Source: Nymphaea colorata
Taxonomy: Eukaryota > Streptophyta > Magnoliopsida > Nymphaeales > Nymphaeaceae
Direction of reading: 5' to 3'
Assembly (NCBI RefSeq): GCF_008831285.2
Contig: NC_045147.1
Coordinates: 17,276,854-17,340,853 of the forward strand
Length of the DNA: 64,000 bases
Position 1 is the stretch's first letter; each line of letters opens with the position of its first letter. Below the pieces are notes generated by a model, which was not told the origin of the DNA, made no database searches, and saw only the letters and a program-made list of their open reading frames with translations. Of the stretch, positions 1 through 64,000 are shown one piece after another. The translations under genes were made by a program, and so were the position numbers.

Positions 1-102
1 TTTATCTTCCCCTTTATCTCCTCTACTCCCCAAAAGAAATACAGAAAAGATGAAGAAGAAAAAAGGAGGAAGAAAGGAAGAAAGAGAGGGCAGAGCACCA
101 AC

Positions 103-748
103 CTGCCAACGGAATGGCGAGAATGTCGCCAGGAGTGATCGCCGACGTGCCCATGGCATTGACAGTCATGAGGTCGGAGAGCGTGGTGCTGTACCTGGCG
201 GCGATGGCGGGAAGCGAGTCGGGCCCCTGGACGACGTAGGAGAGGTAGACGGCGGGGAGTCCGTTGTCGGTCCCATTGAAGCAAGCACAAGGGAGAGGAA
301 TCTTGAGGGGCTGCCCAAGATCAACGAGGCCAGGGTCGGTGATGCCGTTGGCGTCGCGGATCTGGTCGGCGGTGACAAGGCCGGCGTAGACGGAGGAAGC
401 TATGGAGGCGAAGGTGTCGGAGGCGCGGGCGCGGTAGGTGACGGAGGCTACCTTGCGGATGCCGTCGACGCAGGAGCAGGGGACAGGGACCTTGAGGAAG
501 AGGCGAGCGGGAAGAATGTGGTTCTCGACGTCCGGGTAGGAGAGGTCGTAGGCGTTGGCGGTCAGTAGGGCAACGGGGTCGACCTGGAAGAGGGTGGCCA
601 CCTCCGAGACCTTGAGGTCCGTGGGGAGGGTGTAGCCCACCATGGCATTGCAGGAGTCGGAGCCGCTGCAGGGCTCGATGGTGGACTTCCCCGAGGCCCG
701 TGAGACGCAAATGAGGAAGAAGAGGAACAGCTGCAGCAGGACCGCCAT
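103..748 (-). CDS. LysM domain GPI-anchored/receptor-like protein, first exon (gene continues beyond the window)
   Basis: Extracellular LysM protein of the LYM/LYP/CEBiP type, whose members bind chitin or peptidoglycan fragments at the plasma membrane and work with LysM receptor kinases. The ATG at 748-746 opens a hydrophobic signal peptide (MAVLLQLFLFFLICVSRASG). About 195 residues of ectodomain follow, with the family's paired-cysteine linkers (PCSC, PCAC) and LysM-like segments such as the one around YVVQGPDSLPAIAARYSTTL. The reading frame runs to a CAG/GTTGGT donor at 103/102, after residue 215 plus one base. Frame beyond this point is intronic. The remaining exons, including any GPI-anchor signal, lie left of base 1. 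Family assignment is good; which subgroup (LYM1/LYM3/LYP4/LYP6 or LYM2/CEBiP) cannot be decided from this exon. Confidence 0.88.
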
Positions 749-2079
749 GGCTCTCTCTCCCTAGCTCTCCCTCCCACTATCCCGAGGTACAGTGAGGGTT
801 GCAGAGAAGCGTGGGTATCCAGAGAGTGTCATGTACTGTACAAGTAGCCCTTGTCCTTGCGAAAGTGGGGAGAGAGAGAGAGAGGGGAGGGAAGGAAAAG
901 GTGAACTCTTTCCGGTAGCAGGCCATCATTTTTCATAGTTTTCACATTTACGCTGGCTTTTTTATCATAATGCAATTTAGTATACGTTCGGGTTACAATG
1001 GCATCCTTATCATACATGTTCACCTTCTTCAAGTGAAAGACAGATTGGCATCTCTTATCATTCATTGAAGGTTTAAATTTTTTGGTCAGATTCCATTTAG
1101 CCTAAAGAATTTAGTACATTGGTTCATGTCTAAGGTTAATAAGAAGTTGGTCACTAATTCGAGTGGCATGGGAGTCCACTAAGTAAAAAAAAAAAACCCT
1201 TAAAACCTCTACCACCCAACTATTAATTGAACCTAGTCTCGGTCGAACTAAGCTTATACCAATCAAATAACTTTGTGAATGGTAGGTTAGATTTGAGATC
1301 ACCAGTCCACAAGTTCCATAATCAAGGTTGGTATTCTTATACCATCTCTCACCAAATGAGAAGCCAATCTAGGAACCAACTATTGTTATAGAAACTGAAC
1401 CCAGACCAGCTTTAGTGGACTAAGCTAGGCTGCCATTAAAGGGTCTTTCAATTGACCCCACCATCCCTCTTCCAAAAAAAAGGCCGTGATCGATCCAACC
1501 ATTTTTTTTCTTTTTAAGAAGGTCCTGCTTTTCAGAATTTTTTGAAGTCTGGATCCTGTTTTCTTGCTTTTCGTGAAAAGTATGGGGCGACCACCAAAGA
1601 TTACTTTTCTTTTTCTTTTTATCTTTTTTCCTTCTGCTGCGAATTTCGGAATGTTCAAAATTAAAGAATTGTAATGAGTTGTTGGCGTGGGACCCCCTCG
1701 CCATTAAAACGCTTGTCTTTTTTTTCTTCTTCTCCCTTGTTTTTGCCAATATTACGAGGGGATGTCTTTACACCATTAAGTTGCGAAAACTTCTTTACCA
1801 AATTCATGGTGATCTAATAATGACTGCTTTATTCTGACCGATAATGATATTTCTGAATTAAATCATCTCCTAACATATTTTCACCCAGATGGGGTGGTCA
1901 GGGTGCCCACCCATGAAAAATTTGCTCTGAGCCTATAAGAACTTGAACTTGGCCTTATCGGTTTCTTTAATGAGTCCGGTGGGTCATGGTCCTTTAATGG
2001 GCCACTTAAGAACAAAGTAAAATAACTCTTATCTTATGGGTCATTATACAAATTTACGCACATATATTGTGTAAAAGAG

Positions 2080-2180
2080 CACATATCTTATGGCATTATG
2101 AATGTTGCGTGAGTGTTGCATGAATATAACACATATTTTATGAGCATTATGAATGTTGTGTGAGTGTTTCATCAATATTT
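2080..2180. repeat. Two-copy tandem repeat, period about 50 bp
   Basis: Units starting at 2080 and 2130 both begin with cacatat-ttatg and carry gcattatgaatgttg then gtgagtgtt, with a few substitutions between copies. It is a local duplication with no coding sense. Confidence 0.7.
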
Positions 2181-2844
2181 ATTGAAAAACGAAAAGATTC
2201 ATGAAATTCTTATACAAATGTTTCACAAATATACTCTTATTTTAAGACAGACACAATGCCAGTGCAAAAAAACCCTAAGCAGAATTCTTGTCTGCAGCCA
2301 ATCTGTTTTTTCGGTGGTGGTAAGATCCTATGAGACAAAGCTAAAACATGTGTTCTTGACATTCTATAAAAAAAAAATTTGACATCTATCCATGTAAAAC
2401 AATCCATCTACAATTTAGAATAATGATTCTAGTCTCCTACAAAACCAATTATATAAATCACATCTATATGGTTAGGTTTTACAAACTGTATGAGAAAATA
2501 GATGGCTTCCATGTGACTCATTATTCTCATCGTGGGTGGCATCCAACATAGAATTCCATGCACCAGTCTGTCCGCTTGTCTTGTCCCACCCCTCGTCACT
2601 TCATTTCATTTCATTTCTCCACAAAATACAAAAGCACGTACGTACATGAAGAGAATGTTTGGCAGGTGAATGTCTTCCAAGCCAAACAAATGCGTACATC
2701 TTCTTTAACCTTTCCTATTTTTTTCTCCCAAAGTTAGTCGTGTTTCTCAGTTCATGGCTGGTTGTTTTTGTACCTTATTCCTTCAAGCCCTTACTCCCTC
2801 TGCACTAAAAGCATGTTGGACTTGATAAAACTACACTTAGGCTT

Positions 2845-3112
2845 AGGGGTGAACAACCAGCTAGATCGGCTCGTTAAAACTTGGCTCGTGAACAAGTTCG
2901 GGCCGAGTCATTTTCTTAACATGTCAAACTCGAGTTAATGAGTCGATTAGTTTAAATAATCGAGTTGAATTCAAGCTCAGCAGGTAACTGCCGAGAGCTC
3001 GAGCTTTAATCGAGTTTGTCGAACCTTAATCAAGTTGATATATTCAAACGAGTTTATGAGTTTGTCGAACTATAATTGGTGATTGAACTCGACTCGACTG
3101 ATGTTCACCTTA
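2845..3112. mobile_element. Non-autonomous hAT-like MITE, rich in CTCGA/GAGCTCG motifs
   Basis: The ends form imperfect inverted repeats: the left end reads aggggtgaacaa and the right end, reversed, reads aaggtgaacatc. The interior is full of ctcgag/tcgagt words pointing in opposite directions, a composition common in plant hAT-type MITEs. There is no transposase. I could not find a clean 8-bp target duplication, so the superfamily is an inference from the termini and composition. A diverged relative may lie at about 62.04-62.33 kb. Confidence 0.5.
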
Positions 3113-3423
3113 CAAAGGCGAAGAGACTTTGTCACTGAACGAACATTTCATTTGACAGCACCCGGCCAAGGGTCTTTGTCGTAGCAGGAACGAACATAAC
3201 TTTCATTTGACTGTACTGCAAAGTAGAGAGTATGATCGTCTTTTTCTTTAGGGGCCATAATGTGCTTTTGATTTATAGTTTATGATCTAAAAATAATGAG
3301 ACAAGAGAAGCATGAAATTCATACCTTTTAGATAGGGAGAAGTTGAAATCTCTGCTTGGCTGATAGTAGACGCCCAAAAGAAAACAAGAATAACGTCGGC
3401 CGTTAACTTAAAAATTTTTCCTT

Positions 3424-3430
3424 TATAAAC
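3424..3430 (+). promoter_or_regulatory. Candidate TATA box of the GT51 gene
   Basis: TATAAAC lies 104 bases upstream of the chosen start codon at 3528. A start site about 30 bases downstream (near 3455) would place the in-frame ATG at 3447 upstream of the transcript, so the ATG at 3528 is preferred. Confidence 0.5.
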
Positions 3431-3527
3431 GGGGGAAAAGTGATAAGTGAAAACAAACGGAGTCGAGCCCTCCCGCTTCTCCTGGTCGGGGACGCGCGGG
3501 CGAGACGAGGCGCCAAATGCAGTGACT

Positions 3528-5040
3528 ATGCTGGCATCATATTCGTTCGGCGTCGGCGCCGTCCGGCATTCTCCTCCTGTCCGTCGCCGTCCTTACCAGT
3601 CAACCTCTCCTCAACGTCCCTTCCCTTTCAGCGATCCCCGACCACCTTCTTCCTTGTCCCTCTTCTTCCGTCCATCATTGCGAACGGAGATGCCGCCGCT
3701 CCCCAGCTGCCGAGCAGCGAGATCCTACTCCGATTTGACGCGTGGGGATGATTGGACTTTGATCTGGCTGATCCTTAGAAACGCCCTCGTCGTCCTCGTG
3801 TTCGCCTCTTCTCTGGCCGTCCTTCGCCTTCTTTTCTCCGTCGTTCCCTCCAATTTCGGGAGCCGATGGGAGGCCCTGGTTCGGGAGGAGGCGACGTGCG
3901 CTGACGCCTGGGACGTCCCTCCGTACGTTTGGCAGGCGGTGGTGGCATCAGAGGACCGCCGGTTTTTCCAGCATCGGGGCGTCGACCCGAGGGGGATTGC
4001 GCGCGCCGTGTTCTCGCTCGCGACGAACGGAGGCGGCAGCACCATCACCCAACAGGTGAGGTCAAGTTAGTGCTTGGCTTCTGGGGTGCTTCGATTCAGT
4101 TTACTTTTACATGAGTTTTGGATTTTATTCTGATTTTCTCTTTTATGATCGAGTTAGCTGAGGAGCATGGACTCGATTTGTGAATGAAACTCCGGGGCCA
4201 ATAGAGGATAACCCTGACTTTTGAGTTTCGTGAATTTACTTCTAACATTGGAAGCACTGGTAACAATCTTTGTTTATACCCAGGTTCCTCGTTTCGCTCA
4301 ACGCAAATCGTGACTCGGTTTAGTTTCCTTATTGGATGCCTTCCTGTTTTCCGATTGGAGTTGCAAGTCAAATGAGTTTCAATTATGTCCAAGAGTTAAA
4401 AAATCACATATAGTTAGCAATAGACGTGATCCATGAATTGATGCCTATCAAAAGGTCCACGCAAAATGCATCTATAGACTATAGGCCTCATACTCTCATT
4501 TGCTCGACATGCTTTATAAGATGACAAGTGCAACTGCCCGTACCATATTAGCAGCAGGAGGACGCGAGTTAGTACACGAACAAAAATATAAATACAAATA
4601 CATGAGACATGGAAAATATTTTTCTACTAGGAATTTTAGTATATATTGTTTAATTTGCTAAAGCTGATTGCTGGTTCTCTTCTTTAAAATTTTTTATAAC
4701 AGCTCGTGAAGAATGTACTCCTGCGAAGCGAGTGCAGATGGGCGAGAAAAGTTGTGGAAGGACTGGTTTCTCTTTGTTTGGAAAAGAAAATGTCAAAGTG
4801 GCAAATCCTATCGGCTTACTTGAGGAAGGTGAGCTAAATTATCTTGGTAGTGACCTTAATTGAGTAATGTCCTTGATTTGAAATGTTGATCGTGTGATTT
4901 GCATAATCTCATGAGGTTTTTTAGCAAATTAGCCATATAAGTGGTTTGGTTCATTGGATATGTGGATTGAAAAGGATTATATACTTCCGACTTTTTGTCA
5001 TAAATTATTGATGGTTACCCTCTCTTTCTCTCTCTCTCTT

Positions 5041-5076
<36 letters not shown>

Positions 5077-6495
5077 CACATATTTATATACACATACACA
5101 AAAATGTTCAATCAGACGTCACTTGCCACAGATATATTGGGGGCATGGGGTGTATGGAATTAATTCAGCGTCTGCCTTTTACTTTGGGAAGCGCCCAACT
5201 TCACTCAGTTTGGGTGAGTCTGCTCTTTTGGCTGGCATCATACCTTCGCCTGAAATTCTGTCACCTTTTAAAGACCTGAGCAGGTTTGAGCTGCATGAAT
5301 TCTTCTCTCCTTTTCTGTTGCTGTTTTTTTTGGATGATATTCTTTCATAATTTCTCTAAGGAATGAGTTATACTGATCTTGGTTTTTATTCTTGCATATG
5401 TGCATTTTCAGATGTTGCACTTGTTCTTGCTGCATATGTTCTAACTTTTTCTTTTATAAAGAGGGAAAAGATCTCAGGCTAGAGCATTGAGAAGAATGGT
5501 GGAAGCAGGTTATCTTGATGTGGAGACAGCACTATGGGTTATTAAGCAACCTATTTATCTTCACAATGATGAACCAAATCAGGTAGATAACATTTGGCCT
5601 GTTCTGTACCCTTTGAAAGAGTTATTGTTGAAGATTTTCTTTATCTCTTGTAAGTTGTAACCGAGACAATTTTATTTTCAAATTAAGAAAATCTGGAACC
5701 AACCATGAACTGAAACATTCTTAATAACTACTGACATTGTCATGAATCTAAGAGAGCTGCATGAAAAGAGCACAAATGGTAAGATTTTAGACTGACATCA
5801 AAGCTTCAACCAACCTGATCAGCTGAATTCACCCTCATGTCTATGGCAATTTGGTACAAGAAGCCAAAGCTCCCCCACTCTTCCCTTTGTCTCTAGGGTC
5901 CAAGGTTGTTAACATGGTGCTGCACTGCCACCCCATAAGGCTCAGGATTCCACTAATACATAGGAACTTTTTCAATTGGCTGGGTATTCCATTAGACAAT
6001 AAATAATGTGTTCACCACAGTGCAAGGTTAGCTAGTGAATGGTTAAAAGTAGTTCAGGTGAATCTCGACATTAGGGATCCTGATTATGTGCATTTACCTG
6101 ATCCGATTCATTTCATTTGCCTCTAGCTTTCTTGCCTCTAGCTTTCTTGCTACAAGTTTAGGAATACTGGGCAGATCTGCTATCTATAACTTGGCCTTTA
6201 AAACATTATTCGGGTGGGACTTTTTTCATTGCTTTCATGCCAATGAAGCCACCAATCAAGAATCATGACCATCCATAGCTGCACCTTCATATCTTACCAA
6301 TCCACCTTTAGGGCCAGCAAGAAATGCCTTGATAGAGTGCATATTTCAGTTTTGCAAGTGCCAATCTAACAATCTCAGTGGTACTGTGCTTCAAGAAGGG
6401 AGACACAGGCCTTCGTTTGTTAGAAATGCAGCCACTCGCCAGGTAAAACAACTGCTTTTGAATTGGGAAGAGAACCCCAATCTCTCTCTCACACT

Positions 6496-6539
<44 letters not shown>

Positions 6540-8167
6540 GGGACTAACTTTAGCCAGAGAAGCGCATATAACTGTATTAGGGGTGGTGGAAGTTATGAAC
6601 TAGCTCCTAAATAAGTCAGCACCATTCTGTAACTTGAACACAGTCTCCCCTGAAAGTTAAACTCCAACTTCTTTTTTTGTTGTTACTTGATAGATTTTAT
6701 TTGTTTGCAATTGCGTATGTCCAATATAGGCCTTTTGGCCCCTGTCCGTGAAATGATTGGAGGTGCATTTTAAATCTATCAAGGGCTTTCACTGCCCTAC
6801 TAAGGCCATCATGGACCTGCTATGCATAGGAACATGCTTGATTGACAGTTGCCAGATGATGAAGTCCAGGACCTCTAGGTATAACTTCCACCTGCACATG
6901 GTAAAAGCATAATCTATTTAGCTTGCCTAATTTTTTTTGCTACCCAGACCAACCTGGTGCACAGATAAAGAGAACTGTTCAGTGGATATCAGGAAGAAAA
7001 AACTGTGAGTGATTGTGGATTTTCTTTAGTTCAAAGACAGAAGTATATTTCCAGGGAATTTCCTGTCAAGGTCTATCACAGAAATCTTTTAATTTTTTCA
7101 GGAAAACCTTGGGAACTTAAAAAAACTAAAATATTTCAAGAATAATAAAAGAAATATCACAGTATGTATTTTACTAAATTTCTTACAAACATTTTTCAAA
7201 TGTTCAAAACAAAGTTTAAATTTTGAAGGAAATGAAATGGAAAATAGAAACTGACAGCACATATTGAAAAGAAGAATTTTCTTAGGAAAAGAAAAATATG
7301 CGGATATCATCACTATTTATTTTTTAGAAATGTCTTGGAAATATGATGATATTTTCCAGTAACGTCATTCAACTCCTTGGCAATGAAATGACAATATTTT
7401 TAACTACTGCTTTGAAATTTGTGACCGTTCTTTAATCTGAATGTCAATGGGTGCTGGTGCACATTCTAATATGTTAGAGCTAGTCAGCTACATGCTTTTT
7501 CAATTCCTGAATTATGACAAAATCACAAAGATGTTCAGAGTAGCATCGACATTTATGATTGTACTATAATTATGAATATGTTCTGGTGCACATCCGTATA
7601 TGTTACAGCTGTTCATGAATTGCACATTCAATGTTTTTCTTTTTCCTCCATTGTTGTTTTCCAATTACGAAAAGCAAATTGTAGAAGCTGCTCTTTGTGG
7701 GATTCTCTTACACAAAATGTGCTCCATAAACATGCTTGGGCTATGAGGATAATATTATCAAATTTGACCTGGCATAGACGTACCAGGGTCTACGATCTAA
7801 AATAGACACCGTATGGAAATAAAATATTTGTTCATAAATAGTAGCAGTTACGAAGACATTTAGGCAGGACTGTCTCATCAGCTGATGAGATGCTGCTTGA
7901 TGCCACATTATATCTCTACAATGTTATCCATTACCTATATCTTCAGAATAAAAACATGCATTTGATCATTGGCAGGGAACTGTAAAAGTGGCAAATGAAC
8001 AACTTACATGGAAGGATGTTTGGGATTGGGAGAAGGAAAGCAGCATGTGGGAAGTAAAAGAGCAAATGGAAACATGGGTGCAGAAACGTCGGGAGCACAT
8101 GAGCAGAATTTGTACTGTGGGAAATGGATTAGAGTCTCTGTTCAAATTGGTTAACTTATCTAAGTGA
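3528..8167 (+). CDS. GT51 family peptidoglycan glycosyltransferase, probably plastid-targeted, five exons
   Basis: Monofunctional-type murein glycosyltransferase; the family polymerises lipid II into glycan strands at a membrane. Exons: 3528-4055, 4703-4828, 5132-5283, 5462-5582, 7976-8167; all phases agree and give 372 residues. Residues 1-70 are Ser/Arg/Pro-rich and poor in acids, like a plastid transit peptide. Residues about 76-106 form one membrane helix. The GT51 motifs follow in order: SEDRRFFQHRGVD (catalytic Glu142), GGSTITQQLVKN, RKVVEG (second acidic residue, Glu195), a KWQILSAYLRK segment, then YGINSASAFYFGK and LLAGIIPSPE. The usual ILExYLN reads ILSAYLR here, so the Glu and Asn of that motif are missing. 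A short linker like that after the GT domain of PBP1 (RALRRMVEAGYLD) is kept, but there is no transpeptidase domain. The last 63 residues match nothing I recognise. Exon 5 is separated by a 2.4-kb intron and could be alternatively spliced. Confidence 0.9.
5041..5081. repeat. (TA)n-(CA)n microsatellite in GT51 intron 2
   Basis: About 13 TA units are followed by a CA tract, ending some 50 bases before the acceptor of exon 3. Confidence 0.9.
6499..6534. repeat. (AG)n microsatellite in GT51 intron 4
   Basis: About 18 AG units inside the 2.4-kb intron between exons 4 and 5. Confidence 0.9.
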
Positions 8168-8431
8168 ATGTTGCAGCATCGGTCGCTTCTACATGTTCAG
8201 GACTACCTAAAATGAAGGTCCTTCGACTAACATTAAGTGGCGGTGCAGCTTATTTCTTGCCATGACGATTTCTGCTTGTGTGACAAAAGGTAACGTGGTT
8301 GATTCTGCTTGAAGAACCGTACTGAAGTCGTTGCCTGTTCATCTGAGGCTTGTACAGCAAATACGGTAGCACTTGCTCCCTGTGGGCTTAGCCACTTGCC
8401 ACCCTTCCCAATTGTATTGGACGTCTTTTCC

Positions 8432-8437
8432 AATAAA
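8432..8437 (+). terminator. Candidate polyadenylation signal of the GT51 gene
   Basis: AATAAA 265 bases after the TGA at 8165-8167, on the coding strand, at a reasonable distance for a plant 3' UTR. Confidence 0.45.
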
Positions 8438-10140
8438 ATTGGAACGATACACTGAGTTACGGAGCGATGTTGGAAGGCTTGCCCTCCACAAAAAGGAAAT
8501 TGTAATTTATACATTCATCAGTTTAGTAATGCTGGTCTTTGTTGTAGTTAGCTATTTCCTGTAGTGAATTGTCTCGGGAACTTTTCCGTTGACCACAAAA
8601 AGAAAAAGTGACCCTTGGAAAACTAAAATACAGCAAGATCTGAACCGATAGACGAGAGGTCTACAAATGGCCTTTATTGTCGAGCAAGGGTACTGACAGA
8701 TTCCAAATAAAAGGATGATGAGTTCTATAATCTTTATGAGGAGAGCTTCATTTCCGTGAGCATTGAGCAATGCTCAGAAGCAGCACCTTTGAACCAAATC
8801 CGAACTCAGCCATGTAGACAGGTAAGCAGAAGACTGTTAGCCCCGAGTAGCATGCCGAGGACGAAAGCTGGTTTTTGTCACATCCAGAGCTCTTGTTTGT
8901 GCTTCATCGTGGGCGAATTTTGTATGCCATAAAACACACACACACACACTCTCTCTCTGTCTGTGTAGGTGCACAATGATTGCTTGAATTGTGCTCCTTG
9001 AGTGGACAGTCACTACGCTGTATTTCCACTTAAAATAAAAGGTCTCTTTCTCCCACTTTCTTCCCTCAATTTCTAGTCTAGACGTGTATGGCGTAAAGAA
9101 AATCATGAATCTATTCTCCTTTTGTTTGATTGTCCTTTGTGCAATGAGGGTAAAACATTCAATGAAATAAAGGTCTCCAGACAATTAAACACGCTCTTAC
9201 ATGTTGTTTCCTTCCCATATTTGGTTGTCTGGTACTTTATAGTTACCCTTTTTGGTTAAAAATTTAACCATACATATGAATGTGTAATGAGAAAGAATAG
9301 AAAGTAAAAAATGGATACCTAAGATCGTTAAACTAGAATGCTTGCTCATGCATGGTTTGTGTGTGGATCTTTATATTTACTCTGAGAGACTCCAATTAAT
9401 CCGATCTCCTCACACTGCGCACATATCTCAGTTTTAGTTTCCGTCATCAAACTAATACAAATTCCGAGGCCGGCCAGAAGCAGGGTCTCCTGCCAAAAGG
9501 AATGCTTGGATATGATGATTTTGCTGCAGGGATGAGAAAACAAGTGAATGGAAGGGGTGGGAGTAAGAGGAATATCAAATATTTTCCCGACAATTATTGG
9601 CCTTTTTATAACTCTATCCTTAACTGTTCATTATTAATGATTATATAGGTCTGTGGTGGTTGCTTTGTTGGTTGATTGACTTGTTCTGTTTAAAAAATTT
9701 GGGGTCTGTGCAAACAAGCAAGAATTTGTGACTATTCTAAATGGTGCTGATCAAGAGTTAGGAGACGCATTGAGGGCATTCATCCCCAAAGCTTGGAAGC
9801 ATCTGTCTTGTCCCCATGTGGCGATGAAACTGTGTCGGTTGAGTTAGCCTCGAGAGAGGCTTCTCCGGGAAAAAGAATAGGAACCTAACCATAAATGAGT
9901 GAGTTAAACTACAGCACTCGTACAGACTCTGGTTTTGAAGAGTCATGCTTCTTCACCAAGAAACGAAAGGATGACCCAGCCATGGCATATAACAGTAAAA
10001 AGAAAATTGAAACTTAATTTCTTACCGAGTTGATGACACTTTGCATTGATCCATGTTCACACCCATACAAACACAAACACGTACGCAACCAAGCTCGGGT
10101 TATTCCTACGCTGAAGACCAAACTTCATAATAAACAGTTT

Positions 10141-10314
10141 CATTGTTAGGGATGCAAAGGATTGTAGGATAATAAGATACGAAGTCTCACTGTTAGGGAT
10201 GCAAAGGGTTATAGGAGTTTCAAAGTTTTGCTTTTGTCAGCTGTGCCAAATTTGATCCAAGCAGACATCCGACTCACTTATATCATCCAAATTAATTATG
10301 AATCCTTTGCATCC
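10141..10314. repeat. Direct and inverted copies of a 14-28 bp word
   Basis: A 28-base unit containing tgttagggatgcaaagg occurs at 10141-10168 and again at 10188-10215. An inverted copy of its core, aatcctttgcatcc, lies at 10301-10314. The arrangement could be the remains of a small foldback element. Confidence 0.6.
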
Positions 10315-11289
10315 TTGTGAATTACATGTACGTATCTTCATTCTTCCTAGAGAAAGCTGCTAATTCAAGTAGCCTTTAATCTATCATCCCTACGCAAATC
10401 TTGCACCCCTGAACTCTATATTAGTTGGGTTCTTCCTGCCAATATAGCGATGATGTCTATTATACATCCTGATGATGATCAACCCCGATAGGTCTGAGCC
10501 CTAAAAATTAAAGGTCTCGCTTTCTGACGAAAGCCGGCCCAAGAAAGGGGCGGTCTCCTAGATGTAATTTTTACCTTCCATGGTTCTGATTTCATCTTTC
10601 AATGACAATCAACGAAGAAGCCTTCGATTGCACTACCAAACTATTCACAGCCAAGCACTTGGCTTAGACCCCATCAGTGTCTAGATAGTTATGCTTTACG
10701 TTGTAAGAAACAATATTATGAAAAAGCGTGTTGCTAAAGCTGTGGGGAGAAGGCTCCCATCCTTTATGTTGAATGACAAGAACATATACAGCAAAAAATA
10801 CTAGTAAAAAAGCTTACTGTTGGTTTATTTCAAGCTTTGCTAGTTTGCTTGTGTTTCGAGTTCCCACTCGGCCATCGTGCTAAATCGCTTCCACCAAAGA
10901 GAAGGAGAGATAGGTGGATTTCTTTTTGCACTTAATTTTACTCTATACACTCGATGTCTTCTGACTAAAGATCTTTAATTTGTAGATCTAACCCCACCAG
11001 TCACTTAACTGGCAAGTTCCTGAAAAAGGAGAAGAAAGTACTTCACTTTGTAATTCAATTTTCACATCGGAGACACTCAACTTCGTGTTCATGTCCCAAC
11101 GAAGACAACAAAACCTCAACCTTGAGTCTCCTCCCATATCTCTCTATCTATATACGAAAGACAGGAGATCAACCAAAAATTGAACAAAATCAAAGACATG
11201 TCGGCGTTCATATAATATACAGAAGTAACCACAAAGAGAGAAGAGAGAGGGATTTATTCACTTCGATCATCCATCAGTTCTGGTCCATT

Positions 11290-11780
11290 AGGCGACTCCT
11301 ACCTCCTTGCATAACTCATCCAAGTTCCAGTCACGCCGGACCGCTCGGCACCTCATCAAGCGCGGCTCGGTTGGTGGCAGCTGCCCGTCCTCAAGCACGA
11401 TTCCTCCTTGACCACGAGGTGTCATGGGGCTATCTTCCTCCTCTTCTTCCCCTTCCTCCTCCTGCTGCTGCCGCCGCCGCTCCTCCTTGCCCTGCCTGTG
11501 CGCCGCCCTCCGGCTCCAGCATCCCACCATTTCCCCGCATCGCCTTCCACACACCAAGTCCCCACCAGCTCCTGCGCTCTGCACGCTCCTCTGCAAGGTC
11601 TGGCATGTCCAGCACGAGATGCTGACCCCCACCTCGATTCTCCTCATGTCTTTACTCCTCCTGCAAACGCACAGCATCCTGCCTGCTGTGAAGATAGACG
11701 CCCTACAGGAACGAGTCCACGGAAATGTATGGGGACGGTGGCAACCCTAGCAACCCGCAACCTCCCTGTGCTGTAGAGTA
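11290..11780. other. GC-rich island with overlapping ORFs on both strands, unassigned
   Basis: This 490-base block is clearly more GC-rich than its surroundings and is open in several frames. On the plus strand, the frame from 11408 starts with a strongly hydrophobic stretch resembling a signal peptide. On the minus strand, 11288-11677 gives a 129-residue frame with a Glu-rich centre, and its C-terminal part (RRDWNLDELCKEVG) looks the most protein-like. None matches a family I recognise. GC-rich DNA opens frames by chance, so this may be a promoter or CpG-island-like block or the remains of a gene. Confidence 0.3.
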
Positions 11781-14630
11781 GGGAGGGAGATTGAAAGAGA
11801 AGAGTGAAGAAATCACTTATGAGGCTTGTTGGCGGCTTTTTAGAGGAATGAAGGAGGGAGAGAAACGAATGTGAGGCAAGATGGTGGGGATGAAGATGCG
11901 AAAGAGGGGAGGGTTCCACCACCATACTGACTACAGAGTGGTTGGTTTTGACCGATGAACTGGCATGTCATGTGCTCTCTCTTTCTGCACCCTCTTGTGG
12001 GCAACGCCGGTTCTTGTCGAGCCAACAGGGGTACGCCCATGTGTTCTCTGCGCTCTCTGTAATTATAAATTAGCTCTGCTTTTGTTTACTCTGTTTCTTC
12101 TTTTAAGTGTTATCGCGGTCTTAGGAGGCGTGCGAGAGAGAGATCTGAATTTCATTGTAATATAAATCAACATGAGGAGTAGAGGGGCTGAAGAGTGAAG
12201 ACTACTTGAATATTCCTTGAATTTGATTCGGCATATTTCATCCAGTAGCTTCTTCTTCTAATATACATTTCTCCACCACTACTGAGCTCTTGGGGGCCAA
12301 GTCTTTCAAGTTCCCAACACGTGCTTGAAGACTGATGTCCATTTTCATAAAGAGGATTCTAGCTTGTTAACGTATCATCTGCGAAAACTACAGTAAAAAG
12401 TTACCACAGGGCAGCTTCTGTTTTAAATTAATCATTTAAACACATGGTGTTTATTGGTATTGTATGTCATCTCTCTCTCTCGACAAGCAGAGACAGAAGA
12501 ACATCAACTTGTTTGCTGCTTGGTAAACATGGTTGGTTAAAACTTCAAAGTTTACCTTCATAAACGAATCGTAGCGTTGGTAGTTGGAGCTAATGGATCA
12601 CATGCAAGTTAAAAAACTTTTACTTCGATCAGCAAACCAGATTGACTACAGATCGTAGGATCCGCTGGATTTCCATTTATTTGAATCCCGATTTCCGAGA
12701 ACCACTTTGCATTTGCAGAATTTAATTTCATATGCACTACATATTGATCACAAATTAAACACGTATATCATCTAATGATTCCAAACCAACCTATCTGATC
12801 TATTAGTGGCCAGAAATGAAGGATCTATTTGCATAGTATCATCAAGATGGATCAATGAAGGAAGGTCCATATGAAAATGACGTAGCAAGCATGTGATTTG
12901 ACACAAAGAGCCTGGGTTGTTCCCCCGGTCAAACCTTGCTTCTTACGTTCAACCCCTTAACCTGGAATTAGCATTAAATGCATTTCCTCTGCAAGGGTAT
13001 CGAAAAGATGACATGTACTAGCAGCAGATTGTATATTATAAGCTTCTGCTGTTAATGGGCAGATTCCCTTCCACATGCCACATATGACAATCAGCTTCTT
13101 TGTCTACTCAGCTACGATCCAACCGCGGTTCAAATTATAGCTAACCGCAGAATTATTGAGATTTGGGTGTGAGTAGGAATTGTGCAGAATCAGACAGGGT
13201 GTCAATGGGTCACATTTTGTCTCATCTCTGATTTGAATCTGAGTACAGTTGCTTGGTTTGGAGAAGGAAATCTAAATCCTATTGTCAATCGAATCCAAAT
13301 TCAGTATCAAATTTACTTACTGAATACACTTCAGGCAAAAGTTTAAATTACTTTGGTTTCTCGCATTGAGAACTAGATCTCAGTCTTACTTCAAGGCTGA
13401 TTGAGCCTTTTCTACTCTGCGGGACATCGTAAGAGCCGGTGCAATCCGAACCAGATCACTGACAGCTCATTTACATACGTGGGCATTGAATGCCCTATGA
13501 AGGTTGATTTTGCATTTGCATGGGTACATATAAGTTTGTAGGTGTGTGATGCGACCAACATATGAACACTAAATGAGTAATAGTAGCTTATGAATCACAT
13601 ATGAACTTTACATGAGCCTGTGTAGTAGCAAACTATCATTTAATGGTGGCCCATAGTATAATTACGATTACAGTGTGCACTGTTGACATGTGACATGCAT
13701 GGATGCTTTCTTTAATATATTGTTATGTTCTGTACATATTGGCAGGACCATTAATCAAAGTTACTGCATCTCTATATTGTAACTTCACAATAACCAATTA
13801 TCTATTCAAGGGAGTGCTCGAAACCTGTCCAATTCAACTATGCAAGTTTCCTGAAAACCATGCATTGTCTAAGCTAGCTATGGGGCATAGAGAGTTCCTT
13901 TTCTGGCTAAAAACCATTTCTATAATTTAATGGGACTTTCTTCAGTTCTATAAATCTGTTTGATCCTAGAAAGAAGAGTTGCGATATGGTTAGTTACTAT
14001 CATATACATAAATCTAGCAACTAATTAGTTACAGTGATGCAAATCGATGTTAATAAACATATAGTCGCGGAAACAAAGAACTTTTGCATTAATATTATAG
14101 TTGGATATTTGCACTAGGAAGCAGCCTTATAGAGTCGCTTCATATACTCATATTTATATGGTCATAAAGGTGAAGCAACTTGCAGTTGCAGGCTTCAACA
14201 TCCTGGCGAGGTCAGAAGTACGTTGGCTTAATCAAGAACGCGTTTTATACCAATTTCATAATTAGCTAGAATATAATATGTTCAATCGATATGCACTTTT
14301 GGGTTGGCGAGTCTGTCATGTTCTAACCAACCAAAAACTTGTTGCACTAAAGAAAGACTTCTTTTCTCCTTGTAAAAAAGATTCATATAATTGTTCATCA
14401 TGCATTTTGTGTTGCAGCGATCTTCTTCCTGCTGCATGCTTGGCCTAGTTTTAAGGGTCAAAGCATATATAATTTCTACGTGCTTGGCTTCTTTCCCTGG
14501 ACTGGAGATTTGAGATTGGGAGGGCAGCGGCCACTATTTCTTCCTCATAAGCTCCATAAGGCGTCCATCCTAACCTAGCTAATTGTGCGTATATAATTAG
14601 CTGTTGTTCTCGTGTACGGGAGTGTGTGCA

Positions 14631-14925
14631 GGCTCACACATGCATGCATATATGCATGTGCACGAAGATAGAGAATGATATAGATAGTTGCACTAAAGTC
14701 ACTTACAAATTGATTCACACGATCATGTACATGAACATGCATGCATATATACACATGTATACATGAACTGACATGCACGCATACACACATGCAATGCATG
14801 AATACACGTGTACACATGCACGGATATGCATGAACATGCATTCGGACATACAGACGTCCACAGACAGACCTGGATGGGTATGCACGCACACGCACAAACA
14901 CATGCACACATGAACATGAGATACG
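14631..14925. repeat. Degenerate alternating purine-pyrimidine tract (catg/caca/tata words)
   Basis: About 295 bases built of acatgcatg, acacatg, atacatg and cacgcaca words with little else. Alternating purine-pyrimidine DNA of this sort can adopt Z-form under supercoiling. The Cys/His/Val-rich minus-strand ORFs over it are translation artefacts of the repeat. Confidence 0.7.
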
Positions 14926-17895
14926 GTTTACTAGTTCCCCATTAGCATGAGAGGAGACAGCTTTGGCTATTTTCCGAGAAGTTGGACGTGGTTATCATGA
15001 TCATTTACTTAGTGGAGAAATATATTGTTCGTAACATTTAGATGTCTTCGATGCCAACGTGCTTTAATTTGAAATAGGTGAAAATTCACTGATTGAATTC
15101 CAGTTAAGTTTCGCAATAGAACCCAAGATTTTTCATGTGATTGATTAGGAACTTCATATTCTTGAGTAAACAGGTAATGAAAAACATGTGAAATCATGGT
15201 TTAAATAAAAGAAAAACTCTTTGTTGCTACTGTTTTTCTTGAGAAATTAATAAGGAGCATCACAAAAGTTAGGCATGTTGATTTACGGTTAATTTTGTCA
15301 TGCCGGGTAAGCTTTTGATCTTAATTCTTTTGTTACAGAGTTTCCGTAAGAAAGTTCTTGAGAAACTCTTCAACAGCTATATACATGTAACTGTATCTTT
15401 TGCTACAAAGGAGGTTAATTAGGTGGACCGACCCGCTGCTCAAGTAAGTTTTGGATTAATCGAAGAACGTGAAACCTCCAACCAAATTAAGTCACATCCA
15501 GAAAGAACAAAGACAAAACCCAACTCGATCATTTTTAATTGCAATAATAGCTTTGTTCAGCTGACGTATGTACATGGATTAAGTAAATCTAGCCAAGGAC
15601 AAAAATTATATAAATATAAAATTTGCTATCCGATTCACAAATTATTCAACTCCAATTTAAGTCAGTCCATTCTCTATTTTTTTTTTTAAATGCTGAACAA
15701 TAATATTTTTGATTTATAAGCAAATGTTAGCAACATTGGTGTATGCCATATAATACGATTTCTATTCTGGTATATGATCATTAAAACGACAAATATATGA
15801 ATATCCCGTCATCTATATGATCTAACCGGTTGATGACCATCTTAGGAACAGAAAATTGGAATCATGGAATGTCGCCAAGGGTTGATGAAAGCCTGCTGTT
15901 ATTGGTCTTCCGACTCAACAAGAATGGCCAGAATTCAGTTCAAATTATGGCTGAAAGTTTTAAGTAAATTGCGACTACACATATGATATGAACGGGAATT
16001 CACGTTGCCAACTTTTCCCAACTATCATCAATCAAGAACAGATAATTTCACTGCAGCTGAATATCATCATTTAACAGAGGTTGACAACGATCTCGTTTGT
16101 TGCCATCAGTCAATTCTCAACCTCTTTCCGATTACGCATCTAGAAAAACTACAGGACTAGTGGAGCAATCTATTTCTGTAAACGAGTCGATTCAGATACA
16201 CTAAGCAAATAAACAAACCAGGTATTGTGTAACCAGATACACTCTTAATTAGCACTACATTTTGGCCGTAGAGTTTCACGTTAGACACTTCAAAATCTTG
16301 TCTAGAAGGCTACAATTGAGAAGTAATCGTGCACTTAACAGCACAAGCAGCTCTATTTTTACGTGCCAGTTTAAGGATGGGTTCTGAATGAGAATACATT
16401 AAGAATCTTACTTATCAACGCTGAAGTCCCGTTTACTGATCTTACATTTCTATAACGTCCAAGAGGGAAAACTGAGAGCGGGAGAAAATGATGACTGAAA
16501 ATAAGAGCCAATGGATGTTCGCGGGGGATTCGAATGGTTTTGGTGGGGAATAAAATGATTGGTAGGCATAGAAGGCTGACGCAGATTCACCAGACGTGGG
16601 TTTTACAGGTTCAAACCTCGTTCTGCAGGAAAAAGAAGCCGAAATCACCCCTACTACCACTGTCGCTTTGCACAGAGGGAGAGAGAGAGAGGATGGAAGA
16701 GGAAGGGATGGAAGAGGACCCGACATGGAGGTTCGGCACGACGACGTCGACATGTCCAGGGACAACGATGGCGAGGCTGACGCCGGCGGTGAGCCTGATG
16801 CCGATGCCGCTGCTTTCGAAAGTATCTTTCCTTCCTCCTCATTCTTCTTCTTCCTCTTCTTATTGTTATTGCCCTTAACCGGCTCTTGGCTTCATGAAGA
16901 TTTTGTTTTTGAGGAGTGAGGTGGGTGTTCCTTCCGTTCGTTGAGCACCGAAGTGCTGCAATTCTTTTCACTTTCTGTTATTGGGCCCTTTCTTCGATTG
17001 CTATTCTGGGATTTTGCATTTTGGGGAAAACAAGGCTACACGAGATGAAGAAGAGGATGAAGGAGATGGAGCAGGAAACTGCAGCTCGTCGAGAGATGCA
17101 GGCTAAGCTCTACCAAGAATGGGGCCTGTTCAAGGTTGGTCTTCCTCTTTTGCTTTTTCTATTTTGACCCACCATTCAGCTTAGTTTCCTACTTTTTTTC
17201 AATTCAAATTCTCTGTTATCAGATAGAAGCGCTGTATGCATTTTTGGGTCCTGCGATTTCACTAAGTATGTTTCCCTGCATTTGCTCAAGCTAAGTCAAC
17301 GGCATTCATGTGTGTCTGTCTTATGGCCCACATTTTCAACTGCTAATACTTTCAATATGTTAACGATGTCTATGAAATTATTTGAGTTCGTCTTTTCGTG
17401 ATTATGAACATGAATATTTCTGTTCCTTCATAATTTTCAATTCTAAATTTCTTTTACATATTCTTGTCTGTGAGAGTTTTGCAGTATCAGAGGAAAACAG
17501 AGACACGGGAGATGAGAAATGCAAACATAATGATTCGATTCTTTTGTATATATACTGTATAAACCGAATACTAATTACATTTCTGTTGCAAATACAATTG
17601 TACTCCAGCTGTACCCCACTCTCTTATCCGAAGCTTCTCGTAGCCACCTTGGCACCCTTTACATTGCATTCAGACCCAGCTACTGCTGCAGAAGCACAGG
17701 CAAGCAGGGAAGAAGTGGATAGTCAATCAGTGTCTGTTGGTAATGTAAGGTTTCATTTTTTTTTGTCTTTGATGGATTAATATTCTCTAATTTGGGATTG
17801 AGGGCACCACGTTTCTTACCATATGTATATCTATGAGTGAGTGTGCCTGTGTGTATTTTGTCCTTGTGTCCTACTTTTTTAGAATTTTTGAAAGT

Positions 17896-18540
17896 TCACA
17901 CTCCTGTACAAAATTCACATAAGCATATGTATTTGTATATCTGTAACATAGTCGGACATTTTTGGGGACAAAATGTGATGTTTTTATTGCTTTTGTAGAA
18001 AGAATTCATTTGCCTGCATCGAACATTCTTGACTAATATATCTCGCAGTCGAATTCTTGCTGGTGTGATGGGGTTCTGGTTAACAATTTCAGTCTTATTA
18101 TATGTAATTTGCTTGTTTGTACAAATCTTCCGACAGCAAAATTGTGTCTTCTTGGGACATAAATTATATCCTCTGGATCTAGCCATTTGATGTTAGGTTC
18201 AACAAGGATCTTACTTTGAGTTGTTAATTGTTTGGCTAGATTGGTGATGAATTCAGGTGAGAAATTGTCAAAGGACAGGTGTATTGCCTTTAGCCATGGC
18301 ATAAATGACTTCTTTCAATACTTTCATGTTGATTAATGCTTCTATCAAACCTAGTGGTATGGGATCTTATTTAGATCCAGGTCACTAGATGCCCTTCTGC
18401 CATGATCTCGGTTATCCAGTAGCTTTATATATTTCATTGGTTTGAAATCTTCCAATGCCATTGTCAGCATTCCCAAGAACATGTTTGGATGTCTCACATT
18501 TTCAGTTCCTGCATATATTTTGGTTCCTTCTGTCAATGTA
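17896..18540 (-). other. Possible old coding fragment inside an intron of the PABN pseudogene
   Basis: The large intron between pseudo-exons 3 and 4 carries two overlapping minus-strand frames (17896-18186, 18033-18302) and a third (18351-18536) whose composition looks protein-like, for example NMFLGMLTMALEDFKPMKYIKLLDN and KWLDPEDIIYVPRRHNF. They could be pieces of one degraded inserted ORF. I do not recognise the family, and chance ORFs in AT-rich DNA remain possible. Confidence 0.2.
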
Positions 18541-19236
18541 TGATATTTGATATCCTAAAATATGTTTGGAGTTGGAGTTTGGACATTTCATCTGTACAGC
18601 TCTTCTAAGTTGTCATGTCTGGCTTCAACTAGCATCCAAACAAGCGGTTGAAATTTTGCTGGTGTATCATATCGATTATGTTGATATATGACTATGTTTA
18701 TCTTAGGCGCAGCAACATTTCCAATCTTGTGGTACTGTTGACAGGGTTACAATTTTGACTGACAAAGTTTGGCCAACCTAAAGGATTTTCATGTGGAATT
18801 TCTAGAAACAGAAGCTGTCCAGAATGCTCTCCTTTCGAAAGAACCAGAGCTCCATGGTCGTCAACAAAAGGTGCATAATATTGCCCTTGCCCTAGATATC
18901 ATGAACTTTAGGGCATCCTTGAATGAAGCAACAGTTGTTAGTCATAATGTGTCTCTACTTTTGAGGACAATTTATGTTGTGAATTTGATTTAGTAAAACT
19001 ACACCCTAAAAGCATCTTTTGTAGTCAAAGATATGGACGGACACTGTAAGGTTAATTTGCAGGTTTTAGCTAAAAGGACCAACATGCCATGGTGATGGCA
19101 TATTGTGGTAAATGTTTCGATCCATATCATAGGAGGCCCTTTATGCCACCTCCAAGTATCTATTCACCTCATGGATATGGGTAAATTAACTCGCTAGCAT
19201 TCCAGTGTGGGAAGCAATTATGGTACTATCTTGTGT

Positions 19237-19238
<2 letters not shown>

Positions 19239-19277
<39 letters not shown>
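19239..19277. repeat. (AG)n microsatellite in the PABN pseudogene
   Basis: About 19 AG units in the last intron, upstream of pseudo-exon 6. Confidence 0.9.
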
Positions 19278-19281
<4 letters not shown>

Positions 19282-19368
19282 AACTAAGCTATTGTGTTCA
19301 ATCCAATTTCTCAGAGCAGGAACGTTCCTAGGTTCAGGAAGCCAATGCGTTACAGACCTTACTACTGA

Positions 19369-21088
19369 TGTGCTGCTATGTCGGTGCCTTGTTATAGTCG
19401 CAATCAAAGCATGCCTTCGCTACTGATATCTTCTCGTCACATTTTGTTAGTTTGTCTTTTCTGAGGCGTATTGGATGTTGTTTACACTCTTGGACCAAAC
19501 CAGAAAATACTTTTTGCTCGGTGGTAGCTGTATCTGTCCGTTTAACCATGGAATTTACTCCAGTATTGATCGATCTGATGAAGGAATGTTGCCTACAGGC
19601 TGTGTTATGCACTTTGTGTTATATATATACTCTTTTTTGAACAATATTCTTTTTTACCTTTACTAGGTGCAGTATGTCCAGAACACCTGCAAGTTCAGCA
19701 AGGTCTGAACACGGGGTCAATGAAGAGCCATATATTTTCTATTACACGTTCAGTTTGATATACTGTTTTTTGGATGTTCTGCATTCTACAGTAGTGGTAT
19801 CTGACATTTGACAGCATTAGGGGCTTAGAATGAGTCTCCCTATATCAGTCCTTAACCTTTCGAGGAGTGGCAAAAAGTGGGTCAAAAAGCTGTTTGAAGT
19901 ATTTAGTACTGGCCGAATATCTGCAAATTACCTGATGATCTCTTGGTTGTTTCTCGTGGTAGGCATCTGACTGCAATGAGATTATTGTCCTTGGCCTCAG
20001 ATTCTTGTGGGGTCAAATCTTTCCAGCCATTTTTATCCTTTTCTCTATTTTCCTCTCAAGGGTGCTTTCGTTCTTTTCTTAAGCATCGCTTGTAGGCTAT
20101 TCTCTGGGACATAGATCGTGGTCTCATATTTGACATGAAGTTTTGTATCTGACATGAAGATAAATTCCAACGAAGTCACCTTTTTAGGTGCAGGACGTTT
20201 GGAAACACTTCAACAGTTCCCAAGCATAGTGTACAGAATCATGATCCGCAAGCATGGAGTTTGCAAGGCAGCAAGACCGTGCTTGACCGCAAGATAACAG
20301 TTGTTTTCTAAACTCCATGGTCTCGATCCATGTCTAGTGGGTAATCAAATCAGTGTCATGATCTGCCATCTCTGCTACATCATCTCAGGCTCTCATCTGC
20401 TACAGAGGGAACCATAAATAACACTTCCTAACTCTTTTTCAAATAAATTGAATTGAAATGTTAGATCTTAATCCTTTTTTGGAGCAGCAGTAATGCCACT
20501 TGGGTTTCTAGTATGCTCCAAGGTGGACCTTGTTTTCAGCATTGGCAGGAATAACTGCCCCATAAGATCGTTTGACGCATGATGGGCGATCTGAGATACA
20601 GTTTATCCCACCTGCACCAATTCCTTCGGGTCATCTGTAAGATATCTTGCCATGGGAGGATGGTACTCCATAGCCATGGGTGTACGCTGCCGGGAGTGTG
20701 ACAATGTCTTATGCTTCAGATGTGGTTTCTTTGTATCAGAAACAAGAAAAAGGGGGGAAAGGATATTTCTACTTCTCAACCAGTAAGAGAATGGATTTCT
20801 TCCACATTTTACTCTTTGCAAAATTGTAGATCTGCAAAACTAAATGTTCAGACATTTGATGGGAAGGAAGAATGCGTGAACAACAATAGACGGCAGGTAA
20901 TTGTTTATGCTTTGGATAATAACAAAATGATAGAACATCTCGATTTCTTCGTTATTTAAATCCACTCTCACAAACACCTTTGCATGGCGCAGTAGGAATT
21001 ACAACAGAGAACTCCCACCATTCAGCTTAGCAACATAATAAACCAAAATATCGACCACAATGATGAAATAACTGCAGTTTAACAGAAC
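19369..21088. other. Intergenic region between the PABN pseudogene and the DAHP synthase gene
   Basis: No supported gene. A minus-strand frame at 20603-20821 ending MAMEYHPPMARYLTDDPKELVQVG looks somewhat protein-like and may be a gene fragment, but I cannot assign it. The right-hand end should hold the 3' UTR of the DAHP synthase gene. Confidence 0.45.
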
Positions 21089-23722
<2,634 letters not shown>

Positions 23723-23804
23723 CTTAGTTTGGTGCAATGGTACTACTACAGGGAGCTGTTCCTCTAAGCGCTTCCCTACAAGGACAGATCTGCAGAGAGG
23801 GCTA

Positions 23805-23812
23805 ATTTATAA
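23805..23812 (-). promoter_or_regulatory. Candidate TATA box of the DAHP synthase gene
   Basis: On the minus strand this reads TTATAAAT, about 85 bases upstream of the start codon at 23722, which leaves room for a short 5' UTR of about 50 bases. Confidence 0.55.
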
Positions 23813-23889
23813 GGAAGTAATCAGAAAGAGTTTGGTGGTCATTGACCCAATCAGGAGGGTGGTTGGTGGCTGCCTTTTTAGAGAGAGAA

Positions 23890-23917
23890 TCTCTCTCTCT
23901 CTCTCTCTTCTCTCTCT

Positions 23918-23967
<50 letters not shown>
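23890..23967. repeat. Compound (CT)n-(TA)n microsatellite
   Basis: About 28 bases of CT are followed by about 48 bases of TA, upstream of the DAHP synthase promoter. The same compound structure recurs at 37.36 kb (inverted) and 43.95 kb. Confidence 0.95.
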
Positions 23968-23969
<2 letters not shown>

Positions 23970-25694
23970 CCAATCGGTGAGGTTTAATAATGATTTTATA
24001 AGTTTTCATTGGAACAATGATTTTATATATATTGATGATGTCACATTTTTTGGTAGTGGGATTGTTGCATTGTTTTTCTAATCGTCAAAGAGCAAGGTAG
24101 CCTGAGCTAAAGGTCTTTGAAGGTATGCTGCTCTTTTTGACCAAAACTAAGGCTTACCATCCATTCAAGCGTCTTTTCTCATATCTACTCTTCGCTAAAA
24201 GGTGCAACACGTTGATATTGGCGAGCTCAACCAGTTTTGAGCAAAAATCGATTTCTTCAGTTCTACGACGTTGTATAGTAACATCAAAATCATAAAAGGT
24301 ATCAATAGTAACATCAAAATCATAAAAGATATTTTTGATACGAACATCTAAAGCGAATAGATCCGCATCAAAATGGGTTATATGCTAGTCAGCGCCAAAG
24401 CCAACCCCCCCTCCTCTCCTTCAATCTGACCTTAAATCCATATTTTTTTTTCTTACATTTAGCGTATATATGAGGTTGGTACAAATTTTAAATCAGCCTT
24501 GAATCTCGCAGAAATGTTTATGTTGGTGCTGCTGAGATCCTCTCTTTGTTTAAACATACATGCTATCTCACTTACATGACACAAATTTTAGATCAGCCTT
24601 AGAATCTCGCAACAAAAAAGTTTATGGCCCACAGGTCCTCTTGATCTTCATTAGAAGAACACTTAGGGGGCATTTGATTATGGTTTATCTACTAATAATG
24701 AAGATGATAATGCTAATAGGAAGGTGGGGGTGGGGGCTGGCAAAAGTGACGTGAAAGGATCAACGACAAGGCCCGGTGGCCACCTACCCTCACATTTTCC
24801 AACTCCCATCGACCTCCTCCTTCCCACTCTCTATCTCACCCCTCCCACCAACCCCCAAAACCTTTCTCTTTCAGTCAATTAGCTATAGCGCCATTAATGG
24901 TTTCTCAAATATGAAATGATCTGGTATTTCATTTGAATCCCAATCTTGGTAGCTGGATTTGGTAAAAAATCTTGATGTTCCTTGTCCAATTTTAACCGAT
25001 CATATCTAAATCGAGTAACTTGTAAAGTTTCAGATACAGTGATTCTGTTTTTCACATATTTAAATTTGATTCGAAGTTTTAGTCGGACGTGAAACAGTTA
25101 TATCTGATCCGTTGAGGTTCATATTTCTAAGCCTGGCCTCTTGACGAGTCCGATATTGAAAGTTGCCTGATCAGATCCGAATTCATGTTATGCATTTAAG
25201 TACTGTTCAACCAAAGAACCAAAACTCTCGCTCTTGTTCGACACCAGATCTGCTTTTGGTGTCTTGGGGTGATGTTCTCTCTATACTTCAAATTATAACG
25301 GCGTTTTATTTAAAAATATTGGAAGTCAACGCTCCAGAAACTCAAAATAAAAACTGGCCCCTGCCCAGCTCCTACCTCCACATTGCACCAACTCCCTTGA
25401 AAATGCATTTAAACACCAAATTTGACTATATCCGTCCAAATTCTGTGTTTATTCCAATGTCGATCTACCAAAGAAAACAGCTGAATAAATGCTTATGCCG
25501 AATTTGATTCAACGATTCGAATCCTTTTGATACTCAATATTGAACAAGATATAGGGTGGTAATGACGCCCGATGACGTCATAGGCCAGGAACATTTGGTT
25601 CGAGTAAGAATCAATCGTGGCGTCGCCAAAGATCAGGATCTTTTAAGTTCCTGAAAATCGAAGGCCAGGCAAAATGCCAAACGTCAACAACTTC
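23968..25694. other. Intergenic DNA with local duplications
   Basis: No gene seen. A 30-bp unit, tagtaacatcaaaatcataa, is tandemly doubled at 24275-24330. A 41-45 bp word beginning acaaatttta-atcagcctt occurs at 24481-24522 and 24581-24625. From about 24.9 to 25.5 kb the sequence has the degenerate look of old interspersed repeats. Confidence 0.5.
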
Positions 25695-25932
25695 CGGGTG
25701 AGCAAGGGGTATTAATCCCACCGCCCGAAAAAGGCCCGAAGGCCCCCCCATTCCCCCTGCCTCCGGGGTCCTGAGCTGCGTCGGTGTCGGCGATAGCAAC
25801 GGTGCACCCTTCATCTTAGATGCCGCGCCCTACCGCCTTAAGACACAGGAACATAACGCCCACGGGAATCGAACTAGAGACCTGCCTTAGTACAGGCCCC
25901 TAGCTCAACCAGCTACGCTATGCCCCTTGAGA
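25695..25932 (-). mobile_element. tRNA-derived SINE flanked by a 17-bp target-site duplication
   Basis: Read on the minus strand, the element starts with a tRNA-like head carrying a pol III A box (tagcgtagctgg) and B box (agttcgattcc) at the right spacing. A non-tRNA body and a short 3' end without a long poly(A) follow. The same 17 bases, caaacgtcaacaacttc, flank it exactly at 25678-25694 and 25933-25949, the mark of target-primed insertion. The perfect duplication implies a fairly recent insertion. The element encodes no protein and depends on LINE enzymes. A diverged partial copy lies at 48.55-48.68 kb. Confidence 0.9.
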
Positions 25933-27133
25933 CAAACGTCAACAACTTCGGAAAGTGATGTTTTTACACTGGCGAAGCATGATCTCAAAAACTCCGTTCC
26001 TACGGCTACCAAATGAACCGTACACATCTACACATTTGAAGCCAATAGTTATTTGTGCAACATCTCATCTCATGTTTGAATTATTTGAACACAAATATTA
26101 AACTCACCATGTTTCCGCCATGGCTGATACCGTTGCCAACTTGTGCGGAATAAGCACAAACCGCACAGACTGTTGTGACCTGCAACAATAATGAAAACTA
26201 GACACCATATTGTTCCATCTGTATGGACTATATGAAATTATTTTTCTCGTCTTGTTTGGTTAGAATAAGAGACAGCGTCCAAAGTTAAATAGGCAGCTTA
26301 GTTTCTAGGTAGTATATCAGAATTGACCAAGATTATGAATATAGTAATAAGAGAAAGAAAGAATAATACCTGCAACAACTAACTATTCCTAGCCGGCTAC
26401 AAGGTCTCCACTTGCCTAGTTATCAAATTAGCTTCAAAATTTTCACAATCAATAAAAGGTTTGAAAGTTTGATCAAGAAAATGACGTTGTGTGCTTAATT
26501 AGTAGGTGGGAAGACCAAACCGGAATCTTTGAAGAAACAGCAGAGCTACAGTGTGGTTGGTGTGGGCCAGCGCCTACTCGAAACCTTCAAAATCTCACTG
26601 CAATCGATTTATACCTAGTTTCAGTAACATGGGAAGCCCCCGGAGTTGACGACTCCAAAAATACCCCACAGCTAAGTGAACCAACGTAATGTTGGCATGC
26701 ACAACTGGAGCTTGTTTAACATTTCTTTCAACTATTTATGGGGAGGATGGAACCTGGTATATATGCAAGTGAGAAAGCTAAAATTTTTTGATCTTAAGAA
26801 ATCCGATTGATGGAACAAAACCGACGGGTAAGGCGTAGTTAATTAAGCGAAGAAGGTAACGTCCTCGTCCAGGATTTATCCATTTGCGTGGATTTCCTTT
26901 TGATCCCTTTCCGGTGCCCTCCATCTTGGGCTATCTTCCTTCCCTCGTCTATAGGAGGCCTCTTTGCGAGAGAGAGTGTGCCGGTGCTGGTTCTGCTAGT
27001 TTCGAAACTCATATGCTTCTTCTCTTCCTTCGTTTTCCTGGGTCTTGTTGGGTTTCCCTAATGGTGTCTGATTTGGATAAAATTTGGGGCTGCTACGTGC
27101 TAATGTTGGTTTTTTTTGGTGCTGAAATATAGG

Positions 27134-27313
27134 ATGGCTTCGGCGAACTGGTTGATCGCTTGGCAGTTGGTTCTACTGGTGGGAGCGATAGCAGTCAGGG
27201 CCTTAGTTAGGAGTAATCCGTGTATTATGGTCGGTAGCGGCAGTTCTTGTGATCGAGGCTCTAGTGCGGTTGAGGGAACGAAGAAGTTGGGGAGGACGTC
27301 CAGAGTTTGGTAA
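27134..27313 (+). CDS. Small ORF with a hydrophobic N-terminus, possible gene fragment
   Basis: The frame MASANWLIAWQLVLLVGAIAVRALVRSN runs 59 residues and begins just after a GTGCTGAAATATAG/G context resembling a splice acceptor. A T-rich stretch and a GC-richer block (26.88-27.06 kb) lie upstream, reminiscent of a 5' leader with an intron. I do not recognise the protein. It may be the broken 5' part of a membrane-protein gene or a chance frame. Confidence 0.2.
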   Translation: MASANWLIAWQLVLLVGAIAVRALVRSNPCIMVGSGSSCDRGSSAVEGTKKLGRTSRVW

Positions 27314-27902
27314 CTGGCTCGCGGTCCATAGTTGCGACTGCTTGAGAAGTCGGGAATCAAATTTAGAGTGACCAGGTAAGCGGGGAAGCCCATTGCTGAA
27401 GTAAAATTTTCTGCTGTTGTTCTCTTCGTTCTTCTTTCACAGTTGTTTCAGTTCCTTGTCGATTGCTTTGCACCTTGACTGCAATGATAAAGTGCAGATT
27501 TTTGAGTTATTTCAAGTTGGATTAATGGGTAATTAGTTGAAATGCTCCATTAATGACATTGAAATGATGCTTGATTGGGCTTTGAACTTTCATTCTGTCC
27601 GTCTTTGTTTAGTGATTGTAGGTAAGTTCTCGGGCATATTAATTTACCATCATTTTGCTTTTGGTAATACTTTTTATTTCAAAATAACTCATTCAAGTTT
27701 GGATGGATCCAAAGAAAGGAATGTCCACATTCTTCTTTGATTCCATGCTTGAGTGGTTAGTTAATTTGTGGTCGCGATACTGCGGAATTGTACTTCATCA
27801 CCTGCTAAGAGTTTAGTTTACAGAGGAGCTTTGGTTCCACTACAGTTATCACGACTTTATAGTCACATAGGACTCAGACAGAGTATGGAGAGTGAGGAGC
27901 AG

Positions 27903-28300
27903 GATGTTAGGAACGACGCCCTCTCACTTTCTCTTACGACACCCAGAGAAGAAACCAAAGAAGAGAAGAAATAATAAGGCACAAGGATTTTATGTGGTTC
28001 AATGATAAGGTTCTCCTACGTCCTCGGCCCCACAGAGTTTTCACTACCACAAAAGAATAGAAGAATACAAGAAACTGCCCCCCTCAAAAACATGGGGATT
28101 AGGGAAAACCCACAAAACATAAAATTATGTGAATGCCCTTTCACAGGAAAGCCTATTAAGTATGAGTCAGGCTCCACAGTCCAACACAGGAAGCATCTAG
28201 ATGACAAACGTTGTGTTTTAATTAATCTTCCTAGATTGAAGCTCTTGGCTTGCCAGTCTTCTTTATCTAAAATTCTCTGTTTCCTACCCAAAATGTGAGG
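27903..28300 (+). mobile_element. Copia-like solo LTR or LTR fragment, fossil
   Basis: The block starts with TGTTAGGA, a usual plant Copia LTR start. It carries the conserved-looking segment gattttatgtggttcaatg followed by cctacgtcctcggcccc, which is typical of the transcription-start half of such LTRs. No internal coding region is attached, so it is probably a solo LTR or fragment. The right end is uncertain. It appears old and non-functional. Confidence 0.5.
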
Positions 28301-31300
28301 TTGTCGCTTGTACAGTCATCGTTCATCATCATGCGTGCACCATATATAAAACATTTCCTAAAATTGATAAAGAAATCAATACACAACACTGTCCATGCGA
28401 AAATCATCAAGAAAAAGCGAGATATCATTTCGGCTGGCCTTTTCCAGTTGTACCCGTATGTGCTTTTACAGTTTATCTGACGTCATTACTGTTTTCAGCT
28501 GGTTATTAGTGAAGTAACCTGCGGATATTGTTATATGCACATGCAGAAAACAGTATTTGTTTGTTCTAAAGCTACACGGATATTTGCAGTTCAAGAAGAT
28601 ATTCTTCTGAAAGAGCCTATTGAGTTTCAAAAGCTTTTGTTGGCAATGCCAGTTTAGTGTCTCGTGGCTGTCTTTTACTCTTTTGTCAAATATTGCACAT
28701 TGTAGAATTCTAAAAGTGTCTCATAATACATGCAAAAGAGGAAAATAATACAGAGGATTTTCTGCAGCAGTTATGCAAAACGTTATCTTGTGTTCATAGT
28801 AAGTCATTGAAATTTTGCTTGTTAGTAAATTGTGTTCTTGCTTCCTGTGAATGAATATGCCCTCTAGTGAAGCTCCTCATTGGTGAAGATTGCTTTTTCA
28901 TGCTTTAGAGCAGGCTTCTTGGCCGTGGATTTTCTCTCTTAAGGAATCTATGTGAACATGATAGTGGTTCATTCCGGGCTAAACATAAATTTCTGTGAAA
29001 AGATAAATTTAGTTCTTCTGAACTATGTGAAAAAATATTGGTTCATTTACATGTTTTACAGCAGTTAAGATATGCTGAGCCCTCTAAACATCACTAGGGA
29101 TGGGAACATAGGGTTGAATACACATTCACGTAGGTAATTGTAATAACTACTGAGAGACAAAAGCATATTAGCTAATGGATTCTAGATCATCTAAATCTAC
29201 CATTTTCTGGTTGAGCCGTTGAGCTAATAATTGCTAAAACATTTACCTATTAGCAAATAATATGCCAAAATCACATAGAAAACATGTTATCACATGCTAC
29301 TGAGTTCATTTAAACCGTCTAGGTCTCTGTTGTAGACACTTGGGTTCTGAACTGATGGTAATGGTTTTGTCGAGATGTCACACTGCATATTTTTCTTGTC
29401 TTTAATTGGCTTTTGAGTTTTGACACTGAAATGAGTTAACTTCACCATTATTTTCTAGACCATTCCATAATTGCCGACTTACTTCTTCGGTGTAAAAATC
29501 TGTGACGTTGCTCTGTCAGCGGTAACTTCTAAAGCACCATTTGGGTCCTGACAATTGAGAGGGATCTCAACTAACCAAAGGTATGGTTCAGGTTCAAGGC
29601 TTTCGTTTCTGCAAAATGAATTCTTACCTTTAAAGCACCATCTCCATCTCATAGTTTCCTGGGCCTGAAAAGTCACTCGCAGTCCTCGGTGTGAAGGCAA
29701 GGTACCTCTAGCTGATTATCCTGAAGCATGCTCAACTTCATCGTCATATTTAGGTGGAAATTTGATGACTATGAAATTAAAAACTCCAGTCCAATTTCAA
29801 AAACGTCAACCATAAGATATCCCACAGAGAAAAAAGTTTGATGTTATGTTGTGACAAAAGAACTTTGAGTCCACCTTTATCCTGGATTATTTGCGAACAG
29901 GCATGATGCCAAAAAGTACGCTGTTTGTCTATTAGTTGCATATTCTGTAATCTTAACTCCTAATTTTGATCCCCAAAAAAGTTCTCTAAATTGTTATTGG
30001 CATCACCTGTAGCTTGGTTGCTTTCTTCGGTCTCTCTGTTAGGACCTGTAAGTGTGCTGATTAGTTGTTCCTGTTTTATAATTCTTCAACTTTTAACCTG
30101 CTTTCTCTATCTTCTTGATGAACATCTTTCAGTAGCAAAAAGTAAGAATTGTTTTTGCTTGTTCTTACAATTGCCAAGGCTTTGTTGACGTGTCTAATTC
30201 AAGTCAGCAGAGAATGGGAATTGACGAAATGGGGTCCCAGGAATGAGCCCTTGGAGATGAATTGCAGGAAGATTTTTTTGGCTGCTATCTCATACGAGGG
30301 GTTAAGTTACAGAATATGAATGGGTTCATTGTTTGGATTTCATACAAGTTATCATGAGTTTCCCACCTTATGTGCGATGAGTACCTACTGTTGCACAACA
30401 ATCTGAGTGTTGATCATCGCTCGAAAGGTTTGGTAGAGATAAACTTGTTAGACTGTTAACTTAGGGGACAGATGTAACTCACGATGGCTGTGAAACATCC
30501 ATGAAAGTCGAAATTTGCACCCGATTTTGATTCTGGGATTTTGGTTAGCCTTAGTATAACATGAACGCTGATATAATGGGGCCGCTAGTATGGATATCAT
30601 GGGACAAAAGATGAAGGTAGATGCTTAGGCAGGCAAAATATGGAGTGGTGGAAATACTCACCATATTACTGCAGGGGAATCCAGGTATTAATTCTTCCAC
30701 CGGGGAAGTGCTCATTATTCAACTAAAGGAGAAAAAAAAAACTTTTCCAATCACGTGACTGGATCTGAAAAATAAATTAACTACAAAATCTCTAAATATA
30801 AAGAATAAAACAGGCAAGGAAGGAGAAACATCACAAAATTCTTGTAGGAATGAAACAGGCACCTAGAAATAGCTCTCCGACCATTTACACCCCCAAATAT
30901 CTCCCGGTTTGAATAACACGAGGGGTGGTCTCTACCATGCTAGTGGATCTGGTCTACCTTGATCTAAGAAGTCGCTATCTTCACCTAACACTCCGTTCTT
31001 TTTCATGTGTTCTTTTCTAATTGAAATGACTTGTCTAGTAAAAAAACATAATTCTTTGCCCGGATGAAGAACGCTAGCGATTTTCATATTCTGCATAAAG
31101 ATTATGGTTAAGATTATATCATAAGGATTTCTTTATTTAGAAATCATATGTTTTTTGCCAATCTAGACACGCCCACAATACATATTCCCTAGCTAAAAAT
31201 AAAATGCCACCTTAAAATTGGCATTCCTGGAAGAGTTATTGCCGTCTTCTTTGCGTTTGTAAATCTCTCAATCTTTAATTGCACTTTCAAGAAAAGCTGT

Positions 31301-33519
31301 TAATGCAGTTTTATAAAGCCTTCCACTTTTGTAAGCACAATATGTTAATCGGAACAATATTTAATCGGTAGAAGAGGCACAATTTCATTGGCCTCTCTGT
31401 TCCTCATATGGCTTTGCATGAGAAGCTTTTCCCGATTCCAGTTTACAGATCAACACATTCTATGGAGAAATCGTTCACTTCTTGGAAAATCTTTCTTGAT
31501 CGATTTTTTCTTTAAATATTTCGGATTCGGGTTTGTTGCTTCGGATGCAATTCTATTGCAGACATGGGACAATTAACAATTTTTCTTGTTTTGATTATTC
31601 AAGGTGAATTAACTCTCATTCTTTGAACATCACATCAACTCTTTTGCACAGTGTTTTTAATTGGAATCTCACGACTTGTAGTTAAGCTCCTTATTTATGC
31701 ACCTGGAAAATATTTGGGCACTCCTTCATCTCTTAACTTCAACTGCTTAAGTAAGCTCTTGCATTCAAATACTGATTAACGATCATGCAATATGTCTTTT
31801 GAGCAAGATCGGTAAGGTCCTGCTATATGCATCATCTTTCTCCGAAGATAATTTTGGCAATATTTAGTTGAGCGGACATGCTCTTCTTCCTCTCCAATAT
31901 CATCTTGTTCACCCTTTAGTTGCAGCCTCACCTTGCTTTCTGGAATATGGTCAAATCTTGTACTTTACTTCCAGCTTTTATTCACTTCTGTTTTCGTCTA
32001 TGCAACGTTGTAAACGTGTGCATTTCATGCTTAATTACGCATGAAAAGCTCCATAAGTAATACTAATTTTCTTTTACGTTTTATAATATAGGATCACACT
32101 TTTCTGGATGCATCATCCATAAAAGTAGTACAATTATTAAGACCACATGGACTGTGAACAAATTAAAGCCTTACTTTACCAATAGCTTTGTAAATAAGTT
32201 GTATGTTGCTTCTTTATAAGATGAAGGATATTACACGAACTAAATGCACATTTTTTCCTTTAAGAAAGAGTTTTTTTTCCTTTTTCATCAGTAAACCATG
32301 TGCTGTAACATCTACACCACAAATATGTTCGTGAATTGTTTGTCAATTATCATTATATTTATACCAACTAGGCGTACACACTGAGGTTATGTAATTTTTT
32401 GCTGCAGATCTACAGTCACTGCCATTCAAATATGACGCATACTTTCTGATTCAATTATTATAGAATTATGTAAAATAATTTTTTATTCTAACAGCTTCCA
32501 TTGTTTATCCAATTTGATTTTTTGACTATCCCCTTGATGCGTGTGCAACCATCCTTTCGATAAATGATATCTTCAGCATTTACCTTCCAAACCATCCAAT
32601 TATCTTCTGCATTTACCACTTCTGTTTTGATAAACTCACAGGATATGGAAGCACCATTTTTCTTAACAAGGTGAGAAAACCTGAGAATAGATCGATGACT
32701 ACCCAAGCACTGAAATGTCGATAAAAATTCAAAGAATCAGAGAGGAAGAAAAGAATAGTTTTTCATCTATAATGAACAACTGCATTGCATAATGATAAGT
32801 TTATCGTCTTTATTATAGTACTGTTGCAAATCTGAATCGACGGCAACTGGACTTGCTTCTTGCTAGAATAAACAAAATTTTCCAGGACAATGTGGATAAC
32901 TTTTGGAAAACCTGGAAGGACAAGCTAAGGCCCCTTTCCTCTTGTTAGGAACAAAGAGTTGGCTTCAAACTTCTTTTGGTTTCTTAAATACGAAAGAACG
33001 GCTTTGTTTTCATTCCCCATCTACGGATAGGGAGCGCAGAACAACTGCTCAAGTATTTTTTCACTACTTTCTTTTTTAGATTTTTATTTTCCATTAGAGA
33101 ATGGTTCAAGCTGCTTAAGTTGGCAGCATATAGCATTAGCTAAGTCCTTAATTTGCAGCCATGCTGATTCGTTCGAAAGAAATCAGCGATGATGGTGGTG
33201 ATGATTACGACTGAGGCACAGAGACAGAACCTGCTTACAGCTGAAGAAAGATGCAAGAGTCAGGTGCAGGAAATCCAGTACAGGGCCTGAGGCCTACGTT
33301 CTAAGAAAAAATATGAGAAATCAACAAGATGGACAACACTCCACAGCATGAGTTCAAAGTCTTCAAACCAATGCTACGACCAGAGGAGCATGTTGGAGCA
33401 GCTGCAGGAAGTATACCATGAGTACAAATCAATGCTATGACCAAACAGCATTTTTACACATCTTACCAAGAAAACAAATGTGAGCTAAGAAGAAACAGGA
33501 GAAAAGAATTACAGACGAA
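28301..33519. other. Intergenic DNA, no gene seen
   Basis: AT-rich throughout, with short scattered ORFs that look like chance frames. I saw no conserved domains, long repeats or RNA genes. Its right end should hold the 3' UTR of the minus-strand F-box gene. Confidence 0.5.
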
Positions 33520-34899
33520 TCATGGTGTTGCAGGCCAACCAACGCAATGGTTCGTATCAGGAACATAGATCCTCATGCCTAGACCATCCAACCCTTGATC
33601 CTCTTCATAATCATCCGACACATCATCAGCGCTTCCATCATAACTGTCCAGCATTTCATCCGCACCATCATGGAGGTGCCAATCCGAGTCGAATTCTTCA
33701 TCCCCAATTGAGTTCCATTCATCATCATCATCCTCCTCGTCATTGCAAGGCTCCTGATAATGCAGATCAAATTGGTCCACCACTTCTGGTCCTAAAACCT
33801 TCAAACCTTGCTTCTGCCTCTGAGTCAGCCATTCCTCCCCTTGCAATCTGACATACCAACATCCTCTCAAATCCAGGAACTCCAGCTCCAGGCACGCCGA
33901 AAGGATCTCTCTAACACCCGCCGTTGTCAGCAGACCATACGGCATCTCTAAATGCTTGATCTGCGGCATGGTCCTTGCAATCGCCAACGCCTCATCGTCT
34001 TGGGGGTTCTTACTCAACACCCCCATCGGATGCATTGTCCTCTTCACAGATACTAGAGATTTGCAATGCCTGCCGAAAGACTCCAGAGCTTCAGCCCCAA
34101 TGCTCTCACAGTAACTCATATCCAATAACTTCAGTTTCTGGAACTTGGCAGCAACTTGGACAACAACGGCATCACTTAATTGACTTTTGGGGATTCGCAG
34201 GCTCTCCAGAGAAGAAGCACTGACATGTCCAACAGAATAAGATCACATCACTGGAAATGCAGAATAAAGCAACAGCACAAAGGGAAAACAAAATGAAGAA
34301 GGCCAGAAGTAGAGAAGCATATGCATCAAAACACCCGGGAAGACAGATATTAAAGAAGTTATAAAAGAAATTGAAAGCATAAATCAAGGGCAGGCAGATA
34401 CTCTCGTAAAGCAGGCGAAAGAACTTGAATCTTGAAGAACAGCGTAAAGCAAAAATGGAAGCAGAAAAATACAAAGAAATGTTGAAAAAAGACCCCACAG
34501 GCAAGAAGCAAAAAAGAATAAAATAAGGGAACGAAAAAAACAGAGGGAAGAAGAGGAAGTGTGAGGGAAACTCTACTGGTCTGCTATGAAAGCGAAGGAA
34601 TTGTCGTCCGGGACGGCGTAGACGGAGAGCTGACGGAGCGAACCGGAGCTCCTGGGGAGGAGAAGGCGAAGCATCCGGTCCACCTGGTCGAGTTTGCTAT
34701 GCATCATGCACCATTCCTCGATATCGATATTTTGCCAGCAGTAAGGAGCAGCGGCGACCTCCGCCCACGATCTGCAGACCCTCGGCACCACCATCAGTAA
34801 GTCTCGCAGGGAAAGCTTGCTGAAGATCAGCCCAATCACGTCGGGAACTAATTCCTCCCAAGACCGCAATTCCTCTGCCTCCCTGCCACCACCACACAT
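33520..34899 (-). CDS. FBW2: F-box protein of the FBW2 type, two exons
   Basis: Substrate adaptor of an SCF (SKP1-cullin-F-box) ubiquitin ligase; Arabidopsis FBW2 is reported to act on AGO1 turnover and ABA responses. Exons: 34899-34577 and 34219-33520, joined in phase, giving 340 residues (Arabidopsis FBW2 is about 317). Residues 11-60 form the F-box (WEELVPDVIGLIFSKLSLRDLL, VPRVCRSWAEVA). A run of leucine-rich-repeat-like segments follows: LRQLSVYAV, SLESLRIPKSQL, LKLLDMSYCESIGAEAL, CKSLVSVKRTMHPMG, IKHLEMPYGLLTTAGVREIL, LEFLDLRGCWYVRL and KVLGPEVV. The C-terminus is strongly acidic (EEDDDDEW and a series of Asp/Glu clusters), longer than I recall in Arabidopsis. The donor is CA/GTAGAG and the acceptor CAG/TGCTTC; the join reads FIADHASSL, matching the family. 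It looks intact. Confidence 0.93.
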
Positions 34900-36649
34900 T
34901 GCTCTCTATCTCTCTCGCTCTGAGACATCAAATGCCAACCAAACAAAGGAAAAAATGAAAGGTAGGAAGAAATGTTTCTTGCTTTCTTCAAAAACGGTAT
35001 TTATTCCCTCTATCGACGAGACCGATACGGGAATCCTGCTTCAACTGTTCAACACAAATTCCACAGAAATAGCAGATGGGTATCCTCCAAATCAAGTTGA
35101 TGATGAACAAGAAAACAATGGGAGGGGAATGAAGGGGAACGCTGGGATGGGAGAAGAACCAAGAACCAGCTGAGTTTGTTACCAACGAGAAGCGAGTAGT
35201 CCGGGTTCCCCGCCTTGCAAGAAGGGTAGGCTATTCAAAAATATAGAGACAAGAAGGCTCCAAAAAAGAACAAACGATAGCAAACGTAGACCAGTAATTT
35301 TGAGGAGGATAGAAGGAAAAAAAAATGGAGTGGGGCAATTAGCCAAACTGCAAAGGGCCAACCGAAGCAGGAGTAAATTCTCCAAATGGTCTCCTCTTAT
35401 ACTTGTAGGCCATTGCTATATTCTATTCTTATATTCGGCAGGTTTAGCTCTTATCCTGGTCAATCATGTACTTAAATTTTGTTTCTCAAAACTATTATGA
35501 TTGAAAGTCGATTTGATTTGGAAACCAATTTTTGACAACATCGGTTTTCGATTGTCAAATTTATTTTCAAAAACTTGTTTAGAGAACCAAAGCAACAGAC
35601 AAGAATGAACAGCCAAAGAAGAATAAGGGGACAACGGACTTAACATTTGCCTATGATTCGAATTTGAAAGGAAAACACCAAAATTAATATCTTGCATCTT
35701 TTACCCACTGAACTGAAATTTGACAGACGGACACCATTAAAGACAAAGTGGAAGCAGCAAAGGAGGAGAAAATGACGAGCCCATTGCTGCCACCTGCACG
35801 AAGTCCCTTGTTCTTGTCTTCAGGGAGTTCATCCTCACATGACTGCAAACTTTTAGAACTCACCAGTGTGTCTGCAAATTCTTCTTCCTTTCAAGGGAAC
35901 AACATCACAACGAACAAACTAGCTAGCTGGCTCCGCTGGGTCCATGTCTTGGGTAGTTGGGTTGTCAACGGGTTGGGTTTATCTAAACATCGGGTTCAGT
36001 CCAAACCCGTTCACTTGAGTTTCATTAAAAGAAGAACCATTGCCAGTTGGACCTGCATTTTCCTATGTGGTTTTGCATCATTTTTGGATCTAAATCCAAA
36101 GCCTGACAAGAATTCCACTTAATAAAATAAAAGTAGCTCGCTAGCTTAGAACAAAGAACTAACTGATATAGTCAAACATATATTAATATTGTTGAGTGTT
36201 TTCTTAATTTTATCTCAAAGATCCAATTTAAGTTATTCATAACCTAGTCTTTATTCGACAGAAAGTTGCTATTACTAAGGCCTCAAAACAAAACGTTTCT
36301 CACGATAGATATTTTTTTTACTTACTAAAATTTCAACATGGTGTTGTGAATTGCCTTTCAAAACTTTTTAGAGCAAAAATTGAAGGGAGCCAGAGCCCCG
36401 TGGCCCCTTTTTCAGTTCCATCCTTGCATTTGCCTGCCGTCATTTATATGTGTCTCCCTGCTCAAGACTACACTGGAGAACCGGGTTCAGGCAATGGGGT
36501 GCCTCCTCTAGACACTGCCTGCTAGCTTCAGTTCTCCCCTCTTCAGATTTCTGGCTTTGCCATTGCTTGGACAGATCGACCGTCATTTACATTCGTCTCT
36601 CTGTGCTGGACAACGGATGCGCAGCAACAGGTCATTAATGGCTGCCCCA
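34900..36649. other. Intergenic DNA upstream of the F-box gene
   Basis: It should contain the promoter of the minus-strand F-box gene; no clear TATA box was seen. A 124-residue plus-strand frame at 35748-36122 has no recognisable domain. I see nothing else supported. Confidence 0.45.
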
Positions 36650-37110
36650 ATTTTCATATCTTCCAATTTCATTCGTCTTGAAATCGAGGGCCGAAAAGAA
36701 TGAAAACCAACATTCCAATCACAGGAGTTGATGTTCATCTCTCGAAAGGGAAAGCTATTAAGTGCTCTGGTCCTCCAAACGAGGACATCATTATCTCAAC
36801 AGGGGATAAGTTTGAGTAGCGCGACTTCATTAGCGACAAGGATACTCTCTCCTAGGGAACGCAGACATGTGGCGAAATTGTCGCCGAAGAGTGACGCGCA
36901 GGATACGGTGGGGCTCTAGGGAAGGGGCCCCGGAAGAGTACTAGAGCGCGTCCAATCTACTACCACACAGAAAGGGAATGCGTGGATCCACCCTCTTCTT
37001 TATGTTCCTTTCTCCATCAAGGAACTGGTTCTGACTGGTGATATAGAACCATTGGGGATGCTTCTGTCACGGTGAACCGGTGAAAGCTTGTCCATAAGAT
37101 AATGGCAAAT
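36650..37110. other. Block of unusual composition, possible organelle-derived insertion
   Basis: This block is purine-rich and GC-richer than its surroundings, with words such as gggctctagggaaggggccc and ccgaagagtgacgcgcagg that recall plant mitochondrial DNA more than the AT-rich nuclear background. A 63-residue frame (36728-36919) is Arg/Ser-rich without a recognised family. Transfer from the mitochondrion is a guess based on composition and I could not match a named mitochondrial gene. Confidence 0.3.
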
Positions 37111-37355
37111 GATGAAAGTGAAAGGAGCAACCAGGGCTTCCTAAATTGTTTCCCTTCTCATCTGTTCTACTCCATGGCTTAATAGGGAATTTTGCCTTTC
37201 CATGGACAGCATTTATAACTCTTCCACACAAATTGCAAGCCTCAGTTCGTTGCATCTGGAAGGGTTAGAAACGCAGGAAGGCAGAGTTGCATGGCCACCC
37301 CTTCTGTTTCCATTGAAGTGAGATTAATAATGTTGCGATCAATCAATTGTGTGTG

Positions 37356-37361
<6 letters not shown>

Positions 37362-37433
<72 letters not shown>
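37362..37433. repeat. Compound (TA)n-(GA)n microsatellite
   Basis: About 44 bases of TA then about 28 bases of GA. This is the inverted form of the (CT)n-(TA)n arrays at 23.89 and 43.95 kb. Confidence 0.95.
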
Positions 37434-37533
37434 GTTTGGAAGGTGCCACAATTTCATGCTGAATCCATACAACCAGTTGCTCCTGTCAAGTGTCAAAGGA
37501 CCATGAGGACAAAGGTATACATTGTAAAGAATT

Positions 37534-37937
37534 TAAGTGTTTATAAAGGGAATCATTACCATAAATGATTGTTTTTATTTCATAAATTAGTCATAGTCTT
37601 TTTGAGATTGAAGTCGAAACAGTTAAGGGGCGGGTTGGGATCCACCAAATCAAGGGCTCAAGCCCGAAAGTGGGTCGAGTTGTTACAATGGCATCATAGC
37701 TGATTCAACACTCAGACCTAGAGTCCCACACTCGCGGATGCGTATGCCTTAAAGAGGTGGATTATAATACTTCAAAAATTTAATTTCGTATTGAAGATTA
37801 TCTTTAAGGGCTTATAAAGTGGGTTATTAATGAGATGATTGTCTTGGTTTTTACTCTTTTTGAGGCTGAAGCCGAGGGACGGGTTAGAATCCACCAAACC
37901 AGGGAGGGCTAAAGCTCAAGAGTGGGTCGTTGTTACA
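37534..37937 (+). mobile_element. TRIM-like (miniature LTR) element fossil: two LTR-like repeats around a short centre
   Basis: Two related blocks in the same orientation, 37534-37687 and 37805-37937, share ttataaag, ctttttgag-tgaag, atccaccaaa and agtgggtcg, and both end in tgttaca. Directly after the first is atggcatcatagc (37688-37700), which resembles the initiator-Met primer binding site of Copia and TRIM elements. The centre is only about 117 bases and non-coding. The two repeats have diverged considerably, so the element is old and not active. A tandem duplication of one LTR is an alternative reading. Confidence 0.5.
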
Positions 37938-38525
37938 CTACCTATCCACTATCCAGTAAGTTGTTCCTACCCAAATACTAATTTTTTCTTTTTCTTTTTC
38001 CAATAGAGTGACATGCAAACGAACTGTGCGTCCAATTCAGAGGAGGTAGCAGCTCTAACGGCGAAAAGATGGGGGAATCAGGAAATAATTGCTAAGGACA
38101 ATCAAGAAAAGATAGCAAATGGAGCAATTTTAGTGATACGACCGTGTAGAGATCTGGGCTTGGATCGAGTTGGTACAAACAAATCAGGTTTGGGTACAAA
38201 TTCTGCACATCGGGAAAAAGACCGTGAACCCAGAAAGCGAGAACCACTTCCAAATCACTTGCTTCGCAGGTGATTGATATGAAAAATAAACTGCAGCAAA
38301 CCGCACATTGAAAATCCAGACTCACTCTATATTCCAAACAGCACAAGAGACTACAATCATGGAGCACATTTCTCTAGTGCAAACAAGGTGTAATCAACAG
38401 ATGACTTACAACTTACAGATACAAAACAAAGGACACAAATGATGTGGAACTGGGTGTTCCCCTAAGTTCCGTTTGGAGCAATTTCAAATCTTCGACATTG
38501 TCACATGTAGATCGTGTTACGTGGC

Positions 38526-41163
38526 TCACACTGCACACACAAAATCTCCACTGCTTTCAATATCAATATCAGCATCAGCATCCATATCATCCATATCCAT
38601 GCTACCACCAATTAGGTGACAACCAAGCAGTGGAAAGTCTGTAGGTTTCCGTGCTTCTTGCACAACCATCATGATCTCTTCCATGCTTTGTTGAGAATGG
38701 TCTGGTTCTTGATCCTTATACATTGCTGCTTCTCCTTCTATCAATTCTATGGGCAAGTTCTTTAGAAACCATGGATGGTTTTTTATCTCAGGAATAGTTA
38801 TTCTCTGTGACAAACAGGGGAAGATGAATATAAGATAAACCAACTGAAAAAGTAATTTGATCTTAATGACTTCCCGTGACAGTCTTTCTGCATTACCTTC
38901 TCAGGATTAGCAACAAATATCCGGGTAAGCAGATGGCAGCATTCAGCAGAAATACGCACATAGTTTGGAATGGCATAGTGGGCACTGAGTATCCGCTGTG
39001 AAAAAAAACCAACCAAACTCTCTGTTAGTCCATCAAGGATGTCACTAAGCAGTTTATTTTTGAAGAAGAAGATTACCCCAATTGTCTTTTTAAAGTTCTT
39101 TGGGTCTTCTGGATCTTCAAAGGGATATGCACCAACAAGCATCACATACAGGGTGACTCCACAAGACCAAACATCTGCAATCTGGTTTCCAACGAATTTA
39201 GCACTAGTTGTTTCCAACGAATTTAGCACCAGTTTGATTATCAAAAGCAATATGTAAGAGTAGTGAGGCTCAACCTTTCCATCATACTGACGTCGGGCTA
39301 AAACCTCCGGGGCTATGTATGCTGGCGTTCCCACTGTTGACTTAGGCTGAGAATGCAAAACAGCCGACTGCAAATACAGAGAGTAGCATGAATAGAGGCA
39401 GTTAAATAAGAGAACCTGCACTGTCAAGCAGTACCTTTGAGTAGCCGAAGTCACAAATTTTAACACGAGGTGCCGTGCTTCCATCCAAGAGAGTGTTCTC
39501 AAGTTTGAGATCTCTATGGCAGATTTCCTGCAGTCAACAGAGATGCATGTAAAACTTAAGTAGCAAGAATCAGTGTAACATTGGAAAGTCTCAAGTTTAA
39601 GATTTTTATCAAAGATCTCCTGCAGTCAAGGGAGTTGCATGTAAAAACTAATGGAACAAATTAAGGGACTGCATAAGAAATAATTCCAGGTAGAGATGAA
39701 AAGCTAAGTGCAGAGAAATGTACCATGGAATGGCAGTAGCTGACTCCTGATATCAGTTGTTGGAAAAAAAATCTCGCCTGTATCAATTCGCCAGAAAACG
39801 ATCTGGTTAACTTCACGAAAGAGAAGAATGGGATAAATAGAACAATATAGCCATATACACTACAAAGGATTCTATAGAACCTCATCCTCACTGAATCTCC
39901 CAGCATTGCATATCCTCTCGAAAAGCTCACCACCAGAGGCATATTCCATTACTATGGCTAGATGAGTTGGCGTAAGCAGAACCTGGAACAGCCAAAGCCA
40001 AATCAAATCAATCCGGTGAGCATTCGCAACTCTGCTTAAAGAAACAACAGTGGTTAGATACATTAATAGCCTGAACTCTGAAAAGGGCAGTATAGGCTGT
40101 ATAGCTTCCAGAAGCTGCACCCTTCGTGCCCAACAGAAAAATTAATAGCTACAAGATCTGGATTCAAACTGAGGATACCTCCGCGTCCCATGACCACATT
40201 GAATGACAGATAAACATTGAAAAAGGCGAAGGAAGCAGAAGCTACAAACTGAGGTCACTTTTATCAGTTCATGTTTTAGAGTTAAAGAGAACATTCAAGT
40301 AATGACCTTAAATCCCGCCCTTCATGATTTGTGAGTATGCTGTATGCCTACTGCTTATCTTCTCCGAGAATTCTCTCTCTCAATTGTCGCAATTACTTTT
40401 CATAGAAAAGAAGATTCTCCAATCACCAGGCATTCGACAGAACAGGGGAGGAGGTGAAGGAAGTGGACGTTCATTTCGAATACCAAAAACATTGGTTTTC
40501 TCCAATAAAAAGACAATCGTAGAGTATGAAATATACAATAACGACCGTAAGGGGGAAAGTGAATAAATATGACGAAAGCATGGAATTGGAATCACTTGAC
40601 GAAATTCTTATGAAGTCATCTACCATCTACTTTATCGAGCAATTGCTTCTCATGGCACAAGGATGAAACCTTTCTCTGAACCGGACATGAATGTCTTAGC
40701 CGAGAAAAGGAAATAGAAAAGGAAGAAGAAAGAAACAGAAAGACAAATCTCCCTCTCCCTCTCTCTCTCTTCTCTCTCTCACTTGCACAGACACGCACAC
40801 ACATACACACTCATACCACAGATTTCATAAAAAATAATCCATGAACCATTACCTCCTTAAACCGAACTATGTTGGGGTGCGTCAAAGACCTGTGGTTCAT
40901 GATCTCCCTCTGAACATTTTCATCAATCTGCCAAACAATAATTCCTCAAAAACCAGGCCACCCACAAAACCAAACTCCACCTACCAACAAATTTTCTCAA
41001 GGTAAAGATAACACAGAGAAGAGAGAAAGAAACGAATGCGCACCTTCTGCCCTCTCTCGATGTACTTGACGGCAAACAACTCTCTTGTTCTCTTGTCTCT
41101 GACCAGCTTAGCGACCCCAAAGTTGCCGGCACCAATATCCTTCACAAGCTCATACCGTTCCAT
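38526..41163 (-). CDS. SnRK2 Ser/Thr protein kinase, subclass II (SAPK1/SAPK2, SnRK2.7/2.8 type), nine exons
   Basis: Cytosolic and nuclear kinase acting in osmotic-stress and ABA-related signalling. Exons: 41163-41044, 40927-40853, 39982-39881, 39777-39724, 39527-39435, 39367-39275, 39181-39077, 38995-38897, 38804-38526. All are in phase and give 339 residues, the usual size. Kinase landmarks are complete: [10 protein letters not shown] loop, ATP-binding Lys33 (FAVKYIERG), HRDLKLEN with catalytic Asp123, DFG at 143-145, and an activation loop [16 protein letters not shown] with the phosphorylatable Ser158/Thr159. The C-terminus has the SnRK2 box ([13 protein letters not shown]) and an acidic tail ending [15 protein letters not shown], close to rice SAPK2 (DIDVEDSGDFVCAL) and unlike the long Glu-rich subclass I tail. 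One small oddity is EICHRDL where relatives have QICHRDL, at an exon junction. Intron 6 carries a 25-bp duplication near its acceptor. A functional gene is likely. Confidence 0.95.
39185..39234. repeat. 25-bp tandem duplication abutting the exon 7 acceptor of the SnRK2 gene
   Basis: Units at 39185-39209 and 39210-39234 (tttccaacgaatttagcac core) differ by one base. They sit just inside intron 6, right against the ACCAG/ATTGCAG acceptor, so they displace the polypyrimidine and branch-point region. Confidence 0.85.
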
Positions 41164-42571
41164 CTTTCCTCTGCAGTCTGCGCCAATTGAGAAGAGTTCA
41201 CGGTAATCCCTCAAAGGAAAGGATAACCAACTTGTCGACGATTATCAGTGGGAGCTAATTCCCGTTAGAGAATAAATTCTGTTGGGTCCTATTCAAAACC
41301 GACGCAGGAAAGGCGATCAAGTTTCAAAAGAATACAAAGCAGTATTACAAAAAGCAGGGGTTTGCGTTCGGTAGAAAGAGGACACATGAGAGAGACATCA
41401 CTGCGAGCGAGTTGGTGGGCCCACCACTGGGTGGAAGAAAACACGAAAGTCCACACTCCAGGCCGCCTGTGGCTGTGGCGGCACAAGTGTTGAGACAGAG
41501 CCGGATCGCTTGGAACCCGGTTTTACCAAAATCATATATATATATATAACACAAATCATTGATGAAACTACTAAAACCATAAACCACAGTTAATGTCAAC
41601 CTAGTAATAATTTTTTGAATTTTGGTGACTTGATAGTATCTGGCACAGGGCAACATTGAACTGTCTTAAATTCAACAATGAATTTAAAACATCAGAAAAA
41701 AGGAAAGATCCAAATGGGTGAATTGATCTTCTTTGTCCAATCTAAAATTAAAGATATAACTTGTCAGCAATAACTAGTGTATCTACAAGTTCAAAGTAAG
41801 TTAAAAAGTGTCTTTTTGAGTTGGTTCTCATCAGATGGCATGAGATTCGGCCGGAAGCAAGCACATTTTACAGAAACAATAACTCCCTACAGATCTATCG
41901 GCTGCTCAACATGCGTCAAATCTCTTTCATGTTTGGTTACAAGTGCTAGATTCTTTTAAAGATTGGTCATCTCATAACTACGTACCTTTTCATTAGCTTT
42001 GTTGAGTAGAAGATGGACATGGCTCCTTCTCCACATCCATAGTTTACCATTCTCTTCTGCGACTCATCCTTGGCCTGTCTCCCACTTAAGCTCTTGTCAG
42101 CAATGGTCCTCGCATTCCGAACGGAGATGGAATGGATGAACAGAGGAGAGCCTCTCGCTTCCTCTCTTTTCTCTCCACCACTTGTAAATGAAAGCTGCTA
42201 GACGTGGTCCAGTTGGTGGGGTTCGGGTTCCCCACTTCCTTCCTTTACCAACACAGAGTTTTTGACTTGGCAGCAAGTGCAACCTTTCACACGCCATGGA
42301 GAAACGTGTACACATTGCAACACAGAAACCTCCAACCAAAATAAAAGCGCCGTCGACTTCTTCCGGATTAGCTTTTTAAAGATTATATTTTATCAAGATA
42401 AAGTTTTTTAATGAGTTCTGAAAACTTTGTTTTTTAGTTTAAGGTTTTTCACCCCCATTTACAAAATCAGGTTTTGCCACCCAAACACTCTAAAACCCTG
42501 AATTTGGTTTTAAAGTATCTCCCAAACAACCTCCTAATCAATATTATCAATGATATTATTCATTTCTGTTT

Positions 42572-42575
<4 letters not shown>

Positions 42576-42616
<41 letters not shown>
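42576..42616. repeat. (TA)n microsatellite
   Basis: About 20 TA units, uninterrupted. Confidence 0.95.
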
Positions 42617-42619
<3 letters not shown>

Positions 42620-43697
42620 GAGATGTATGGTTTGAGACGAGTCTTTTTGGGGCACACAGGCTCCACACCTAAATCGAAGGATAGATTATTCAGGTTCTAA
42701 AACAATCTAAAACCCTAAAAACAGGAGGAATGGAATGGGGTTTCATCTTTCATACACTTCAAGTGATCAAGAAAAAGAGAAAAAGAGAAAAAGAAAGATG
42801 GTCGAAGCTGGTGGCAGGACTGGTTGTATTTTAAATGTGTAATGGAATTGATTAGGAGACCAAATAAATATGTAAGAAATTAGAGTTTGAACACCTTAAG
42901 TAAATTAAGTATACAAAGAATGCACCCCACATTCCTGATACGTGAACAAGATTCAAAGTCTTGTTTACCGGAGAAAATAAGAAGGGTAGCTTGCTTGAAC
43001 CATGTTGTTTCAATGCAATTTTTGAACCGAATCAGCCAGGACAGGATTCACAGGATCAGCTGAAATGAATCACAATTGTGTTAAAAACAAAGGAAATAAA
43101 AAAAAAATAGCAAGTAACATTGACTAAAATTGCATCATTATGAAATGGAAATGGGTCCAATTCATTTTGAACCTCCCTGATTATCATCGACCGTTCTTAC
43201 CAACTACTATTCTATGAAATTCTGAAAAAAAAAGGGTCAGAAAGTTGGTTAGCTAGTACTCATTTTCTATCTCATGTATTTCCACTTCAAAAATAATTTT
43301 TTTTTTCAATGGATAAAATGTCAGATTCGTAATTATTAAATAAATTGTGATATGCATACTAATTCATATTCAAATTGTCATAAAATATTAAATGAATGGT
43401 TCATGCTGCCCATTAATGCTTGTTGTTTAAGTCTGGCACCCGAAGTACTTATGCCAAAACTCTTAAATGCCTATGTTTGAAAAGATATAATTGAAAAATT
43501 ATACAAATCTAACGAGTTTTGAGAGGCAAGCAAACTAAGATAATTAAATTATTAATTTTTTTGTAAAATATGTTTTATATATACAAATATGATTTACTTT
43601 CATCTGTCCACAGAGTAAATGGAAACATGAAAGCAACTTAATGATCATGCACATGCATTGGTACATCTCGACAATCAGAACATCCCTAGACTAACTG

Positions 43698-43701
<4 letters not shown>

Positions 43702-43733
<32 letters not shown>
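43702..43733. repeat. (TA)n microsatellite
   Basis: About 16 TA units in intergenic DNA. Confidence 0.95.
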
Positions 43734-43735
<2 letters not shown>

Positions 43736-43936
43736 TGATGTTGATGCGATTGTGTGATTTGTGCAAAATTCTGACTTTAGTTGCAAGCAATGGTGAAGCA
43801 ACACGTCTGCAACTTTCCTAAAAGATTAGCATCAAAGTTTCGAAATACAGGGGCGGCTGATAGCAACTGGAATAGCCAAGTCATGTGTGTTGTCCGGATA
43901 TCAAAAGCGGTGCATTAGGCTGATTCAACGCTCCTT

Positions 43937-43946
43937 TGTGTGTGTG

Positions 43947-44017
<71 letters not shown>
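43937..44017. repeat. Compound (TG)n-(TC)n-(TA)n microsatellite
   Basis: A short TG run, about 26 bases of TC and about 44 bases of TA in tandem. It is the same (CT)n-(TA)n order as at 23.89 kb. Confidence 0.95.
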
Positions 44018-44021
<4 letters not shown>

Positions 44022-46445
44022 AAATATTGAAAGTCTTGAATTATTGTTCCTTCAACCAAAATTCCAATAGTGAGTGTTGGATAAAACCATATATGATTCA
44101 GCAATGTTCCCTGGTGTGGCATGAATCTAATACTAGATTCCAGGTGCTGCTAACTTTTGAAGCACTTATGGATGCCAAAGTAATTATAAAAGGCTACCTG
44201 AGTTAATCAATTTTTTAAGCAAAGAACTACCAATGCACATCTACAAAAAGGTAACATCATCAAATGGTACCATATCAAGCTTTCTTACTGAACATTAGCT
44301 GTTGGTTAATTTCACTAAGCTTGTTCATTCTTTGATGAAATATATATTCTCTCATTTCTCTAGAATACCAACTAATTCTGTTAACTATTTTATTTTCTTG
44401 AATTGATGTTTACCTTGTGCACTCATCATTGTGGATGAACCTTTTCGAACCCATCGGTAAAAATGTTCCCTTCATCGCTGCTCCCAAAAGTAGTTATATT
44501 GGACTCTGTCCAAAAACAGTTTTCTATGAGCTTGTGGGTTTGATTCATCATTTATCACATTCAACTTGGTCAATTGGATCCACCATTTGCCGTATTTAAT
44601 TTAGCCAGATCTTTCAGCTTGAAATTCTGGAACTGAATCCGAATTTGATAGGCATAAGATATGAAATTTATATATAATTCGCTTGAATCCTTTTAAAGAA
44701 TATCACATTAAGATTTTGTCACCTGAACTATGTGCGAAGTCTGAGATCGGATCCAACTCATTTTGCTTAGCCATTGGCATTCCTAGATAGCGTACGTCAG
44801 CATTTAGTAGTATAAATTAAACTCAGTTTCTGATTCAAATCAATCCGTAAAAAAATTTAGAGAATCCCCTGAATTAGCGAAAATACTGAAACTCGTATTC
44901 TTTTTAAGAAATTGGAAATGTAAAACCAACAATAATATAAGAAAATTATTAATGTGCCAAGAAGGGTTTGAATCAAAGCAACTCGATTGACTGATTTAAT
45001 TATAATCGATGGATTAATTATGTATTTATTCTAGACAATGCTTGTTTAGGTAATTAATTAAGACTTAAAATGAGAAAGAAATGGGATTTTTATAATTCAG
45101 TCTATGTAACTGCTGGTTACAGCAGGAAGAAACAGCATTTCCATAAATGTGCTGCAGATTAAGGTAACGATGCTTTTAATCTGCAATTTAAAATGTAGGG
45201 CAAGATTCTCTCTATACAAAAAAAAAAAAAAGTGTATGGTGTATAGATCAGAGAACCAAAAGGTGAAAAAAAGGTCACCTGAAAAAGGGAATATCTTGCA
45301 ATTATGTATTCTGAAAATTCTCGTTTTCCAAGTCTTGTTCATGCACCTTTTTACATAACAAATATTTAATATGCTTTGTCAAAAGGAATACGGAAATAGT
45401 TCTTAGTGGAATGCTTTTGTTTGCCCAACATATGGATAAGAAAGTCCAAGACTATTCATCACTGGAAGGCACAATAATTGAATCTCTGCAGAAAAAAAAT
45501 TATTTAAACAATTACCATTCAATATACATGTAACTACAAGTTAAATATATTGGATTAATTGTAATTATGATCATTTAAATCGATCAATAAAAATGTCATA
45601 ACAAGTAACTCATTAGATTAACTACACTAAAAAGCAAATGATGACTCAAATACCTCTCGTGTTCATACTAACTTGTGATTACAATAATTAAAAGCAATCA
45701 ACATAAATCTCATTACAAGTTCAACTCATTAGAAGAACAATAATAACTCAGCAACTCTAGTTAGTCATGTGATGGACTCTCACACTAGCTGTTGTTCTTT
45801 ATCCAATTGATCTCTCAAAAAAGGTATTTTAACTTTGGCATGATTTTGGCGCTAACTGAATAGTTGTGGATAACCTTCCATTGTTTTCCTTTTTAACTTT
45901 ACCACGAGCTCCCTGTCTCTGTGAATTAAAGCAACAGTGGTAGCAGACAAAATGCAGACGTTTTTATTCCCACTAAGTTTCAAAGGCAAGAAGTTGGAAG
46001 AATGCCAAATTCATCTTTTTATGAGAACCACATGAAAATATTCCTCCCGTGTTGTTCACGCAGTCAGCTAGCTAGATCGTAGGGGCACATAATGCTTGCG
46101 ATATTTGTGTCCGAACGAACGACTCAATCCGGTGCTCTTCTTGAGTATGAACGTTTTCGGAGGGAAAGTTCACTTTTTCAAAATATTGGGAGTTCCTTGA
46201 AGATGGGCAACTCGATAACAAAAAAATGAAAAAGATTGTGGTCGAGGGCAGGTCTTGTACTTCCTAAACTTAGAACGAACCAGCAAATTTTGTTTAGCCT
46301 TGAAAGGAAGGGAAGAAAGAAAAAAAAAATGAAAATAGAATTGTGGGTTGGGTTATGGAGTTTTGTCATTTTTGGAAAAAGAGTTCCGAGATATGAGAAG
46401 ATCGAACTATGGAATATAGGAGCTCAAATTCAAGATAAACTGTAA

Positions 46446-46856
46446 AGGGGTGTTTGATGAGGCAGGAATCGTGGAATTCTATAATTAAAATTCTTAGTTT
46501 TGATGAAATGAGAATTCTGTTATCAAACAAAGAGTTTTGATTGTAGAATTATAGACTTATTCTTGAATCAAAAATTTCGGAATTGTGGTCTATCCTAGGG
46601 AGGGAGTGGGATTATCATGATTTCAGAAGTTTCGAATTTTTTTCATTTCTCTTTATTGTCATGATGCTTTTAGTTCAACTTTAGAATTTTAATTCCTGCT
46701 GTATCAAACACGTCATTTTCAATCCTTAAATTAAGACTAGCAAACACAAATAGAAACTAGAACTGGAATTTTCATCCAAATTTCAGTTTGAGGTGGTATT
46801 TTGTTTTTAGAATTTAGTTCTAGAATCAAAATTCAAGACCATCATCCAACACCCCG
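46446..46856. mobile_element. Tourist-like (PIF/Harbinger) MITE, 411 bp
   Basis: The left end reads aggggtgtttgatga and the right end, reversed, cggggtgttggatgat, giving a terminal inverted repeat of about 14 bases. A TAA trinucleotide stands on both sides (46443-46445 and 46857-46859), the PIF/Harbinger target duplication. The interior is AT-rich with repeated gaatt/aattc words in both orientations and has no transposase. The TAA could match by chance because it is only three bases. Confidence 0.65.
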
Positions 46857-46915
46857 TAAGTGAAACTATGTTACAGGAGATGGACAGCTCCTGCGCCATG
46901 TAATTGCTAAAAAGC

Positions 46916-47002
46916 TTTCTTGGGTTTTCTTGCTTTCCAAATTTTAACTGTAAAATATATAAGATTAGTTTTCTTGGGCTTTCTTAGTTTCCAAGTTTTA
47001 AC
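46916..47002. repeat. Direct repeat of about 35 bp, two copies
   Basis: The copies start near 46916 and 46969; each reads ttcttggg-tttctt-g-tttccaa-ttttaact. They lie immediately right of the MITE. Confidence 0.7.
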
Positions 47003-48546
47003 TACAAGGATGTGATTTCTACGGACTGAAGCGTAGGAAACCACTCGCTTACGGGTCAATGATCTAATATTTAATGAGGACTTTATGAAGATCTAAAATC
47101 TGACGGCTTCAAAATTTCCAAATTTCATAGATTATGAGATCTTAATTTCACATGTACATAATGGACTTCTATGTTTTCAACAATAGATATAGCATTCATG
47201 CATATGGTCAGAATGTAGAAAAGAAACAAGGAACAAGATCTTTAAGGTGCAAGCAATTGCTCAATGTTTTGTGCAAGTTTTTAAATTGCTAAATCAGGGA
47301 GCAATTCCGTTGGTTCTACTTTGGTTAATGGATGTTGGTTTTGTGAAAATGATCTCAAGCGTACATTTCGTCCATCTGTGAACTCCTATATTAGTTCCTT
47401 CTGCTTCGATGTCGAAGTTTGCCTGATGGTGGTCCAATTCAAAGACATACATTGATCTCCGTGGTGGAGAAATGCTGCAGAATGGTTCCATTTCCTGGCC
47501 TCAGATTGCGTGCCACTGATAAAATTTGTGTAACTTGCTCTCGGAGTTGAAGCTTGGCCCTAATCCAGAAGTTAGATTTCCATGGTGGAAAAATGCCAGA
47601 GAATGGATTTTCATTGGGTGATCTGGCTCTTGTCGATGGCTGCGGCCTGAGTAAATTCGGAATTCAACATCGATTTCCTGAAAGCATTTCTCAGCGACCT
47701 GTAAAAATTAATGAGGAAGACCACCAAGCCCTCTCCAAATCTGTTGAACTTGTTTTGATTTTGAAAGAACACAATGAAGGAAAATGAATCGGAGCCTTGG
47801 GCATCCCCGGCCTTGCGTGTCTTTTCAAGAAAAACTTAGTGAAGAACATTTCACCAGGTGGAACCAACTGTTCAAACATGATGTGCTTAACACGTATATC
47901 TACACTAGTTGGTTTTAGTTTCGGAGAATGTATCCAAACGTATCCAATTATATCAGCCTTCATTTTCCTCGAATAATGTTTCACTGTTGAACCCAACCAT
48001 TTGTCTTCAGTTTCTCCACTTTCAGAAATCTCTAAGTTCCTACATCTGATTTCCTCGGCAAGCACTTTCTAAGTTGTGGAAAATGATGTGGTGACCCAGA
48101 TGATGAGTGGTGCAACATCTGAATGCACTTTCTTATTACACGCAGAATGGTGCAATTTTTTGGAACGTGAGAAACTGACATGTACAGCAATGCCAACCAT
48201 GAAAGCTGAACACGTTATTGGGGCGGCAATCTTCTATTTCGTTGCAACAATTCTTCAAACATTTAATGGTAGCCCTTAGCGTGACTGATCTGATAACAGT
48301 CAGTTTCAGTCAGGCATTTCCTGAGTTTCCACTGCAGAATCAAGCAAACAGATCTCTGCTGCAGGCATATAACACACGTTGTAAGCACATAAGGAAAGAA
48401 AGTATCCCTACATTACATATCTGCTGATGTTTAATTCGATTGATTTTTAAACTTACAATATAAAACTCACACTTGGAGCATATGAAGTCCTACTGGATGA
48501 GCAGAATGTTAACAATCTACTGCCCAGAGATGAAGTCAGAATTCCT
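47003..48546. other. Intergenic DNA with unassigned frames
   Basis: A plus-strand frame at 47554-47787 (ending ISQRPVKINEEDHQALSKSVELVLILKEHNEGK) and a minus-strand frame at 47691-48065 overlap. Neither belongs to a family I recognise. A 40-bp word containing gtggtgga-aaatgc and agaatgg occurs at about 47460 and 47580, so part of the block is an internal duplication. It may be a degraded gene or repeat. Confidence 0.3.
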
Positions 48547-48677
48547 CCAATTCTCCCTGCCTCCAGGGTTTTGGGCTGCATTGCCGTCAATGATGGTAGT
48601 GGTGTACCTTTCACCCAGGTACTTAAGTTATAGTGCCCATGAGAATCAAGCTTAGAGACCTTACTGTAACTTGTTCT
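48547..48677 (-). mobile_element. Diverged partial copy of the same SINE family as at 25.7 kb
   Basis: It aligns along its length with the 25.7-kb SINE in the same orientation. Shared landmarks on the plus strand are ctccctgcctccaggg (there ccccctgcctccgggg), then ggtgtacctttca (ggtgcacccttca), then gcccatgagaatcaagcttagagacct (matching the B-box segment gcccacgggaatcgaactagagacct). Many substitutions separate the copies, and neither the tRNA-like A-box end nor a target duplication is clear, so this is the older insertion. Confidence 0.75.
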
Positions 48678-51600
48678 AAATCTTGTTTATTACAGTCATT
48701 TTCTGACAAGGGTAATTACTTGAGACACGGAACAAGCTGAACTGGGACAGGTGAAGTAGGATATGGTAGACGGCGAGGAGGGTGTCCAACTGAGAGACGA
48801 TTCAAGTTTAATCGATACTCTGGAAGTACATGAGCATGAAAGAACCAAATTTTGTAGCCTTTGATTGGCCTTCTTGGATAGAAGGCTTCATGGGCCTTTG
48901 AGTTGAAAAAAAACACTCACAATGACTGCATTGTTAGCATCCAGTAATTGGGCAAACAATATTTAGGAACACATACTTTTGATTGGAATGAGAAAGCCTG
49001 TTTTGGCTCTTGACTGGAACCATGTGTGGGGCACAAAAGCAAGTAGAGAGGAAGATTGAATATGTGCATTTTTCTGCCCAATGACTTGGGAGACATTAGA
49101 CATGTCTCTGTGTTTTCTACCCTGTCTGGACTCTAAGCATGTGCTTAAGAGATAATTGAGTGGACGTTCCCACCCAACTTCTCTTCCAAAGCTAAGATGG
49201 ATCAGCCTAACGAAATATGAGTAGCCAAAAATTTTGGTTTTGATATAAGCTCTTGAGAAAGCTTGACACAGTTATGAGCTACATGGTGCTAAGGAATTCT
49301 AAAGCATGTCGGGACACAAAAAACATATCATATCTATTTGGAAAGCTCTTATGGTCCCCAAACTGGGCTGTATTTGAAGAGAAAGATCTTATCAGCCCCT
49401 GCATTTTGGCAATGAAGAGCTTAAATACGATATGTAATGTTGATAACATGGGTTACTAGCCGGGGTCTTTTGGAATTTGGGTGGATGATTTTGTCTTCTA
49501 CTCTAGTGTATTTTAGTCAATTAAGGAAAAAATTATGATGAAAACAATGGGCTTATAATCCCTTAATGTATATGTTCGCCCTCTGCAATATGGTACTGTG
49601 GGAACATCAAGTAGTTCCACATTTATGAGTATCAATATTTCTTGCAGGCGTAGGTGGACTTCATTTCTCTGGGGAGGGGACGTGGTAATCTGTGAAGCGA
49701 TCTAAGATCTTGTGATTTTGAATCTTAATAATCTAAGATCTCAGAATTTTGGATCTTTGATTTTATCAAGTATCTTAGATCTTTTGTCTGAAAGATGCAT
49801 CTTTAGTTCAAGCCTCAAGGATCTAAAGTCCTGACTAGAAGTCGATGAAGGGTTAATGAAGATTCTCAAGTTCTGGTTCGAAACTTACGACACGCAGAAT
49901 TATGACTTTAAGGTGATATGATATAAAGCCCAGGACTTGAGATCTGCTGTACTGAAACAACCGCCAACTGTCTCGGCGTCAACTCTTTTCCTGTTTATAT
50001 TTTTTCCACCCATTGATTGTGTTTCACCGCCACCTGCTTCACTGACCACCAATGCCAGAAAGAGACGGGGAGAGAGAGAGACTATTAGAAAGCAATCATG
50101 ATAATAAAGACTACCAACAAGAGTTCACATTTTGAATTAGTAAATGGATGTGCAACATTTGATTGATAGTGATGCCCAAGAATAGGCAACCAGATCATGT
50201 GGCCGTGTTTCTTTCAGCACCATGGCATGAATTCCTTGTCCAACATTGGGTGCAAACGCAATGTGGGACACGTTCTATTGCACTAATATCAATTTACCGG
50301 TTGTTTTGGTGCCAACCGAAGTCAAAAGGCACAAAGAAAAAAGGATCAGAAGAGGCATCTTAATTTTTCTCTGTTTCCCACGGAGTTTAATGCAGGAACC
50401 TGGAAAAACTTGAGCAAGCGATGTCCTCAAAGATCTTTAAGGATGCCCACCCGATCGATCGGCGAAGCAGCAAAAAGTAAGTCGCTCTTGAGGTGAAAGA
50501 CTTCTGGCTGTAATAGTTTAACCAGAAGTGACATCGAAGTAGATCGGCTCCCATGAACTTTTAAGAACCTTCATCCGAACAAGAACAGCGCTTTCTCCGA
50601 GTTAAAAGGGTGACCGTGAAGTTTGAACCCATGATGGCCGGCCGGTTGTTCATTGCCGGCGACCCTCCCCAGTCATAATAATTGCTTGGGCTGTAAGCCC
50701 CACAGAATAGTTTATTAAATCAGTTGCTTTCTTCGGTACTTAGAATCAGATTGTTTGTGCTGCTCGCAAGTTTCCCAAGAATTTTAACTTTTCCTTTTCC
50801 TTAAGCCACTGCACAATCTTAATTCCGCATGATCTCCGACTCCCCCAAAAATGGCAGTCTAAACATTTCAGAACAAAAAAGAGCCGATCCCCGAAAAATA
50901 GGTGAAAATATCGAGAAAAACTTTCTCATGCAAGGTATGTGGTAAATCTTGATTTTCAAGGGCTGTACATCTTTGATTCTTTTGGGTGGTATTCTTTTAG
51001 ACGATAAAATGTGATATCAGGATACTCAAAGTTGAAGAGTATAATGTACCCCACTAAAATTCCCACACAACCCAAAATAAGCAGGGGAAATGAAAGGTCT
51101 TTGGTATTATTTAAGAAGTAGATTGTTAACTTTTTATTCACCCCAAAGAGGTAATCCTCAAAAAAGTTTTACCCTTGCCTGGTCTATCTAAGGCCCGCCT
51201 AAATACTTACAGTTCCGTCGTCTCCTAGCAAATTAATGACTCAATTTGTTCACTTCATTGTGAGATGATGACAACCATTTCAAGTTTTTCTTTTGTTGTT
51301 AGGGAAACAGGTTGGTGTCAATAACAATAGGCATGGCTTTGGTCAATCGTGCTGAGGCAAGGACATGAGAGGGAGACAAGGTAGATCAGTAGATTAAGTT
51401 GGAGATGAGCATGGCTGGATATTATAAAATGCAACGGATATATATAAAATGGAACACCAAATGACTGAGAAGTTGGACCTACTATTCTGCATCAGATGCC
51501 CTGTTTCTTATAAGGAGACTCACGAAGATGTAGACATGACCCCATTAATTGACTTGTCTGAGTGACGACGCCCAATTTGTGATATGAACGGTACAAGCAT

Positions 51601-52359
51601 GGTGTGGAGTTCAGATAAAAAGTAAGAACTTAATTAACGACCAATGGCACCACAGCCCTAACATATGAACGTAGAATCTGGTAGATGTCAATATTATATG
51701 TTTGATAAATCTTCCGGTTTCTTGCACGAAAAGTATTATATTTTATTAGACAGGAAGAAGAAAGGGAGCTGGAGCTTTTTCCTGCAGTTGCAGTCATGGG
51801 GAGGACTTTTTGGTTAACGATGGAAATCTCAAGGAGCCATCGCAAGAAATCACGTTAGGTAATCAACGATCTTTCCTGAAAATCTCACGTCATGAGAGAA
51901 TGCACCACCACCGTCCCAATAACTCAACAGCAACCACTGTAAATAAATATATCCCCCCATCTTATCTCCATTACCACTCACCTTCAAGACTAAGCAGATC
52001 TCGATTTCTTTTCTCTTAACAAATTGTTCTTCTCCCATCAACACTCATCCCGTAGACTAAGAAAGTGATTTCCTTCTTTTTAAATATTTCTTTCAATAGA
52101 CTTATTCAAGAAGATGCTGAAAACTAGAAAATCTATCTCAGAGCCATTTGTGTTCTGAAACACGTATTTCGCCTCGCCTCGATTCTCCCTCACTCTGTAA
52201 TGAGGGACGCAAAAGTGTTTATATACATATGAACAGGAAACCTTTTTTCTGCTATATTCATGCACTGGATGTCTACTCCGGGAAGGTGGTCTACATAAAG
52301 ATATGCATACATACATATGTACAATAAGGATCAAACTCAGTCAGCGCTCCTTTTGATCA
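48678..52359. other. Intergenic DNA, no gene seen
   Basis: AT-rich with short chance ORFs. No conserved domain, clear repeat family or RNA gene was recognised. The right end should contain the 3' UTR of the minus-strand cysteine oxidase gene. Confidence 0.45.
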
Positions 52360-53712
52360 TCAACTTTCTTCAATATCCATGAGTTTGGGCCCAAGATACG
52401 GAGCTCCTTCCACTGTCAAATCTTTAGGCAACTCCCTCTCTTCTAAAATCGCATACCCTGAAAGGAACAAACAAAAACACATGTACCCACTAACCAATCT
52501 CTAATGAATCAACCTAAGAAGAAGAAGAAGAAAAAGAAGAAGAAGAAGAAGAAAAAGAAGAAGAAGAAGAAGAAGAAAAAAAAGTGCAAGAAATTAAACA
52601 GACCTGGTAGGGCACGGATGGGTAGCTCGTTGAAGTAAGTGGAGGGCCTTCCGAATTCGTCTGAGTAAGGAGGGGAGAGCACGTCGAGGATTGCACTCGG
52701 CGCTAATGCCGTGAAGGAGTGAATGTTGCCGCCACTCCTCGGGAACAAGACGCTGGGCTCGCACGGCGCTTCCAACACCTCGTCCACCGCCAGTCCCGCC
52801 AGCCCCACTGCACCCATTCAAAGTTCAACCGCTATTGACCACATGATCAAAGGCAAACAATCAGAGAGACGCTTCAGTTCAGGGACCACCATGTCTTCCA
52901 CTGTCTCTTGAGATCCCTCCTTTTAATTTATTCTCCATTATTACTAACAGTAACTTCATGGCGACTCTTTCTCTCCGTTGCAGAGAGAGAGAGAAGGAGG
53001 TGGGGGGAGGCCTTAAATTACTAGGAAAAAGAAAGAGACGTGTTGTACATGTTTGACACCTGTCTCTGAGTTTTACGCGCAGTTGCAGAAGAAAACAGAC
53101 CTGTTCGGGTGTGGCGATCTTTCATATGGGCCACGTCGGTGGGAAGAACCCAATCGTAGGCTTTGACGTACATGGAGCCATACAGCAACTTGCTGAGCAC
53201 TGTCATGCTCGGATGGTCGTGAAACGGCAGGCTTACTCCGGCCGGGAAACAGAAGACGCCCATCTGGAAAGAACAAAACAAATAACCTCAATGAAGTTCC
53301 CTCCTACAGGTTTCAGTAAGGGCAGACAACTGTGTGGAAGGAAACTCACAGAGAAAAACTCTGATTCATAGATATGAATATACGTGATGTTGGACAAGGA
53401 TTGGCCATCTATCAGTCTTTTGCTTCCAGGGGACTCTGGTGATCCTTCCACATGACCAAACTCATTGATACCAACATCTTCGGCTTCTATTGAATCTGCA
53501 GAAGCAACACCAAGAAAGAATATGTGTAAGAGACAGACAGAAAGATCTATAGAAAGAGAGAGAGAGAGGTTGTGTGTGATATCAGATAGAATTGTACCCA
53601 ATATGCGTCGGAGCCACTGGATCTGTCTGTAAGTGGGAGGGTCCTGGTCTGCGAAGACAGCGTTGCAGGCATCAAAGAGGCGCTGTATTTTGGTGGTCTC
53701 GATCGTTGCCAT
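52360..53712 (-). CDS. PCO: Plant cysteine oxidase (N-terminal cysteine dioxygenase, PCO/ADO family), five exons
   Basis: Oxidises the N-terminal cysteine of proteins such as group VII ERF factors with O2, marking them for the Arg/Cys N-degron pathway; it serves as an oxygen sensor. Exons: 53712-53598, 53495-53350, 53263-53101, 52807-52604, 52457-52360; phases agree and give 241 residues, the usual length of the short PCO4/PCO5-like members. The single-domain cupin is complete: [42 protein letters not shown] with iron ligands His102 and His104, [28 protein letters not shown] with the third iron ligand His171, and the C-terminal [25 protein letters not shown]. There is no long N-terminal extension. 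A TATA-like run lies at 53787-53794. Intron 4 contains a long GAA tract. Paralogue number (4 or 5) is not certain. Confidence 0.94.
52517..52583. repeat. (GAA)n/(AAG)n tract in the last PCO intron
   Basis: About 67 bases of imperfect AAG repeats, read as TTC/CTT on the gene's strand. It lies about 20 bases inside the intron 4 donor (52603), within the 146-base intron. Confidence 0.9.
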
Positions 53713-53786
53713 TTCTTGTGGTTGTGGGTGTTCTAGGATTGCATTTGTTGTGCTACTTCTCAGATGCTGGAAGGGAAATGAATAAG

Positions 53787-53794
53787 TATATATA
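53787..53794 (-). promoter_or_regulatory. Candidate TATA box of the cysteine oxidase gene
   Basis: TATATATA on the minus strand, 75-82 bases upstream of the start codon at 53712, which would leave a 5' UTR of about 45 bases. Confidence 0.5.
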
Positions 53795-53883
53795 CGTTTA
53801 CTTCCGCCAAGAAGAAAGGGCGGTTTTCATTTAAGTTCTCAACGGAATTCGAAACCCGGGGGCTCCCTTCTCCTTTACAATGG

Positions 53884-53914
<31 letters not shown>
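53884..53914. repeat. (CT)n microsatellite
   Basis: About 15 CT units upstream of the cysteine oxidase gene. Confidence 0.9.
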
Positions 53915-53916
<2 letters not shown>

Positions 53917-56900
53917 ACTCTCTCTCATGTCGAATATTAATTTATTCCATTGAACAATAGGAAGCCTTTGGTTTTGCCTGTCAGTTAAAAAAAGAAGAGT
54001 TTGATGGTTGACAGAAGAGTCTAGTGTTGGAAAAAAAAAAAAAAAAGGAGAAGTCTGAACCCTGCCTTGCCAGCCGGTGGGCTGGGCCACAGTCCTTTAC
54101 TCTCATTCCCGTGGGAGGTGGCCTTCATCATAACTCGCAGAGTTTGTACCAAGGGGCAGCTCCGGGGCTCCCAACTTCCCAAACTCCAAGCCCACACGCC
54201 ATGAAAAGTGAACAGCAGACCTGGTCATCACCCCAGATCCAACAGTTTTTGTGTTAAAATGATAAACTATGGATCAGAACTCAGTCTGAATGGAAGTTGG
54301 TATGTCAGGGCAGGAAATTCCATGGAAAGTGGTTGACAAGCATGAAGTTCTTGTTTCGTTAAGAGGATTGACTTTCCTGAGAGGAAAAGAATTCTCTCCT
54401 GCTGTGAATTGTCACATAGTGAATCAAGTCCCACAGAAACGGATTGCCCATGCTGCAGTACTGCGGAGAGAAGCTTCCTTTTCTGCGCCTGACGTGGTGG
54501 ACACAGCACATTCCCCTTCAACATGTCCAAATCGTCGATCCTATAATAACTCCCCAACTCTAGGTTTGATTGTTCAGGTTTGGCAATGAAAACAAGGTCC
54601 CTCTGTAATCAACCCTATAGAAATTGTGTGCGCAGTTTCTTATTTGGAACAGACCTCAAGTTCAAATCAAATTGAATCCGACCCTTTGCTAACTGGAATT
54701 CGAAGTTGGTCGTGCTCAAGGTCAGATGACTCGATGCATCCAGAAATTATTTCAATATCCACCGCTAATTAGAAACTATAGTTCAAGGATGACCACCATT
54801 TCATCTTGGTGGCAGACATCAGGAAGCTAGTGTTTCGTAAGATTAGTACCGGAACTATAAAAATGGACTCACATTAATTCACATATTTTCTGTCTCTATT
54901 CCCACTGTTTGCTTCTCATAATCAAAGTCCTGTACTAAATCATGTGCTGTCCACTAAGCCAAGTTTCACACTGTGATTAATTGAAGAGCTATGGCCCCCA
55001 TTCTGATGCAACAACAGCAACCAGAAAAAGGTATGCAGAAAACAGAAAGGAGGGTATGGAGAGAATCAGTCCACCCCAACAAAATACTGTTTTGGGTTTG
55101 GAGATGTTCGTTACTTCAGCTTGTTAAACCCAGTAGGAATGTCAAAAATTTCAGATTGGTATAATCCAAACAAGTTGGAAATCTGCCACAACAGAAATAT
55201 GCCGAAAATCACATCCCAAATATTGGTTACGTTGGAGGGATTTGAGAAGAACAACACTGAACTTTTGAAACACATGTTCTTAACATAAATCTTGTAAAAT
55301 CACCATGCTTTTGTTTCAAGAATCACGATGTGAATGTAGATGTCGTTGTTAGATCCAAGAATCAAACGCTGAACGTAATGCACACTGTATTTGTTTGAAC
55401 TTTGAACAATAACAGTATCTTTTTGTCATGTATTCTGGAGACATATATTCTGAAACCACAGCATCCACACCTTCTTCGCTTGATCAAAACTTCGTCACCC
55501 ATAATAAAGTTTACAACTGAAGAATGGACAAGTAAGCAAAGCAGCGGATGAGATCCCCCGCGTTGCACGCCATTCAATCTTCGAGGTGGACAAAAAGCAC
55601 GTAACCATACGTTTTCCAAAGCTCATTATTGAATTGCATCGCTACAAAATTTTCTCCATACTGCTTACTAAGATGCAAATCTATGTACTGCATTGCCTTC
55701 ACGAACCTCATCTGCCGGAGGGGCTTTGGTCCGTTTGGTGAGCTAGTAAATAGTGGCATGCACAACACTTGAGTTAAAAATTATATGTAAATCATCAAAG
55801 AAATAGGTTTCATCTCTTTCTAAACGAAATGGCTCGGTAAGATCTGTCTAGCTGCTACCCAAAAGCGGATCTGTTCAGCTATCAGACTTGATTATACAAT
55901 AAAATTGGTTCTTACCTTTGTCAAATCTGAAATTTTCTAAGTCCGGATTTGGGTGTCTGACTTTGATTAAGTAGAATCCGATAACATCCAACTGAGGATG
56001 CGAACTAATCAAAATGGGATTCGATCTGTCATCCAATCCATCTCTCCTTGTATGGACGAAGGAGAAGAAGGTTCCCTCGTCATCCGACTCCAATCGCATA
56101 TTGGAAAGAAAAGGACCTGACCCATTCGCAACCACGTCTCTCCCTCGTTGCGCACGAAAAGGTAACCAGGTTCAACAATTTGTGTGGACGTCGTCGTTTC
56201 TATAGACTATAGTTGATCCCTTTTTTCCATTTTTCCCGATAAAAAGGTTCGTAAGAACAAATAATGTAGGCTTCATGGCGTTTGAAGTGACGGGAAATAT
56301 TCCTCCTTTTCTTCTTTTTATCTTCTCAGGAAAAGGTTCAAGAGCCCCAATAATTTTAGCGAATGATTAAGGTTGGCGGACTATATATCATAAAATATAT
56401 TACTAACAAACTTTTCCATGCACATTGGAGTTCATGAACATTCCAAAGTATGGTACACAAATTCACTTCCAAACAAAGCTGAGGTCTTACTTCACCACTC
56501 GGCTTATATTTTCTTTCGAATTCAACAAATATATACATTGTACGTACCAGACAGACTTAAGTGCTATAATCATAAGGAATAATCTTGATCATTCGTCTTA
56601 TCTTAGTAGGTGCTTGAGAGGCAAACAAGTAGAAAAAATCTTAAACTTAAATAAACAAAACGTGATCGAAGACAAAATGAAGAATAAGTTAAGACGCTAG
56701 AAATGAAAGAAATGCTACCAATAGGGGAGAGAGAATCCAGATGAGAAGCAAGGTTGACCCACCTTGAATTAGAGAAGGGCATTTAACTACGGTTCGAACA
56801 CAATAAAGGAATTTGATTTGGGTTAAGTTCTTATCAGTGGTATAAAATTAAAAAAAAAAAAAGTTCTTCATTTATTTTTGAAAAATAAATAAAAATACCA

Positions 56901-59900
56901 GAATGGTTAAGAATAGGAAGGAAACATAAAACTATTTAAAAAGAGCAAAAAAACATGTGTCACCAGTGTTTTTAATAGGCCAATTTTGATAATACTAATT
57001 TTAACTTATCTAGAGTGATAGATTCTAAGATCCAATCCATTTTTCTTAAGTAATTAAACGTTTAGCACATCGCCTAAGATAATTTCTTTGGTAGAAATTG
57101 ATGGCCTGAACATTGCCCAGCTCATCCACGTATCTTAGATTGTATGCTTTTTGAATGTTAAGTTTCTTTATGACTGTTAAAGTAAATTATATCATCGTCG
57201 ATTACTATATATCGTCACTCTATTATTATATCAACTAAGAAAACTAACATCTAAAGACCAAGAAAGCATGTGACAGAACACGACCCCAGTTAAGTCCCCC
57301 AAAATAAAAATGAAGGGGAGCGAAACCAGGGGGCGTTATGCCCCCACAAACCAAAATCTTCAACATAATCAAGCAAAAGGATGTCTAATATACATGCTAG
57401 GAATGTTTTTCCTTTTTATGTCACTTTTTTTTCTCTAGAAAACGAACAATCGTCATTTTTTCTTCTGGCAAAACCAGAAATTTTTTATGGGGCCGTGGTC
57501 ACCCATAAATTCATATAATATAATAGTTGATCTTCTTATATATATATATATATAGTTTTTCATGTAGTTTGACCTTTTTCATGCGAGGCACGGTAGTTGA
57601 ACATTTAAGTTCCCGAAAGTGATGTCAAACGTACATATAAATCTAATAAAGAATATTTTTGCAAAAACTTGGTTCTTTAATAAGCTCATATCTAGGTTTT
57701 TTTTTTTTAATGTTTAGGAGACAAAACCAAAACCACATTCAAGGACAGATCATTCACGCCCTTCCGAGTCGGTCGTTTTCTCAAAAATTGGGTTCTTTAA
57801 AACTTTAATTTTAACCATCACCCAAACAAACATTAAACTAAAAACAAAACGAAAAAACATTGTGTTTGCATTTCAAATAAACGAGGAAAAGGGGGTGGCA
57901 TAGTAAAAAAAATTTATCAAAGGAGCGCGAACCTTAGTCGGTTTGGTGTTTATAGGGCATTGACGTGAGTCTGGTGTAGGCATTACATTTAGAACTAGAT
58001 CCAGCGGCCGGCACGAGCGGTGTCCCACACATACCTCCGCCACTGTTCCCCATAATTCCAACCAATTTTGTGAATGTTAAAATGGAATGAAGAGAGAAAC
58101 CAGGGTGCGGCCGTGGCCGTGGCCGTGGCCGTGGGCCCTGGAGTTTAGAGCAGCTCTAAATGTGGAAGCAAAGTCCACAGACTGGGGACGCCTCCTCATT
58201 CGAAACTGACTTGAAAAGTATCGATCAACAATGGGATGTTGCTAATGAAACCGCGGCCGGCATCTCATCGAAACCGCTAGCCGTTACGGCCCGGTGACTT
58301 TCGTTGTTTTCATCTTGGCGTCGGCCTTCCCCTGCCTTAGCGTCGGGTATGGGCCCCCATTTGTCTCCTGGATCCTGAAATCAACATTTTCCTTATATGA
58401 ATATCATGTAAATTTATCAGGGGGCATTTAGTTTATTTTTTATTTATGAATCACCAAGCGTCATTATCAATGCCATTTTTCGGAAAATATAAATGATGCC
58501 GTATAGTGCAACGTGAATTATTAATAAAGCCTGTCAAACCACTTTATTGTACATGTACATGCGAAATAATTAGAAGTCAGACTCTGAGGTGCTGGACTCA
58601 CTAGTTCAGATAGATGGTTGGAAGAAAATATGACAAGACATTTTTCTTATGTGGTGCGTACCACCATCAACATCGAAAACGAATCAAAGGTTTAAATTAT
58701 TAGTCACGGGTTTGATACTTTAGAGTCTAGAACATGCATGCAAAAATTAATAGGTACCAGATCTTTTAAGTGCCTATAAGTAATCATCTTGTTCGTTGAT
58801 AGGATAGATCATTGAAAGAAAAGTAACGAAAAAAAGATTACCAAAATAGCAGGCAAGTGAAAGCTCGGTCATCAGTTTGATTCTCGTTTGTGTTTTTCCT
58901 ACGAATTGCAAATGGTAGCAAACACTACTATCAAGTTAAAGAAAATAACTGTATCCCTAATCAATCCAGGACCTTGTGGATAAGAGAAATTTTCCCAAGA
59001 ACGGACTTGTCCCACTTACCATGCTAGCAATTCCACAATTCATGCGCACGCTTTCTAAATAGAGTGACCGAATAGAAGAAAGAAAAATCGCTTTCAAACA
59101 GCTAGCAGCCTACCGCCACTGACACACTCCCTTATAAACTAATTCGATCAAGAACTAATGGTATCGTGAGCTATACAAGCACAAACTATTGTGTGTTATC
59201 CAATGGATTTACTTGAGTGACTCACAGCTAATTGCCACATCTAACTTTTCAATCTTTAATTTCTCATGTGATAGATTGCACTTTGTTTTCCTATTTCTGT
59301 TTTTTTTTTTTTTTTTGCTGATAAGAGGACCACACACTCTATTTATAATCTTTGAATTATAACTCTCTAAATATGTCATTGATATATGCGTCCCAATGTT
59401 TTAGTTGGGTTTTAAGAATCTAGCTATAGATAGATGCAAAATATGAAAACATGTAAGCAACTAAAAGAAAATATGAAAAATCTGATGTTTAATCTAAATT
59501 TAGCATTTAATCGAAGAAATATATGATTGTAAATTTCAAAAAATTTGACATATACATATACCATTTTCATTTTTCAAAATATGGTAAATTTAGAAACGTT
59601 GCATTTATATATACCTTTGAATTTGTGAAGAAAAAAACATTCCACGTATTTAAGTTGCTTTTTTTCACCTTAGTTGCTATCATGGAATTTACTTAAATTG
59701 TTTGGCAAGTACCACTATCTTTTTCTCTTTTATATGGACGTTTGGTAGGAATCTTGATTTAATTTATGACAGTAGGTTGCTTTTTTTAATTAATATATTA
59801 TGGTAGCTTAACCAGCACATGATCTTCATTGCTGAGTAAATAGATAACAGAAATATGTATTATTTTACTACCATTTGATGGTTGACTCTAGGAGATTAGA

Positions 59901-62043
59901 ACCGTGGGAGATTGAGGCCTTGCTTTTTAATTAATTACTCACATGAACTATTTTCAATTTTAGATGAAACAGGAAGGAATTAGCATGTTTACAGATCATG
60001 TTGTACCTGTTATCGTCTAAGTGTATATATTTTATCCTTAGTGAAGATACAAAATCTCTATACGTATGATGTCTGTCCCAAGAAACATTATAACTATAAA
60101 TGTTAAAATTACATCATTTTAGCTGCTGATTATTATCTACTTTTTTTTGTGAAAAAACTGCTTTCATGCATGAAGTAATTTGTAAATTATTCAATCATGT
60201 TCTTTTCTCTTAATGTCTACTTATAAGAAACCATCTTTTGCAAAAAAACTCACAATGTTGTACCCTTGTACCTTCAAGATTTTTACTTCGTTTGGCTTGG
60301 GTGGATATCATGTACATTCTTCTACTCACATTTTTTACCTTTTGTAGCAGAGAAGAAGAGTAATACACTGGAGCGTGACAATGACCACTGGATTCCACTG
60401 ATTGTAATCCACCTAGCGGCCCGTTTGCACTACACTTCTTGAAACAATTATCCAGTCATGCTATTTTGATGTTTTTCCTATGTGTCCCTTACAAATGAAA
60501 AGTATTTTTATCATCAAATGCGACAAACGCGACCCTACATTCCTGTCGTAGCGAAAAAACAAATTAACACTAAGATTATATAATTCCTAAATAAATATGG
60601 GCATATGAAAACCTTGACAAATAATTGCCCCACAGTGCAGTGCATCAATTTCAAAGACACTAACATTGGTGTTTTCATGACTAAATTTTATGATAATGGC
60701 ACACACACGCAATGTACATACATGTATAGGCCCTATGGTGATAAGATTATCTCTAGTTATTTACCATTGTTCGAAGTAATTCATGCCGAATGCAACATAA
60801 GGCCTGATTGTAACTATCAGATATAACACTAAAAAATGTTCTCTTAATATGGGTTATATATAATGACACTGATTCACCAATTTTAAGTTGTGTTTGTTTC
60901 ATCGCGCTGAGATCCTTATTCATGGTTAGACCTTCCACCTATCTGACCTCAAATATATGGTTTTTAAAGATCCAAAATCCTAAACCTCCTTGAGAACAGT
61001 ATAAAGAGGTAGAAATCCTTTGAAACTGTTTGCCTTACGGAAGGGATGACAGCCATGACAGTTGAATCAGGACTGCACACCTAACAGCCATGGCCCAGCA
61101 CTATCCCCCATCTCTTTGGGCCTTATCGTCTTAGATGGATAAGACACAAGGCTCGATTAGCGAAACTCAGCCCTGGCCCCACCTTAAATATATATATATA
61201 TATATAAATATAATATGTAAATTGAAAAAAAAAATATTTGTCCTATATAAAAATTTCAAAAAATGATATTTCAGCCTGTGTCAAAATTTGGAAAAAAAAT
61301 TTCTGACTCACTACTTCCATTTGCATTATTAAGGAGAAGACCTTCATCTACTTTGAGTTAGATCTTTGTTTAGGCTTTGATCCTACTAAGCCAGTAGTAA
61401 TAAAATAACAAGCAGCACCAGTTTAACTGGTGAGCCTACTTTGCCTGTTTGTGTGACCGAGCAGCTAGCTGCTCGAGCCTAGACTCGAACAGTTGAGCGT
61501 TGGGAGCTATCGCTTAAAATAAAAAGAACATATGCATGCATTGCATGTACTCACGCAAACTTTAAGTAAGTATGATTAAGACTTCAAGCTCACTGCCAAT
61601 GCCAAAAGAAGTAGGCCCATGTGTTGGCCTTATGGGTTTTATGCCGAAAGCAGTTTCCTGCAAGTAGTCATAATATAATTGTAATGGAAAACGTTTTTCT
61701 TGTCAAAAACTCGTTTTCAAAAGGCATTTATATATCTTAGTTGAAAAAGGAAAGACGATTAACTCAGAAAAATGTCGCGACCCTTTTCAGGAAATAGTGA
61801 GGGCCACATTTTCTACTCGCTTGTCGTGCATGATTAAATTTAATCAGAAAATTGGCTAGAAATAGTTCAGATCAATCTAACTTTAAACTTATTTTATTTA
61901 ACTAAGATCATTTAAAGGTACAAATGCACAAACATGGGGGAAAACTGATTACTATGTATGCTTCTACAATCGACAGTCAAAAAAGGAAACGAAATTGGAC
62001 ATTACTAAAATCTCGGAAACCAACAAGATGTTGGGATGTTAAA
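53915..62043. other. Long AT-rich intergenic region
   Basis: No gene supported. Frames near 54.27-54.56, 55.36-55.77 and 55.88-56.14 kb (minus) look slightly protein-like but match nothing I know. The 55.88-56.14 block resembles degenerate interspersed repeat sequence. The block 57.9-58.4 kb is GC-richer and holds a short hexamer array, listed separately. The remainder, especially 58.4-61.5 kb, is very AT-rich. Confidence 0.45.
58109..58135. repeat. (CCGTGG)n short hexamer array
   Basis: Four CCGTGG units within a GC-rich block, unusual in this AT-rich region. Confidence 0.8.
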
Positions 62044-62330
62044 GCACGAGTGAAAACTCGTTTATAAACAAGTCGAGCTAGAGTTCAAGTATATGTTAAA
62101 AATGTTAAACGAGATGGGTTCAAATTGTACACAATGAATATTGAATTATAATAAGAAAATAATTAAACGAGTAGCAACTACAAGAGTTAAAAGCAACAAG
62201 ACATGCTTAACATAGAAGAGTTAAATGAGTTGAGTTTGAGCTAAACGTTGTATCATTGAGTCGAGCTCGAGCTTGAGCTTGTTCTGTCGAGCTTACCCAA
62301 CTCAAGGTAGACTCAGCTCGCGTGCAGCCT
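62044..62330. mobile_element. Degenerate CTCGAG-rich element, possible relative of the 2.85-kb MITE
   Basis: It contains acaagtcgagct near the left, and gagtcgagctcgagcttgag then gtcgagctt near the right, with ctcagctcgcgtgcagcctta as the right terminus, comparable to the other element's end. Inverted repeats are weak and no target duplication was found. It is probably an older copy of a similar family. Confidence 0.35.
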
Positions 62331-63809
62331 TACCTAAATCCCTTACGAGAAAGGTATTGAAATAGCAGTCGTTCTAAAAATCATAACCTTTATGGAGATT
62401 ATTATTTCAGCATATAGAGTGAATTGCCATTTCGTTCCATCGAATTTGCAATTTCAGTAGCTAGAGCAAGACCATTCTAGCAACTTGCGGCCATTGATGA
62501 AATCAAATGAGCATGAAGAACTTAGTGACTTTGAGTACAATGGCCTTAGCCCCGAGTGGCAAAGACTTAGCAATGATAAGATGGATAGTATGGAAATTAG
62601 AGGAAAGCTTGAATCTGCTGAGACGATCTTATATATGAGAGGAAGTTCCCTGCCCAAGTAACAGGGTGTAATCGAAGTGAACCAGGAGTCTCTAAGTTTG
62701 ATATTTGGTATCAAATAGCAAACACTTTTATCTAATGCAAATTACAGCATCTTCGTACTTCCGGTTGATGCCTAATAAAGTCAGTAAGACACTCATCCGC
62801 GATACCTGTAATTCAGGAGAATTGGCTCTCTCTAAGCAATTAAGTTGGTGAAGATCGTTGCTGCAAGTGAAAATTCTTGATTTGGTGCAAGAAAGCTTAA
62901 TAAGGTCATCCTAGTTATCGTGTAAGATCATCGAGTCAATGACGAAATAGGAGGAGAAAAATGTTGTTTACTGAAGCCGTGGGACGATGAAGGCCTCACT
63001 GCTAGATTCTGTTCATATTCTAATGATTTCTCCTGCACAGGCATTCGTTCTTTGTACACGAAGACAAAGATGTTTGCATCCGTTTAGTATTGACTCTCGC
63101 GCCTGTCCATGTTTGTCTTGATCGTCGAGTCTATGTATACCAGAACAACCACAGATCAAGTTACATACACATCAATGATGTTATAGCCATGAAAAATTTC
63201 GAAATCATGTTTTAGATTATCATATTTATGCAATATATCATGTTTTATACAAGCATACACTGAACACAGCCTCAGGAGCAAACATATTTAAGATACATCC
63301 TACGCTGATGCCTTTTCTTTTACTATTATAATTGTTTACCATCACCTTAAGAGGGTATCTGATGCAAAGAACATTGTATTCCTGAAACACGTATTATTAA
63401 AACACAGTTGTTATTTTGAAATACATGTTCCAAGAACATCATATTCTTGTTTAGGCAACAGGTTGGTATGACAAATATTGTTTCTAGATCTAGCAATCAA
63501 AATACTAAACACAATCACGTCATATTGTTAGAAGCTAAAACATGATTTTGTCGATCAGGTGTTTTAAGAACACAACATTCTTCTTACCAAACATTTTCTT
63601 GGGCATGTTTGAGTAAGTGAAAAGAGTGTTTGAGACATGAGTTGGATTGTGTCTCTCATTTAAACACTGTGAAGGGTACTTTCTTGCTCCACTATTTGCT
63701 CGGGACGCGATCTAAAGCAAGCATTACAGAATGGTCTATTGTGCAGTAAAGGCACAAGACGAAGAGTCATGTGGTGCTCTTCACTGGGCACATAAAGAAG
63801 CCCTGAAGT
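62331..63809. other. Intergenic DNA, nothing recognised
   Basis: AT-rich sequence. The minus-strand frame at 62454-62714 has a Ser/Leu-rich composition and no recognised family. No RNA gene or clear repeat seen. Confidence 0.4.
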
Positions 63810-63996
63810 GGAAAGAAGTAGCGTGTGATCATGAAGATTTTAAAGTCTCCATAATTGTTCCAACGGAAAGAAGTGATGGTGGATGATCATAAAGACTTTT
63901 AAGCCTCCATAAATGGTCGAACATGGCGGAATCTATATGTACGTTCCACGCATATTTTTGAAGATCTTTTAAGTCTCTGTAAATGGTCGAATCTAA
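63810..63996. repeat. Degenerate direct repeats, about three copies, running to the window edge
   Basis: Units at 63810-63864 and 63865-63920 share ggaaagaagt, gatcat-aaga, ttttaa, ctccataa and ttg/ggtcgaac. A third, 63956-63996, shares tgaagatcttttaagtct then gtaaatggtcgaa. The array may continue past base 64000. Confidence 0.7.
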
Positions 63997-64000
63997 GAAG

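Follow-up and report, generated by a model that had tools for sequence, protein, structure and literature searches.

Why does a flowering plant carry a bacterial-type peptidoglycan glycosyltransferase (GT51) in its nucleus, and what might such an enzyme make there? The question is of some consequence, as the existence of peptidoglycan in the plastids of flowering plants is disputed. The gene lies in a stretch of 64,000 nucleotides of the water lily Nymphaea colorata (NC_045147.1, positions 17,276,854 to 17,340,853), hereafter the window, which sits on a 24.9-Mb contig of a genome of 407.8 Mb in 783 contigs. An earlier note on this DNA had described an intact, intron-bearing nuclear gene, and had offered it as a lone enzyme and as a candidate for an undescribed system. 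The gene is real; the other two claims did not survive the wider search and the literature, as set out below. The gene and its flanks comprise the following elements (window coordinates).

3424–3429, plus strand: possible TATA box (TATAAA), 104 nt 5′ of the ATG; exact match, by consensus only
3528–4055, plus strand: exon 1, with the plastid-type N-terminus (residues 1–75), the membrane helix (about 76–106), motif I (Glu142) and motif II (GGSTITQQ)
4703–4828, plus strand: exon 2, with motif III RKVVE (Glu195) and motif IV ILSAYLR, including Arg217
5132–5283, plus strand: exon 3, the remainder of the GT51 domain (IYWGHGVYG ... GIIPSPEILSP)
5462–5582, plus strand: exon 4, in which the PBP1A-like region (TIGR02074 match, residues 126–309) ends at residue 309
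7976–8167, plus strand: proposed exon 5, 63 residues (310–372) and a stop; acceptor, phase and stop fit
8432–8437, plus strand: possible polyadenylation signal (AATAAA); exact match, by consensus only

The five exons (3528–8167) splice into a reading frame of 1119 nt, encoding 372 residues and a stop, and the two flanking signals at 3424 and 8432 are compatible with a transcript. All four introns have GT..AG borders. Introns 1, 2 and 4 are in phase 0 and intron 3 is in phase 2. Exons 1–4 are backed by homology and contain neither stops nor frameshifts. Exon 5 is a proposal drawn from splice signals, which leaves the last 63 residues of the protein uncertain: a Pfam search with residues 310–372 gave no match, and among 1159 non-coding stretches of equal length 121 have a codon score at least as high, although this score discriminates weakly, given that wrong frames of exon 1 score equally high. 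Simple repeats of TA/CA (5041–5100) and AG (6499–6535) lie within introns 2 and 4.

The sole Pfam domain of the 372-residue protein is Transgly (PF00912, GT51), matched over residues 120–281 (E = 1.6e-51; 174.7 bits against a cut-off of 27). Pfam found no transpeptidase domain on the gene product, in agreement with what had been claimed, and on domain content the protein is not a bifunctional class A penicillin-binding protein (PBP). Its affinities nevertheless point to that class. The top NCBIfam family was the PBP1A family (TIGR02074; 195.9 bits over residues 126–309, below the whole-protein cut-off), and the best relatives of solved structure were PBP1A proteins (E = 5.8e-33 to 1.2e-32), whereas the monofunctional family TIGR02070 scored 121.1 bits, short of its cut-off of 182.65. 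A PHROGs scan returned only an unnamed family. By these scores, the plant protein looks to be derived from a bifunctional PBP, and not to be a member of TIGR02070.

For conservation, the comparison set comprised 111 GT51 domains of bacteria, all picked for their similarity to the plant protein; 33 of them belong to the Vampirovibrio phylum, taken as Cyanobacteriota, and 78 to other bacteria. The plant protein keeps 36 of the 38 columns that are at least 90% conserved in this set; the kept residues include Glu142, Asp143, His149, Ser171, Thr172, Thr174, Gln176, Arg191, Lys192, Glu195, Lys208 and Tyr215. Column 142 (motif I, EDRRFFQH) is Glu in all 111 bacterial sequences, and column 195 (motif III, RKVVE) is Glu in 104 and Asp in seven, which places both catalytic glutamates where they had been reported. 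The two departures are Ser273, at a column that is Arg in 100 of the 111, and Arg217. The latter belongs to motif IV, in which Tyr215 and Leu216 are kept and Asn, usual but not invariant in bacteria, is replaced by Arg. The earlier note had taken the change from ILExYLN to ILSAYLR as a sign of a shift in substrate or activity. The first part of this change is ordinary: column 213, Ser in the plant, is Glu in 71, Thr in 13, Ser in 12 and Gln in seven of the bacterial sequences. The second part is odd, as column 217 is Asn in 105, Asp in four, and Ser and Thr in one each, with Arg in none. On this comparison, it is a single motif-IV residue that is unusual, and not the catalytic set.

Arg217 raises the prospect that the fold has been retained for another task, whether the use of a different lipid-linked glycan or a non-catalytic role as a scaffold at the envelope or in division. 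The proposed exon 5, which carries no known domain, and the long branch of the plant protein in the tree described below (1.75 changes per column, with unusual composition) would suit such a change, for which there is a precedent in the recruitment of angiosperm MurE to the plastid RNA polymerase (PMC12681378). We nonetheless consider a shift of this kind unlikely: the protein keeps nearly all of the conserved columns, and the genome possesses MurA, MurB and MurD, though these are reportedly missing from many angiosperms.

Next, we considered the origin of the gene. No relative emerged from a scan that relied on variable peptide stretches of the plant protein alone; an alignment-based search found at least 569, the best 80 of which were kept. 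Among the matches listed, no bacterial protein exceeds 51% identity to the plant GT51 (one listing covering 292 genomes of one phylum), and the Vampirovibrio-phylum proteins lie at about 39–51% over the domain. The tree contained 89 rows (the 33 of the Vampirovibrio phylum, the best-scoring 55 of the 78 other bacteria, with 23 left out, and the plant), and its bootstrap stopped short of convergence (0.988). The plant row is unplaced: it belongs to no starred clade, and by tree path its nearest rows are Bacillota and Armatimonadetes-type sequences. Two constrained placements were put to the AU test and neither was rejected: a cyanobacterial one (p = 0.385; lnL 4.74 below the free tree) and one with 32 rows, mostly alphaproteobacterial (p = 0.489; lnL 0.45 below). 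The cyanobacterial test used 29 of the 33 rows; the other four, L032, L114, L115 and L139, fall apart from these in the free tree and were omitted, L032 and L115 having the same sequence. At 14 columns diagnostic of the cyanobacterial rows, the plant has the cyanobacterial residue in six, that of the others in one and neither in seven; at four columns diagnostic of the remaining bacteria, it agrees with these in two and with the cyanobacterial rows in one. Trp221 occurs in 28 of the 33 cyanobacterial rows and in none of the 78 others. The diagnostic columns lean slightly towards a cyanobacterial origin, but the count is only suggestive, as similarity to the plant protein was the criterion by which the bacteria had been selected. 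The moss PBP1A has been reported nearest to Fibrobacteres-Chlorobi-Bacteroidetes sequences (PMC9434261), a group hardly represented among the rows compared here.

A recent bacterial origin is unlikely, because the gene has introns and no match above 51% identity among those listed, in line with the earlier view that the gene is not a contaminant. That a bacterium gave the gene by recent transfer, or contaminated the assembly, could draw on the AU tests, in which neither placement was rejected. Against it stand the four introns, the 24.9-Mb contig, the fruitless scan with the plant protein alone and the position of the plant row outside every starred clade. We regard recent transfer or contamination as scarcely credible.

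GT51 was found at one locus only in the genome. The enzyme is not alone in its pathway, as had been supposed, as exons of six companion genes (MurA, MurB, MurD, MurE, MraY and MurG) lie elsewhere in the genome, out of the nine genes of the Mur set, all of which except MurC were covered by the search. These genes were recognized exon by exon, a procedure that may miss genes.

Contig C13: MurA, exon with the Cys in PGGCNIGARP
Contig C11: MurB, exon-level match
Contig C11: MraY, exon-level match
Contig C2: MurG, exon-level match
Contig C12: MurE, an exon, then a nearby frame carrying DNPK
Contig C6: MurD, one exon matching murD best (E = 3.3e-10), with a GTNGKS frame 2.9 kb off

For MurD, the family match belongs to the exon, the GTNGKS frame being known by its motif. 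The exons of MurA, MurB and MurD go beyond the four Mur genes that all plants keep. The MurE frame at C12:4822565–4823182 (minus strand; L024) has, by eye, a long acidic N-terminal extension; such an extension has been described for seed-plant MurE-like proteins (PMC9434261).

Several matches were set aside. The Glyco_tran_28_C matches on C8 and C1 were rejected as MurG; they look, we presume, like ALG13, and in NCBIfam the sole match to the C8 frame was PssE. The EPSP_synthase matches on C12 were not counted as MurA and represent two EPSPS-like copies of similar exon layout (C12:15733299–15737244 and C12:22175474–22180475). A Glycos_transf_4 match on C2, presumably GPT-like, was not counted as MraY, to which it had a weak match (E = 4.4e-4). 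The search for MurF was answered by MurE only. That for Ddl (PF07478) gave a single match in the genome, on C5, which was rejected as Ddl and which we take to be the large chain of carbamoyl-phosphate synthase. No match in the genome was obtained for the penicillin-binding transpeptidase (PF00905) or for the L,D-transpeptidase YkuD (PF03734), in searches that were positive in 10 and 6, respectively, of 14 control genomes. Ddl is reported to be present in every sequenced plant genome (PMC9954125), and its being missed here suggests that genes escape a search made exon by exon, a caution that extends to the missing transpeptidase.

The failure to find MurF and Ddl in the genome search, along with Arg217 and the slender backing of exon 5, is what one might expect of a decaying relic, in which the transpeptidase has gone and the transglycosylase is a dying pseudogene or is no longer expressed. 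Such decay is hard to reconcile with four exons free of stops and frameshifts, with GT..AG introns and with an intact catalytic set; at 39–51% identity to the bacterial matches listed, a sequence free of constraint would be expected to have lost its motifs. We judge the relic quite improbable.

We favor instead, with a probability of about 0.62, the reading that the gene is the surviving transglycosylase half of the plastid's ancestral class A PBP, which would make un-cross-linked strands from lipid II. The strong GT51 match, the retention of the conserved columns, the PBP1A family as best match and the six companion genes argue for it, as do the lack of PF00905 and PF03734 matches, the published transglycosylase-only genes of angiosperms and the un-cross-linked strands that a GT51 enzyme without a transpeptidase gives in vitro (PMC4632607). 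Other evidence weighs against it. Arg217 stands where 105 of the 111 bacteria have Asn, and if either MurF or Ddl were truly absent, the plant would be without normal lipid II. Plastid division in moss reportedly requires both activities of the PBP (Takahashi 2016, cited in PMC12681378); therefore, a transglycosylase alone may be unequal to the ancestral job.

As the surviving half of a plastid PBP, the nuclear-encoded protein would be imported into the plastid. The N-terminus is plastid-like in composition, rich in Arg, Ser and Pro (8 Arg, 2 acidic residues, 13 Ser/Thr and 13 Pro in residues 1–60); the plastid type claimed for it thus stands as a prediction, unproven. A single hydrophobic segment at about residues 76–106 (19-residue Kyte-Doolittle maximum of 2.45 at residue 88) corresponds to the one membrane helix that had been claimed. 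Anchored by this helix in the inner membrane of the envelope, the protein would face the space between the two envelope membranes. Lipid II would be supplied by the plant's own Mur enzymes with MraY and MurG, and, by homology, Glu142 and Glu195 would serve its transfer onto the growing glycan strand. The strands would stay un-cross-linked or pass to an unknown partner, given that the genome search yielded neither a D,D- nor an L,D-transpeptidase.

A broader scenario may be sketched, which we hold tentatively and think doubtful; it is conditional on the water lily being an early-diverging angiosperm. The cross-linking half of the PBP would have been lost in an early angiosperm, before the living lineages split, and the lipid-II pathway would then have been kept by flowering plants, ending in a transglycosylase with Arg in motif IV. 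Its product would be a plastid glycan, naked and un-cross-linked, or else a new polymer akin to it. With MurA, MurB, MurD, MurE, MraY, MurG and a glycan polymerase that looks intact, but no transpeptidase among the genes found, this genome is well suited to asking what the polymer is and why cross-linking was the step to be lost.

Other genes of the window deserve mention. A gene for a LysM protein (26–748, minus strand; PF01476, E = 2.6e-16; hydrophobic N-terminus by eye) lies head-to-head with the GT51 gene at a distance of 2.8 kb, a pairing that may be due to chance, and seemingly extends past the start of the window. It resembles, as we presume, the LYM1/LYM3 peptidoglycan receptors. Exons of a class II DAHP synthase (PF01474; 21708–22163 and 23141–23806, both on the minus strand) belong to an ordinary shikimate-pathway gene, and the frames with an F-box domain (34576–34905, minus strand) and a protein kinase domain (38801–39625, minus strand) are ordinary plant genes. 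A LysM protein, PPASP, is reported to accompany the peptidoglycan pathway of plants (PMC4815162).

Among bacterial systems, the monofunctional glycosyltransferases (TIGR02070) resemble the plant protein in having GT51 and a single membrane helix but lacking a transpeptidase, and are its likely working analogue, although the plant protein scores higher with the PBP1A family. The GT51 proteins of the Vampirovibrio phylum (L114–L144) have Trp221, His223 and Glu259 in common with it; theirs are long open frames of 608–846 residues. The plastid class A PBPs of moss and gymnosperms (PpPBP and PaPBP; PMC12681378) are likewise nuclear-encoded and have the GT51 of a class A PBP. They differ in carrying the transpeptidase domain, which the N. 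colorata gene is without and which was not found in its genome.

Within the vascular plants, the published record already contains much of what is seen here. Plants possessing the pathway except for PBP have been reported, as has a family in Phytozome whose proteins carry the transpeptidase domain and lack that of the transglycosylase (both PMC4815162), and orthologues of the PBP family are reported from Thuja, Asparagus and Citrus (PMC10784329). Labelling of the envelope is reported for Arabidopsis as well, though only four of the genes are present there (PMC9954125), and labelling therefore need not depend on such a gene. Among the open-licence papers listed by our searches, none dealt with this gene in a water lily or in Amborella. 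Transglycosylase-only PBP genes are in print for Asparagus officinalis, Citrus sinensis and crops (MacLeod 2024 and Dowson 2024, cited in PMC12681378), and the angiosperms so described have a near-complete Mur set, put at nine Mur genes, beside a transglycosylase-only gene, and are without a transpeptidase (PMC12681378, PMC9954125). The kind of gene is thus already known, and the claim of an undescribed system is not supported. Likened by descriptions and not by sequences, the angiosperm transglycosylase-only PBP remnant is matched by the present gene, which is nuclear, has introns, occupies one locus and likewise combines GT51 without a transpeptidase with the keeping of most Mur genes.
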